From IMG/VR virus record IMGVR_UViG_3300032020_000027, positions 1 through 39,277 of that record: a stretch of DNA of 39,277 nt. The stretch is one strand, 5' to 3'. The notes under the pieces were generated by a model that did no database searches, had not been told where the DNA came from, and saw nothing but the letters and a program-made list of their open reading frames with translations. The position numbers and the translations under genes are program-made. Within the stretch, counting starts at the first letter, position 1; each line of letters starts with the position of its first letter. The stretch is from a virus. Positions 1 to 39,277 of the stretch are shown in pieces.

Positions 1-2
1 CC

Positions 3-179
3 AACAAGCCATTAGACGGAATAAAAATAAAACAAGGGTATATTGTGAGTGCTTGGAATAAGGGTTTTTGGATAACGGATAATTTTAAAGATTACCAAAG
101 TGATAAAAGAACAGAAGTAAAACCAGTATTTTTCAAAGATTGGAATGAAGCAAAAGAATTTGAAATTTACCCCTCTTAA
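3..179 (+). CDS. 3' end of a hypothetical protein, cut by the window edge
   Basis: The frame is open from base 3 to TAA at 177-179, giving 58 residues with no certain start inside the window. It is rich in Lys, Trp and Phe and ends in FEIYPS. It resembles a small soluble phage protein but I do not recognise a family. The next reading frame contains an ATG at 145 that would overlap it, so the next gene probably starts later, at 211. Joining the window's last bases to its first gives no start codon for this frame, so it does not support a circular join. Confidence 0.5.
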   Translation, partial: NKPLDGIKIKQGYIVSAWNKGFWITDNFKDYQSDKRTEVKPVFFKDWNEAKEFEIYPS

Positions 180-210
180 TCAGCCAAAGAATATAATTAA
201 CAAAAAAGAG

Positions 211-519
211 ATGAATAAAGAAATTTGTAAAATCTGCAAAGGTAAAAAATATACTTATTCAATGTTTAGAGATAAAAAATCAGAACTTCCAATGGGTATA
301 TCTGCTTGGAAGGTTCACGGAAAGAAATACAAATATTGGGATTATTTTTTACAAGAAAATCAAAAGGAAATTTATAAACAAGCAAGAAAAGAATTATTGG
401 AAGAAGTAGAACAAATCTGTATGGATACTTTCAGCGGTGCGACTCTAAAAGAACATAAAGAGTTAGATATTTTCTATAAAAAATTAGAGAAATTATTAAA
501 AGCTGAAAAAGAATTATGA
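211..519 (+). CDS. Small CxxC hypothetical protein
   Basis: The protein has 102 residues from the ATG at 211; an in-frame ATG at 145 would add 22 residues but overlap the preceding frame. The N-terminus MNKEICKICKGKK carries one CxxC pair, half of a possible zinc knuckle. The rest is charged and helical (QEIYKQARKELLEEVEQI). The leader ccaaagaata...agagATG resembles the one before 2867, whose protein also begins MNK and soon shows CxxCK. It overlaps the next gene by ATGA at 516-519, suggesting translational coupling. No family is recognised. Confidence 0.55.
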   Translation: MNKEICKICKGKKYTYSMFRDKKSELPMGISAWKVHGKKYKYWDYFLQENQKEIYKQARKELLEEVEQICMDTFSGATLKEHKELDIFYKKLEKLLKAEKEL

Positions 520-908
520 AAATAAGAGAAACCAAAGAATACATTTTAGATTTAGAAGAAATCAGGCTCATAAATAGTTGCCTTGATTATATTCTCCATA
601 GAAAAATAATTCATCAAAAACCAAAGAATATAAGTTTAGATGCCGTTAATAAATTAAGAGATCAATTAAAAAAAACTAAAAACAGGAGTAAAAAGATTAT
701 GAAAATACTTTGTAAAATAGGATTACACGACAAACAATTCTGCTCTGCTCCGTATGTTTTAGAGGGAATAATTGGAGAGATAAGAACTTGGGTTTGCAAG
801 AAGTGCGGGTACAAACATACAAAAGGAGTTTTTGTAAGAGATGGAGAAAATTGCACACAAAAGAAAAAAGATTGGGCAGAAGTAGAAGATATGAAAAATT
901 GGAAATAG
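516..908 (+). CDS. Hypothetical protein with C-terminal zinc-ribbon-like part
   Basis: The 130 residues fall into two parts. Residues 1-60 are helical and basic (LEEIRLINSCLDYILHRK). From about residue 62, MKILCKIGLHDKQFC begins a second part with Cys spacing of a small zinc ribbon (C-x8-9-C ... VCKKCGYKHTKG). The internal ATG at about 699 could start the second part alone, so this may be a fusion or two nested products. It is coupled by ATGA to the upstream gene and is followed at once by a folded intergenic element (914-1027). Confidence 0.6.
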   Translation: MKIRETKEYILDLEEIRLINSCLDYILHRKIIHQKPKNISLDAVNKLRDQLKKTKNRSKKIMKILCKIGLHDKQFCSAPYVLEGIIGEIRTWVCKKCGYKHTKGVFVRDGENCTQKKKDWAEVEDMKNWK

Positions 909-913
909 CCCGA

Positions 914-1027
914 CTCAGCAAGGTGGGTTTCTGGGGGAAACCGATGTAGCATAGGTGATGGCATTGTGCCTGATATACGATGAGGGCTACCGACTTCGTA
1001 ATTCCCCAAAAGCCCACTCTCTCTGAG
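914..1027 (+). ncRNA. Structured RNA element A (family shared with 5081-5169)
   Basis: The segment closes with CTCAG (914-918) against CTGAG (1023-1027), then GTGGGT (923-928) against GCCCAC (1012-1017), then TTCT/AAAA with one mismatch and GGGG (933-936) against CCCC (1004-1007). Inside, GTAGC (946-950) pairs with GCTAC (986-990), and GGCA/TGCC (960-970) makes a small hairpin. Reading frames stop inside it and no gene crosses it. The inner stem GGGTTTCTGG...CCAAAAGCCC recurs at 5081-5169. It lies between two genes and just upstream of 1055, so it may be a leader element or a separate small RNA. I do not recognise a known family. Confidence 0.6.
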
Positions 1028-1054
1028 GAATAAGTAATTAAACAATAAAAAACT

Positions 1055-1219
1055 ATGAAAACATTGAGGCAAAAAATTATTAAAGAAATGGTTATTGGTG
1101 ATAATCCTAAACAAAAACTTTTTAAAGAAATATGGCAAGAACTAAAATGGCATTATAAAAACTTTGGAGAATTTGAAAAAGCATTTGAGAAAGCATATAA
1201 AAAAATAACTAAATCTTAA
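1055..1219 (+). CDS. Small helical hypothetical protein
   Basis: The frame runs from ATG (leader aaaaactATG) to TAA and encodes 54 residues, basic and Trp/Phe-rich, with two predicted amphipathic helices (KIIKEMVIGD and EFEKAFEKAYKKI). There is no Shine-Dalgarno site, which matches most genes here. It sits directly downstream of structured element A and four bases before the next gene at 1223. The family is unknown; the call rests on spacing, composition and start context. Confidence 0.5.
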   Translation: MKTLRQKIIKEMVIGDNPKQKLFKEIWQELKWHYKNFGEFEKAFEKAYKKITKS

Positions 1220-1222
1220 CCT

Positions 1223-1540
1223 ATGCAAGAATACATCAACAAAGAGTGCGAGAAACTAAAAAGAAAATTATCAGATAGATTGTTTATGCCCCAAAAAATG
1301 GCAAATGGCGAATTAAAGGTAATAGAGTATCAAGATATTTTAGATGACTTCCGCACCTCCCTCACCAACCTCGTCAAATATCAGGCGGAGGAGATAGAGA
1401 AAAGGATTGAAACACAAAAGAAAATTACTAATAGGTTCGTTGCGAAAGATATTGAAACCGCAGAAATAATGGATACTTATTACAGGAATGGACTAAACAA
1501 AGCCCTTTCCGAAGTCAGAGGAATAATAAAATTAACATAA
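1223..1540 (+). CDS. Hypothetical helical protein
   Basis: The protein has 105 residues, is charged and probably all-helical (QAEEIEKRIETQKKIT, IETAEIMDTYYRN). It has no Cys cluster, signal peptide or membrane segment. It starts three bases after the preceding stop, so it is probably co-transcribed with 1055-1219. A short run around 1350-1390 (cgcacctccctcaccaacc) is richer in C than its surroundings. I recognise no family. Confidence 0.6.
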   Translation: MQEYINKECEKLKRKLSDRLFMPQKMANGELKVIEYQDILDDFRTSLTNLVKYQAEEIEKRIETQKKITNRFVAKDIETAEIMDTYYRNGLNKALSEVRGIIKLT

Positions 1541-1545
1541 AAAAT

Positions 1546-1737
1546 ATGATAACAGGCAAAGCAACAAAAAAACCAAAATATAAAGTATTTTGCCCTAAAT
1601 GTGGCGAAGAACATATAAAAACAGAGTTTTATATCAATGAACTTATTTATAATGATTTTGGAAGAATAAAAAGAACTTGTATAAATTGTGGATATTTTTG
1701 GTATGAAAAAAGTTTAGATGATAATAGAAAAGAATGA
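1546..1737 (+). CDS. Zinc-ribbon microprotein
   Basis: This 63-residue protein has two clear CxxC knuckles, FCPKCGEEH at about residues 15-23 and RTCINCGYFW near 44-53. The spacing is typical of a zinc ribbon, a small metal-stabilised fold found in many phage microproteins that bind nucleic acid or host proteins. Its TGA overlaps the ATG of the MT-A70 methyltransferase (ATGA at 1734-1737), so the two are likely translated together. A link to the methyltransferase is inferred from position only. Confidence 0.65.
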   Translation: MITGKATKKPKYKVFCPKCGEEHIKTEFYINELIYNDFGRIKRTCINCGYFWYEKSLDDNRKE

Positions 1738-2333
1738 AATATAAAATAAAAAAATATCAGATTATATTGGCAGACCCACCTTGGAGTTATTATAATGATA
1801 GTAATGCTAAACCAAATTGCACTACTATCAAGGGAATGAGACGACCACCATATTTAGTAATGAGTTCAAAAAAGATAATGGAAATGGGATTTTCTATTAA
1901 AAAGATAACAGATGAAAATTGTATTTTATTTATTTGGACTACCGATTATCATTTGGAAAAATGTCTTGAAGTAATTAAATGGTGGGGATTTGACTATAAA
2001 ACAATAGGATTTGCTTGGGCAAAAAAAGACAAGAAAGGAAAACAAGTTTGTTTTATGGGGGCTTACACAATGAAAAGTGGAATAGAACTTTGCCTATTGG
2101 CAACAAAGGGAAAAGATTCCCATAAGTTAGTTAAGAAACACAATGTAAGAAGTTTGATTGAAGGTGAAAGAACAAAACATTCCGAAAAACCTGCAATAGT
2201 AAGAGATAGAATTGTAGAACTATTTGGCGACCTGCCCCGCATAGAACTCTTTGCTCGCCAAAAAACAGATGGCTGGGATGTATGGGGAAATGAAGTTGAA
2301 AGTGATATTAACTTACTCCCCCCTAAAAGATAA
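1734..2333 (+). CDS. MT-A70-family N6-adenine DNA methyltransferase
   Basis: The protein has 199 residues with the family hallmark DPPW in IILADPPWSYYND near residues 11-23, followed by ILFIWTTDYHLEKC and WAKKDKKGKQVCFMG. The C-terminal EKPAIVRDRIVELFGD, then RIELFARQKTDGWDVWGNE, is the standard ending of the MT-A70 fold. This family moves a methyl group from S-adenosylmethionine to the N6 of adenine. In phages it is thought to protect DNA from host restriction. The length is usual for phage members. The start at 1734 overlaps the upstream TGA. A second adenine methyltransferase follows six bases downstream. Confidence 0.92.
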   Translation: MKYKIKKYQIILADPPWSYYNDSNAKPNCTTIKGMRRPPYLVMSSKKIMEMGFSIKKITDENCILFIWTTDYHLEKCLEVIKWWGFDYKTIGFAWAKKDKKGKQVCFMGAYTMKSGIELCLLATKGKDSHKLVKKHNVRSLIEGERTKHSEKPAIVRDRIVELFGDLPRIELFARQKTDGWDVWGNEVESDINLLPPKR

Positions 2334-2339
2334 AAGAAG

Positions 2340-2837
2340 ATGAAAAAAAGAACAAAAGATTTCTATTATACAAATGAAAAAATGGTTAAGGATTTAATTT
2401 CTCTAATCCCCGCAAAACGAGAAGATACTTTTTTAGATGCAGGTTCTGGTAAGAATAAGGTTTGGTTTAATAATCTTAATGTTGCCCAAAAGTTTGAATG
2501 TGAAATTGAAGATAGTTGTGATTTTTATAAATGGGACAAAAAAGTTGATTGGGTAGTAGGGAATCCACCGTTTAGAGATAAAAAAGAAGGAACAAATCAA
2601 ATACCTTTATGGGTAGAAAAAGCATCGGAAATAGCGAATAAGGGAATGGCATTTTTGGTTAATCATAAAATTATAAACTTTTTAACAACTTCACGATTGG
2701 AAAAATTAAAACAAAAAGGATTTGAAATAACAAAATGGCATATAGTATCAGATAAAAGATGGTATGGAAGATATTATTTCATTATTTTTGAAAAAGGTAA
2801 AAAAGGTATAATAGGTTGGGAAATAAAAAGTTATTAA
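2340..2837 (+). CDS. Phage N6-adenine methyltransferase (NPPF type)
   Basis: The 165 residues contain a SAM-binding motif I (TFLDAGSGKNKVWF, about residues 30-43) and motif IV NPPF (WVVGNPPFRDK, about 71-81), the catalytic motif of gamma-class adenine methyltransferases. The target-recognition region is very short, as in compact phage enzymes. It follows the MT-A70 gene directly, so two adenine methylases of different families are probably expressed together, with different target sites or one replacing the other. A specificity cannot be read from sequence. Confidence 0.82.
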   Translation: MKKRTKDFYYTNEKMVKDLISLIPAKREDTFLDAGSGKNKVWFNNLNVAQKFECEIEDSCDFYKWDKKVDWVVGNPPFRDKKEGTNQIPLWVEKASEIANKGMAFLVNHKIINFLTTSRLEKLKQKGFEITKWHIVSDKRWYGRYYFIIFEKGKKGIIGWEIKSY

Positions 2838-2866
2838 ATTTTACTAACCAAAGAATAAATAAGAGT

Positions 2867-3142
2867 ATGAATAAAAATAAACCAGATTGTTATAAATGTA
2901 AATATCGTGGAGAAGTTGCAGGTTCTGCTCACATTTGTTGTAAACACCCGAAATGTAGTGGAGCAGGCAACGGTTTAATAGGTCTTTTAGTAGCTTTATC
3001 TGGCGGACACGCCCCACAATTAAAAACAGAATTGAAGGTTAAAGGCAATGAACAGGGAATAAGAAGTGGTTGGTTTTGTCATCCATTAAACTTTGACCCA
3101 GTATGGTTAGAAGAATGTGATGGCTTTTTAGAAGATAAATAA
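2867..3142 (+). CDS. Conserved cysteine-cluster phage protein
   Basis: The ATG at 2867 gives 91 residues; the frame is open further upstream from 2816 but only with TTG and across the methyltransferase stop. Cys and His residues are grouped as CYKCKYRG ... HICCKHPKC, and the end reads SGWFCHPLNFDPVWLEECDGF. I have seen this combination in small conserved phage proteins of unknown role that presumably bind zinc. The leader ccaaagaataaataagagtATG echoes the one upstream of 211. Confidence 0.65.
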   Translation: MNKNKPDCYKCKYRGEVAGSAHICCKHPKCSGAGNGLIGLLVALSGGHAPQLKTELKVKGNEQGIRSGWFCHPLNFDPVWLEECDGFLEDK

Positions 3143-3186
3143 TAGTCGCCACCTTAAAATAATAGCTGGGAGGCTTGCAAAAATTA

Positions 3187-3195
3187 TGGTATTAT
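3187..3195 (+). promoter_or_regulatory. Putative extended -10 promoter for the HNH gene at 3204
   Basis: TG-G-TATTAT (TG at 3187-3188, hexamer 3190-3195) matches an extended -10 element. No convincing -35 lies 16-18 bases upstream; TTGCAA at 3175 is too close. Initiation about seven bases downstream would place the transcript start at or next to the ATG at 3204, making the mRNA leaderless or nearly so, as at 6544. Confidence 0.4.
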
Positions 3196-3203
3196 AGAAG
3201 TAT

Positions 3204-3677
3204 ATGGAAAAATTATATTCTTGTTTCTTCTGTAAAACTAAAAAGCCAAAGGTAGAATTTCATAAATGTAATGGGAGAGATACTGGAATACAGTCGTTTT
3301 GTAAAAAATGTTCTAAAACAATTGTAAAAAATAGATATCCTGTAAAGAGAGAATACAACAAAAGATGGCGTAGGTCAGAGGCTGGTATAAAGTGGTATTT
3401 AGCAAATAAGGACAAAATGAATAAAAGACACGCAGAATATAGGAAACATTTATCTCCCGAAGCAAAAAAACGCCAAAGGTCAAGAGAAATTCTAAAAGAT
3501 GTAGTTAGGAGTGGCAGAATAAAAAGACAACCCTGTACGATTTGCGGAGAAATAAAATCGCAATCTCATCACGAGGATTATTCTAAACCATTTGAGGTTA
3601 TATGGCTATGCCACAAACATCATTTAGAAAAACATTTTCCGCCCACTAAAGAAGCCGAGCTTATCAGCAATAAATAA
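3204..3677 (+). CDS. HNH endonuclease, probably a free-standing homing type
   Basis: The 157 residues begin with a zinc knuckle (CFFCKTKKPKVEFHKC ... FCKKCSKTI). A basic linker follows (KREYNKRWRRSEAG ... KKRQRSREIL). The C-terminal HNH core is CTICGEIKSQSHHEDY, then WLCHKHHLEKH. The paired His after SQS and the Asn-free WLCHKHH end match common phage HNH proteins that nick or cut DNA with one metal ion. It sits between unrelated small genes with its own promoter-like site and a folded element just after its stop, as expected of an inserted selfish gene. Confidence 0.85.
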   Translation: MEKLYSCFFCKTKKPKVEFHKCNGRDTGIQSFCKKCSKTIVKNRYPVKREYNKRWRRSEAGIKWYLANKDKMNKRHAEYRKHLSPEAKKRQRSREILKDVVRSGRIKRQPCTICGEIKSQSHHEDYSKPFEVIWLCHKHHLEKHFPPTKEAELISNK

Positions 3678-3683
3678 ATAATG

Positions 3684-3740
3684 GCTGGTGCTGTATCCCC
3701 AGCTAAGTATTCACTCCAGCATTCTGGAGACGAAGCCAGC
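3684..3740 (+). ncRNA. Compact three-way-junction structure C
   Basis: GCTGG(T) at 3684-3689 pairs with (G)CCAGC at 3735-3740. Inside are GCTG/CAGC (3690-3693 with 3700-3703) and a perfect six-pair hairpin CTCCAG-catt-CTGGAG (3714-3729). It starts seven bases after the HNH stop and ends 17 bases before the next ATG. There is no T-run, so it is not a standard terminator. I checked it against hammerhead, twister and tRNA shapes and found no match to their conserved cores. Confidence 0.5.
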
Positions 3741-3757
3741 AATAATTAAATAAAACT

Positions 3758-3964
3758 ATGATAGAAATAGAAAAAGCAGTAGAATATCTTAAAAATGTTT
3801 CAATTAAAGAGCCAATAGATATAAGAACGGAAGGAGTTGAGTTTGGGAAAATTACTTTAAGTTATAGGGAAAAAACAGATTATATGTGGGGGGACAGAAT
3901 AATTAAAGAGTTTATTTTTGAAAATGGAAATGTTATAAAAATGTGTAATATCCTTAATCACTAA
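3758..3964 (+). CDS. Small hypothetical protein
   Basis: The protein has 68 residues with mixed alpha/beta character (IEIEKAVEYLKNVSIKE, then ITLSYREKTDYMWGDR). It has no Cys cluster or membrane segment. The start context taaaactATG matches the A-rich pattern used throughout the window. Another small gene begins four bases after its stop. The family is unknown. Confidence 0.5.
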   Translation: MIEIEKAVEYLKNVSIKEPIDIRTEGVEFGKITLSYREKTDYMWGDRIIKEFIFENGNVIKMCNILNH

Positions 3965-3968
3965 AACT

Positions 3969-4070
3969 ATGCCAAAGACAAAAAAACAAAACAGAATAAG
4001 ACAGGCAAATAACCCTCCCAAAAATCCAGAGGCAAAAGCCAATTTTGAAAAATATAATAAAAAGAAATAA
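3969..4070 (+). CDS. Basic microprotein, paralogue 1 of a pair (other copy at 5493)
   Basis: The product has 33 residues and starts MPKTKKQNRIRQ, then NNPPKNPEAKANFEKYNKKK. A diverged copy, MPKTKRKDRTRQ then PNPPKDAEAKVNFERCNKKKK, lies at 5493-5597, and the upstream bases aaaactatgccaaagacaaa are also shared. Conservation of a reading frame in two copies argues that it is expressed. Both are strongly positive and probably disordered, so nucleic-acid or ribosome binding is conceivable. The TAA overlaps the next ATG. Confidence 0.6.
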   Translation: MPKTKKQNRIRQANNPPKNPEAKANFEKYNKKK

Positions 4071-4282
4071 TGGAAAAGTTAGGACAAAAGATTATAGAGA
4101 TTAAGGTTATAATGGGTGATTTTCAAGAGATTATACCCATAATTAGGGTAATAGAAAATAATAGCAGGGAGGAAATAATAAACTTGTTAGAAGAGAAAAT
4201 TAAAGATTTGCGTAATGAATACGAAGCAACAATGGATTTAATAAAATTAAAACAAAAAAACAATGAAAACGCTAAGAAGTAA
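4070..4282 (+). CDS. Small coiled-coil hypothetical protein
   Basis: The 70 residues are largely heptad-like (REEIINLLEEKIKDLRNEYEATMDLIKLKQK), consistent with a short coiled coil. It starts on the A of the preceding TAA and ends inside the next gene, which overlaps by 20 bases. The tight chain 3969-4406 looks like one translational unit. The function is unknown. Confidence 0.5.
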   Translation: MEKLGQKIIEIKVIMGDFQEIIPIIRVIENNSREEIINLLEEKIKDLRNEYEATMDLIKLKQKNNENAKK

Positions 4283-4406
4283 AATCAAGTATTTAATTGA
4301 GGACGATTTAGAAGGATTTGAAGAAATTCAAAAAGCAGATAAAGACAACTTGCTTGAAGAAATAATGCAGGAAATTCAACAGCATTTTTTAGAAGCAAGT
4401 AAATAA
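4263..4406 (+). CDS. Small acidic helical protein
   Basis: The ATG at 4263 gives 47 residues (MKTLRSKIKYLIEDD, then KDNLLEEIMQEIQQHFLEASK), acidic and probably two helices. It overlaps the previous gene by 20 bases. MKTLR is also the start of the protein at 1055, although the rest is not obviously related. A folded element follows within ten bases. Confidence 0.45.
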   Translation: MKTLRSKIKYLIEDDLEGFEEIQKADKDNLLEEIMQEIQQHFLEASK

Positions 4407-4412
4407 TTTTGA

Positions 4413-4487
4413 CCCGACCAGAGCGGTTCAGTGTGTATGACGGGCGTTTACCTCGTTGAAGGGCAGGACAACTAACTAAAACCTGCC
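4413..4487 (+). ncRNA. Folded intergenic element D
   Basis: GGCAGG (4462-4467) pairs perfectly with CCTGCC (4482-4487), and CCCG (4413-4416) can pair with CGGG (4441-4444). GTTG before the first arm can also reach CAAC in the loop, which would make a pseudoknot. It is richer in G+C than its surroundings and contains no gene. It is weaker than elements A, B, E and F, so this is a tentative structured RNA or leader for 4509-4759. Confidence 0.35.
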
Positions 4488-4508
4488 ACAATTATTAACT
4501 TAAATAAT

Positions 4509-4550
4509 ATGCCCACAAACTCAATATCAAAAGAAGAAATAAATATATGA
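4509..4550 (+). pseudogene. Truncated copy of the gene start found at 39093
   Basis: The first 33 bases, atgcccacaaactcaatatc and on to gaagaaata, are identical to the start of the gene at 39093-39263. Here the frame reads MPTNSISKEEINI and stops after 13 residues, its TGA overlapping the next ATG (4547-4550). It may be a remnant kept as a translation-coupling leader for the zinc-ribbon gene, or a recombined gene start. Confidence 0.55.
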
Positions 4551-4759
4551 ATAAAAAATGCGACAAATGCGGAGGAGAGATGACTCCTTTAATGAGTGAT
4601 ATAAATTCAACCAGGGAAGAAACCTTTTACTGGTGGAAGTGTTATAAATGTTTAACAGAAACAGACCATTTACGCAATTGCCAAAATAACGATTGTGAAA
4701 AAATGGCTATTAAAAGAGGTTATTATTGCCGTTTTCATTGTGATAATTTACCCTTTTAA
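4547..4759 (+). CDS. Cysteine-rich zinc-binding microprotein
   Basis: The protein has 70 residues with four Cys/His groups: KKCDKCGGEM, WKCYKCLTE, HLRNCQNNDCEK and YYCRFHCDN. Two zinc sites are likely. The first two pairs make a classical ribbon. The last part resembles short C-x4-C ... CxxHC phage knuckles. It begins MNK and is translationally coupled to the remnant leader at 4509. The role is unknown. Confidence 0.65.
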   Translation: MNKKCDKCGGEMTPLMSDINSTREETFYWWKCYKCLTETDHLRNCQNNDCEKMAIKRGYYCRFHCDNLPF

Positions 4760-4762
4760 ATA

Positions 4763-4811
4763 ACCCCCTCCCCCAAGGAGAAGGAAAAAAAAAGTAAATA
4801 AAATAAATAAT
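4763..4811 (+). repeat. Dispersed repeat, similar to 39232-39277
   Basis: The run ccccctccccc, then a purine stretch, then taaataaaataaat appears in the same order at the window end (39232-39277). With the shared 33-base gene start (4509 and 39093), both edges of the 4547-4759 gene resemble the edges of the gene at 39093. This suggests replacement of a gene body between shared flanks. Confidence 0.5.
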
Positions 4812-5063
4812 ATGAATAAAAAAAAAGAATTTAAAAATGGGGAAGAGTGGGAGAAAGAGTTTGATGAGAAAAATATAGTAGGGAATACTCCAACTTATCA
4901 AAAGATAATTATTAAAGGTTTCATCTCCCGACAAATAGAAAAGGCAAGAAAAGCAAAAGAAAGTGCAAATTTATCTGCATATTTTCTGGCAAGAGACGAT
5001 GAAAGAAAAGCTAATTTTGCTTATAAGATAGCAAATGCGTGGATTAAATTGATGAGAAAATAA
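4812..5063 (+). CDS. Small hypothetical protein
   Basis: The protein has 83 residues, is highly charged at its N-terminus (NKKKEFKNGEEWEKEFDEK) and helical afterwards (RQIEKARKAKESANLSAYFLA, broken by RDDER). The leader aataatATG has no Shine-Dalgarno site. Structured element B follows directly. No family is recognised. Confidence 0.5.
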   Translation: MNKKKEFKNGEEWEKEFDEKNIVGNTPTYQKIIIKGFISRQIEKARKAKESANLSAYFLARDDERKANFAYKIANAWIKLMRK

Positions 5064-5080
5064 CCATAGGTAGGGAGAGC

Positions 5081-5169
5081 GGGTTTCTGGGGCGGTGGGG
5101 AGGAAAGAAGTGTGTGACATAGCCTAATACGCACATAATAAGGCATCCCTTCCCGCCCACCAAAAGCCC
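5081..5169 (+). ncRNA. Structured RNA element B (same family as 914-1027)
   Basis: GGGTTTCTGG (5081-5090) pairs with CCAAAAGCCC (5160-5169) with the same single C-A mismatch as element A. Next to it a G-rich arm (5091-5103) faces a C-rich arm (about 5147-5158). At the tip GTGTGT pairs with ACGCAC. The bases after the 3' arm, ccat then cttcaaggaaaa, resemble those after element A. The middle of the element differs from A while the terminal stem is kept, the pattern expected for a conserved RNA. It lies 31 bases upstream of the next gene. Confidence 0.6.
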
Positions 5170-5200
5170 ATCTTCAAGGAAAATTATTAAAATAAAAGAT

Positions 5201-5476
5201 ATGAAAGAAAATAATTTTAATGAGCGGAAAAAACAATCAAAAGATTTAATTAAAAAATTGTTTGATAGAAAAAATATTCCAATTTTTATTATTTCTGCTT
5301 GTTATATAGATGGAATAGAAAATTGGGGAATTTCTGGTTTTAATGATTTATTTGAAAAAGAAAGAAAAAAAGACATTCTAAAGTTGGTAAGAAATTGGGC
5401 AGAACAAGAAATGCCACAAGAAATGCCAAAAGATATTTCTTTATATAAAGAAACAGATACAACTCTAACAAACTAA
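5201..5476 (+). CDS. Hypothetical protein
   Basis: The 91 residues have a charged N-terminal helix (ERKKQSKDLIKKLFDRKN), a hydrophobic core stretch (IPIFIISACYIDGIENWGIS) and an acidic tail with PQEMPKD. The hydrophobic stretch is too short and broken for a sure membrane helix. It lies downstream of element B, which could control it. The family is unknown. Confidence 0.5.
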   Translation: MKENNFNERKKQSKDLIKKLFDRKNIPIFIISACYIDGIENWGISGFNDLFEKERKKDILKLVRNWAEQEMPQEMPKDISLYKETDTTLTN

Positions 5477-5492
5477 TAAACTAATGAAAACT

Positions 5493-5597
5493 ATGCCAAA
5501 GACAAAACGAAAAGACCGAACAAGACAAGCCCCAAATCCTCCTAAAGATGCGGAAGCGAAAGTTAATTTTGAAAGATGTAATAAAAAGAAAAAATAA
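5493..5597 (+). CDS. Basic microprotein, paralogue 2 (other copy at 3969)
   Basis: The product has 34 residues (MPKTKRKDRTRQ, then PNPPKDAEAKVNFERCNKKKK). The start is set by analogy with the copy at 3969; an in-frame ATG nine bases upstream would add three residues. Substitutions are mostly conservative at protein level (K/R, N/D, Y/C), suggesting coding constraint. It lies upstream of an HNH gene. Confidence 0.6.
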   Translation: MPKTKRKDRTRQAPNPPKDAEAKVNFERCNKKKK

Positions 5598-5612
5598 AGG
5601 GGAGATTAAAAG

Positions 5613-5969
5613 ATGAAAAGTAAAAAATCCAAACTTCAAAGCGAGGCTGATAGACTATGGTTTATCGTTCTATTTGCCCCTATATGCGAAGTTTGCAGCG
5701 GAAAAGCAACACAAGTACACCATTTCTTCCCAAAAGGCAATTATGGACACTTAAGATATAACTTAAAAAATGGAATTCCTATATGTAAGTTGTGTCATTT
5801 CAAACATCACACGAAGTTTAGTCCAGAAATACATCAAGCAATTATTAAGAAACGTGGCCAGGATTGGTACGACGATTTAGAGGCAGAAGCAAGAAAAAGA
5901 TTATCAAGTTTCAAGACAATAGGATATTATGAAGATATTATTAGTAAATTAAAAGAATTAGAGCCTTGA
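5613..5969 (+). CDS. HNH/NinG-like nuclease
   Basis: The 118 residues contain CEVCSGKATQVHHFFPKGNY (about 27-46), YNLKNGIPICKLCHFKHH (about 52-69) and a helical end. The two CxxC pairs hold the fold. HH in VHHFF supplies the general base, and CHFKHH is the metal-binding end. This layout is common in phage HNH proteins near recombination genes and overlaps with the NinG type. It may process recombination intermediates or act as a homing nuclease. The start at 5613 follows gggagattaaaag, one of the few Shine-Dalgarno-like leaders here. Confidence 0.8.
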   Translation: MKSKKSKLQSEADRLWFIVLFAPICEVCSGKATQVHHFFPKGNYGHLRYNLKNGIPICKLCHFKHHTKFSPEIHQAIIKKRGQDWYDDLEAEARKRLSSFKTIGYYEDIISKLKELEP

Positions 5970-5980
5970 TATAAAAAAAG

Positions 5981-5989
5981 TGTTATAAT
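5981..5989 (+). promoter_or_regulatory. Putative extended -10 promoter
   Basis: TG-T-TATAAT (TG 5981-5982, hexamer 5984-5989) is a perfect -10 with an extended TG. TTGATA upstream is only 12 bases away, too close to be a standard -35. Transcription would begin near 5996 and serve the small ORF at 6007 and the gene at 6074, ending at the terminator at 6476-6495. Confidence 0.5.
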
Positions 5990-6006
5990 ATATTTGGATA
6001 TTCAAT

Positions 6007-6072
6007 TTGGTTTTATTATTAACAGGTTTTATTCTCGGTTTAATCTGGGGAATAGGACTAAAAATTAAATAA
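6007..6072 (+). CDS. Possible 21-residue membrane peptide
   Basis: From TTG at 6007 the frame reads VLLLTGFILGLIWGIGLKIK and ends at TAA one base before the next ATG. It is a single hydrophobic helix with a basic end, like a small membrane peptide. The TTG start and short length make it uncertain. The position immediately after a promoter and before 6074 supports translation. Confidence 0.3.
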   Translation: MVLLLTGFILGLIWGIGLKIK

Positions 6073-6073
6073 T

Positions 6074-6484
6074 ATGAAAAAAATAACTTTCAAAGAACTT
6101 CAAGAAATAGATTCATTAGTCGCCAATTTATACACAAAAGATAAAACTTTACAAAACTCTAAAATGGGGTATGCATATAAAAGATTTTCAGAGAAGTTTT
6201 ACTTTCCAGTAGTTAAAGAACTCCAACAAAAAACACAAGATATTAGAGTTGATAACGCAATGGAAGATAAAAATACCAAAGAGATTTTGGCAGATGGGAA
6301 TAATGTTAGGGGATATAAATATACAAAGGAAGGACTGAAAAACTGCATGAAACAAGAAAGAGAATTAGTTGAAGAATATGATAAAAGGGAAATTGAGATA
6401 GAACCTTTTATTTCATCATTCAAGCCAGAAAATTTAACAGATGAAGAAAAAGAATTATTAAAGGGTATAATCTTTGCCGAGTAG
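6074..6484 (+). CDS. Hypothetical helical protein
   Basis: The protein has 136 residues, is charged, and has no Cys or membrane segment. Parts such as LQEIDSLVANLYTKDKTLQN and NLTDEEKELLKGIIF suggest a compact helical fold. The region around KEILADGNNVRGYKYTKEG looks like a beta hairpin. Its stop codon lies inside the loop of a terminator (6476-6495), so it is the last gene of its transcription unit. The family is not recognised. Confidence 0.6.
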   Translation: MKKITFKELQEIDSLVANLYTKDKTLQNSKMGYAYKRFSEKFYFPVVKELQQKTQDIRVDNAMEDKNTKEILADGNNVRGYKYTKEGLKNCMKQERELVEEYDKREIEIEPFISSFKPENLTDEEKELLKGIIFAE

Positions 6485-6495
6485 TCGGCTTTTTG
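6476..6495 (+). terminator. Rho-independent terminator
   Basis: GCCGA (6476-6480), loop GTAG and TCGGC (6485-6489) are followed by TTTTTT-like sequence (6490-6494). The loop contains the TAG of the preceding gene. It separates the early accessory block from the unit starting at the promoter at 6509. Confidence 0.85.
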
Positions 6496-6508
6496 TTATG
6501 GAAAGGAG

Positions 6509-6537
6509 TTGACGACAGGTTTCGTGGGGTGTATAAT
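6509..6537 (+). promoter_or_regulatory. Sigma-70-type promoter
   Basis: TTGACG (6509-6514), a 17-base spacer and TATAAT (6532-6537) are close to the bacterial consensus. The ATG of the HNH gene is at 6544, seven bases after the -10, so the transcript would start on or beside the start codon. This is the strongest promoter match in the window and probably also drives the sugar cassette. Confidence 0.85.
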
Positions 6538-6543
6538 TGAGGT

Positions 6544-7083
6544 ATGATTATACAAAGAAAATGTGTTTGCGGGAAAACTTTTAAAACTCACGATTATCTT
6601 GTTAAAAAAGGAAAGGGGATATTTTGTTGCAAAAGATGTTATTATGACCACGCCCATAGACCAAGTGGATTAAAATATATTTTACATAAAGTTAATCCAA
6701 CAAGTTTCAAGAAAGGACAAAAACCGTGGAATACTGGTTTGGCAGGCAAAGGAATTTGTAAGGCAAATTATAAATGTATTAAAAAGGGGGAACATAGGGG
6801 ATTAAAAACAGAATTTAAAGTAGGAAATGAGTCGTGGAATACCGATAAAAAAATATGGACTGGTAGTAGAAGTGAATATACAAAATTACATAGGTGGGTT
6901 AGGAAACAAAAGGGAAAACCATTAAAATGTGCGAAATGTGGTTCAACAAAAAGAATGGTATGGGCTAATAAAAGTCAAAAATATAAAAAAGAAATAGATG
7001 ATTGGATAGAACTTTGTAAGGGTTGCCATACTAAATATGATTTTAATTTTATAAAAGAAAATTTATGCAAACAAAAAAAATAA
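6544..7083 (+). CDS. HNH homing-type endonuclease with apparently leaderless start
   Basis: The 179 residues begin with a zinc ribbon (CVCGKTF ... FCCKRCYYDHA). A repeat typical of phage homing nucleases follows (NPTSFKKGQKPWNTGL and, later, KTEFKVGNESWNTD). The C-terminal HNH-like domain is CAKCGSTKRMVWANKSQKY, then DDWIELCKGCHTKYD. The FKxGxxxWNT repeats recall NUMOD-type DNA-contact modules. The gene lies between a terminator and the sugar cassette and carries its own promoter. Confidence 0.82.
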   Translation: MIIQRKCVCGKTFKTHDYLVKKGKGIFCCKRCYYDHAHRPSGLKYILHKVNPTSFKKGQKPWNTGLAGKGICKANYKCIKKGEHRGLKTEFKVGNESWNTDKKIWTGSRSEYTKLHRWVRKQKGKPLKCAKCGSTKRMVWANKSQKYKKEIDDWIELCKGCHTKYDFNFIKENLCKQKK

Positions 7084-8087
7084 AGTGCGTTTGTAGTGGA
7101 GCATGTGGTTTTGTTGGGCATCATATCGTTGAGGGATTACTCAAGGATACAAACTGGGATATTATAGTTTTGGACAAACTTAGTTATGCTTCAAATTTAG
7201 ACCGCCTTCGTGATATTAAGGCCTTTGATGAGAACAGAGTAAAAATGTTTGCTGTTGATTTGCAACTTCCCTTAAGTGTCGGAGTAAAACAAGAAATTGG
7301 CGAAGTTGATTATATTTTGAACTTAGCCAGTGAAAGCCATGTGGACAGAAGTATTGCTGACCCAGTTAATTTTATAAAGAATAATGTTGATTTGGTTTTG
7401 AATATGTTAGAATGGGCGAGAGAATTAAAGGGATTAAAGAAATTCATCCAATTTTCAACAGATGAGTGCTATGGCACAGCGACTGATAATGTTGCTTATA
7501 GGGAAGGTGACAGACATAATGTCGGGAATCCTTACGCCGCCTCAAAGGACGCGCAGGAATCTATTTGCCGTGCTTATTCTAACACTTATGGATTGCCAAT
7601 AAATATAACGAATAGTTCCAATATTTTTGGAGAACGCCAACATCCAGAAAAGTTTATTCCATTATGTATAAAAAAAATACTGAATGGAGAAACGATGATA
7701 ATACACTCTAATCCTGAGCAGACAAAAGCAGGGACAAGATATTATTTGCATGCAAGAAATATAGCAAAAGCACTTCAATTTATTTTAGAAAAAACAGATG
7801 AGAGATTAGATAAGATTGATGCTTCGCAAGGTTGCTGGAACATAATATCAGATGAAGAGATAGACAATTTATCTATGTTTCAAAAGGTAGCAAAGATTAT
7901 GGGGAAAGAGGGAAAGTATGAATTGAAAAACTGGCATTCTTCTCGCCCAGGGCACGATCTTGCATACAGGCTTGACGGGAATAAATTAAAGTCAAAAGGA
8001 TTTAGTTATCCAGTATCTTTTGATGATAGTTTAGAAAAAACAATTAATTGGATGCTTCGTGAGGAAAATTCCAAATGGTTACAATGA
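7065..8087 (+). CDS. RmlB-like NAD-dependent nucleotide-sugar 4,6-dehydratase
   Basis: The 340 residues form an extended short-chain dehydrogenase. The NAD motif is GACGFVGHH (residues 11-19), then LNLASESHVDRSI, FSTDECYG (the Thr-Asp-Glu triad region of dehydratases) and YAASK with the catalytic Tyr and Lys. SNIFGERQHPEKFIP is the substrate-binding part. dTDP-glucose 4,6-dehydratases form the 4-keto-6-deoxy sugar precursor. The TDE motif favours a dehydratase over a simple epimerase. The start overlaps the HNH gene by 19 bases. It is first of four sugar-related genes, perhaps for decorating virions or host surface. Confidence 0.85.
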   Translation: MQTKKIKCVCSGACGFVGHHIVEGLLKDTNWDIIVLDKLSYASNLDRLRDIKAFDENRVKMFAVDLQLPLSVGVKQEIGEVDYILNLASESHVDRSIADPVNFIKNNVDLVLNMLEWARELKGLKKFIQFSTDECYGTATDNVAYREGDRHNVGNPYAASKDAQESICRAYSNTYGLPINITNSSNIFGERQHPEKFIPLCIKKILNGETMIIHSNPEQTKAGTRYYLHARNIAKALQFILEKTDERLDKIDASQGCWNIISDEEIDNLSMFQKVAKIMGKEGKYELKNWHSSRPGHDLAYRLDGNKLKSKGFSYPVSFDDSLEKTINWMLREENSKWLQ

Positions 8088-9052
8088 AAAAAGTTTGTTT
8101 AGTATCAGCCGTTCATAAGCAACCAACCAATAAATGGATTAAATCATTGCCAGATATTCCAGTTTTTATTGTTGATGATTCGGATGGACAGATAAATTTT
8201 ACCAGAGATAATATAGAAGTATTTGATTATAAAAGACAAAAAAAGGAACTGGGTAAAAACTATGATTATTTTGCAAAGACATTTCATAAATCGCCTGCCT
8301 GCAAAAATTTTGGACTATGGTATGCTTATAAGCAGAAGTTTGATTTTGTGATTGTTATTGATTCAGATTGTATAATTGAAGATAAAGCATTCGTAAATAA
8401 ACATTTATTAAATATACAAGAATTAAAAGGTTGGCGTTGGGAAAATCCATTGGTAGGTACAGGATATTTTTCAAGAGGATTTCCTTATGAAGAAAGAAAT
8501 ACAAGAGTTGTCCTAAATCTCGGTTTATGGAATGGATTATGGGATATAAATGGGAAAGATAGAGATGAAAAAAACTCAGCAAGAAATTATCCGGCACAGA
8601 TAGGTTGGTTTCCGCAAACTATGGTTGCGTTGGGAATAATCCCATTATCAGGAATGAATTTTATTATAAGACGAGATGCGATACCGGCATTATTATTCTT
8701 GCCTAACTTCGGAGAATTCAAAAGACACGATGACATAATGGGTGGATATATTTTTCAAAGGATAATGCAAAAAGCGGGAGAATGTTTAACTTACGGGCAA
8801 CCCCTTGTTTATCACAATTCTGATGTTGATGCTAAAAAAGATGAAGAAGAGGAAAAGGCAATGAATACATCAGGAATGTATTTTTATAGATTAGTAGATA
8901 AGGCAATACAAGAAATAATGCCTTGCGATAATTATGCGAGCATGTTTAGACAATTTGAAAGTTCAATACACGATAGTTTAATTGGGACAATGTTTGAAAG
9001 TTTAATTTTAACTTTTAAGTGGTGGTCTGATTTATTTCAAAAAAATGTATAA
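8084..9052 (+). CDS. GT75/RGP-like glycosyltransferase or sugar mutase
   Basis: With the ATG at 8084 (ATGA overlap with the upstream stop; 8075 is also possible) the protein has 322 residues. FIVDDSDG, then KNFGLWYAYKQKFDFVIVID and SDC give a DxD-type site. The later SGMNFIIRRDAIPALLF, RHDDIMGGYIFQRIM and GQPLVYHNS match the pattern of reversibly glycosylated polypeptides (GMN-x-AFDR, RYDDMW-x-GW, G-P-x-x-x-H). Plant members interconvert UDP-arabinose ring forms or self-glycosylate. The phage role is inferred to be sugar supply or transfer with the dehydratase upstream. Confidence 0.6.
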   Translation: MKKVCLVSAVHKQPTNKWIKSLPDIPVFIVDDSDGQINFTRDNIEVFDYKRQKKELGKNYDYFAKTFHKSPACKNFGLWYAYKQKFDFVIVIDSDCIIEDKAFVNKHLLNIQELKGWRWENPLVGTGYFSRGFPYEERNTRVVLNLGLWNGLWDINGKDRDEKNSARNYPAQIGWFPQTMVALGIIPLSGMNFIIRRDAIPALLFLPNFGEFKRHDDIMGGYIFQRIMQKAGECLTYGQPLVYHNSDVDAKKDEEEEKAMNTSGMYFYRLVDKAIQEIMPCDNYASMFRQFESSIHDSLIGTMFESLILTFKWWSDLFQKNV

Positions 9053-9920
9053 AGGATATAAAATAAATGTTATTACCCCCGCAGGCAGAAAAAGATATTT
9101 AGAGATTTTTAAAAAGTTCATTTATCGAAAAATGGAAGAAGGAATTATTGATAATTGGCAACTCTGGCTTAATACAAAAAATCCATCAGACATTGCTTTT
9201 TTAGAAAGTATGGAAAAGGAAAATTCAAAGGTTAAGATTTATAGAATATCAGAAACAATAACAACTCCGACTTATGATTATTATTATGACACTCAAGATT
9301 TTAATCCAACTAAGACATATAAGTTTTTAGTGAACGCCCAAGAAGATGATACAATTTATATCAGATTTGATGATGATATTGTATGGGCAGAAGAGAATGC
9401 TATTGAGAAAATCGTCCAAGCCAGAATAGACCACCCAGATGCATTTGTTATTTATCCGAACATAATAAACAGTACGATTTGTACCAGTTGGCATCAAGAA
9501 ATTGGAGCATTAAGCGAAGAAGCAGGAATTGTTAGGCGAGAAAGACCAGAGGATTTAGATTGGGCCTATTTAGACCTATTCAATTATACAGATAGCGGGT
9601 TGATAGACCATATACATAAAACTTTTCAAAAGAGGTATAATGAAGGTAGTTTATCTGCTTATTACTTGCCGAGCAAATCGTTTGACGATTACAAGCATTT
9701 TTCAATTTGTTGCATTTGCTGGTGGGGAAAAGACCATATAAAATGTGGACATATTGAAGAGCCACAACTGGCTTGGGAGTTGCCAAAGTTATTTAAGAGA
9801 CCTGTTTGGTTTGTGGGAGATGCTTTACTTTTTCACGGGGCTTACCATACTCAAAGAGATTATTTAGACAAAGTTAGAAAACCTTATTATTTAGATTTTT
9901 TTAAAAGTATAACAAAATAA
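9045..9920 (+). CDS. GT-A-like glycosyltransferase of unknown family
   Basis: The 291 residues open with INVITPAGRKRYLEIFKKF. They contain a nucleotide-sugar site candidate TIYIRFDDDIVWAEENAIEK (about residues 103-122), where DDD is a DxD metal motif. HxGAYHTQRDY near the end is typical of the closing part of GT-A enzymes. It overlaps the preceding gene by eight bases. No acceptor can be named. It most likely acts on the same glycan as its neighbours. Confidence 0.6.
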   Translation: MYKGYKINVITPAGRKRYLEIFKKFIYRKMEEGIIDNWQLWLNTKNPSDIAFLESMEKENSKVKIYRISETITTPTYDYYYDTQDFNPTKTYKFLVNAQEDDTIYIRFDDDIVWAEENAIEKIVQARIDHPDAFVIYPNIINSTICTSWHQEIGALSEEAGIVRRERPEDLDWAYLDLFNYTDSGLIDHIHKTFQKRYNEGSLSAYYLPSKSFDDYKHFSICCICWWGKDHIKCGHIEEPQLAWELPKLFKRPVWFVGDALLFHGAYHTQRDYLDKVRKPYYLDFFKSITK

Positions 9921-9922
9921 AA

Positions 9923-11185
9923 ATGGCATTAAAATATACCAAAGACTTAGAAGAATGTGTAAAAGCTCACGAGGAAGCAGTAGTAATTCAAGATGAATAC
10001 AAAATCCGTGAGTTATACCAAACCGAAAAGAATTTAGAATACATTATTGATTTAGGAGCTAATGTTGGCACAGCAAGTTTCAAGTTCCAAACATTTTACC
10101 CGAAAGCCAAGATATTAGTTGTAGAGCCAGAGCCAGAGTGTATGAAATTGGCTAAACTGAATACTAATAACAAACTGACTTATGTTGAGAAGGCAATAAT
10201 CGGAGACGACAGGAAAGAAGTTATATTTAATATATGTAAATGGAAAGGGAATAATCACGTTGACGGACATTTCAGATGGGACTTATATGCTCCGATGGGT
10301 TCAAAGAAAGTTAAAGAAATTAAAGTTCAAGCTTGCACCTTAAAAGATTTAGTTGACGAATATAACTTCCCAAGAATTGACTTGCTAAAAATAGACACAG
10401 AGGGAATGGAAAGTGAAATCTTGAAAGCATACAAACCATATTTGAAAAGTGTAAAATATATCAGAGGCGAATGGCACGGGGACAAAGAGAAGAGTTTAAT
10501 CAGAGAGATTTTACAAGACACCCACGATATTTTTATGGAAAGCGTATTTGAAACAAGCGGGGGGATATTTGCGGAAAGGAAGGTTTGTTTAGACGAACCT
10601 AAAATACTGCCACAAAATGTTAAAAGAGGAATCGTGATAACAACAAGTGCTTATACAAAAGATTTCTTGCGACCTTGTTTAGAAAGTATAAAAGATGTTA
10701 AATACCCCGTAATGGTGGTTAGCAATGGCGGATTTTTACCGGACATTTCAGGGTTAAAAGTAGATAGATTGATTATAAATAAAGAAAACTTATGGGAACT
10801 TGGGGGAATACAAAGAGGTAAAGACAATTATGATGAGTTCGTTCATTTAATGGATACAACAATAGTAAAAGATATAAGTATGTTTGACCGCTTATTTGAA
10901 ATAGAAGGCAATGTCGCCTTGACAAAAGGACACTTTCATTATATGGGTAAATATGAAACAGCAAAACTACCTAACTTGCCAATAGTCAAAGACAAAGACA
11001 CAGCGATTAAGTTAGAGGCTCATTGGTTGAGGTATTATAGAGAATATAGTCCATCATTGCCAGTACAAAGTGATGTATTTGAGGTGGTTCATGGTCAAAG
11101 AAGAATGGTTCTTGAGAATATCTATATGAAAAAATACAAAGGTCATTGGCAGAGAATGACGGAAGACGAATTAAAAATGTTTTAA
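9923..11185 (+). CDS. FkbM-type methyltransferase fused to a C-terminal glycosyltransferase-like domain
   Basis: The 420 residues hold two parts. Residues about 35-205 are an FkbM methyltransferase: YIIDLGANVGTASFKFQTFY is the SAM motif, then ILVVEPEPECMKLAKLN and LLKIDTEGMESEILKAY, all family hallmarks. From about residue 230 a second part begins with KRGIVITTSAYTKDFLRPCL, VMVVSNGG and HLMDTT, resembling a small GT-A fold with no clear DxD. FkbM enzymes O-methylate sugars or natural products. Methyl capping of the phage-encoded glycan is a reasonable inference. Confidence 0.75.
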   Translation: MALKYTKDLEECVKAHEEAVVIQDEYKIRELYQTEKNLEYIIDLGANVGTASFKFQTFYPKAKILVVEPEPECMKLAKLNTNNKLTYVEKAIIGDDRKEVIFNICKWKGNNHVDGHFRWDLYAPMGSKKVKEIKVQACTLKDLVDEYNFPRIDLLKIDTEGMESEILKAYKPYLKSVKYIRGEWHGDKEKSLIREILQDTHDIFMESVFETSGGIFAERKVCLDEPKILPQNVKRGIVITTSAYTKDFLRPCLESIKDVKYPVMVVSNGGFLPDISGLKVDRLIINKENLWELGGIQRGKDNYDEFVHLMDTTIVKDISMFDRLFEIEGNVALTKGHFHYMGKYETAKLPNLPIVKDKDTAIKLEAHWLRYYREYSPSLPVQSDVFEVVHGQRRMVLENIYMKKYKGHWQRMTEDELKMF

Positions 11186-11187
11186 TT

Positions 11188-11544
11188 ATGGAAACTGATA
11201 AAACAGAAATAAAACAGAAATATTGGTTATTTGAAAAAGGAAAGTCTGGTAATCCAAAAGGAAGACCAAAAGGTTCAAAATCTATTAAAGACGCTGTACG
11301 CCAATATTTACAAAGACATCCAACAGATTTTACTGAATTTGTAAAATATTTTATTGAAGAGAATAGAGAATTAGCGTGGCAAATGTTAGAAGGCAAGCCA
11401 GACCAACAAACAGATATAACAAGTAAAGGTAAAGAAATTCAAATACCAATTTATAATGGACTAAGCGCAAAACAAAATGGAAACAAATCTTTACAAACCA
11501 ACCAAAGCGACAGAAAAGATATTCAACCTGAAAAAAAGGATTAG
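11188..11544 (+). CDS. DUF5681-like protein, small terminase candidate
   Basis: The ATG at 11188 gives 118 residues; a longer TTG-started frame would overlap the upstream gene. The N-terminus has FEKGKSGNPKGRPKGSKSIK, the signature of DUF5681, which is often encoded directly upstream of large terminases. A helical region and a disordered Gln/Asn/Lys tail follow. Its end overlaps the terminase start by 68 bases, suggesting coupled translation. A DNA-recognition role in packaging is likely but not proven. Confidence 0.65.
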   Translation: METDKTEIKQKYWLFEKGKSGNPKGRPKGSKSIKDAVRQYLQRHPTDFTEFVKYFIEENRELAWQMLEGKPDQQTDITSKGKEIQIPIYNGLSAKQNGNKSLQTNQSDRKDIQPEKKD

Positions 11545-12715
11545 AGCCGTTTCGGGTGGCACGGGGGCGAGTAAAACTATATCAATTCTTATTTGGTTGA
11601 TTGATTATGCCCAGAGCGTGGAAGACGAGGTAATAACGGTTGTCGGAGAATCAGCTCCACATTTAGATTTAGGAGCTATCAGAGATTTTAAGAATATAAT
11701 GACAGCTCACGGATATTGGAATGATAATAGTTGGTTAAATGGTAAGAAGTATAGTTTTCCAACAGGAAGCATTATAGAGTTTATTTCATTTGATAAGTTT
11801 GGCAAAGCACACGGCCCGAGAAGAGATATATTATTCTTAAACGAGGCAGTCCATTTTCCATTCAATATCGCAGACCAACTTATTACAAGGACCCGCAAGA
11901 TAGTTTGGATGGACTGGAATCCGAGTGATGAGTTCTGGTTTTATACAGAAATGTTAGGCAAGAGAAATGACATTGATTTCTTGGGAGACGGATATTTGGG
12001 GCCATTAACATATTTAGACAACGAAGCGTTAGACGAGACCTCAAAATCAGAAATTGAAGCACACAGAAATAATAAAGAATGGTGGACTGTTTACGGAGAG
12101 GGTAAGTTAGGAGTAATTACTACAAGGATTTACAAGGACTGGCAAGTTATAGATGAGATGCCGCACGAGGCACGATTGGTGGCAAGATGGCTGGATTTCG
12201 GATATACAAATGACCCTTCAAGCATAGGCGATGTGTATGAGTATAATGGTGGATACATAGTTGACGAGCAGTTATACCAGAAAGGAATGTTAAACAAACC
12301 ATTAGCAGATGTGTTGTTAGCACTTCCAACCCCACAGACATTGGTTATAGCAGATTCAGCCGAACCAAAAAGTATAGACGAGATTAGAAGTTTTGGGGTT
12401 AACATAGTTGGAGTGTCAAAACAACGAGGCGAGAGTAAAACAGAAACATTTGTTAAGTGGAGCATAGGCAAAGTTCAAAATCAAAGGATTTCAATAACAA
12501 GACGAAGTTTCAATACCTTAAAAGAATATCGCAACTATCTATGGTTTACAGACAAAGATGGAAAGATACTGAATGTTGAAGACCCAAAGTGCGCTAATCA
12601 TAGTATGGCTGGGATAAGATATGTTTTATGCACACTAATACCGGATGATATGGAACAAGAAAAAGCAGACAGATTGCTATCCCGTTTAAAAAACATTCAG
12701 CTGCAAACACGATAA
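11477..12715 (+). CDS. terL: Phage terminase large subunit
   Basis: The 412 residues carry an N-terminal ATPase: Walker A variant SGGTGASKTISI (about 25-36) and Walker B RDILFLNEAVHF (about 115-126) with the catalytic Glu, then DWNPSDEFWFY as the coupling region. The C-terminal RNase H-like nuclease follows: ARWLDFGYTNDPSSIG, LVIADSAEPKSIDEIR and a late NHSMAGIRYVL containing a metal-ligand Asp/His region. It packages DNA into proheads at the portal. The length is normal. The start is buried in the upstream gene and has no Shine-Dalgarno site. Confidence 0.95.
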   Translation: METNLYKPTKATEKIFNLKKRIRAVSGGTGASKTISILIWLIDYAQSVEDEVITVVGESAPHLDLGAIRDFKNIMTAHGYWNDNSWLNGKKYSFPTGSIIEFISFDKFGKAHGPRRDILFLNEAVHFPFNIADQLITRTRKIVWMDWNPSDEFWFYTEMLGKRNDIDFLGDGYLGPLTYLDNEALDETSKSEIEAHRNNKEWWTVYGEGKLGVITTRIYKDWQVIDEMPHEARLVARWLDFGYTNDPSSIGDVYEYNGGYIVDEQLYQKGMLNKPLADVLLALPTPQTLVIADSAEPKSIDEIRSFGVNIVGVSKQRGESKTETFVKWSIGKVQNQRISITRRSFNTLKEYRNYLWFTDKDGKILNVEDPKCANHSMAGIRYVLCTLIPDDMEQEKADRLLSRLKNIQLQTR

Positions 12716-12735
12716 ATAATTAAAATATAAATAAT

Positions 12736-12990
12736 ATGGAAAAAGAAATAAATATGGAAGAAGAAATAAAAATAACAAAAGGATGGAAAGATGCTGATGA
12801 TAATGTAGAAATAAAAGGAATTCGTATTCAATCGCAATATGAGCCAGAAGAACTTGCAGAACAGTTTAGTATTGATTATAAAAATTATCATGTTGCCTTT
12901 AAAATATATGATAAATATAATAGAATAGAAATAATAAAAGTTTTTATATCTGCAATTAAAGAATTAGGTAAGTTGGTTGAAACAATATAA
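12736..12990 (+). CDS. Small acidic hypothetical protein
   Basis: The protein has 84 residues from aataatATG; an in-frame ATG at 12754 is an alternative. Acidic start, then KGWKDADDNVEIKGIRI, then AFKIYDKYNRIEIIKVFISA. It is probably a mixed alpha/beta fold. It lies between terminase and portal, where phages often keep small accessory genes. No family is recognised. Confidence 0.55.
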   Translation: MEKEINMEEEIKITKGWKDADDNVEIKGIRIQSQYEPEELAEQFSIDYKNYHVAFKIYDKYNRIEIIKVFISAIKELGKLVETI

Positions 12991-13002
12991 AAAAAAGTAG
13001 AT

Positions 13003-13242
13003 ATGATTAAAAATCATAACATTGTAATAAATAATCAAAGGCAAGGAATTGATTTTGGAGTGATGGGTTTGGATTTAATTACTTCACAATATCTTAATTG
13101 GGCGTTACAGAACAGAGATAATTTGGAGTTTATAAAAGAATGCGGGACATTAGAAAAGAAAGCCCAATCATCTGTTTTGCACGCTGATGAATTAGGAATT
13201 ATCAGAAGAATAGATGATACTTTATCGCATAATAGGAAATAG
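13003..13242 (+). CDS. Small hypothetical protein
   Basis: The protein has 79 residues (NIVINNQRQGIDFGVMGLDL, LNWALQNRDNLEFIKECG). It is probably globular, with no metal or membrane motif. Its TAG ends four bases before the -35 of a promoter at 13246, so it closes the terminase unit. The function is unknown. Confidence 0.5.
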   Translation: MIKNHNIVINNQRQGIDFGVMGLDLITSQYLNWALQNRDNLEFIKECGTLEKKAQSSVLHADELGIIRRIDDTLSHNRK

Positions 13243-13245
13243 GGC

Positions 13246-13275
13246 TTGACAAATATATTTAATTAAGAGTAAAAT
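13246..13275 (+). promoter_or_regulatory. Sigma-70-type promoter
   Basis: TTGACA (13246-13251), an 18-base spacer and TAAAAT (13270-13275) form a consensus-like promoter in the gap before the portal region. A strong terminator lies only about 50 bases past the -10, so the default transcript is very short unless there is readthrough or antitermination. Confidence 0.75.
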
Positions 13276-13281
13276 AAAATA

Positions 13282-13349
13282 ACAATATAAAATAGTTTTC
13301 AATCTCTAACCAAAACAAACGGGGGAGGTGCCAAAAGCACCTCTTTTTT
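13282..13349 (+). ncRNA. Predicted short transcript between promoter and terminator
   Basis: From the expected start near 13282 to the T-run at 13349 the RNA would be about 68 bases. It has an unpaired A-rich 5' half (ttcaatctctaaccaaaac) and a terminator hairpin at the 3' end. It could be a small RNA or an attenuated leader for portal and head genes. A similar arrangement is at 34250-34394, and both have an accaaaa(a)caaa run before the hairpin. Confidence 0.45.
13325..13349 (+). terminator. Rho-independent terminator before portal genes
   Basis: GAGGTGC (13325-13331), loop CAAAA and GCACCTC (13337-13343) form a perfect seven-pair stem followed by TTTTTT (13344-13349). A GTG-started frame running through it is not credible, so the next gene begins at the ATG at 13352, three bases after the T-run. 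Confidence 0.9.
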
Positions 13350-13351
13350 AT

Positions 13352-13510
13352 ATGGAAAATACAAAACGAAAACTTACTGACCCTGAAGAATTTGCGATAA
13401 TCAGGGACATCTATTTTGAAAAAGATTACAAAGACGATGACATAGACCAGCAGGAAAGATGGGATAGGTTAGAAAGCAGAATTAAAAATAATAATAAATC
13501 ATCACGATGA
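13352..13510 (+). CDS. Small acidic protein upstream of the portal
   Basis: The ATG at 13352 gives 52 residues (MENTKRKLTDPEEFAIIRDI, then YFEKDYKDDDIDQQERWDRL), charged and helical. The longer GTG frame from 13328 would translate the terminator stem and is rejected. Its TGA overlaps the portal ATG by four bases. The start is only two bases after the terminator T-run, so it depends on readthrough or an unseen promoter. Confidence 0.5.
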   Translation: MENTKRKLTDPEEFAIIRDIYFEKDYKDDDIDQQERWDRLESRIKNNNKSSR

Positions 13511-15333
13511 GTTTACTTATTCAAACAGCATTGCAAAATATAAAATCGCACTACGATGGAACTATTGATTTAGTTGACGGCTTACCATTTAGCCAAAAGA
13601 AACAAATAAAGACAATAGAGTTTTATAATAACTCAAAATATCTCAACGGCCAGAAAGACGAGTTAGGCAGGGATAAACCATTTTTTCAGATATTAAATGC
13701 TATATGCGATGTGGAAAATTCCGCAAAGGATTTAGATACCAAAGATATAAACATAACAAGCGATGACGGCAATCATTATTTAGAAAGTTGGCTTTTGTCA
13801 AAAGATATTCAGGTTTGGATGAAAGATACCAACTTCGCAAAAACTCTTAATGATATGCGGGATATGCACACTCGCTATGGTTCTTTATTAGTCAAGAAAA
13901 TAGAAAAGAAAGACGAGAAAGGAAAAAAGCAGTTATATTTGGAATTGCCAGAGTGGAAGAATACGATTACAGACCAAGTAAGTATAATTGACGGGGCGAT
14001 AGTTGAGATACATTGGCTCACGCCAGTTCAGTTATCTAAAATGACCGAATGGGAAAACATAGACAAGATATTAGAAAAAGTAAAAAACACCACAAAGAGA
14101 ATACCTGTTTATGAGATACGGGGCGAGTTCAGTAAAGCGGCTTACAAAAATTGTGAAGGACAAAAATATACTGAAAAAGATAAAAAAACATTCTCTTATC
14201 AACTTTATTACATAGCGGGAAATCCGACAGACAAAACAACAACAGATATTGATGCATTTGTTCCTCTTTACTGGGAAGACGACACAGAGAGAGTTTATAA
14301 ATATTTAGCAAGAAAACCCAAAGCAGGCAGAGCGTTTGGCGTGGGAGTTATGGAAGAGGGCGAGGAAGCCCAAGTATGGACGAATGACGCAGTATTAAAA
14401 CAGCACAGAGCAATGGAATATACTACAAAAGTTGTGGGACAATCTGCTTCTAAAAAGTTGAAAGGCAGAAATCTATTGAATGAAGTTGATGATGGAACTA
14501 TTTTAGAGCACGAGGACGGAAAGCCGATTACTGCTATCAATTTACTGCCGGCAGGCGGATTACAGCAATACAATAATTTAATCGTTCAGTGGTATGACCA
14601 GTTAGAAAAAACTACGAGTGCTTATTCAGCCCAAAGGGGTGAAACTCCTCCATTCGGGACTCCTTTTAGATTACAAGCAACAGTATTACAGCAATCTTCA
14701 AGCGTGTTCAAAACGCTTCAACAAGAATTAGGCATATTTATCACAGAGATATTTGAGGACTGGATTATGCCTTATTTAGCAGGAAAACTAAACCAAGAGC
14801 ATATTTTAGCTTATGAGTTTTCGCCAGAGGAATTAAAAGAAATTGATAATAAGTTTTCAGCAAAACAGGCAAATCAAAGAGCAATACAAATGATATTAGG
14901 CAAAAAGGACTTTACCCAAGAAGATTATGACGAATGGATAAGTGTGGCAGACGAGTTTATTAAAAAAACCAAAGGACAGAGATTTATTGAAATACCAAAG
15001 GGATTCTACAAGAATTTAAAAGCCAAAATAACGGTTAATATCACAGGAGAACAGAGAAACAAGGCGGCAACTCTTGAAAGTTTGAGTAATATCTTGACGG
15101 TTTATGCTGGTAATCCGGCGTTGTCGCAAGACCCGGTGGCTTCTCAGTTATTGGCAAGAATTATAGAGTTATCAGGAGCGGGGATTAGCCCCGTGCAGAT
15201 TACTGCGGCAATGAACCAAAAAGCCAAGCAAGACGCTGAAATGCAACAACAGAATATGATGATGCAGCAGCAAAGACAGAAAGTTCCGCAAAAACCAAAA
15301 CAAGACAAATTATTAGCAATGTCAAATGTATGA
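13507..15333 (+). CDS. Portal protein
   Basis: The protein has 608 residues and sits two genes after the terminase. The N-terminal region includes FYNNSKYLNGQKDELGRDKP, consistent with phage portals. The centre has LPEWKNTITDQVSIIDGAI and a long helical stem region, and the Gln/Met-rich tail EMQQQNMMMQQQRQ is a common barrel or crown feature. Portals form the dodecameric channel at one capsid vertex that receives the terminase. Identification rests on position, size and helix layout rather than one diagnostic motif. Confidence 0.8.
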   Translation: MSLLIQTALQNIKSHYDGTIDLVDGLPFSQKKQIKTIEFYNNSKYLNGQKDELGRDKPFFQILNAICDVENSAKDLDTKDINITSDDGNHYLESWLLSKDIQVWMKDTNFAKTLNDMRDMHTRYGSLLVKKIEKKDEKGKKQLYLELPEWKNTITDQVSIIDGAIVEIHWLTPVQLSKMTEWENIDKILEKVKNTTKRIPVYEIRGEFSKAAYKNCEGQKYTEKDKKTFSYQLYYIAGNPTDKTTTDIDAFVPLYWEDDTERVYKYLARKPKAGRAFGVGVMEEGEEAQVWTNDAVLKQHRAMEYTTKVVGQSASKKLKGRNLLNEVDDGTILEHEDGKPITAINLLPAGGLQQYNNLIVQWYDQLEKTTSAYSAQRGETPPFGTPFRLQATVLQQSSSVFKTLQQELGIFITEIFEDWIMPYLAGKLNQEHILAYEFSPEELKEIDNKFSAKQANQRAIQMILGKKDFTQEDYDEWISVADEFIKKTKGQRFIEIPKGFYKNLKAKITVNITGEQRNKAATLESLSNILTVYAGNPALSQDPVASQLLARIIELSGAGISPVQITAAMNQKAKQDAEMQQQNMMMQQQRQKVPQKPKQDKLLAMSNV

Positions 15334-15554
15334 AATCAATTCAACAATTTTACAGAGATGTAGAAACCAGAGATAATGTTAAAAATTATCTTATAGAGTA
15401 TTTGAAAGAAGAAGCGGTTAAAAAAGTATTCGCCAAAGAAGATGTAAGTGCGGTGGCGGAAGCAAAAGAAATGATAGAGAAAGCATTTGAAAATATGAGT
15501 TTGTTATTTGATAAAAAGGTTGAGAAAAAAGAAATTATAAATCAAGCCCGTTGA
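15330..15554 (+). CDS. Small helical head-region protein
   Basis: The 74 residues are nearly all helical and charged (VKNYLIEYLKEEAVKKVF, AEAKEMIEKAFENMSLLF). It overlaps the portal by ATGA at 15330-15333. Small helical proteins here may be head-completion or assembly factors. No family is recognised. Confidence 0.55.
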   Translation: MKSIQQFYRDVETRDNVKNYLIEYLKEEAVKKVFAKEDVSAVAEAKEMIEKAFENMSLLFDKKVEKKEIINQAR

Positions 15555-15555
15555 A

Positions 15556-15708
15556 ATGCCTAAAAAATTAGAACAAAAATTAAAAAGAGAAGCCGCTAAA
15601 AAGGGATGGTCAAAGGAAAGACAAAATGCGTATGTTTACGGGACGCTTAGAAAAACCGGTTGGACGCCTTCAAAAGTTAAAAAGTATCATAAAAAACGAG
15701 GAAAATAA
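15556..15708 (+). CDS. Small basic conserved phage protein
   Basis: The product has 50 residues (MPKKLEQKLKREAAKKGWSK, ERQNAYVYGTLRKTGWTPSK). The core KKGWSKERQNAYVYGTLRK resembles a short helix-turn motif commonly seen in phage and prophage microproteins of unknown function near structural genes. It is strongly basic, so nucleic-acid contact is likely. It starts one base after the upstream stop. Confidence 0.6.
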   Translation: MPKKLEQKLKREAAKKGWSKERQNAYVYGTLRKTGWTPSKVKKYHKKRGK

Positions 15709-15730
15709 AATATAATTAAAAATAAAAACT

Positions 15731-15805
15731 ATGGAAGACGAAAACACACCAGAGGAAACTCCAGTAGAGACCCCTGAAACGCCAGTAGAAACTCCAGCGG
15801 AATAG
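15731..15805 (+). CDS. Acidic Pro-Thr-Glu repeat peptide upstream of the scaffold
   Basis: The product has 24 residues, MEDENTPEETPVETPETPVE then TPAE, built on ETPV repeats, with the common aaaaactATG start. It is in the same frame as the scaffold-like gene downstream, with stops at 15803 and about 15870 and a folded segment between. It could be a leader peptide or a detached N-terminus of the scaffold. A small free-standing peptide is the simplest reading. Confidence 0.4.
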   Translation: MEDENTPEETPVETPETPVETPAE

Positions 15806-15809
15806 TTAT

Positions 15810-15905
15810 CACTCTTCGCTTACTTTACACAGGTAGGCGAGGAGTGGCAAATAGCCACATTTTACTATTAACAGGTGCAGGCAAACACCTTAAACTTGCC
15901 TAATA
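15810..15905 (+). ncRNA. Folded leader of the scaffold gene
   Basis: CACTCTTCGCTTAC (15810-15823) pairs along all 14 bases with GTAGGCGAGGAGTG (15833-15846), with two G-U pairs. GTGGC-aaata-GCCAC (15844-15858) competes for its last bases. Further on, AGGTG/CACCT and AGGCAA/TTGCCT are also mutually exclusive. Competing hairpins just upstream of a start codon suggest translational control or RNA switching, but there is no direct evidence. Confidence 0.5.
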
Positions 15906-15910
15906 AAGTT

Positions 15911-16489
15911 ATGGTAGATACCAATGGCACTCCCGCCTCAGAGGAGAAGGATATCATCACCTTGGTTGATGAAAAAATCAGTTCTGACGCTGATTTTCAA
16001 ACAGAGTTAGAATCTTTATCTGATGAGGATAAAGAAACTAAATTGCAAGAAAAGAAAGCAGAGTTAATTAAGCAGGAGTATTCTGATATTGCCAAAAAGG
16101 CAAAAAAAGATGCTGACCTTGCTAATAATTACAAAATCAGAGCTGAAAAGGCGGAAGGAGAACTTAAAAAAGCTCCCAAGCCAGCAGACAAACCTAACGA
16201 CCCACAACTTTCAGATGAGCTAAAGTTGATTGCTCGCGGTTTATCAGATGAAGAGATTGAGCAGGCGAAAGTAATCGCTAAAGGCAAAGGAATACCTTTA
16301 ACAGAAGCGATTAAAGACAATCTTTTCACTATCTTTCAGGCCGACTTCAAAGAGAAAGAACGAAAAGAGAAAGCCAAGCTCGGCGCTTCAAAAGGTTCTG
16401 GCGAATCGCAAGAAAAGCCAGAAATCAAATCTGGTATGACCCGCGAGGAACATCAGGAAGCTTTCAAAAAAGTTCTGGGTAAAAAATAG
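15911..16489 (+). CDS. Scaffold-like head assembly protein
   Basis: The ATG at 15911 gives 192 residues; an in-frame GTG at 15875 would add 12. The protein is acidic and helical (DIITLVDEKISSDADFQTEL, then ADLANNYKIRAEKAEGEL), with a Pro/Lys linker and a basic C-terminal MTREEHQEAFKKVLGKK. Acidic coiled-coil proteins directly upstream of the capsid gene are typically scaffolds that leave after assembly. The basic end would contact the capsid. Confidence 0.75.
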   Translation: MVDTNGTPASEEKDIITLVDEKISSDADFQTELESLSDEDKETKLQEKKAELIKQEYSDIAKKAKKDADLANNYKIRAEKAEGELKKAPKPADKPNDPQLSDELKLIARGLSDEEIEQAKVIAKGKGIPLTEAIKDNLFTIFQADFKEKERKEKAKLGASKGSGESQEKPEIKSGMTREEHQEAFKKVLGKK

Positions 16490-16491
16490 AT

Positions 16492-17397
16492 ATGGCATAT
16501 CCGACAGGAACAGAAACTTCTACAACTCTTGATGTATTTTTTCCTGAAATATGGGGAGAGAGAATCAACGATTTTTATAGGTCAAAACTTATAATCGCTG
16601 AGTTCTTCACAGACAGGAGTTCAGAGTTGTCGGAAGGCGGAGATGTTCTTTATACCCCGAATATGACTGAGTTTGCGGCGGCAAGCAAAACTGTTGCCAC
16701 GGCCGTAACTTTGAATCAGCCTACAGAAACCAAAATCACTTTGGCTGTAAACCAGTGGTATGAAGCATCTGTCGCAATAGAAGATAAAGAAGCCGCACAA
16801 GTCAAACATTCTTACTACATACAAGAAAAGTATGCTAAGAACTGCGGTTTCGCAGTCGCTAAGAAATTAGAAGTAGCGCTTGCAAACTTGTTTGACAATT
16901 TTAGCACCACAGTTGGCGCTTCAACGACAAATTTAGCCGATTCAGAAATCAGAGCGGCTATCGCAACACTTGAAACAGCTAATGTTGACCTTGAAGAGTG
17001 CGCATTCATAATCCATCCGACTGTATTCTGGAATCAAATCCAAAATCTTGACAAGTTCAGTTTAGCCGTCAACTCACCAGTCAATGACCCGACAAGCAAG
17101 AGACCTAAATCAACGCTTTATGGCTTGCCGGTGCTTGTTTCTTCAAATGTTCAATACATTTCAGGAACAGTCGGCAGAGCTAACTGCTTAGCATCAAAAG
17201 ATGCTTTGCACTGGGCAACCTCTCCTTTGGGAACAGGTGGCTCAAAAGGAAGCGCAATGACTGGCAAATACGGAGTGAGAGTTCAAACAAATTATATCCC
17301 TGAATATCTTTCAACTATTACAACCGCAGATATTCTCTACGGGACAATAGAAAATATAGATACAGCAGGAGTAACAATTTGGACGAAGAACGCTTGA
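16492..17397 (+). CDS. Major capsid protein (HK97-fold type)
   Basis: The protein has 301 residues directly after the scaffold. ATTLDVFFPEIW-like start (STTLDVFFPEIWGERINDFY), a long helix region (QEKYAKNCGFAVAKKLEVAL), FIIHPTVFWNQI and LYGLPVLVSSNV are the order of elements in phage capsid proteins: E-loop, spine helix, then P-domain. The G+C content and codon choice are visibly richer than in neighbours, as in a highly expressed gene. It forms the icosahedral shell. Confidence 0.88.
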   Translation: MAYPTGTETSTTLDVFFPEIWGERINDFYRSKLIIAEFFTDRSSELSEGGDVLYTPNMTEFAAASKTVATAVTLNQPTETKITLAVNQWYEASVAIEDKEAAQVKHSYYIQEKYAKNCGFAVAKKLEVALANLFDNFSTTVGASTTNLADSEIRAAIATLETANVDLEECAFIIHPTVFWNQIQNLDKFSLAVNSPVNDPTSKRPKSTLYGLPVLVSSNVQYISGTVGRANCLASKDALHWATSPLGTGGSKGSAMTGKYGVRVQTNYIPEYLSTITTADILYGTIENIDTAGVTIWTKNA

Positions 17398-17407
17398 TAA
17401 TTAAAAA

Positions 17408-17471
17408 ATAATTATCCCGATTGTGTTGTCATTTCAACCCGACAAACACAATCAGGGTTGAAGATAATTAT
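17408..17471 (+). promoter_or_regulatory. Long hairpin covering the homing nuclease start codon
   Basis: The outer arms ATAATTATC (17408-17416) and GATAATTAT (17463-17471) are exact complements. The inner arm GATTGTGTT (17419-17427) pairs with AACACAATC (17445-17453), flanked by CC/GG pairs and GTC/GAC. The outer 3' arm contains the first two bases of the ATG at 17470. This could end the capsid mRNA and keep nuclease translation low. There is no T-run. Confidence 0.6.
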
Positions 17472-17967
17472 GTCATTACCAAAAGATACACTCAAAGCAT
17501 TAGAGTGGAAAAGAAAACAACGAGAATCACATTTGGGGAGAAAGGGATATAAACATACAGAAGAAACAAAGAAAAAAATAAGTATTGCTGCTAAGGGGCA
17601 TAAAACCACCGAAGAAACCAAAAGAAAAATTAGTTCGTCTCTTATGGGTAATATCTGTAGAAAAGGCAAGGGTAAATATAAGGATAAAGCAGAATGGGAC
17701 AGAATACGAAATTTTAGAAGACGAGGAACAGATGAGAATAAATATAATGAATTATTATTAAAACAGAATTATGTTTGTGCGATATGTTTGAAAGCAGAGA
17801 CAAGAAAACACCAAAACGGAAAAATAGCAAGATTATCAATAGACCATTGTCATAAAACAGGAAAGATAAGAGGATTGTTATGTGGTAAATGTAATTTTGC
17901 TATCGGGCAATTTAATGATAATCCATATTTGTGCGAAAGAGCAACTAATTATTTATTAACTAAATAA
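17470..17967 (+). CDS. Endonuclease VII-type homing endonuclease with NUMOD3 repeats
   Basis: From the ATG at 17470 the protein has 165 residues. Two NUMOD3-like DNA-contact repeats come first (GYKHTEETKKKISIAAKGHK and TTEETKRKISSSLMG). The His-Me finger nuclease follows: CAICLKAE, LSIDHCHKTGKIRGLLCGKC (catalytic His in DHCH, zinc Cys pairs), then AIGQFNDNPYLCERATNYL. This order is standard for free-standing phage homing nucleases. It interrupts the head genes just after the capsid gene, a common insertion site. Confidence 0.92.
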   Translation: MSLPKDTLKALEWKRKQRESHLGRKGYKHTEETKKKISIAAKGHKTTEETKRKISSSLMGNICRKGKGKYKDKAEWDRIRNFRRRGTDENKYNELLLKQNYVCAICLKAETRKHQNGKIARLSIDHCHKTGKIRGLLCGKCNFAIGQFNDNPYLCERATNYLLTK

Positions 17968-17973
17968 ACAATT

Positions 17974-18339
17974 ATGGAAAAACAACAATGCAAAGTAGCA
18001 ATATCACCAAATCCCATAAAAACCTCTGAAAGAATAGATTTAGAGGGAAATATAATAGACCCACGAACAAAAAGGATTATAGTTCCAAAAGAACCAGATT
18101 ATGTGCCTCTAATACAAACTTCAGTTCCGCTTAATGATTCTACTGCAACGAATATACCGCCAGATATTACGCCAGATGCATCACAAGCCCCGCCGGCAAG
18201 CCCAATTCCAAAAGACGACCCAATGGCTATTCAGGAACAAATACAGCAAGCAGAGGCAAATTTGATAAAATTAAAAGAAGCAAAAAAGGCGAAAATAGAA
18301 GAATTAAAAAGGCAGGTTGAACTGCTTGAAAAACAATAA
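17974..18339 (+). CDS. Proline-rich protein with C-terminal coiled coil
   Basis: The 121 residues start with a Pro/Thr/Asp-rich, probably disordered half (PPDITPDASQAPPASPIPKD). They end in a coiled coil (IQQAEANLIKLKEAKKAKIE, ELKRQVELLEKQ). Such proteins behind the capsid gene may decorate or line the head. The start at 17974 has the usual A-rich leader. No family can be named. Confidence 0.55.
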   Translation: MEKQQCKVAISPNPIKTSERIDLEGNIIDPRTKRIIVPKEPDYVPLIQTSVPLNDSTATNIPPDITPDASQAPPASPIPKDDPMAIQEQIQQAEANLIKLKEAKKAKIEELKRQVELLEKQ

Positions 18340-18340
18340 T

Positions 18341-19417
18341 ATGAAAGTTTTTTATATTAACAGCGGGTTAAATGGAAGTTATAATGTGAGATGTCTTTTT
18401 CCTCTTCAGGCTTGTGGTTTTGACGGAGACCGCACAACCTTTTTGCCTAACCAGATAACCCCCGAAAACAAAGCAAGAGCCGCCCTTAACGCTGATATAA
18501 TCGTATTCCATAGACCGCTTGCAAAGCAGTTATTACAATTAGCAAGGATATTAAAATCGCAGGGGAAGAAAATTGTCCTTGATAACGATGATACACTTAC
18601 CGAAGACAATGGCTTCAAATTCAATGCTTATATGGACGAAAAAAGAGTAGAGAAAGGAATTGAGAAAATGAGTTTAGCCCTTGATACATTTGCCAAAGAA
18701 GCCGACCTAATCACTTGCACGACTGAATTTCTTAAAAAGGAATACGAAAAGTTAAATGATAATGTGGTAGTTTTGCCTAACTGCATAGACCCGTTTTATT
18801 TCCCAAAACCATTAAGAAACGACACAGACATCATAAGAATAGGAATTACCGGAAGCGTGGGAATGACTAATGACATAGAAGTGTTAAAACCGATTATAGA
18901 GCATTACCAAAACGACAAAAGAGTCAGATTAGTTTTATTGTCAACTCCGCCAAGAGGAGAAGATGATATTTATAAGGAGTTGTATTCTGAGCAATACGCC
19001 TATTGGAGCAGTGTAAATATAGAGTGGCATCCGTTTGTGAAGGTTGAGGAATACTACAATGCCTTAAACGAATTGAAATTGGACATGGTAATAATTCCAA
19101 GAAGCAATAGTTATTTTAATAGAGCAAAATCAAATTTGAAGTTTTTGGAAAATTCAATGCTGGAAATCCCGACAATAGGGCAGGCATTTTCAACTGGTGA
19201 TAGTCCATATCAAGGCGTTGAAGACCAAAAGTATTTACTTTTAGCCGATACAACCGAAGAATGGATTTCACAGATTGAAAAGCTGATTGCGGACAAAGAA
19301 TTACGCAGGAAAATCGGAAGTGGGGCCCGGGAATATGTGCTTGCGAACTATAATATCAACGATGAGAAAAACTACAAAAAATGGCCTGAGGCATATAATT
19401 TAATCTTAAACAAATAA
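18341..19417 (+). CDS. GT4-type glycosyltransferase
   Basis: From the ATG at 18341 (the upstream TTG frame is not credible) the protein has 358 residues with a GT-B layout. The first domain ends with DLITCTTEFLKKEYEKL and VVVLPNCIDPFYFP. The second has IRIGITGSVGMTNDIEVLK, VEEYYNALNELKLDMVIIPR, then FLENSMLEIPTIGQAF with the sugar-phosphate-binding Glu, and a helical end. It probably transfers a sugar to a virion or host glycan, in line with the cassette at 7065-11185. Its place among head genes suggests virion glycosylation. Confidence 0.82.
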   Translation: MKVFYINSGLNGSYNVRCLFPLQACGFDGDRTTFLPNQITPENKARAALNADIIVFHRPLAKQLLQLARILKSQGKKIVLDNDDTLTEDNGFKFNAYMDEKRVEKGIEKMSLALDTFAKEADLITCTTEFLKKEYEKLNDNVVVLPNCIDPFYFPKPLRNDTDIIRIGITGSVGMTNDIEVLKPIIEHYQNDKRVRLVLLSTPPRGEDDIYKELYSEQYAYWSSVNIEWHPFVKVEEYYNALNELKLDMVIIPRSNSYFNRAKSNLKFLENSMLEIPTIGQAFSTGDSPYQGVEDQKYLLLADTTEEWISQIEKLIADKELRRKIGSGAREYVLANYNINDEKNYKKWPEAYNLILNK

Positions 19418-19418
19418 T

Positions 19419-19961
19419 ATGACATACCCACACGAAGTTAAATTAGTCAACGATGAATTAAAACAACTTATTGAAGAGAAATCAAAGTTAGTTATAGAGG
19501 GCAGGGCAAAATCAGTTGAGATAGTTAAATTGGAAGAAGAAATGACTGAGATTGAAAAACAACTTATAGAAGAAGAGAAAAAAGTTGACTTAAAAGAGTT
19601 TCAAAAGAAAGAAAAAGCCATTACCAAAAGAATGGAAAAGTGCGTTAAGGACATAGAGGAAATAAAAAAAGCGATTTTCGCTAAAATTAGAAAAGAGACG
19701 CCGCAGGATTTGAGGGACAAATACGATACGGCAAATAAGAAAAAAGAGGAATTGGAAACTGAAAGAAATAAAATAGCTTTAAACGCCCAAAAATATAACG
19801 ATAAGATTATTCCATTGGCTCGTGAAATAATGAAACCGCACTTACAGGACGAATTTGATGATTATGAAGGCATAAGGGTTGAAAACGGAGAGTTGATAGC
19901 GACTATTTTTAATCATGTAGAGGAGTTCAAAATAAATTTTAATAAAAGAAAAAAACAATGA
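19419..19961 (+). CDS. Coiled-coil structural-region protein
   Basis: The 180 residues are dominated by long coiled coils (KLEEEMTEIEKQLIEEEKKV, DLKEFQKKEKAITKRMEKCV). A short mixed end follows (YEGIRVENGELIATIFNHVE). One Cys, no membrane segment. It is coupled to the connector candidate by ATGA at 19958. It may be a virion assembly or chaperone-like factor. No family is recognised. Confidence 0.6.
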   Translation: MTYPHEVKLVNDELKQLIEEKSKLVIEGRAKSVEIVKLEEEMTEIEKQLIEEEKKVDLKEFQKKEKAITKRMEKCVKDIEEIKKAIFAKIRKETPQDLRDKYDTANKKKEELETERNKIALNAQKYNDKIIPLAREIMKPHLQDEFDDYEGIRVENGELIATIFNHVEEFKINFNKRKKQ

Positions 19962-20722
19962 GCTTAAAATTTTATCAGCCAACAGATAAATCAGGAATAG
20001 TTGACTTAATTTATTCCAACACAAATGCCGATAGCACAAAATATCCCTTAAAGGAAGTTACAAGGGATGTTAATTTGGCATTAGATAGGGCTGTTGAATT
20101 AGCTATTAAATCTTCTGGTAATGCTATTTTTGATGACTCAAACCATACGAAACAACCTATAATTTATTTTAATCTTGTTTCAGGGCAGAGAGATTATTCA
20201 GCCGTAACAGATGAGCAAGGTAATCTAATTTTGGATTATTACAGAATAATGGTAGCGAGTGAAGATGGTATTTATTATGATTTGGAAAAAATAAATCAAC
20301 AAGGTAAAAATGCAAATACATTAGGAATGGTTGACGGACAGAATATCACAGGAAAGCCAAGTAAATATGCTCAAACAGGCACAAGTATATTTTTAGATGC
20401 TATTCCTGATTATAGTTATACTAAAGGAATTAAATGTTTTATAAATAGGGAAGGTTTACATTTTTCAGTGCCGACTGTAAATGTTGCGGATGATACAATG
20501 CCCGGGATTGATGGAAGACTGCACGAATATTTAGCGGTAAGGCCAACAACTTATTATGCTCACAGGAAAAATTTAAATAATGCTAACTTTTGGACTAATG
20601 AGCTTTTGAAGTGGGAAGGAGACGAAGATAAAGGGATTACGGGTGCTATTGAGGGAGTATATTCAAAAAGAATGAAAGACGAACCAACAAAAATTATTCC
20701 TAAATATAGAAGTTCAAGATGA
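19958..20722 (+). CDS. Head-tail connector candidate
   Basis: The 254 residues begin KFYQPTDKSGIVDLIYSNTN and contain YPLKEVTRDVNLALDRAVEL and GQRDYSAVTDEQGNLILDYY. A helical N-terminus followed by a beta-rich middle, a length near 250 and the location after head genes fit podovirus adaptor proteins that bridge portal and tail. I infer the role from context rather than motif. Confidence 0.55.
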   Translation: MSLKFYQPTDKSGIVDLIYSNTNADSTKYPLKEVTRDVNLALDRAVELAIKSSGNAIFDDSNHTKQPIIYFNLVSGQRDYSAVTDEQGNLILDYYRIMVASEDGIYYDLEKINQQGKNANTLGMVDGQNITGKPSKYAQTGTSIFLDAIPDYSYTKGIKCFINREGLHFSVPTVNVADDTMPGIDGRLHEYLAVRPTTYYAHRKNLNNANFWTNELLKWEGDEDKGITGAIEGVYSKRMKDEPTKIIPKYRSSR

Positions 20723-20910
20723 CAATTGTAATAACCAACGAAACTAAACATAGTGCGATAGTTTCAGGAGAAAACAAATATGGTATAGCCGAATGGGCGG
20801 ATACATTAGTCGCTTGGGACGCACCACTTTTTTCTTGGGATAGCAAAAGAATATCGGCAACCAACGAAACAAAACATAACGCAATTATAAGTAATCAATT
20901 AAAGAGTTAA
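20719..20910 (+). CDS. Small repeat protein of the virion region
   Basis: The 63 residues hold two near-identical blocks, TNETKHSAIVSG near the start and TNETKHNAIISN near the end, separated by WADTLVAWDAPLFSWDSKR. Internal duplication with Trp residues suggests a small beta structure, perhaps a virion decoration or fibre attachment piece. It is coupled by ATGA to the connector candidate. Confidence 0.6.
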   Translation: MTIVITNETKHSAIVSGENKYGIAEWADTLVAWDAPLFSWDSKRISATNETKHNAIISNQLKS

Positions 20911-20915
20911 AAACT

Positions 20916-21881
20916 ATGGCATTTCCTACAACATTAGACGATTTAAACGCAGGTATTGGGGCTTCAGGAGACCCATTATCAAGTCCAAATCATATCACCC
21001 AACATACAAACGAGGTGGCTGTTATTGAGGCATTAGAGGCAAAGGTAGGCATAGACGGCTCGGCAGTAACAACTACGCACGACTACAAGCTCTCTGGCGT
21101 TACCAGCACCGATAAGGCGGCTTCTTTAGCTGGAATAGAGGATTTAACCAACAAGAGCCTTAAAACAGGCACTAAAATTACTCTTGGTTCAGACGCCACA
21201 GGTGATATTTATTACAGACATTCAGACGGAACTTTAAAAAGGTTAGCTGCTGACGAGGGTAAAATATTGAAGATAGCCAGTGGAGTACCAACTTATGCAA
21301 CCGAAACAACTGTCGTAGATGCTTCTGTAACAGCAAAAGGTATTGTGGAGGAAGCTACACTTGCTGAAATAGACGCAGGGACGGGTGCAGGCGGAACTTC
21401 GGCTCGTCTATTCGTTAATCCTTCAACACTTGGTAAAAGTATAGACGGAACTTTGGCTTCCAACTCAGACGCTAAAATTCCTTCAGAAAAAGCAGTTAAG
21501 ACTTATGTGGATAATAGTGTCATATCTACAAGTGGAGTATCAGTGGGTCCTAATACAAGTTCTACTCAAACAATAACACATAGTTTAGGAAAAATTCCTA
21601 AAATAATTAGACTTAATGGATTTGGAAGTTCAAGTGCAGGAAGTACAAACCATTCAAGTTCTGTGGGAACTTTTAATTCTACAGGAAATAGGTGCTTATA
21701 TGTTGTGTATACTGGAATGGCTACGGAAACCTCAACATCATTCGCAATCTATTTAGCAAGTAAAGATGGATTTAATGCAACTGGTATTGTTCAAAATGTT
21801 GGGGCGACTACATTTGATATAGTGTGGACTGTTTCGTCAGGAAACTTATTAGATACTGATTTAATGTGGGAAGCCCAGTGA
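20916..21881 (+). CDS. Tail or minor structural protein
   Basis: The 321 residues start TTLDDLNAGIGASGDPLSSP, then HITQHTNEVAVIEALEAKVG, a pattern I associate with phage virion proteins. A middle part with DATGDIYYRHSDGTLKRLA looks beta-rich. The C-terminus is Ser/Thr/Gly-rich and ends as a receptor-type domain (TDLMWEAQ). It is probably a tail appendage or fibre-like component. The exact role is unclear. Confidence 0.6.
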   Translation: MAFPTTLDDLNAGIGASGDPLSSPNHITQHTNEVAVIEALEAKVGIDGSAVTTTHDYKLSGVTSTDKAASLAGIEDLTNKSLKTGTKITLGSDATGDIYYRHSDGTLKRLAADEGKILKIASGVPTYATETTVVDASVTAKGIVEEATLAEIDAGTGAGGTSARLFVNPSTLGKSIDGTLASNSDAKIPSEKAVKTYVDNSVISTSGVSVGPNTSSTQTITHSLGKIPKIIRLNGFGSSSAGSTNHSSSVGTFNSTGNRCLYVVYTGMATETSTSFAIYLASKDGFNATGIVQNVGATTFDIVWTVSSGNLLDTDLMWEAQ

Positions 21882-21886
21882 CGATT

Positions 21887-21943
21887 ATGAAATATATAAA
21901 ATTAACAATGGCATTACTTTATGCCAGTTTCATCACCCATTAA
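21887..21943 (+). CDS. Possible 18-residue leader peptide
   Basis: The frame reads MKYIKLTMALLYASFITH. It begins five bases after the preceding stop and its middle bases form the hairpin TGGCAT/ATGCCA (21909-21926). A second hairpin CAAACCT-ttac-AGGTTTG (21970-21987) follows before the TTG start at 22007. Leader plus hairpins suggest translational control of the large tail gene. The peptide itself is speculative. Confidence 0.3.
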   Translation: MKYIKLTMALLYASFITH

Positions 21944-22006
21944 AACGGGCAGAAGAGACAAAGTTAATACAAACCTTTACAGGTTTGGTAATGCAAAAGG
22001 TATAAT

Positions 22007-23515
22007 TTGTCAGAAAAACAAATACAAATAACAAGATTTGACTTCGGTATGGGAGAGGAAGACCGAGATTTATCTAACGGCTATTTTAAATACTTAGAAA
22101 ATATGAACGCAGGCGAGAAGGCAAGAGGATTAAAGCAGGTGGCTGATGCAACAGCTTATGCAATAAGCGGAACTCCTGGTGGAGAAAATGACAAAAGGAT
22201 ATTAAAATCAATCGGACTTACTAACGGAAATGTTTATGCGTTAGGAATGGACACAAGCACTTATTACGGAATATGGAAATGGAACGGCACAACTTGGGTA
22301 TGTAATGGAGCTACCATGATTGCTTATGCAGGAGTATTCAACCCATTCTTTGTTTATTACCAGAATTATATTTGGTTTGCAGAAGGAACTTATATTGGAA
22401 GTTATTATACGGTAGATGACACCATAATTGATAAAAGAATTTCTACTGTTGCCCTAAAAGGTGGTGTAGAATGGCAAGGAAAACTCTATGGGTGGAACGG
22501 GACTGATTTGTATGAGGTTGACCCAGCGGGAGGTGGAGGAGGAGGGACATCTACCGTTGTCGGGCCACCAATACCAGCAGACCAATCTATCGTTGATTTA
22601 ATCCCTTATGGTAATTTGATGTGTATTTTAACCACAGGAATTGTCCGAAGTAAAATGTATATTTGGGACGGAGTAACCACCACGACATTTTACGATATTG
22701 TTGATATGGGAGTAGGAACTGTTGTGGGTGGTTGCTTACAAGACGGGCTGATAACAGTTATCATTAACACTTTAAGTGGAAAGAGTTTTAGGATTAGAGA
22801 ATACAATGGAGCAGTATTTAATACTGTTGCAAAATATGGTGGCAGAAAAAATACCAGCGGGACTATAAATACTTATGTTATCTCAAGGACAAAACAATCA
22901 GGTGGATTTATTTACTTTTTAGGTTCAGCAACAAGGGGAGGTTCAACAGACACAAAAGCCAATGTTTTATTTAGATATGGAAAAAACCTTGCAGGAGAAC
23001 GAAACTCGCTTTGTGTTTATAAAAACTTAAACTTCGCTTCGGCTACTTTAACAGGTTTAACTCAGACACTGAATGATTTTATTATTTTAGATGATGCTAA
23101 CACCTCGCCAGATTATGTTTCTGTGTTTGCAACATTACAAGACACAACAACACCAACAATAAAAGAGGTCAAAACAGATGGAACTTATAATGATGACGAA
23201 GGTGTAATTGAAACAGCAATTTTCACAGGAGGCGACAGTTCAATAGAAAAACAATTATCAGAAATGTCAATACAATGTGCGCCATTAACGGCAGGGCAAT
23301 CAATTAAACTTTCTTATAAGTCAGATGCAGACACAAGTTGGATTGAAATCATAACCATAGATACAGTCGGGACTATATCTTATGAGCCAGTTTTAGAAGC
23401 AGATGGTAGCAACTTAAAAACGAGCAAAGAAGTGGCATTCTGTTTTGAACTTTTAGGAGGAGCAGAGTTGACAGGATTTACGGCAAATTATCAACCACTA
23501 ATAGGACAACGCTAA
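22007..23515 (+). CDS. Tail tube or nozzle-type structural protein candidate
   Basis: The protein has 502 residues, starting at TTG; the frame is closed seven codons upstream and AAAAGG lies seven bases before the start. It opens QIQITRFDFGMGEEDRDLSN. The body is beta-rich with recurring WNGT and WDGVTT-like strands (IWKWNGTTWVCNGAT, LYGWNGTDLYEVDP), resembling blades of a propeller. A Gly stretch GGGGGGTSTVV is internal. Podovirus tail nozzles are propellers of similar place and size, so this role is inferred. Confidence 0.55.
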   Translation: MSEKQIQITRFDFGMGEEDRDLSNGYFKYLENMNAGEKARGLKQVADATAYAISGTPGGENDKRILKSIGLTNGNVYALGMDTSTYYGIWKWNGTTWVCNGATMIAYAGVFNPFFVYYQNYIWFAEGTYIGSYYTVDDTIIDKRISTVALKGGVEWQGKLYGWNGTDLYEVDPAGGGGGGTSTVVGPPIPADQSIVDLIPYGNLMCILTTGIVRSKMYIWDGVTTTTFYDIVDMGVGTVVGGCLQDGLITVIINTLSGKSFRIREYNGAVFNTVAKYGGRKNTSGTINTYVISRTKQSGGFIYFLGSATRGGSTDTKANVLFRYGKNLAGERNSLCVYKNLNFASATLTGLTQTLNDFIILDDANTSPDYVSVFATLQDTTTPTIKEVKTDGTYNDDEGVIETAIFTGGDSSIEKQLSEMSIQCAPLTAGQSIKLSYKSDADTSWIEIITIDTVGTISYEPVLEADGSNLKTSKEVAFCFELLGGAELTGFTANYQPLIGQR

Positions 23516-23778
23516 TGACACTACAAGAATTACAAGATTTTAATAATTTAAAAAAAGAAGTAGAAACTTTAAAATCTTTATTTTATAAAGATAATTATTC
23601 TAATTTAGAAGTATTCAGAAAGCAGGTTCAGTTTTTAGCGGATATGGATATTAAAACTATTTCAAAAACTAATGGAATAGCCCCAATAGCTGATGGTAAT
23701 CATACAGTAAATATAGGAGAAGGCGGAGGAAGTATAACAATTACAAGTAAAAACGGTATTATTACCGCAATAACATAA
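23515..23778 (+). CDS. Small coiled-coil and beta virion protein
   Basis: The 87 residues have an N-terminal helix (LQELQDFNNLKKEVETLKSL) and a beta end with GEGGGSITITSKNGIITAIT. A coiled coil followed by a Gly-rich beta strand suggests trimerisation and attachment to a tail fibre. The ATG starts on the last base of the upstream TAA. Confidence 0.55.
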   Translation: MTLQELQDFNNLKKEVETLKSLFYKDNYSNLEVFRKQVQFLADMDIKTISKTNGIAPIADGNHTVNIGEGGGSITITSKNGIITAIT

Positions 23779-23782
23779 AATT

Positions 23783-25135
23783 ATGGCAAAAACATTAGAT
23801 ACAGGACAAATAGAAATAGAAAAAGGTGATACTCTTTATGATATTTATGGCGCAGATTGGAAAACAAAATCTGACTATACTGGCGACCCTACAAAACTTC
23901 AAATAGGGACTATCTTGCCCGGACTACAATCATCAACAATTCCAACTGATACACTATCAGGTTCATCAAGTTTAGTTAAATTAGGAGAACCAGAAATAGC
24001 CAAACCGCCTTTGATAGTAAATGACACTCAATTCTCGCCAGTGGAAGACCCGATGAAATGGGCGAAGGATTATATGGGAACTCTAAAAGAAACATATCCA
24101 GTTCCTCCGAGTGGAGCAGAGGCATATACTAAGGCCTATGGGCCGACAGATACTCCAGAACAGATAGCGCAAAAAGAACAGGCAGTAAAAGCAAGCACAG
24201 ATAAAATAAATGCTTTAAACGCCCAGATACAAGGGATAATGAATACCGCAACGCAAGCCCAATTAACATTGGAAAGTCAAGCGGCTGGAAAGGATATTAC
24301 TTCCACCTTTTTAGGCAGGCAACAACAAGAAATAAGCCGACAATCTGCCATACAAGTCCTTCCTCTTCAAACGCAAGTTCTGACAGAGCAAGCGACTCTT
24401 ACAGGAAACACCGCTTTGTTAGAACAGGCACAGGGCAAAATTGATACTTATTTCAAATACCAACAGCAAAACGCAGAGAATCAGTATGACTATCAACAAA
24501 AGATAATAGATAAGTTTTTTGACTTTGCCACAGAACAGGAAAAAACTAAATTGGCGAACTTGAAAGATGAGAGAAATAAAGAGTTTCAATTAGCTAGTGC
24601 CAACAGATCTGACCAAAATACTTGGGCTATAAGTGCCACAGAAAACGGACAAGGAGTTTTAGCAGGTCAGATAATGGCGTTGGATGCGACCAGTGATACT
24701 TTTCAACAAGATTTGGCGAGGTTGGCAGAACAAATTAAGGAGAAGGCGAAGGCGGCAAGTATTCCGACTATTAAAAGTGGTGGACTTGTTATTGCAGAAA
24801 GCAATGTCGCTACAGCTCAACAACAATTAGACACAAGTAGAGGACAATCTTATCAAAATGAAAAAGGTGAAACAATTACACCAACAGGAGTTGATGCTCA
24901 ATATGTCAATTCTGCTTTATATCTTCAAATGTTAGACGCTTGGAAAAAAGACGGAGGATTAGAGCAGGATTTCTTTACTCAGTTTCCTCCAAAGAATTAT
25001 CTGAACCCGAATGATGCAAGTGTGCCGACATACATAAGGGAAAAATTATCTAAACCAACAGAAGAGGAAACAGATACAGAAGCATTAACTAAAGCAATAA
25101 AAGAACTAAATAAGCCGTGGTGGCAATTTTGGTAA
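23783..25135 (+). CDS. Virion protein with N-terminal LysM-like motif
   Basis: The 450 residues begin with IEIEKGDTLYDIYGADWKTK and, after a short loop, LQIGTILPGL, which fits one LysM repeat (GDTLxxI ... GTxLxxP) that binds peptidoglycan sugars. The rest is Gln/Ala-rich and helical, with long coiled coils (QQQNAENQYDYQQKIIDKFF) and a C-terminal PWWQFW. It is likely an internal or tail-tip protein that meets the cell wall during DNA entry. The combination is inferred. Confidence 0.6.
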   Translation: MAKTLDTGQIEIEKGDTLYDIYGADWKTKSDYTGDPTKLQIGTILPGLQSSTIPTDTLSGSSSLVKLGEPEIAKPPLIVNDTQFSPVEDPMKWAKDYMGTLKETYPVPPSGAEAYTKAYGPTDTPEQIAQKEQAVKASTDKINALNAQIQGIMNTATQAQLTLESQAAGKDITSTFLGRQQQEISRQSAIQVLPLQTQVLTEQATLTGNTALLEQAQGKIDTYFKYQQQNAENQYDYQQKIIDKFFDFATEQEKTKLANLKDERNKEFQLASANRSDQNTWAISATENGQGVLAGQIMALDATSDTFQQDLARLAEQIKEKAKAASIPTIKSGGLVIAESNVATAQQQLDTSRGQSYQNEKGETITPTGVDAQYVNSALYLQMLDAWKKDGGLEQDFFTQFPPKNYLNPNDASVPTYIREKLSKPTEEETDTEALTKAIKELNKPWWQFW

Positions 25136-25141
25136 TAAATT

Positions 25142-28100
25142 ATGGGATATTTTACGGATTTAGTAAAAAGAAAACCATACGAGTTGAAACCAGAACAACA
25201 AAAGAGTTATCCGACAACTCCTATTTCGGTTGCTCCACAAAAAAAAGGGTTCTTTCAAAATCTTTTAGAGAGTGTAAAGACCGGCAGTTTTTTACCTGAA
25301 CCATCAGAGGAATTAAAAGGGTTGGTTCAAAAAAAAGTTGAATTAGCACCTGCAACAAAACAAGTTTTGGATATTCTTGAATTAAAAGGCATAACTTCTT
25401 TTGCGGAAAAAGGATTTAAGGGATATTTTGAGGAATTTGCGAAAGCCAAACCACAAAAACCCGAAGAATTAGTATTGGGATTTTTGCCTGTTACTGGAAT
25501 TGAAGAATATAGCAAAGAAATAATTACTCAAATAGCCAAAGAAAAAGCTCCACAAGTAATTGCGGGACTTCTTAAAAAGTTAGGAGGTGTAGCAGACGAT
25601 ATTATATCAGAATTATCACAAAAATTATCTAAAATAAAAATACCAGCAGAGGTGGAAAGTGTTATCAGTAAAGCAATTAAAACAGCACCAGAAGCACAGA
25701 AAGGGGTCGCTATAGCGTTAAAGGCCAAAAAAGGCATAATTCCCAAAGAACTTGAACCATTAGCGGTAGAGGCAAGGAAGTATAAGAATGCGGAGGAATT
25801 TAATACTAGATATGTTCAGGCAGGAGCAACAGGAAAATTAACAAAAATAGAACAAAAAACTATAAATAAACTTTATCCCGATGAAAGACCCTTTACAGAA
25901 AAAGTAAAAGATGTTGTGCCAAAACAAATTCAAGACTTCTATACCCAAGCCACTAAAGGAATAAAAGAAGTTAAACCAACTATTGTTGAAAAAATACCAG
26001 AAAGCATATTTTTACCAAAAGAAAGCAAACAGATAAAACCAACAAAAACAATAATCAGACAAACCACAGGACAGGTTAAAGATGTAGAATTAAGGCAATT
26101 AAATGAAAAATTAAGAATACAAGAGCAATCAGCCAGAAAAGGAGCAATTGCCGGAAAGAAAGAAGCAATAGAAGAAGTTAAAGCAATCCAAGAAGAGAGG
26201 AAGTTTTTAGTGAGTATTAAGACAGTGATGTTAGAAGGATTAGAAAAAGAAAAAAATCAAATACGAAAACAGATTGGCTTTGAAAGATTTACAAAGGAAT
26301 TAGACAGCGGTATTTTATCTCGTATTAAAGAAAAACATGGAATTAAAGAATGGTCAAATGCCAATAAGGAGCAACTGCAATCTGTTTTAGATGATTTAAG
26401 ATTACTCAAAAAAGGCGATAAAATGTTGCCAAAGGGACAGGTAGAGGCATTGAAAGAATTCGGCATTAAAATAACTACAACAAAAGAAGAAGCGGCAAAA
26501 ATGCTGGGGGAAATAACAGAATGGAAACAAAAAACAAAAACGAGGTTCTTCAACTTTTTCAAAACAATAGACCAAAAAATAACTAATACGGCAGGCAAAG
26601 ACGCAGAAAAAGTAAAAAACATTCTTACCAGACCGAGAGAAGAGGCAGTTGCTAAAATGTTTAAAGAAGAAATAAAACTGAAAACAGCAATGAAAGATAT
26701 GCTTGATAATTTTGGCATAAATAACGCCAAAGACAGGGGTTTGATTATGAGATTTGGAGAAAAAAGAATGTCGCTTGAAGAATTGAAAAAGGCAAATCCA
26801 AATAAATGGCAGGATATTATTGAAGCAGATAAATGGTTCAGAAAACAATATGATGAATTATTGGAAACTACTAATGCGGAAATGAGAAGATTAAAATACC
26901 CAGAGGATAAACTTATTCCAAAAAGGCAGGATTATTATACTCACGCACAAGAATTTGGAAAAATGTGGGAAGTAATAAAAAATACCGGCGGAGATATTAG
27001 TCCTGTTTTAGAGCAGGTTTCAGAATTCACGAGACCAAATAGGAAATTTAATCCTTTTGCATTAAGAAGAAAAGGAGGAATGGAATTTGTTGAAGACGCA
27101 GGAAAAGCATTTGAGGCATACTTAACACCAGTATTAAATAATAAATATCTTACAGAAAGCATAATAAGGCACAGGGCGGTTGCGGATATTTTGGCGCATA
27201 ATACTTTGCAATCAAAAAATCTTAATCAGTTTATAGGTTCTTTAAGATATGCGGCGGATAATCTGGCAGGCAAGACTAATCCTTTTGACAGGCCGTTAAT
27301 GAATTTTGTTGTCGGCAGAAAAGGAATTCAATTATTGAATATGGTAGCGCAAAGATTTGGAAAGAATAGAATTATAGGAAATATAGGTTCAGCTTTAATG
27401 CAGATTTCAGGAATACCAAATTCTGTATTAAGAAATAATTTTATAAGAACTTCAAAAGGATTATTAACGCAAGCAGTCTCACCATTATTGGGAGCAAACG
27501 ACCCATTATTAAAATCAAAAGCATTGCTAATAAGATATGGCGAGAAAGGATTACAACACGGAGAAACTGTATTTCCAACAATAACTGAAAAGGGTGGTAA
27601 ATTATTAGGTATTCCATTTGTAGTTATAGAAAAAAATATATCAAAAGCACTATGGAGAGCAAGTTTTGATAATGCTTATTCGCAAGGATTTAGAGGACAG
27701 GAATTGATGACAAAAGCAGATGAGATTTTTAAAAGCGTAGTTGGTTCAAGAGCAATAGGAGAAAAAGCAATGGCGTTTGAGAGTGGCGTTTTATCTATAC
27801 CTTTGCAATTTCAATTAGAAGTTAATACTCACGCCCAACTTTGGAAAGAAGAAGTTTTCAGCAAGATATTTAAAGACCCTGTTAAAGCCACAAGGGCGGC
27901 GATTGAAACTTCTATTACTTTATTTTTAATGAATACTTTATTTGAAAAAACAATGGGAAGAACACCATTGCCAGACCCAATTAGGGCAATAGGGGAAGCA
28001 ACAGAAGCAGATAGTTGGTTTGAAGGAGTAGGAAGAATTGCAGGAGAAGGATTATCTTCTGTGGCAGGCGGTCAGTTTATAGCAAACTTAATGCCAGAAG

Positions 28101-28651
28101 AATTTAAGAAAAAATACTTTGGCAGAAGTGAGGTTGGTATTTACCCGGGCGGAATCCCTATTGCGACAGCATTGTCAGGAGGATTTAAAACCCCGTCTAA
28201 TTATGTTTATGATTTTATACTCCCTTATGGCGGAGGACAATTAAAAAAGATTTTACAAGGCATAGAAGGTTTAGATAAAATGGGAAGTTATAACAAAGCA
28301 GGCAAATTACAATTTCCCATAAATCAAAATCAATGGTTGCAAGTAATTACTTTTGGAAAATACTCAACCAAAGAGGCCAAAGAATACTTTGATAAACAAA
28401 GACAACCATTAACGGAAAAACAAACAGTGGAGTATTTTTTACGAACCCAGAAAGGAGAAAATCCACAAGAGGTTTATAAAGATATTATGAAAGATAGGAT
28501 TAGAAAAGAATATGAGCGAGAAATTATAAAAGAAGTTATTAAAAAAGTAAAAGACAAGCCCGATGAGGGATTTGCCTTAATTCAATTATGGAAAAAGCAA
28601 GGTATTATTTCAAATAAAATGGAAGAAGATATTATTAACGGATTAAAATAA
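25142..28651 (+). CDS. Large internal or injected virion protein
   Basis: The 1169 residues form the largest gene here. The N-terminal third is Lys/Pro-rich with repeated amphipathic helices. The middle is helical (KEEIKLKTAMKDMLDNFGIN, RLKYPEDKLIPKRQDYYTHA). The last third has hydrophobic stretches (ISGIPNSVLRNN; ETSITLFLMNTLFE) and the Gly-rich VGIYPGGIPIATALSGGF. A giant helical protein with potential membrane segments between tail and fibre genes fits podovirus internal virion proteins that form the ejection channel. I see no lysozyme catalytic motif. Confidence 0.55.
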   Translation: MGYFTDLVKRKPYELKPEQQKSYPTTPISVAPQKKGFFQNLLESVKTGSFLPEPSEELKGLVQKKVELAPATKQVLDILELKGITSFAEKGFKGYFEEFAKAKPQKPEELVLGFLPVTGIEEYSKEIITQIAKEKAPQVIAGLLKKLGGVADDIISELSQKLSKIKIPAEVESVISKAIKTAPEAQKGVAIALKAKKGIIPKELEPLAVEARKYKNAEEFNTRYVQAGATGKLTKIEQKTINKLYPDERPFTEKVKDVVPKQIQDFYTQATKGIKEVKPTIVEKIPESIFLPKESKQIKPTKTIIRQTTGQVKDVELRQLNEKLRIQEQSARKGAIAGKKEAIEEVKAIQEERKFLVSIKTVMLEGLEKEKNQIRKQIGFERFTKELDSGILSRIKEKHGIKEWSNANKEQLQSVLDDLRLLKKGDKMLPKGQVEALKEFGIKITTTKEEAAKMLGEITEWKQKTKTRFFNFFKTIDQKITNTAGKDAEKVKNILTRPREEAVAKMFKEEIKLKTAMKDMLDNFGINNAKDRGLIMRFGEKRMSLEELKKANPNKWQDIIEADKWFRKQYDELLETTNAEMRRLKYPEDKLIPKRQDYYTHAQEFGKMWEVIKNTGGDISPVLEQVSEFTRPNRKFNPFALRRKGGMEFVEDAGKAFEAYLTPVLNNKYLTESIIRHRAVADILAHNTLQSKNLNQFIGSLRYAADNLAGKTNPFDRPLMNFVVGRKGIQLLNMVAQRFGKNRIIGNIGSALMQISGIPNSVLRNNFIRTSKGLLTQAVSPLLGANDPLLKSKALLIRYGEKGLQHGETVFPTITEKGGKLLGIPFVVIEKNISKALWRASFDNAYSQGFRGQELMTKADEIFKSVVGSRAIGEKAMAFESGVLSIPLQFQLEVNTHAQLWKEEVFSKIFKDPVKATRAAIETSITLFLMNTLFEKTMGRTPLPDPIRAIGEATEADSWFEGVGRIAGEGLSSVAGGQFIANLMPEEFKKKYFGRSEVGIYPGGIPIATALSGGFKTPSNYVYDFILPYGGGQLKKILQGIEGLDKMGSYNKAGKLQFPINQNQWLQVITFGKYSTKEAKEYFDKQRQPLTEKQTVEYFLRTQKGENPQEVYKDIMKDRIRKEYEREIIKEVIKKVKDKPDEGFALIQLWKKQGIISNKMEEDIINGLK

Positions 28652-28652
28652 T

Positions 28653-28766
28653 ATGGTAATAAATGAAGAATTTGATAAAAAATTTACTTTAAAAGAAACA
28701 TTTGAAATGTTATTTTGGATTGGATTAGTTTATTTAATTTATTATATTTTTACTTATATAACATAA
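28653..28766 (+). CDS. Single-pass membrane microprotein
   Basis: The 37 residues (MVINEEFDKKFTLKETFEML, then FWIGLVYLIYYIFTYIT) have an acidic/basic N-terminal part and one clear membrane helix at the C-terminus. It lies one base past the stop of the giant virion gene and 10 bases before the fibre gene. A role in ejection or lysis is possible; nothing decides. Confidence 0.5.
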   Translation: MVINEEFDKKFTLKETFEMLFWIGLVYLIYYIFTYIT

Positions 28767-28776
28767 ATAAAATAAT

Positions 28777-31395
28777 ATGCCAACAAAAAGAGAAAAACTG
28801 CTAAAAGCCATACGAGAAGGAAAAGTCAAAGACGAAACAACTCTGGCGGTTTTTGCCATGGTTTCTGATTTAGAGGATAAGATTGATGAGGAATTGCCGA
28901 ATATAAAAAATATAATTGAAAGAATGAAAGGTGAAGATGGCCACACTCCGACAGAAGAAGAGTTAATTGACTTAATTAAACCCTTGATACCAGAACCGAT
29001 TACCGGCGAAGACGGACATACTCCGACAGATGCCGAATTACTAAAACTTATCAAACCGCTTATTCCCAAAATAGAGAACGGCAAAACGCCAACTAAAAAA
29101 GAGTTGTTGGATTTAATCATTCCGCTTATTCCAAAAATACAGGAAATTGATATAGACCAGATTATTTCAGAAGCGACTAAAAAAGTAAAAGACCAGATTA
29201 AAATCCCAGAATTAGATGATAGGCAAAAGATAGTAGAAAAGATAAATACTGGCAAAGACAAAGACTTAAAAATCCAATCCGAGCAAGTAGAGAACTTTGA
29301 CAAATTAGCCACTAATGATGCGCTTAATAGAGCTATAAGTATTTTAGACCAGAGAACGCAGTTTTTAATAAATAAAAAAACAAGCACAGGCGGCGGTACT
29401 TGGGGTTCTATCACAGGCACGCTTTCTGACCAAATAGATTTACAAACCGCTTTAGACGCCCGCTCTTTATTAAATCACTCAATCTCACAACATACTTTTG
29501 ATGCTGATGTGGATTTGGGAAATCATAATTTATATTTAGGAATAGAAGGTGGAACTGGAAATATTTACGGAAAATTTGCTTCCACTCCCGATACTGAAGG
29601 GGGAGGAATAAATATCGTTGCAGGTTCTGGTCTTGGAATTGGTGGTGGAGGAGAATTTAACTTTATTGCAGGCAATGGAGGCGAAATGGGAACTGGCGGA
29701 GGATTTTCGGTTTCTGCGGGAGACGGAGGAGCTACTTCAGGAAATGGAGGGGATACTCAATTTAATGCTGGAAATGCGCAAGGGGGTAATGGCAATGGAG
29801 GAAGTATCCAATTTATCAGTGGGTCTGCAAATGGAGCAGGAACCAATGGAGTATTGAAGTTTCGTTCTAACCCAAGTATAGTTTATGGTATTTTAGATTT
29901 CTCTAATTTGACCACTTCCGATAAAACCTTTACTTTCCCCAACCTATCAGGCACTCTTGCTTTAATGGGTGCCTCCCAGACAACTGATTTTACCACTACA
30001 GGACTTGGCACTTTCGGTTCTCTTTTAGTGGATAGTCCAACTCTGGCGGTAAATGTCCCAAGTTATACTGACAAGATAGGTTTTGGAACAGCCGACCCTG
30101 ATAACATCTGGGAGTTTTCAGACGGAACGCCAACAAACACTTTTGCGGGAATTGGGATGCTATTGAGAAATCCCACTGCCGCAGACGGCACGACTACTTT
30201 TAGAATGTCTCCTGCCATGATACTTTCAGCACAAGGCAAAGGGGCGACTAATCAGCAATATCAATGGGCACAAGCTATGACTCCAAGCGGAAGTGCCGAC
30301 AATTTAACTTTTAGATATTATTATAAGTTTGGAGCAGGTTCGTGGACAGTCCATCCGTTTTATCTTGATACTTCCAGTGGATTTATAATTGCTGGCACAG
30401 TGATAGCCGAAGACATATATAAAGCCCCTAATACTTTTAATCTTTTGAACACCACAGCCGCCACAGTTAGCGTAGACCAGTATTCACCTCCTATATCTTG
30501 GGCTTCGCAGGGCTGGAAAACAGCGTCAACAGCAGGAACGCAATATATGGGATTGCTTCAAGTTAATGCCCCAGAACAAGGTGTTATCAGTCCAATAGGC
30601 GTTCATAAGTGGATGTATGGAATAAATACCTATGGAAACTCAATTTCAGAAGTCAATGAGTTGATGCGTTTGCAATGGGGGAGTGATGCTGGAATAACGG
30701 GAGTATTCTTTAACCAAAAAAACCTTGCCAATTATGTGGTAGCCATAAATAACGACAGCACATATTTGAAATTCGGAACGGGACAGGACGCAGGAATTAC
30801 CTATGACGGAGTGAATATGCTGTTAAATCCTAAACTTGTCGGAAGCGGATATTTAAATATACAGGGACAGACATTGCTGGATGACAAACTAATGTTCACC
30901 CAGACGGATGGCAACGAATACATAGATAGTTTGAATGACGGATATTTGGACTTAGTAGCCACAACACAAATACGATTTAACAGCAAAATGACTATTGACG
31001 GAAACGGGAGAGTTGCTTTGTATAACAACATTGCAACGGAGGGCTACGGAGTGCCTGCGATTATTGACAGCATTAACTTGACAGAACAGACGGCTGCGAT
31101 TTCGGACACAACATTTTCAAACGCTTCTGCAACTGGATTATACAGGATAAATTTTTACATATTTACTGCTGTTGCTGATGTCGCTCAAACTGTGACTTTA
31201 AAATTAAAATGGAATGACGGAGTTGTTGCAAGGAGTGTTTCTGCGGCGGCAATTAATACAGGAACGACTGATTATAATCAAGGGGTATATTATGTTTATT
31301 TGGGAGCGGGAAGCGTGCAATATGAAACTACAATATCGGGAAGTTTGGAAGACGGTTCTTACGAACTTCACATTAGCGTAGAAAGATTAAACTAA
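28777..31395 (+). CDS. Tail fibre or spike with N-terminal repeats and glycine-rich shaft
   Basis: The protein has 872 residues. Near residues 47-125 there are three imperfect repeats of the form GHTPTEEELIDLIKPLIP (the third reads NGKTPTKKELLDLIIPLIP). WGSITGTLSDQIDLQTALDA is a common fibre adaptor sequence. Residues about 270-365 are a Gly-rich shaft with AGNGG/AGDGG-type repeats. The C-terminal 500 residues are beta-rich and probably carry receptor binding. It is likely the host-range determinant. A coiled-coil microgene follows. Confidence 0.8.
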   Translation: MPTKREKLLKAIREGKVKDETTLAVFAMVSDLEDKIDEELPNIKNIIERMKGEDGHTPTEEELIDLIKPLIPEPITGEDGHTPTDAELLKLIKPLIPKIENGKTPTKKELLDLIIPLIPKIQEIDIDQIISEATKKVKDQIKIPELDDRQKIVEKINTGKDKDLKIQSEQVENFDKLATNDALNRAISILDQRTQFLINKKTSTGGGTWGSITGTLSDQIDLQTALDARSLLNHSISQHTFDADVDLGNHNLYLGIEGGTGNIYGKFASTPDTEGGGINIVAGSGLGIGGGGEFNFIAGNGGEMGTGGGFSVSAGDGGATSGNGGDTQFNAGNAQGGNGNGGSIQFISGSANGAGTNGVLKFRSNPSIVYGILDFSNLTTSDKTFTFPNLSGTLALMGASQTTDFTTTGLGTFGSLLVDSPTLAVNVPSYTDKIGFGTADPDNIWEFSDGTPTNTFAGIGMLLRNPTAADGTTTFRMSPAMILSAQGKGATNQQYQWAQAMTPSGSADNLTFRYYYKFGAGSWTVHPFYLDTSSGFIIAGTVIAEDIYKAPNTFNLLNTTAATVSVDQYSPPISWASQGWKTASTAGTQYMGLLQVNAPEQGVISPIGVHKWMYGINTYGNSISEVNELMRLQWGSDAGITGVFFNQKNLANYVVAINNDSTYLKFGTGQDAGITYDGVNMLLNPKLVGSGYLNIQGQTLLDDKLMFTQTDGNEYIDSLNDGYLDLVATTQIRFNSKMTIDGNGRVALYNNIATEGYGVPAIIDSINLTEQTAAISDTTFSNASATGLYRINFYIFTAVADVAQTVTLKLKWNDGVVARSVSAAAINTGTTDYNQGVYYVYLGAGSVQYETTISGSLEDGSYELHISVERLN

Positions 31396-31402
31396 TAAAC
31401 TT

Positions 31403-31585
31403 ATGAACTACACAAAAATAGACAATCAAAATTTTAAGACAACAAAAACAGAAGATGTCGTTTATAATCTTCCTGAATTAAAAGACAGGAAAAAGGGACT
31501 GGAAAATGATATAATAAGGATACAAGAGGAAATCGCCCAGATTGACGCTTTACTTTTAGAAGCCAAAAAAATAGGGGTAAACTAA
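31403..31585 (+). CDS. Small coiled-coil protein
   Basis: The 60 residues have a short polar start and a heptad-like stretch (LPELKDRKKGLENDIIRIQE, EIAQIDALLLEAKKIGVN). It follows the fibre gene by seven bases and precedes a membrane protein by one base. It could be a fibre assembly aid. Unknown family. Confidence 0.55.
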   Translation: MNYTKIDNQNFKTTKTEDVVYNLPELKDRKKGLENDIIRIQEEIAQIDALLLEAKKIGVN

Positions 31586-31586
31586 T

Positions 31587-31826
31587 ATGGAAAAAGAAGT
31601 ATACGAACTTATTTTAACGGGGGGAGCAGTAGGGGTCTTATATGTGATTTATCTCATTATAAAAGTTATGTTTGGAAAAAAGAACGGACAAACAATTGCC
31701 CTCAATAAAATATCCAATAATGACCTAAATCACATTTATAGTGAAATGCTTCATCAAACCGAACAGCATAACGAACAAATAAAGTTATTAACTAAAATAG
31801 CGACGATTTTAGAAGAAAGAAAATAA
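31587..31826 (+). CDS. Membrane protein, holin-like candidate
   Basis: The 79 residues contain one membrane helix (LILTGGAVGVLYVIYLIIKV, about residues 8-27), then a basic GKKNG turn and a charged helical tail ending LEERK. The N-in/C-out hairpin size fits small holins or XhlA-like accessory proteins, and it lies at the start of the lysis side. A second candidate holin lies at 33373, so one may be an antiholin or a virion membrane protein. Confidence 0.45.
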   Translation: MEKEVYELILTGGAVGVLYVIYLIIKVMFGKKNGQTIALNKISNNDLNHIYSEMLHQTEQHNEQIKLLTKIATILEERK

Positions 31827-31849
31827 TTAAAGTAAAGTTCTTTTATAAA

Positions 31850-31989
31850 GATAATCGGCAGAGCAGTGGAGGTACTCCATTCCTGCTCGTGGATACGAGT
31901 TAGTTAATTGTGCAGGAAGGTATGATGATGGCACGAAAGTGCGGGCCGCAAACCCTATCGTCTAACCCTTCACTGCCTTGCCGATTATC
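31850..31989 (+). ncRNA. Large branched structured RNA F
   Basis: A 19-position closing helix pairs 31850-31868 with 31971-31989 (GATAATCGGCA with TGCCGATTATC and GCAGTG with CACTGC, one G-U and one A-C between). Inside are GGAG/CTCC (31868-31878), TTCCTGC (31880-31886) with GCAGGAA (31912-31918) capped by CTCGT/ACGAG, and GATGAT (31924-31929) with ATCGTC (31957-31962). The last holds GCAC-GAAA-GTGC with a GNRA-type loop and GGG/CCC. The design is too regular for chance. G+C is higher than in neighbouring genes. I do not know the family. Confidence 0.75.
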
Positions 31990-31991
31990 AG

Positions 31992-32008
31992 TTCTCTTTT
32001 AAGGAGAA
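31992..32008 (+). promoter_or_regulatory. Hairpin hiding a Shine-Dalgarno site
   Basis: TTCTCTT (31992-31998) pairs with AGGAGAA (32002-32008), so the AAGGAG motif (32001-32006) five bases or so before the ATG at 32013 is buried. Opening this hairpin would expose a strong ribosome site. It directly follows RNA F by two bases, so refolding of F could control it. Confidence 0.5.
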
Positions 32009-32012
32009 ACCA

Positions 32013-32273
32013 ATGTTGCGGGGAGTTTGTCGCAAGACCAACCTTATTGTGGCAGACAGGAAGGTTGCACTTCACTGCATTTCCAATCACTGCAAGTGGC
32101 TGGAAATCATTGTGGACGCAGGAAAGGAGGGAAAGAATGGCAACAGCAGTTGCGGAGAAGGAAAAGATACATTCCACCGAGTTGAAAGATTTAGACGCTC
32201 TGAAGGAACTTTGCCTCCTCCTTATCCAGTGGGGAAGGCAAGCCGAAGAAGAGCATCATTGCCTCGTAGTTGA
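32013..32273 (+). CDS. Uncertain ORF in the RNA-rich module
   Basis: The frame gives 86 residues and has a good Shine-Dalgarno site (AAGGAG), rare in this window. The first 37 residues (MLRGVCRKTNLIVADRKVAL, then HCISNHCKWLEIIVDAGKEG) look protein-like, with Cys and His. After 32137 it overlaps another frame that looks better. The end (PPPYPVGKASRRRASLPRS) is low-complexity and may not be real. Either two genes overlap by 137 bases, or the first is short or frameshifted into the second. Confidence 0.35.
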   Translation: MLRGVCRKTNLIVADRKVALHCISNHCKWLEIIVDAGKEGKNGNSSCGEGKDTFHRVERFRRSEGTLPPPYPVGKASRRRASLPRS

Positions 32274-32295
32274 GGTCTTCGTGAAAAAGGACTAA
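32137..32295 (+). CDS. Small acidic protein with a strong ribosome site
   Basis: The product has 52 residues (MATAVAEKEKIHSTELKDLD, ALKELCLLLIQWGRQAEEEH), ending VVEVFVKKD. It is probably two helices and a strand. AAAGGAGG lies seven bases before the ATG, the best Shine-Dalgarno match in the window. Codons are much richer in G+C than in neighbours (ctg, ctc, gcc). No family is recognised. It sits between RNAs F and G. Confidence 0.5.
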   Translation: MATAVAEKEKIHSTELKDLDALKELCLLLIQWGRQAEEEHHCLVVEVFVKKD

Positions 32296-32301
32296 TCAAA
32301 A

Positions 32302-32376
32302 AGGGGCGGAATGCCAAAGTGGAAAATCCACAAATCTCGGAATAGAGATTAAAGTGGTTATTCCGCCCCTCATTTT
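32302..32376 (+). ncRNA. Three-way-junction RNA G, terminator-like
   Basis: AGGGGCGGAAT (32302-32312) pairs perfectly with ATTCCGCCCCT (32360-32370). Inside are GTGGA-aaa-TCCAC (32319-32331) and AATCTC-ggaata-GAGATT (32333-32350), with CCA/TGG joining at the base. A TTTTT run (32373-32377) follows. It may terminate the module with an unusually branched terminator or be the stable 3' end of a separate RNA. Confidence 0.7.
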
Positions 32377-32385
32377 TATAATTTT

Positions 32386-32598
32386 ATGAAAACAATTTTA
32401 AAAGATTATTCAAATATCAACGAGTTGATAAAAGCAGTAGAAGAAAGATTTAGAACAAAAGTTATAGATGGATGGCAAGTAGGTAAAAGTTTTTATTGCG
32501 TTTTACCCTGTGAAATAAATCATACTAAAGAACCCAATGGAAAATGGAACTTTTATGTTCAGGGAGGATTAAAAATACAAGTAAAAATGCCCATATGA
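32386..32598 (+). CDS. Small hypothetical protein
   Basis: The 70 residues are mixed alpha/beta (ILKDYSNINELIKAVEERFR, SFYCVLPCEINHTKEPNGKW). It returns to the A-rich composition and A-rich start context of the main genome. It ends in an ATGA overlap with the next gene. Family unknown. Confidence 0.5.
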   Translation: MKTILKDYSNINELIKAVEERFRTKVIDGWQVGKSFYCVLPCEINHTKEPNGKWNFYVQGGLKIQVKMPI

Positions 32599-32792
32599 AA
32601 ATAAAACAAATAAATATACCTTGCGAATGTGCGGGTAAGGAAAAAACTTGTGGATTTTTGAGAATAACAAATTTCGGTGGTGGCGATTTTGAGTTTTCTT
32701 GGACACCAAAAAGGAACACTAAGAAAGCAAAAGTCGGAGTTTATGTTTATAAAGAAAAAACTATTAAAAAGATAAAAGAATTTTTATGTTAA
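32595..32792 (+). CDS. Small cysteine-containing hypothetical protein
   Basis: From the ATG at 32595 the product has 65 residues; a longer upstream TTG/ATG frame overlaps the previous gene and is rejected. CECAGKEKTCGFLRI has three Cys in 10 residues, followed by beta-prone GGGDFEFSW. The end overlaps the ATG of the M23 gene by seven bases, tying it to the lysis unit. Unknown family. Confidence 0.5.
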   Translation: MKIKQINIPCECAGKEKTCGFLRITNFGGGDFEFSWTPKRNTKKAKVGVYVYKEKTIKKIKEFLC

Positions 32793-33376
32793 AAATTTAT
32801 AGGGCAATTTCAACAAATTTGCTCCGACAAGGTTTCGGATTAGAAAATACGGCTCCCGCAATGCTCCCATTGTATCAATCTTTGGGCTTGCGGGGGCATT
32901 GACTTGACGGCTGGGATTGGCAAGTTATGTGCAAAAATAATTTAATCCAATTAGGAGGTCAATGCGAGAATATCTATTGCGATATTTCCAATGGGGCAAA
33001 AATAACTTATATCCAAAAAGATATTAAACATGGTTTTGGAATTATTGCTGTTGACGAAGAAGGAGAAAAACATTTATGGTGGCATTTTGACAACATAAAT
33101 CCTGATTTATCAGTAGGGGATAAAATTGAAAGCGGTGATTTATTGGGTGTTGCAGGCAATACAGGATATTCTACAGGCGCTCATTTGCATAGAGGATATT
33201 ACAGATGGAATGAAGACCCAAATAATGGGTATGAAGGTGCTACAAATCCAGAACCTTATTTCACAAATATCTTTGTTCTTGATTATATTGACACTTTGAA
33301 AAAACAATTAACAATTTTCCAGAGATTGGTCGTTCTCTGGCAAAAAATTAAAAACTTAATAAACTTAATAAAATGA
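32786..33376 (+). pseudogene. M23 peptidase endolysin interrupted by in-frame TGA
   Basis: A single frame from the ATG at 32786 to TGA at 33374 would encode a LytM/M23 zinc endopeptidase. The 5' part (RQGFGLENTAPAMLPLYQSL, then GLRGH) is the normal run-up to the HxGxD zinc motif. The codon after that His is TGA (32900-32902), then L, then DGWDW. Removing six bases restores HDGWD. The 3' part has HLWWHFDNI, GDLLGVAGNTGYSTGAHLHR with the late HLH ligands. M23 enzymes cut peptidoglycan cross-bridges. A product restarted at ATG 32927 would lack two zinc ligands. This is a mutation, a recoding site, or an assembly error. Confidence 0.75.
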
Positions 33377-33543
33377 ATTACATAAAAGATTTTATTGGAT
33401 TTTTAAGTGGAAAAAAGGCGTATATTTGTGGAATCCTTATGGTAATTCTTGGATTACTTAATGGAGACCAAAGATTGATTTTAGAAGGATTTTCAGTTAT
33501 CTTTATCCGAGCTGGAATTGCAAAAGTTGACAGGGTTTCTTGA
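33373..33543 (+). CDS. Holin candidate
   Basis: The 56 residues (MNYIKDFIGFLSGKKAYICG, ILMVILGLLNGDQRLILEGF, then SVIFIRAGIAKVDRVS) have two short hydrophobic segments split by a GDQ turn. This is the common pattern of small phage holin-like proteins ending in RxGIAK. The ATG overlaps the M23 stop (ATGA). Between a peptidase and a transglycosylase, a membrane-pore role is likely. Confidence 0.7.
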   Translation: MNYIKDFIGFLSGKKAYICGILMVILGLLNGDQRLILEGFSVIFIRAGIAKVDRVS

Positions 33544-33599
33544 TAAGGTAAAATAAAGGTAATGAGTTTAAAATAGCGTGGAGATTTGCTTTTGCTTCG

Positions 33600-34028
33600 G
33601 TGATACTTTTTTCGTCTCTATCTATTTGGTTCTTACCAGCCCAAAATAGCATCGCAAACGCTCCTAAAATAGGCGATTTCAAGGCGGACTATGAAAACAT
33701 CGTCTTTGATAAAAACTCGTCTCTGATGGATTCTAATGAACTCACAGGTGTATTAAAAAGTTATCTTGCCGAGAAATCTGCTGAATATGGAAATGGTGGA
33801 AATTATTATGAATTGTATAAAGTTATTGAATGCGAAAGTAGTTGGAACTCCAACGCAATAGGCGATTTAGGGAAAGCATTTGGTTTGGCGCAATTCCATA
33901 AACCTACTTTTGATAGATTTTGTGAAGGAGAATATAAAAATCCTTTTGACCAGATTAAATGTTTTGTTAAAATGGCGGCGGAAAAAGGTCAGCAACATTG
34001 GACGTGTTTCAAATTATTAAAATCATAA
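33600..34028 (+). CDS. Lytic transglycosylase (SLT type) with signal peptide
   Basis: The annotated GTG at 33600 gives 142 residues, but the signal peptide seems to begin earlier. The open frame reads KIAWRFAFASVILFSSLSIW, cut here mid-signal. The catalytic domain has YKVIECESSWNSNAIGDLGK, with Glu in ESSW, AFGLAQFHKPTFDRF and YKNPFDQI, then HWTCFKLL. This is the goose-lysozyme-like SLT fold that cleaves the glycan backbone. An ATG at 33562 lies one frame away and would supply MSLK before IAWRF if one base were added. It completes a lysis cassette with the M23 and holin genes. Confidence 0.82.
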   Translation: MILFSSLSIWFLPAQNSIANAPKIGDFKADYENIVFDKNSSLMDSNELTGVLKSYLAEKSAEYGNGGNYYELYKVIECESSWNSNAIGDLGKAFGLAQFHKPTFDRFCEGEYKNPFDQIKCFVKMAAEKGQQHWTCFKLLKS

Positions 34029-34032
34029 AAAA

Positions 34033-34146
34033 ATGGACGAAGAAATAAAAAACCCATTGGATATTGAAGACGAAGAGGAGAACGAAAAGGACGATGACGA
34101 AAGTTCAGACGATAGCGAAGACGAAGGAATTGGGGGCGAGGAATAA
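34033..34146 (+). CDS. Very acidic microprotein
   Basis: The 37 residues (MDEEIKNPLDIEDEEENEKD, then DDESSDDSEDEGIGGEE) are almost all Asp, Glu and Ser. Such DNA-mimic-like composition is seen in some anti-restriction or nucleic-acid-mimic phage proteins, but acidic tails are also common, so no function is assigned. It starts four bases after the transglycosylase stop. Confidence 0.5.
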   Translation: MDEEIKNPLDIEDEEENEKDDDESSDDSEDEGIGGEE

Positions 34147-34249
34147 AAACATTCGTGTTTTACGAAGAATCGCTGGTTAGGGATAACGACGATTTTTCGT
34201 TTAACGACCTGTGAATAACTAAGGATTTTGTAAGGGGAAACTGGAGGAC

Positions 34250-34277
34250 TTGACTGGGTTTTCAGTTGTGATAAAAT
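34250..34277 (+). promoter_or_regulatory. Sigma-70-type promoter
   Basis: TTGACT (34250-34255), 16 bases and TAAAAT (34272-34277) form a good promoter in the 140-base gap after the acidic gene. AGGAGA just downstream could serve as a Shine-Dalgarno site for the ATG at 34286. The transcript is stopped by a terminator at 34371-34394. Confidence 0.7.
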
Positions 34278-34285
34278 AGGAGAAT

Positions 34286-34402
34286 ATGGAGACTAAATCA
34301 AAACAATTAAATCAACAAAAGGAATTATGCGTTATGATTCTTTCTGTTGGTTTAGTCACCAAAAACAAAGACCACTTCGCAAGAGGTGGTTTTTGCGTAT
34401 AA
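34286..34402 (+). CDS. Possible 38-residue leader peptide overlapping a terminator
   Basis: The frame reads METKSKQLNQQKELCVMILS, then VGLVTKNKDHFARGGFCV. It has a Shine-Dalgarno-like AGGAGA and an ATG eight bases past the -10. Its last codons run through the terminator stem, as in attenuator leaders. It may instead be a chance frame in a small RNA of about 110 bases. Confidence 0.35.
   Translation: METKSKQLNQQKELCVMILSVGLVTKNKDHFARGGFCV
34371..34394 (+). terminator. Rho-independent terminator
   Basis: ACCACTT (34371-34377) pairs with AGGTGGT (34384-34390), with one G-T pair, followed by TTTT (34391-34394). It ends the short unit from the promoter at 34250. Readthrough would enter structured RNA H. 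Confidence 0.8.
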
Positions 34403-34417
34403 AAAACAAAAAAAGCT

Positions 34418-34590
34418 ACCGGTGTAATATCCTGCTTAAAACCGGACAGGCTTGGCGACATAAATCAGCTCTGTGTCAGCCAATAGGAATGTAAGGTTGG
34501 AAACCTTAACACGCTGTAAAAAATAGCCGAGTCGGCTCAGTAATGAGGGCCACGTGGCACACAAGCATAACTCCTTCTCCTATTAAGGAA
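34418..34590 (+). ncRNA. Multi-branched structured RNA H
   Basis: CCGGT (34419-34423) pairs with ACCGG (34441-34445). TTGGC-GACA (34452-34460) pairs with TGTC-a-GCCAA (34474-34483). A long-range helix AATAGGA (34482-34488) with TCCTATT (34578-34584) encloses three hairpins: TAAGGTT-gga-AACCTTA (34492-34508), AGCC/GGCT (34525-34537) and GCCACGTGGC (34549-34558). It holds no credible gene in 270 bases. The arrangement suggests a stable noncoding RNA of roughly 170-200 bases. I matched no known family. Confidence 0.6.
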
Positions 34591-34621
34591 GTTAGAACAA
34601 AGGAAAAAAAGATTTTCAAAC

Positions 34622-34638
34622 GGAACGCTTAGTGTTCC
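34622..34638 (+). promoter_or_regulatory. Short perfect hairpin
   Basis: GGAACGC-tta-GTGTTCC forms seven pairs with one G-T. There is no T-run, so it is not a terminator. It lies between RNA H and the tandem repeats and may be part of the same regulatory region. Confidence 0.4.
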
Positions 34639-34661
34639 TGTAGAAAAACTATACGACGAAA

Positions 34662-34687
34662 CGTAACGTAACGACGTAACGTAACGA
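34662..34687 (+). repeat. Tandem 13-base direct repeat touching a start codon
   Basis: CGTAACGTAACGA occurs twice without a gap (34662-34674 and 34675-34687), and the ATG at 34689 follows after one base. Each unit itself repeats GTAAC. It occupies the place where a ribosome site would be. Possible roles are protein binding (operator or iteron) or an unusual translation leader. Confidence 0.8.
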
Positions 34688-34688
34688 T

Positions 34689-34955
34689 ATGAAACAATTA
34701 ACCTTGTTTGGAGAATCTATAGATTTAATAAAAATACATACAATAAGAATTGTGGTGGATTATTATTTGAGCATAACAAATCAAAAAAGAAAAAACTACA
34801 AAAGTAATTTGAGGGCGGCACAAGAACTTTTATGCTTATGTGACAACGACACAACCAAGGCCTGCGAAATTCTTGATAAGACAAAGCAAAAGTTAGTGGG
34901 GTTGGACTGGTCTATTTATAGTGCTTGTAAAAAGTATTTAGAATTTCAAAAATGA
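34689..34955 (+). CDS. Hypothetical protein
   Basis: The 88 residues are helical and basic (KQLTLFGESIDLIKIHTIRI, QKRKNYKSNLRAAQELLCLC). They end with WSIYSACKKYLEFQK. Three Cys are present without ribbon spacing. The tandem repeat abuts its start, so it may be specially regulated. It overlaps the next gene by ATGA. Family unknown. Confidence 0.6.
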   Translation: MKQLTLFGESIDLIKIHTIRIVVDYYLSITNQKRKNYKSNLRAAQELLCLCDNDTTKACEILDKTKQKLVGLDWSIYSACKKYLEFQK

Positions 34956-35188
34956 AACTAAAATTTCGTTCTAAAGGAAAAAATAAAAAAATAACAATAA
35001 TATGTCCCAGACATAAACCTTTTGCTCAGCCAACTTATGATTTATTGGACGATAAAGGCGAACCCCGTGGCGTAATTTGCTGGAAGTGTGGCAGGAATAT
35101 GCCTGTAACAAAGGGGGATAGTAAAAAAACTCATATAATCGGATTAAAGCCAAAAACCGATGCAACCAGCAAGCCTCAGTGCGATTAA
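34952..35188 (+). CDS. Zinc-ribbon hypothetical protein
   Basis: The 78 residues contain ITIICPRHKPFAQPTYDLLD and GVICWKCGRNMPVTKGD: a Cys/His pair and a CxxC pair about 30 residues apart, enough for one zinc site. Basic ends. It is coupled to the gene upstream. The role is unknown. Confidence 0.6.
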   Translation: MKLKFRSKGKNKKITIICPRHKPFAQPTYDLLDDKGEPRGVICWKCGRNMPVTKGDSKKTHIIGLKPKTDATSKPQCD

Positions 35189-35238
35189 AAAGGATAGGGT
35201 GGGATTGAACTATGGACTATTTATAAAATTAACTATTT

Positions 35239-35952
35239 ATGAATAAAATAATAATTGATTTATGTGGAGGGACTGGTGCATGGTCAAAACCATATAAAAA
35301 TGCAGGATATGATGTAAGAAATATAACTTTGCCAAAATATAATATATTAGCCACTAAATTTACTGACAATGAAATTATTTTTAGAAAAGACCATCATAAT
35401 GATAACTACCGATGGATAACGGAAAAGAAAAATATCTATGGTATCCTTGCCACACCGCCTTGCACGATGTTTTCGCTGGCCAGAACAAAAGCAAACAAAG
35501 ACAGGAACTTAAAAGAGGGAATGGAATGCGTTAGGGCATGTTTGAATATAATATGGGAATGTATGGAAATAAAACAGGATACCAAGAAAAAAACATTGCC
35601 ATTAAAGTTCTGGGCGTTGGAAAATCCAAATGGAATGCTGAAATACTTTTTAGGGAAGCCGGCGTTTCAATTTGACCCTTATGAGTTTGGCGATGGATAC
35701 AAAAAGAAAACAAATGTGTGGGGATGGTTTAACGAACCAAAAAAGAAAATAGGCAGAATAAAAGTTGAAGTGCCATATCATTCATTAAATCCAAAGAAGA
35801 TGGTAAAGTTTGACAGATTAGCAAGTCGTGAAATTCATCCAGAAGTATTCGGTAAATTAACAAGACAAGAAAGAAGAAGTATTACCCCGGCAGGATTTGC
35901 AAAAGCATTTTTTGAGGCAAACAACGATTACGACTTCAACAAACTCCACTAA
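35239..35952 (+). CDS. C5-cytosine methyltransferase-like protein
   Basis: The 237 residues contain motif I IIDLCGGTGAWSKPYKNAGY (about 4-23) and motif IV GILATPPCTMFSLAR with the catalytic Cys (PPC, about 71-85). Also WALENPNGMLKYF resembles the ENV-type motif VI. It is shorter than typical C5 enzymes and lacks a clear large target-recognition domain, like many phage versions annotated as cytosine methyltransferases. It probably modifies phage DNA against restriction, together with the two adenine methylases. Confidence 0.78.
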   Translation: MNKIIIDLCGGTGAWSKPYKNAGYDVRNITLPKYNILATKFTDNEIIFRKDHHNDNYRWITEKKNIYGILATPPCTMFSLARTKANKDRNLKEGMECVRACLNIIWECMEIKQDTKKKTLPLKFWALENPNGMLKYFLGKPAFQFDPYEFGDGYKKKTNVWGWFNEPKKKIGRIKVEVPYHSLNPKKMVKFDRLASREIHPEVFGKLTRQERRSITPAGFAKAFFEANNDYDFNKLH

Positions 35953-36001
35953 TTTAAGCAATAAGAGGTAATTATATGGGGTGGGGGGTAAAAATAGGGG
36001 C

Positions 36002-36010
36002 TGTGGATAA
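36002..36010 (-). promoter_or_regulatory. DnaA-box match
   Basis: TGTGGATAA on the + strand is TTATCCACA on the other strand, a perfect consensus DnaA site. It is a single site with no array nearby, so it may be chance, a regulatory site or part of a small origin. It lies eight bases before a strong promoter. Confidence 0.4.
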
Positions 36011-36017
36011 ACAGGGC

Positions 36018-36046
36018 TTGACACGATTGAAATAATAGAATAAACT
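36018..36046 (+). promoter_or_regulatory. Sigma-70-type promoter
   Basis: TTGACA (36018-36023), 17 bases and TAAACT (36041-36046) lie in the 150-base gap after the cytosine methylase. It would drive the HTH gene at 36103 and the following microgenes with a leader of about 50 bases. Confidence 0.65.
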
Positions 36047-36102
36047 TAAATTAGTCAACTTGTCTACCCATTATTATTAACCCAACCAGAAGACAAAACA
36101 AT

Positions 36103-36264
36103 ATGACAGAAAATATAATACAAAAACAAAAAAGAGAGATTAGAGATAAAGAGATTGTCGGGCTTTATCCGCAATTAACATTAGAAGAAATCGGTAAAAG
36201 GTATGGGATTAAAAGAGCAAGGGTAAGCCAAATAATTAAAAAAGCCGCACAATTAAAATTATGA
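36103..36264 (+). CDS. Sigma region 4-like HTH protein
   Basis: The 53 residues hold LTLEEIGKRYGIKRARVSQI (about 26-45), a clear helix-turn-helix like sigma-70 region 4, which contacts -35 elements. The rest is short and basic. A lone region 4 could act as an anti-sigma, a transcription activator or a small DNA-binding regulator. A strong promoter and a DnaA-box match are just upstream, so autoregulation is possible. It overlaps the next gene by ATGA. Confidence 0.72.
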   Translation: MTENIIQKQKREIRDKEIVGLYPQLTLEEIGKRYGIKRARVSQIIKKAAQLKL

Positions 36265-36359
36265 GAAAAGTAAAAGTAAAAAGATTAAGAAAACAATTTA
36301 ACGCCAAAGGAGGTGGAACTAAAAGAGAATGGCAAAGATATAAAAAAGATAACGGATAA
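36261..36359 (+). CDS. Basic microprotein
   Basis: The 32 residues (MRKVKVKRLRKQFNAKGGGT, then KREWQRYKKDNG) are about half Lys/Arg. It is coupled to the HTH gene by ATGA. It may bind nucleic acid. It is too short for family assignment. Confidence 0.5.
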   Translation: MRKVKVKRLRKQFNAKGGGTKREWQRYKKDNG

Positions 36360-36427
36360 CCCGTATCGGTCGACGAAGCAGGTCAAAAGGATAGTAGCTT
36401 TCCTCAAAAGCAACAAAAATAAAAACT

Positions 36428-36580
36428 ATGAACTTTGCAAAATCAATCATCTCAAAATATATTGAGCAAGGAATTATCAAAGACAATACGAAAAAAATTG
36501 ACTGGGTTGAAATAATCGGTGGCTTTATTGTTGGACTTCTGATTGGCGCTTTAGCTTATTTTTATTTCTCATTGATATGA
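36428..36580 (+). CDS. Membrane microprotein
   Basis: The 50 residues have a polar first half and one membrane helix (VEIIGGFIVGLLIGALAYFY). The aaaaactATG start follows the house pattern. It overlaps the next gene by ATGA. It could be an inner-membrane accessory protein; the function is unknown. Confidence 0.55.
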   Translation: MNFAKSIISKYIEQGIIKDNTKKIDWVEIIGGFIVGLLIGALAYFYFSLI

Positions 36581-36708
36581 TTAAAATTCCAAGAGTCAAA
36601 CATCCAATGCAATTTGATTTTCCGCATTTAAGAAATTGGATAAACCAAACGGTGAATAATCTGAAATCGCCGACCATGAAGAAAAAAACAATAGGCCTTT
36701 TCTTGTGA
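36577..36708 (+). CDS. Small basic hypothetical protein
   Basis: The 43 residues (MIKIPRVKHPMQFDFPHLRN, WINQTVNNLKSPTMKKKTIG, then LFL) are coupled by ATGA to the membrane gene. No motif is visible. Structured element E follows within about 20 bases. Confidence 0.45.
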   Translation: MIKIPRVKHPMQFDFPHLRNWINQTVNNLKSPTMKKKTIGLFL

Positions 36709-36735
36709 GGGTATAAAATTATTAAATCGGTCTCT

Positions 36736-36811
36736 CTGTGAAGGGCTCAACCTCAGGAGTAGACTGTTCGGAGACGGATGTGTCTATGACAGTCAGTTGA
36801 ACCTTTCACAG
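36736..36811 (+). ncRNA. Structured RNA element E upstream of the nuclease gene
   Basis: CTGTGAAGGGCTCAAC (36736-36751) pairs with GTTGAACCTTTCACAG (36796-36811) along 16 positions with one G-U, a C-A and a U-A inner irregularity. Inside, GACTGT (36762-36767) pairs with ACAGTC (36789-36794), capped by AGAC/GTCT (36772-36785). The structure ends 11 bases before the ATG at 36823. It could be a leader regulating the recombination genes or a stable small RNA. Confidence 0.65.
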
Positions 36812-36822
36812 AACCAAATAAA

Positions 36823-37593
36823 ATGAACTCTAAAACAAAAAAGTTTGAATTTAATAAAGAAAAGCACGAATATCTTTTAGACGGACAAAGAATGACTGGA
36901 TGCACGACTATACTTGGCGTTCTTGCTAAACCTGCTCTTATCCCTTGGGCGGCACGAATGGCAACAGATTATATCAGAAATAATGCTCCAAAAGAATCAC
37001 TATCAATGCCAGATGGAGAGAAACTAGAAGAGTATAATTACATTGTTAGTGAAGAACTTTTAGAAGAAGCCTGCAAAGCCCATACTAAAAGAAAAGAAAA
37101 AGCAGGTGACTATGGGACTAAAACTCACGAGATTATAGCAGAGATTATAGCAGATGTTATAGAGAACTCGGAAGGATTTATTAGAAGTGGCAGGAACTCT
37201 AATAAGTCGGTAGATAACTTTATTCAGTGGGCTATAAACAACAAGGTTAAATTTCTTGAAACTGAAAAGATAATTTATTCAGAGGAGTTGTTTATTGCGG
37301 GAACGGTTGACTTTGTTTGTGAGATAGACGGGCAAATATGGGTTGGAGACATAAAAACCTCTGGTAGTGGGATTTATTCTGAACACTTTTTTCAATGTGC
37401 TGGCTATAATATAATGTTAGAAGATATGGGTTTATATCCAAACATTACCGGCGACTTAATCCTTAACCTAAAAGAAAATGGCGAGATGTTGGAGAAGCGG
37501 TCAATCTCCAATGAAGCCAACCGAAAAATCTTTACTAATTGCGTGGAGATTTATAGGCAACAAGAATTATTAAATAAAGCAACAATAAAATGA
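36823..37593 (+). CDS. RecB-like PD-(D/E)XK nuclease
   Basis: The 256 residues contain YGTKTHEIIAEII (the early His/Glu motif), AGTVDFVCEIDGQIWVGDIK, then TSG, giving the D...D-x-K catalytic core, and HFFQCAGYNIM, the usual RecB/Cas4-type end with Gln and Tyr. There are no Cys clusters for an iron-sulphur centre. These enzymes are exonucleases in phage recombination or replication. It overlaps an SSB-like gene, so a role in DNA end processing is likely. Confidence 0.85.
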   Translation: MNSKTKKFEFNKEKHEYLLDGQRMTGCTTILGVLAKPALIPWAARMATDYIRNNAPKESLSMPDGEKLEEYNYIVSEELLEEACKAHTKRKEKAGDYGTKTHEIIAEIIADVIENSEGFIRSGRNSNKSVDNFIQWAINNKVKFLETEKIIYSEELFIAGTVDFVCEIDGQIWVGDIKTSGSGIYSEHFFQCAGYNIMLEDMGLYPNITGDLILNLKENGEMLEKRSISNEANRKIFTNCVEIYRQQELLNKATIK

Positions 37594-38012
37594 GCAAAAT
37601 ATACACAAAAAAAGTATCAATAGGGAATTTCTTAAAAAAGGGAGTAGATTTCAAAGACGGGGATTTATTGGAAGTGGGGAATGAAGGGAAAGAAATACAA
37701 GGAGAATTCGGAGTCCAAAATATGTTTTTAGTAAAAGTAAACGGAAAGGAAGGAAATGTTGGATTTAATCAAACATCTCTTAACGGAATGATAGATGCTT
37801 TTGGGCCGGATGCAATGAACTGGATAGGCAAACAAGTTAAGGCGTGGAAGATTAAGCAGAATGTGGCCGGCAAGTTTGTGGATGTCTGGTATTTTGCCCA
37901 TCCCGATGCGGAACTTACAGAACAGGGGTTTATTATTATCCAAAAAGGAGTTGATAATAGTGAGATACCAGTAGTTGAAGATAATATAGATGTTAAAAAT
38001 ATACCATTTTAA
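37590..38012 (+). CDS. Single-stranded-DNA-binding-like protein
   Basis: The 140 residues look beta-rich (KKVSIGNFLKKGVDFKDGDL; MFLVKVNGKEGNVGF; WIGKQVKAWKIKQNVAGKFV). They end with an acidic stretch finishing KNIPF, close to the DIPF tip with which bacterial SSB proteins bind partners. An OB fold plus such a tip and a neighbouring nuclease support SSB. The tip is less acidic than usual. It overlaps both neighbours by a few bases. Confidence 0.65.
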   Translation: MSKIYTKKVSIGNFLKKGVDFKDGDLLEVGNEGKEIQGEFGVQNMFLVKVNGKEGNVGFNQTSLNGMIDAFGPDAMNWIGKQVKAWKIKQNVAGKFVDVWYFAHPDAELTEQGFIIIQKGVDNSEIPVVEDNIDVKNIPF

Positions 38013-38359
38013 TGGAAACTAAAATCACAACAGAAACAATCATCAGTTGGCTCAAAGAACAAGTGGAAACTAAATCATCAATCTCTCCGAACCTTTATAT
38101 TGATGCTGCCCAGAAACTTAATGTCTTATTGTCAGACGAGGATATTAAACTCTTTGATTGTCAACAAAAAGTGGCCCAGTTAAAAGTGGGATATATCAAT
38201 CAAGGATATTCGGTAGCCAAAGCCAAAGTAATAGTTGAAGCCAGCGATGATTATAAGGAGTATTGCCTGCAAAAAGCAAAAATAGAAAGAATTGTGGAGT
38301 TTATCAGAATTGCCAAACTTCAAGGTCGGATGCAACAAGAAGAATATAAGGGATATTAA
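38012..38359 (+). CDS. Helical hypothetical protein of the recombination unit
   Basis: The 115 residues (IISWLKEQVETKSSISPNLY, YINQGYSVAKAKVIVEASDD) are helical. The ATG begins on the last base of the SSB-like stop. Its position with the nuclease and SSB-like gene suggests a replication or recombination accessory. No fold can be assigned. Confidence 0.6.
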   Translation: METKITTETIISWLKEQVETKSSISPNLYIDAAQKLNVLLSDEDIKLFDCQQKVAQLKVGYINQGYSVAKAKVIVEASDDYKEYCLQKAKIERIVEFIRIAKLQGRMQQEEYKGY

Positions 38360-38363
38360 GTAA

Positions 38364-38439
38364 TCGGCCGGACTAAGCCGAGAAGGAAATTAAAATATAT
38401 TTAAGTTAGTTTAATTGGTGCATTGCACTGATTGATTAA
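38364..38439 (+). other. Gap with two inverted repeats
   Basis: TCGGC (38364-38368) pairs with GCCGA (38377-38381), and GTGC-att-GCAC (38418-38428) sits inside TTAAT/ATTAA (38411-38439). The 165-base gap (38360-38524) has no gene. The second repeat resembles an operator palindrome more than a terminator, as there is no T-run. Confidence 0.4.
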
Positions 38440-38524
38440 TAAATTAAATACTACTATCCTATCCGTCCACCAGTGAATCTTCAAAAAATATTAAGAAAAA
38501 TATTAACCTAATTAACTAACCACT

Positions 38525-38623
38525 ATGAGTAAAAAATACACAATTACAAAAGAGTCAAAAGAAGTTTTTGGTGTAAAACTTTACCAAATAGGAGGAGAAA
38601 TAGTTGAAGGCGAAATTATTTAA
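38525..38623 (+). CDS. Small hypothetical protein
   Basis: The 32 residues (MSKKYTITKESKEVFGVKLY, then QIGGEIVEGEII) are probably a beta hairpin. Its leader ctaaccactATG is shared with the starts at 38634 and 38917. This supports expression. No family is recognised. Confidence 0.45.
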   Translation: MSKKYTITKESKEVFGVKLYQIGGEIVEGEII

Positions 38624-38633
38624 CTAAACCACT

Positions 38634-38897
38634 ATGGAAAAAGAAAAGAAGAAATGTAGATTTTGTTATAAAGAGTTTTGTCCCCCTATAATAAATAAAC
38701 AAATAGAATCTACTACATTATGTCGTTCTTGTCGTGCGAAAAGAAGAAAAAGGCATAAAGGAAAAGATTTAGAAATTATAAAAGCATTTAATCTGTTGTC
38801 TAAGCCACTGGATAGGGCTTTTGAAAGCCGAACAACAAGTTTAGACAACAGTTTGAGTACTTTTACAAAGGATTTAAAATCTCATAGTATTTTTTAA
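38634..38897 (+). CDS. Zinc-ribbon hypothetical protein
   Basis: The 87 residues start with KKCRFCYKEFCPP ... TTLCRSCRAKRRKRHKGKD: two CxxC pairs and a very basic segment, a plausible DNA- or RNA-binding ribbon. The C-terminal half is helical and polar. The leader aaccactATG matches neighbours. Confidence 0.6.
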   Translation: MEKEKKKCRFCYKEFCPPIINKQIESTTLCRSCRAKRRKRHKGKDLEIIKAFNLLSKPLDRAFESRTTSLDNSLSTFTKDLKSHSIF

Positions 38898-38916
38898 ACC
38901 TAACCAACTAACCACT

Positions 38917-39087
38917 ATGGAAAAAGAAATAATATGTGAACACAAATGGATACCAAATGGAATTACTACAAAAGAATTGTGGTATGAAGTTTCAGACCAA
39001 ACTAACAGAAACGAAAAACAAGGAGAAAGAGTTTATGCTTCTTGTATTTGTGAGAAATGTGGAGAGATTAAAATTAAAAGTAATTAA
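38917..39087 (+). CDS. Small CxxC protein
   Basis: The frame from the ATG at 38917 gives 56 residues (MEKEIICEHKWIPNGITTKE, then YASCICEKCGEIKIKSN). It ends in a CxCxxCG group with an early CEHKW that could complete a zinc site. A competing frame starting at 38936 lacks this sense and is rejected. Leader and first codons repeat those at 38634. Confidence 0.6.
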   Translation: MEKEIICEHKWIPNGITTKELWYEVSDQTNRNEKQGERVYASCICEKCGEIKIKSN

Positions 39088-39092
39088 CCCCT

Positions 39093-39263
39093 ATGCCCAC
39101 AAACTCAATATCAAAAGAAGAAATAGAAGTTTTTGCAAAAATGGCAGTAAAAAAAGCCTATCTTGAAGGAATACAATATTCAATAGATGTTTTAACAGAC
39201 CTAAAAAATAGTATAGAAAGTAAAGAAGCCCCCTCCCCCCCCCGAGAAGAAAAAAGAAATTAA
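39093..39263 (+). CDS. Small hypothetical protein, start duplicated at 4509
   Basis: The 56 residues (MPTNSISKEEIEVFAKMAVK, KAYLEGIQYSIDVLTDLKNS, then IESKEAPSPPREEKRN) are helical with a Pro/Arg tail. The first 33 bases are identical to 4509-4541, where the frame stops early. The tail bases resemble 4763-4811. No family is recognised. Confidence 0.55.
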   Translation: MPTNSISKEEIEVFAKMAVKKAYLEGIQYSIDVLTDLKNSIESKEAPSPPREEKRN

Positions 39264-39277
39264 ATAAAATAAATGAA

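Follow-up and report, generated by a model that had tools for sequence, protein, structure and literature searches.

The phage contig IMGVR_UViG_3300032020_000027, analysed over its full length of 39,277 nt (hereafter the window), carries a 520-nt unit in which two strongly folded RNAs enclose two small reading frames, in the order RNA F, ORF1, ORF2, RNA G. The unit is located between the gene of a 79-amino-acid membrane/coiled-coil protein and the genes leading to an M23 endopeptidase (Table 1). It combines two extreme folds, a peak in G+C content, strong Shine-Dalgarno (SD) sites and a coding signal in ORF2, and the same design is found in the same slot of the distantly related phage L064. 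We give about even chances to the explanation that the phage acquired the unit horizontally as a small accessory cassette of moron-like kind, with F as leader or insulator, the ORF2 protein as product and G as terminator, in a slot that is used recurrently in this group of double-stranded DNA phages.

Table 1. Features of the unit and its neighbours in the window, and of the corresponding locus in L064
Genome	Feature	Position	Strand	Remarks
Window	Upstream neighbour: 79-aa membrane/coiled-coil protein	31587..31826	+	holin- or spanin-like position
Window	RNA F	31850..31989	+	22-pair closing helix and two inner arms
Window	Leader hairpin with first SD site AAGGAG (32001-32006)	31992..32008	+	-5.8 kcal/mol, z +0.59
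Window	ORF1, 86 codons	32013..32273	+	likely genuine over some 41 initial codons only (32013-32135)
Window	ORF2 SD site AAAGGAGG	32123..32130	+	-12.1 kcal/mol, strongest of 63 genes
Window	ORF2, 52 aa	32137..32295	+	soluble by inspection; likely product of the cassette
Window	RNA G	32302..32370	+	long outer stem around two hairpins
Window	Downstream neighbour: M23-type endopeptidase (lysis)	32927..33376	+	PF01551, E 2.8e-8
L064	Membrane/coiled-coil gene, 136 aa	ends 6113		directly 5' of cassette
L064	Long-stem RNA F'	~6113-6202		z -6.53
L064	Small leader hairpin	5' of ATG at 6229
L064	69-aa ORF	start 6229		coding-like pattern, p 0.0012; SD-like pairing -7.9
L064	Second strong hairpin	6502-6566		z -3.94

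Folds, base composition and reading frames of the unit

The two branched RNAs, which a first-pass annotation had picked out from the sequence alone as strong, are indeed among the strongest structures of the window. F folds with a minimum free energy of -62.1 kcal/mol, where its shuffled versions average -37.2 (z -7.07), and G (folded as 32300-32375) with -36.4 kcal/mol, where they average -15.6 (z -7.50); none of 200 shuffles did as well in either case. In a GC-corrected scan of both strands of the whole window, F was the top 140-nt window and G the top 80-nt window, while with windows of 100 nt G kept its top position, together with a further RNA at 34301. The closing arms of F are 23 nt long and 87% complementary (inverted repeat I1), and its arm 2 is a compact three-way element made up of a 7-bp GAUGAUG/UAUCGUC, a 4-bp GCAC-GAAA-GUGC and a 3-bp GGG-CCGCAAA-CCC stem. 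The outer arm of G spans 11 nt and is perfect, flanked by an A tract on its 5' side and by CATTTTTAT on its 3' side; with its GC-rich stem and a U tract about 3 nt beyond, G can be read as an intrinsic terminator, one whose branched loop falls outside the simple terminator definition.

The region at 34301 merits a remark of its own. A likely phage small RNA occupies 34240-34405, with a long stem (GGAGACTAAATC...GGTTTAGTCACC), a terminator-like hairpin and a promoter-like TTGACT-16-TAAAAT that has TG before its -10 element (at 34250); its conserved counterpart in L063 (6612-6784) is about 73% identical and differs from it in the stems.

The unit also stands out in base composition, as the first-pass annotation had noted from its G+C-rich appearance. 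With 46.7% G+C, where the mean is 34.9% (sd 3.9), 31845-32377 forms the peak of the contig, whose richest 533-nt window begins at 31837; a profile along the sequence steps at about 31845 and 32377. A second, smaller composition peak nearby, at 32793-32926, is a G+C-rich intergenic stretch with hairpins just 5' of the M23 gene.

Between F and G, one frame is open over 101 codons and another over 93, a pair of lengths that occurred together in none of 1000 shuffles. The strongest coding evidence concerns ORF2, in which G+C falls on codon positions 1, 2 and 3 in 33, 13 and 29 of 53 codons (periodicity p 0.0004, coding-like), and which we take as a real gene. For ORF1 the periodicity before the overlap with ORF2 is p 0.08 and the pattern within the overlap is rich at position 2; since the remainder runs across ORF2 in another frame and shows a noncoding G+C pattern, ORF1 is probably real only over some 41 codons. 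Of the "one or two" small ORFs proposed at first, one is thus coding-like and the other plausible over its first part. It is possible that ORF1 encodes a short upstream peptide and that its frame stays open further by chance or by selection on the overlapping frame. AlphaFold models, too uncertain for fold searches, give ORF2 one helix (residues 19-36, pLDDT 70) and leave ORF1 mostly undefined (pLDDT 50, residues 35-68 below 50). A slippery heptamer, GGGAAAG (32129-32135), lies after the ORF2 SD site in phase with ORF1, but a -1 shift there misses the ORF2 frame and adds only about 16 residues, so it is probably incidental.

Among 63 genes of the window, for which the median SD pairing is 0.0 kcal/mol, ORF2 pairs most strongly (-12.1), and ORF1 (AAGGAG) ranks joint second at -8.2 kcal/mol. 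The earlier statement that strong SD sites occur only here nevertheless went a little too far: the gene at 5613 reaches -8.2 as well. The first site does sit in a hairpin just 3' of F, as had been described, but this hairpin is weak (Table 1) and has a competitor: in the fold of the full module, 31990-32006 pairs with 32277-32293, closing the middle on itself, and the SD site is paired near 32277-32282. Such pairing could, in the predicted fold, hold ORF1 closed until the RNA is opened; as the middle region folded alone reaches only z -1.65, we do not build on this idea. Stretches complementary to the ORF2 SD region occur within F (31875-31886) and within ORF2 itself (32213-32225), and in a single sequence these may serve as leads only.

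Searches for relatives of the unit returned little. Against Rfam there was no match at the gathering threshold and none credible at E values up to 10, GOLLD and ROOL included, and Pfam, NCBIfam, PHROGs, PADLOC and the PDB gave no credible match. No RNA-binding family was recognised in ORF1 or ORF2. Homologues of ORF2 were absent from IMG/VR, from 84,980 species genomes and from phage and plasmid records, those of ORF1 from phage records; module DNA gave only chance matches, or none, in phages and plasmids, the exact stem pattern of F had no match in IMG/VR, and no donor was found. A covariance check on F and G, proposed at the outset, failed because no homologues were available: across the window and 45 records of related phages, single-sequence models recovered nothing but F and G themselves, and since such models reach near relatives only, distant homologues of F and G may exist. 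No promoter-like site was seen for the cassette, and none resembling a sigma-70 site 5' of F, although that consensus may not be the host's.

A cassette of like design at the corresponding place in a related phage

L064 came to light through a structure scan that flagged its two RNAs; the other marks were checked afterwards, so that the find is not the outcome of a search-and-count of the whole design. L064 and the window phage share 50.5% identity in TerL and 57% in the protein encoded at 36823-37593. The L064 slot matches that of the window, after a membrane/coiled-coil gene and before lysis genes, with membrane, peptidase-like and SLT-like lysis genes lying 3' of the cassette (6110-6570). 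In this slot L064 has a long-stem RNA, a small leader hairpin, a 69-aa ORF with a coding-like pattern and a second strong hairpin (Table 1). The SD-like pairing of the ORF contrasts with values of -2.4 or weaker for the neighbouring genes, and the richest 460-nt G+C window of the 20-kb locus starts exactly at 6110 (52.6% versus 37.1%). The two phages thus share design and slot.

The two cassettes may also be related by descent, a possibility that was examined at the level of sequence. The DNA alignment between the two modules scores above 100 of 100 shuffles, but among 2336 G+C-matched segments of other phages 14 reach that score (p ~0.006), so that the alignment signal is weak. The alignment of F with F' lies at the border of significance, with 7 to 14 of 300 shuffles scoring as high; we count the two RNAs as not detectably homologous, and the cassette proteins of the two phages do not align. 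PHROG 24994 was considered as a family common to both cassettes and rejected, as it matches the L064 ORF only, and weakly.

The sample behind these comparisons was gathered with several queries. A TerL search yielded 33 IMG/VR contigs, mostly fragments without this region; the protein at 36823-37593 (nuclease-like by inspection, with no family match) brought in L063-L128 and a tail-fibre motif L132-L143, and the endopeptidase and a 450-aa protein (23783-25135), used as search anchors, recovered no relatives. Of about eight lysis cassettes inspected, two contain the unit, as would fit an accessory insertion, and these two are the known instances of the design. L065 has just one strong hairpin in the slot (5480-5565, z -6.1), at the start of the lysis cassette, and no ORF; in L069, L132, L134, L135 and L137 there is no strong structure between the membrane/coiled-coil genes and the lysis enzymes.

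Other strong structures were met in the same sample. Those in L060, L058, L062, L056 and L074 were read and found to be of a different design. On the minus strand of L070, an end-paired two-hairpin RNA (2713-2812) lies directly 5' of an 82-aa ORF, a layout like that of F but dissimilar in sequence and not assigned to the lysis slot. L065 has a very strong hairpin (8250-8345, z -6.5) 3' of its SLT-like gene, and L056 carries, on the minus strand at 2041-2300, a tandem array of a 9- to 10-nt unit (TAGGAGCGC / TTGGAGCGC) that is G+C-rich and extremely structured within an otherwise AT-rich phage region.

A proposed accessory cassette and its rivals

The initial suggestion of an imported, self-contained RNA-plus-peptide unit finds support in the peak of G+C, in the use of SD sites, in the coding signal of ORF2 and in the same-slot cassette of L064; both the import and the transcription as a unit of its own are inferred. 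The slot would lie between the last structural or holin-like gene and the lysis enzymes. RNA F would act as a structured 5' leader or insulator that marks the 5' end of the cassette mRNA and, being very stable, end-paired and branched, might block decay or run-in from the upstream operon. ORF2, with the strongest SD site of the genome, would give the main product, ORF1 would be a short coupled upstream peptide or leader ORF, and G would end the transcript. These roles of F and G, like any benefit to the phage, are our suggestion, and nothing observed favours F as a leader over F as a free RNA. The contig being an IMG/VR-type virus record, there is a small chance of a local assembly error; the parallel in L064 counts against this.

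A free-standing, trans-acting phage RNA is the least improbable of the alternatives, unlikely as we consider it: F (F' in L064) would form a ribonucleoprotein with the small protein, as part of an RNA-protein accessory system. The compact, end-paired and branched shape of F, its GAAA tetraloop and its tRNA-like arm 2 are more elaborate than a leader or terminator needs, and the pairing of an RNA with a small ORF recurs in L064. Moreover, in the related phage L069 the gene for Ro60 adjoins an array of RNAs that are paired at their ends and resemble Y RNAs, which means that RNA-protein cassettes occur in this phage group. The window, however, has no Ro60 gene, F has no Rfam match and no detectable homology to F', and neither ORF belongs to a recognised RNA-binding family.

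Somewhat less probable still is an ordinary intergenic layout, in which F and G serve as terminators or as hairpins for RNase processing and neither ORF is real. Strong intergenic hairpins are common in these phages (the slot hairpin of L065, L140 and the window at 34301 are examples), and a U-rich stretch follows F after two bases. Yet no U tract stands immediately at the stem, which makes F a poorer terminator, and the SD strengths, the periodicity of ORF2, the two long open frames and a G+C peak that takes in the ORFs as well as the RNAs all argue against this layout. Going beyond the accessory cassette itself, the head of the lysis genes might be a dedicated slot for exchangeable RNA-protein cassettes, each with an end-paired RNA, a small protein and a structured terminator, built from unrelated sequences to one design; we regard this generalisation as a long shot.

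We hold it to be very improbable that 31850-32370 is one large ornate noncoding RNA with accidental ORFs. The full module folds with z -6.37 and closes its middle through the long-range pairing described above, but the middle by itself is not strongly folded, the coding signals and SD sites count against it, and neither GOLLD, ROOL nor any other Rfam family matches. An equally improbable reading, a decayed or minimal MITE-like mobile element that ends in inverted repeats and is flanked by an 8-bp target duplication, draws on the presence of TTTTATAA just outside both module ends and on a 20-nt terminal inverted repeat (31843-31862/32362-32381, 75% complementary), but about 8% of random pairs of AT-rich flanks share a match of 8 bp, the border repeat is not significant, no second copy was found in the contig or among related phages, and the L064 borders, by reading, lack such a duplication.

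If the accessory cassette is a real transcription unit, the slot offers a positional handle on those accessory proteins and structured RNAs of uncultured phages that sequence similarity misses. Exchangeable phage cassettes would then be recognisable by their design (a G+C peak, SD sites and two extreme RNA folds) and not by homology.

Comparison with known systems

Like the Y RNAs of Ro60 systems (YrlA-type), F is an end-paired, long-stem, branched RNA with a partly tRNA-like interior. We reject this reading for the module because the window has no TROVE/Ro gene (PF05731); F also has no Rfam match. In L069 (IMGVR_UViG_3300049046_000043, 13333-15529), a Ro60/TROVE gene (14027-15529, PF05731, E 1.4e-21) is directly preceded by about four long-stem RNAs (13333-13450, 13502-13632, 13632-13765 and ~13910-13985). 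Together with Ro60, the array, which has no Rfam match, has the appearance of a Ro/Y-RNA system of the phage in which there are several Y RNAs; two of its RNAs share GAGGTTGTAAYG, a stretch that is absent from F.

With the ornate GOLLD and ROOL RNAs the module shares the presence of large structured RNA in phage genomes, but it has no Rfam match and its structure is concentrated in two short RNAs that flank coding sequence. Type I and type III toxin-antitoxin systems likewise place a small ORF near a structured RNA. ORF2, unlike a type I toxin, is charged, with a single predicted helix of 18 residues and, by inspection, no membrane-spanning stretch; of the marks of type III systems, the module has neither a repeat array nor a match to ToxN-like or other protein families. 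The function that the first-pass annotation had in mind, a regulatory RNA with a toxin-like, anti-defence or satellite role, has no support: there is neither a credible family match nor an integration or replication gene within the module.

The closest likeness is to phage morons, horizontally acquired and independently transcribed accessory genes of phages (PMC6469090). Common to both are the place between late modules, the deviating G+C content (here the contig maximum), translation signals of their own, a terminator-like end and absence from most relatives, the slots of six relatives being without the unit and none of the 45 related records holding a homologue of F or G. The module differs from morons in being flanked by two exceptionally stable branched RNAs, the 5' one far larger than a leader needs, and in having a product of no known family and no recognised promoter. 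For F, G, ORF1 and ORF2 no family, fold or homologue was found; what is new is that L064 carries a cassette built in the same way at the same place.
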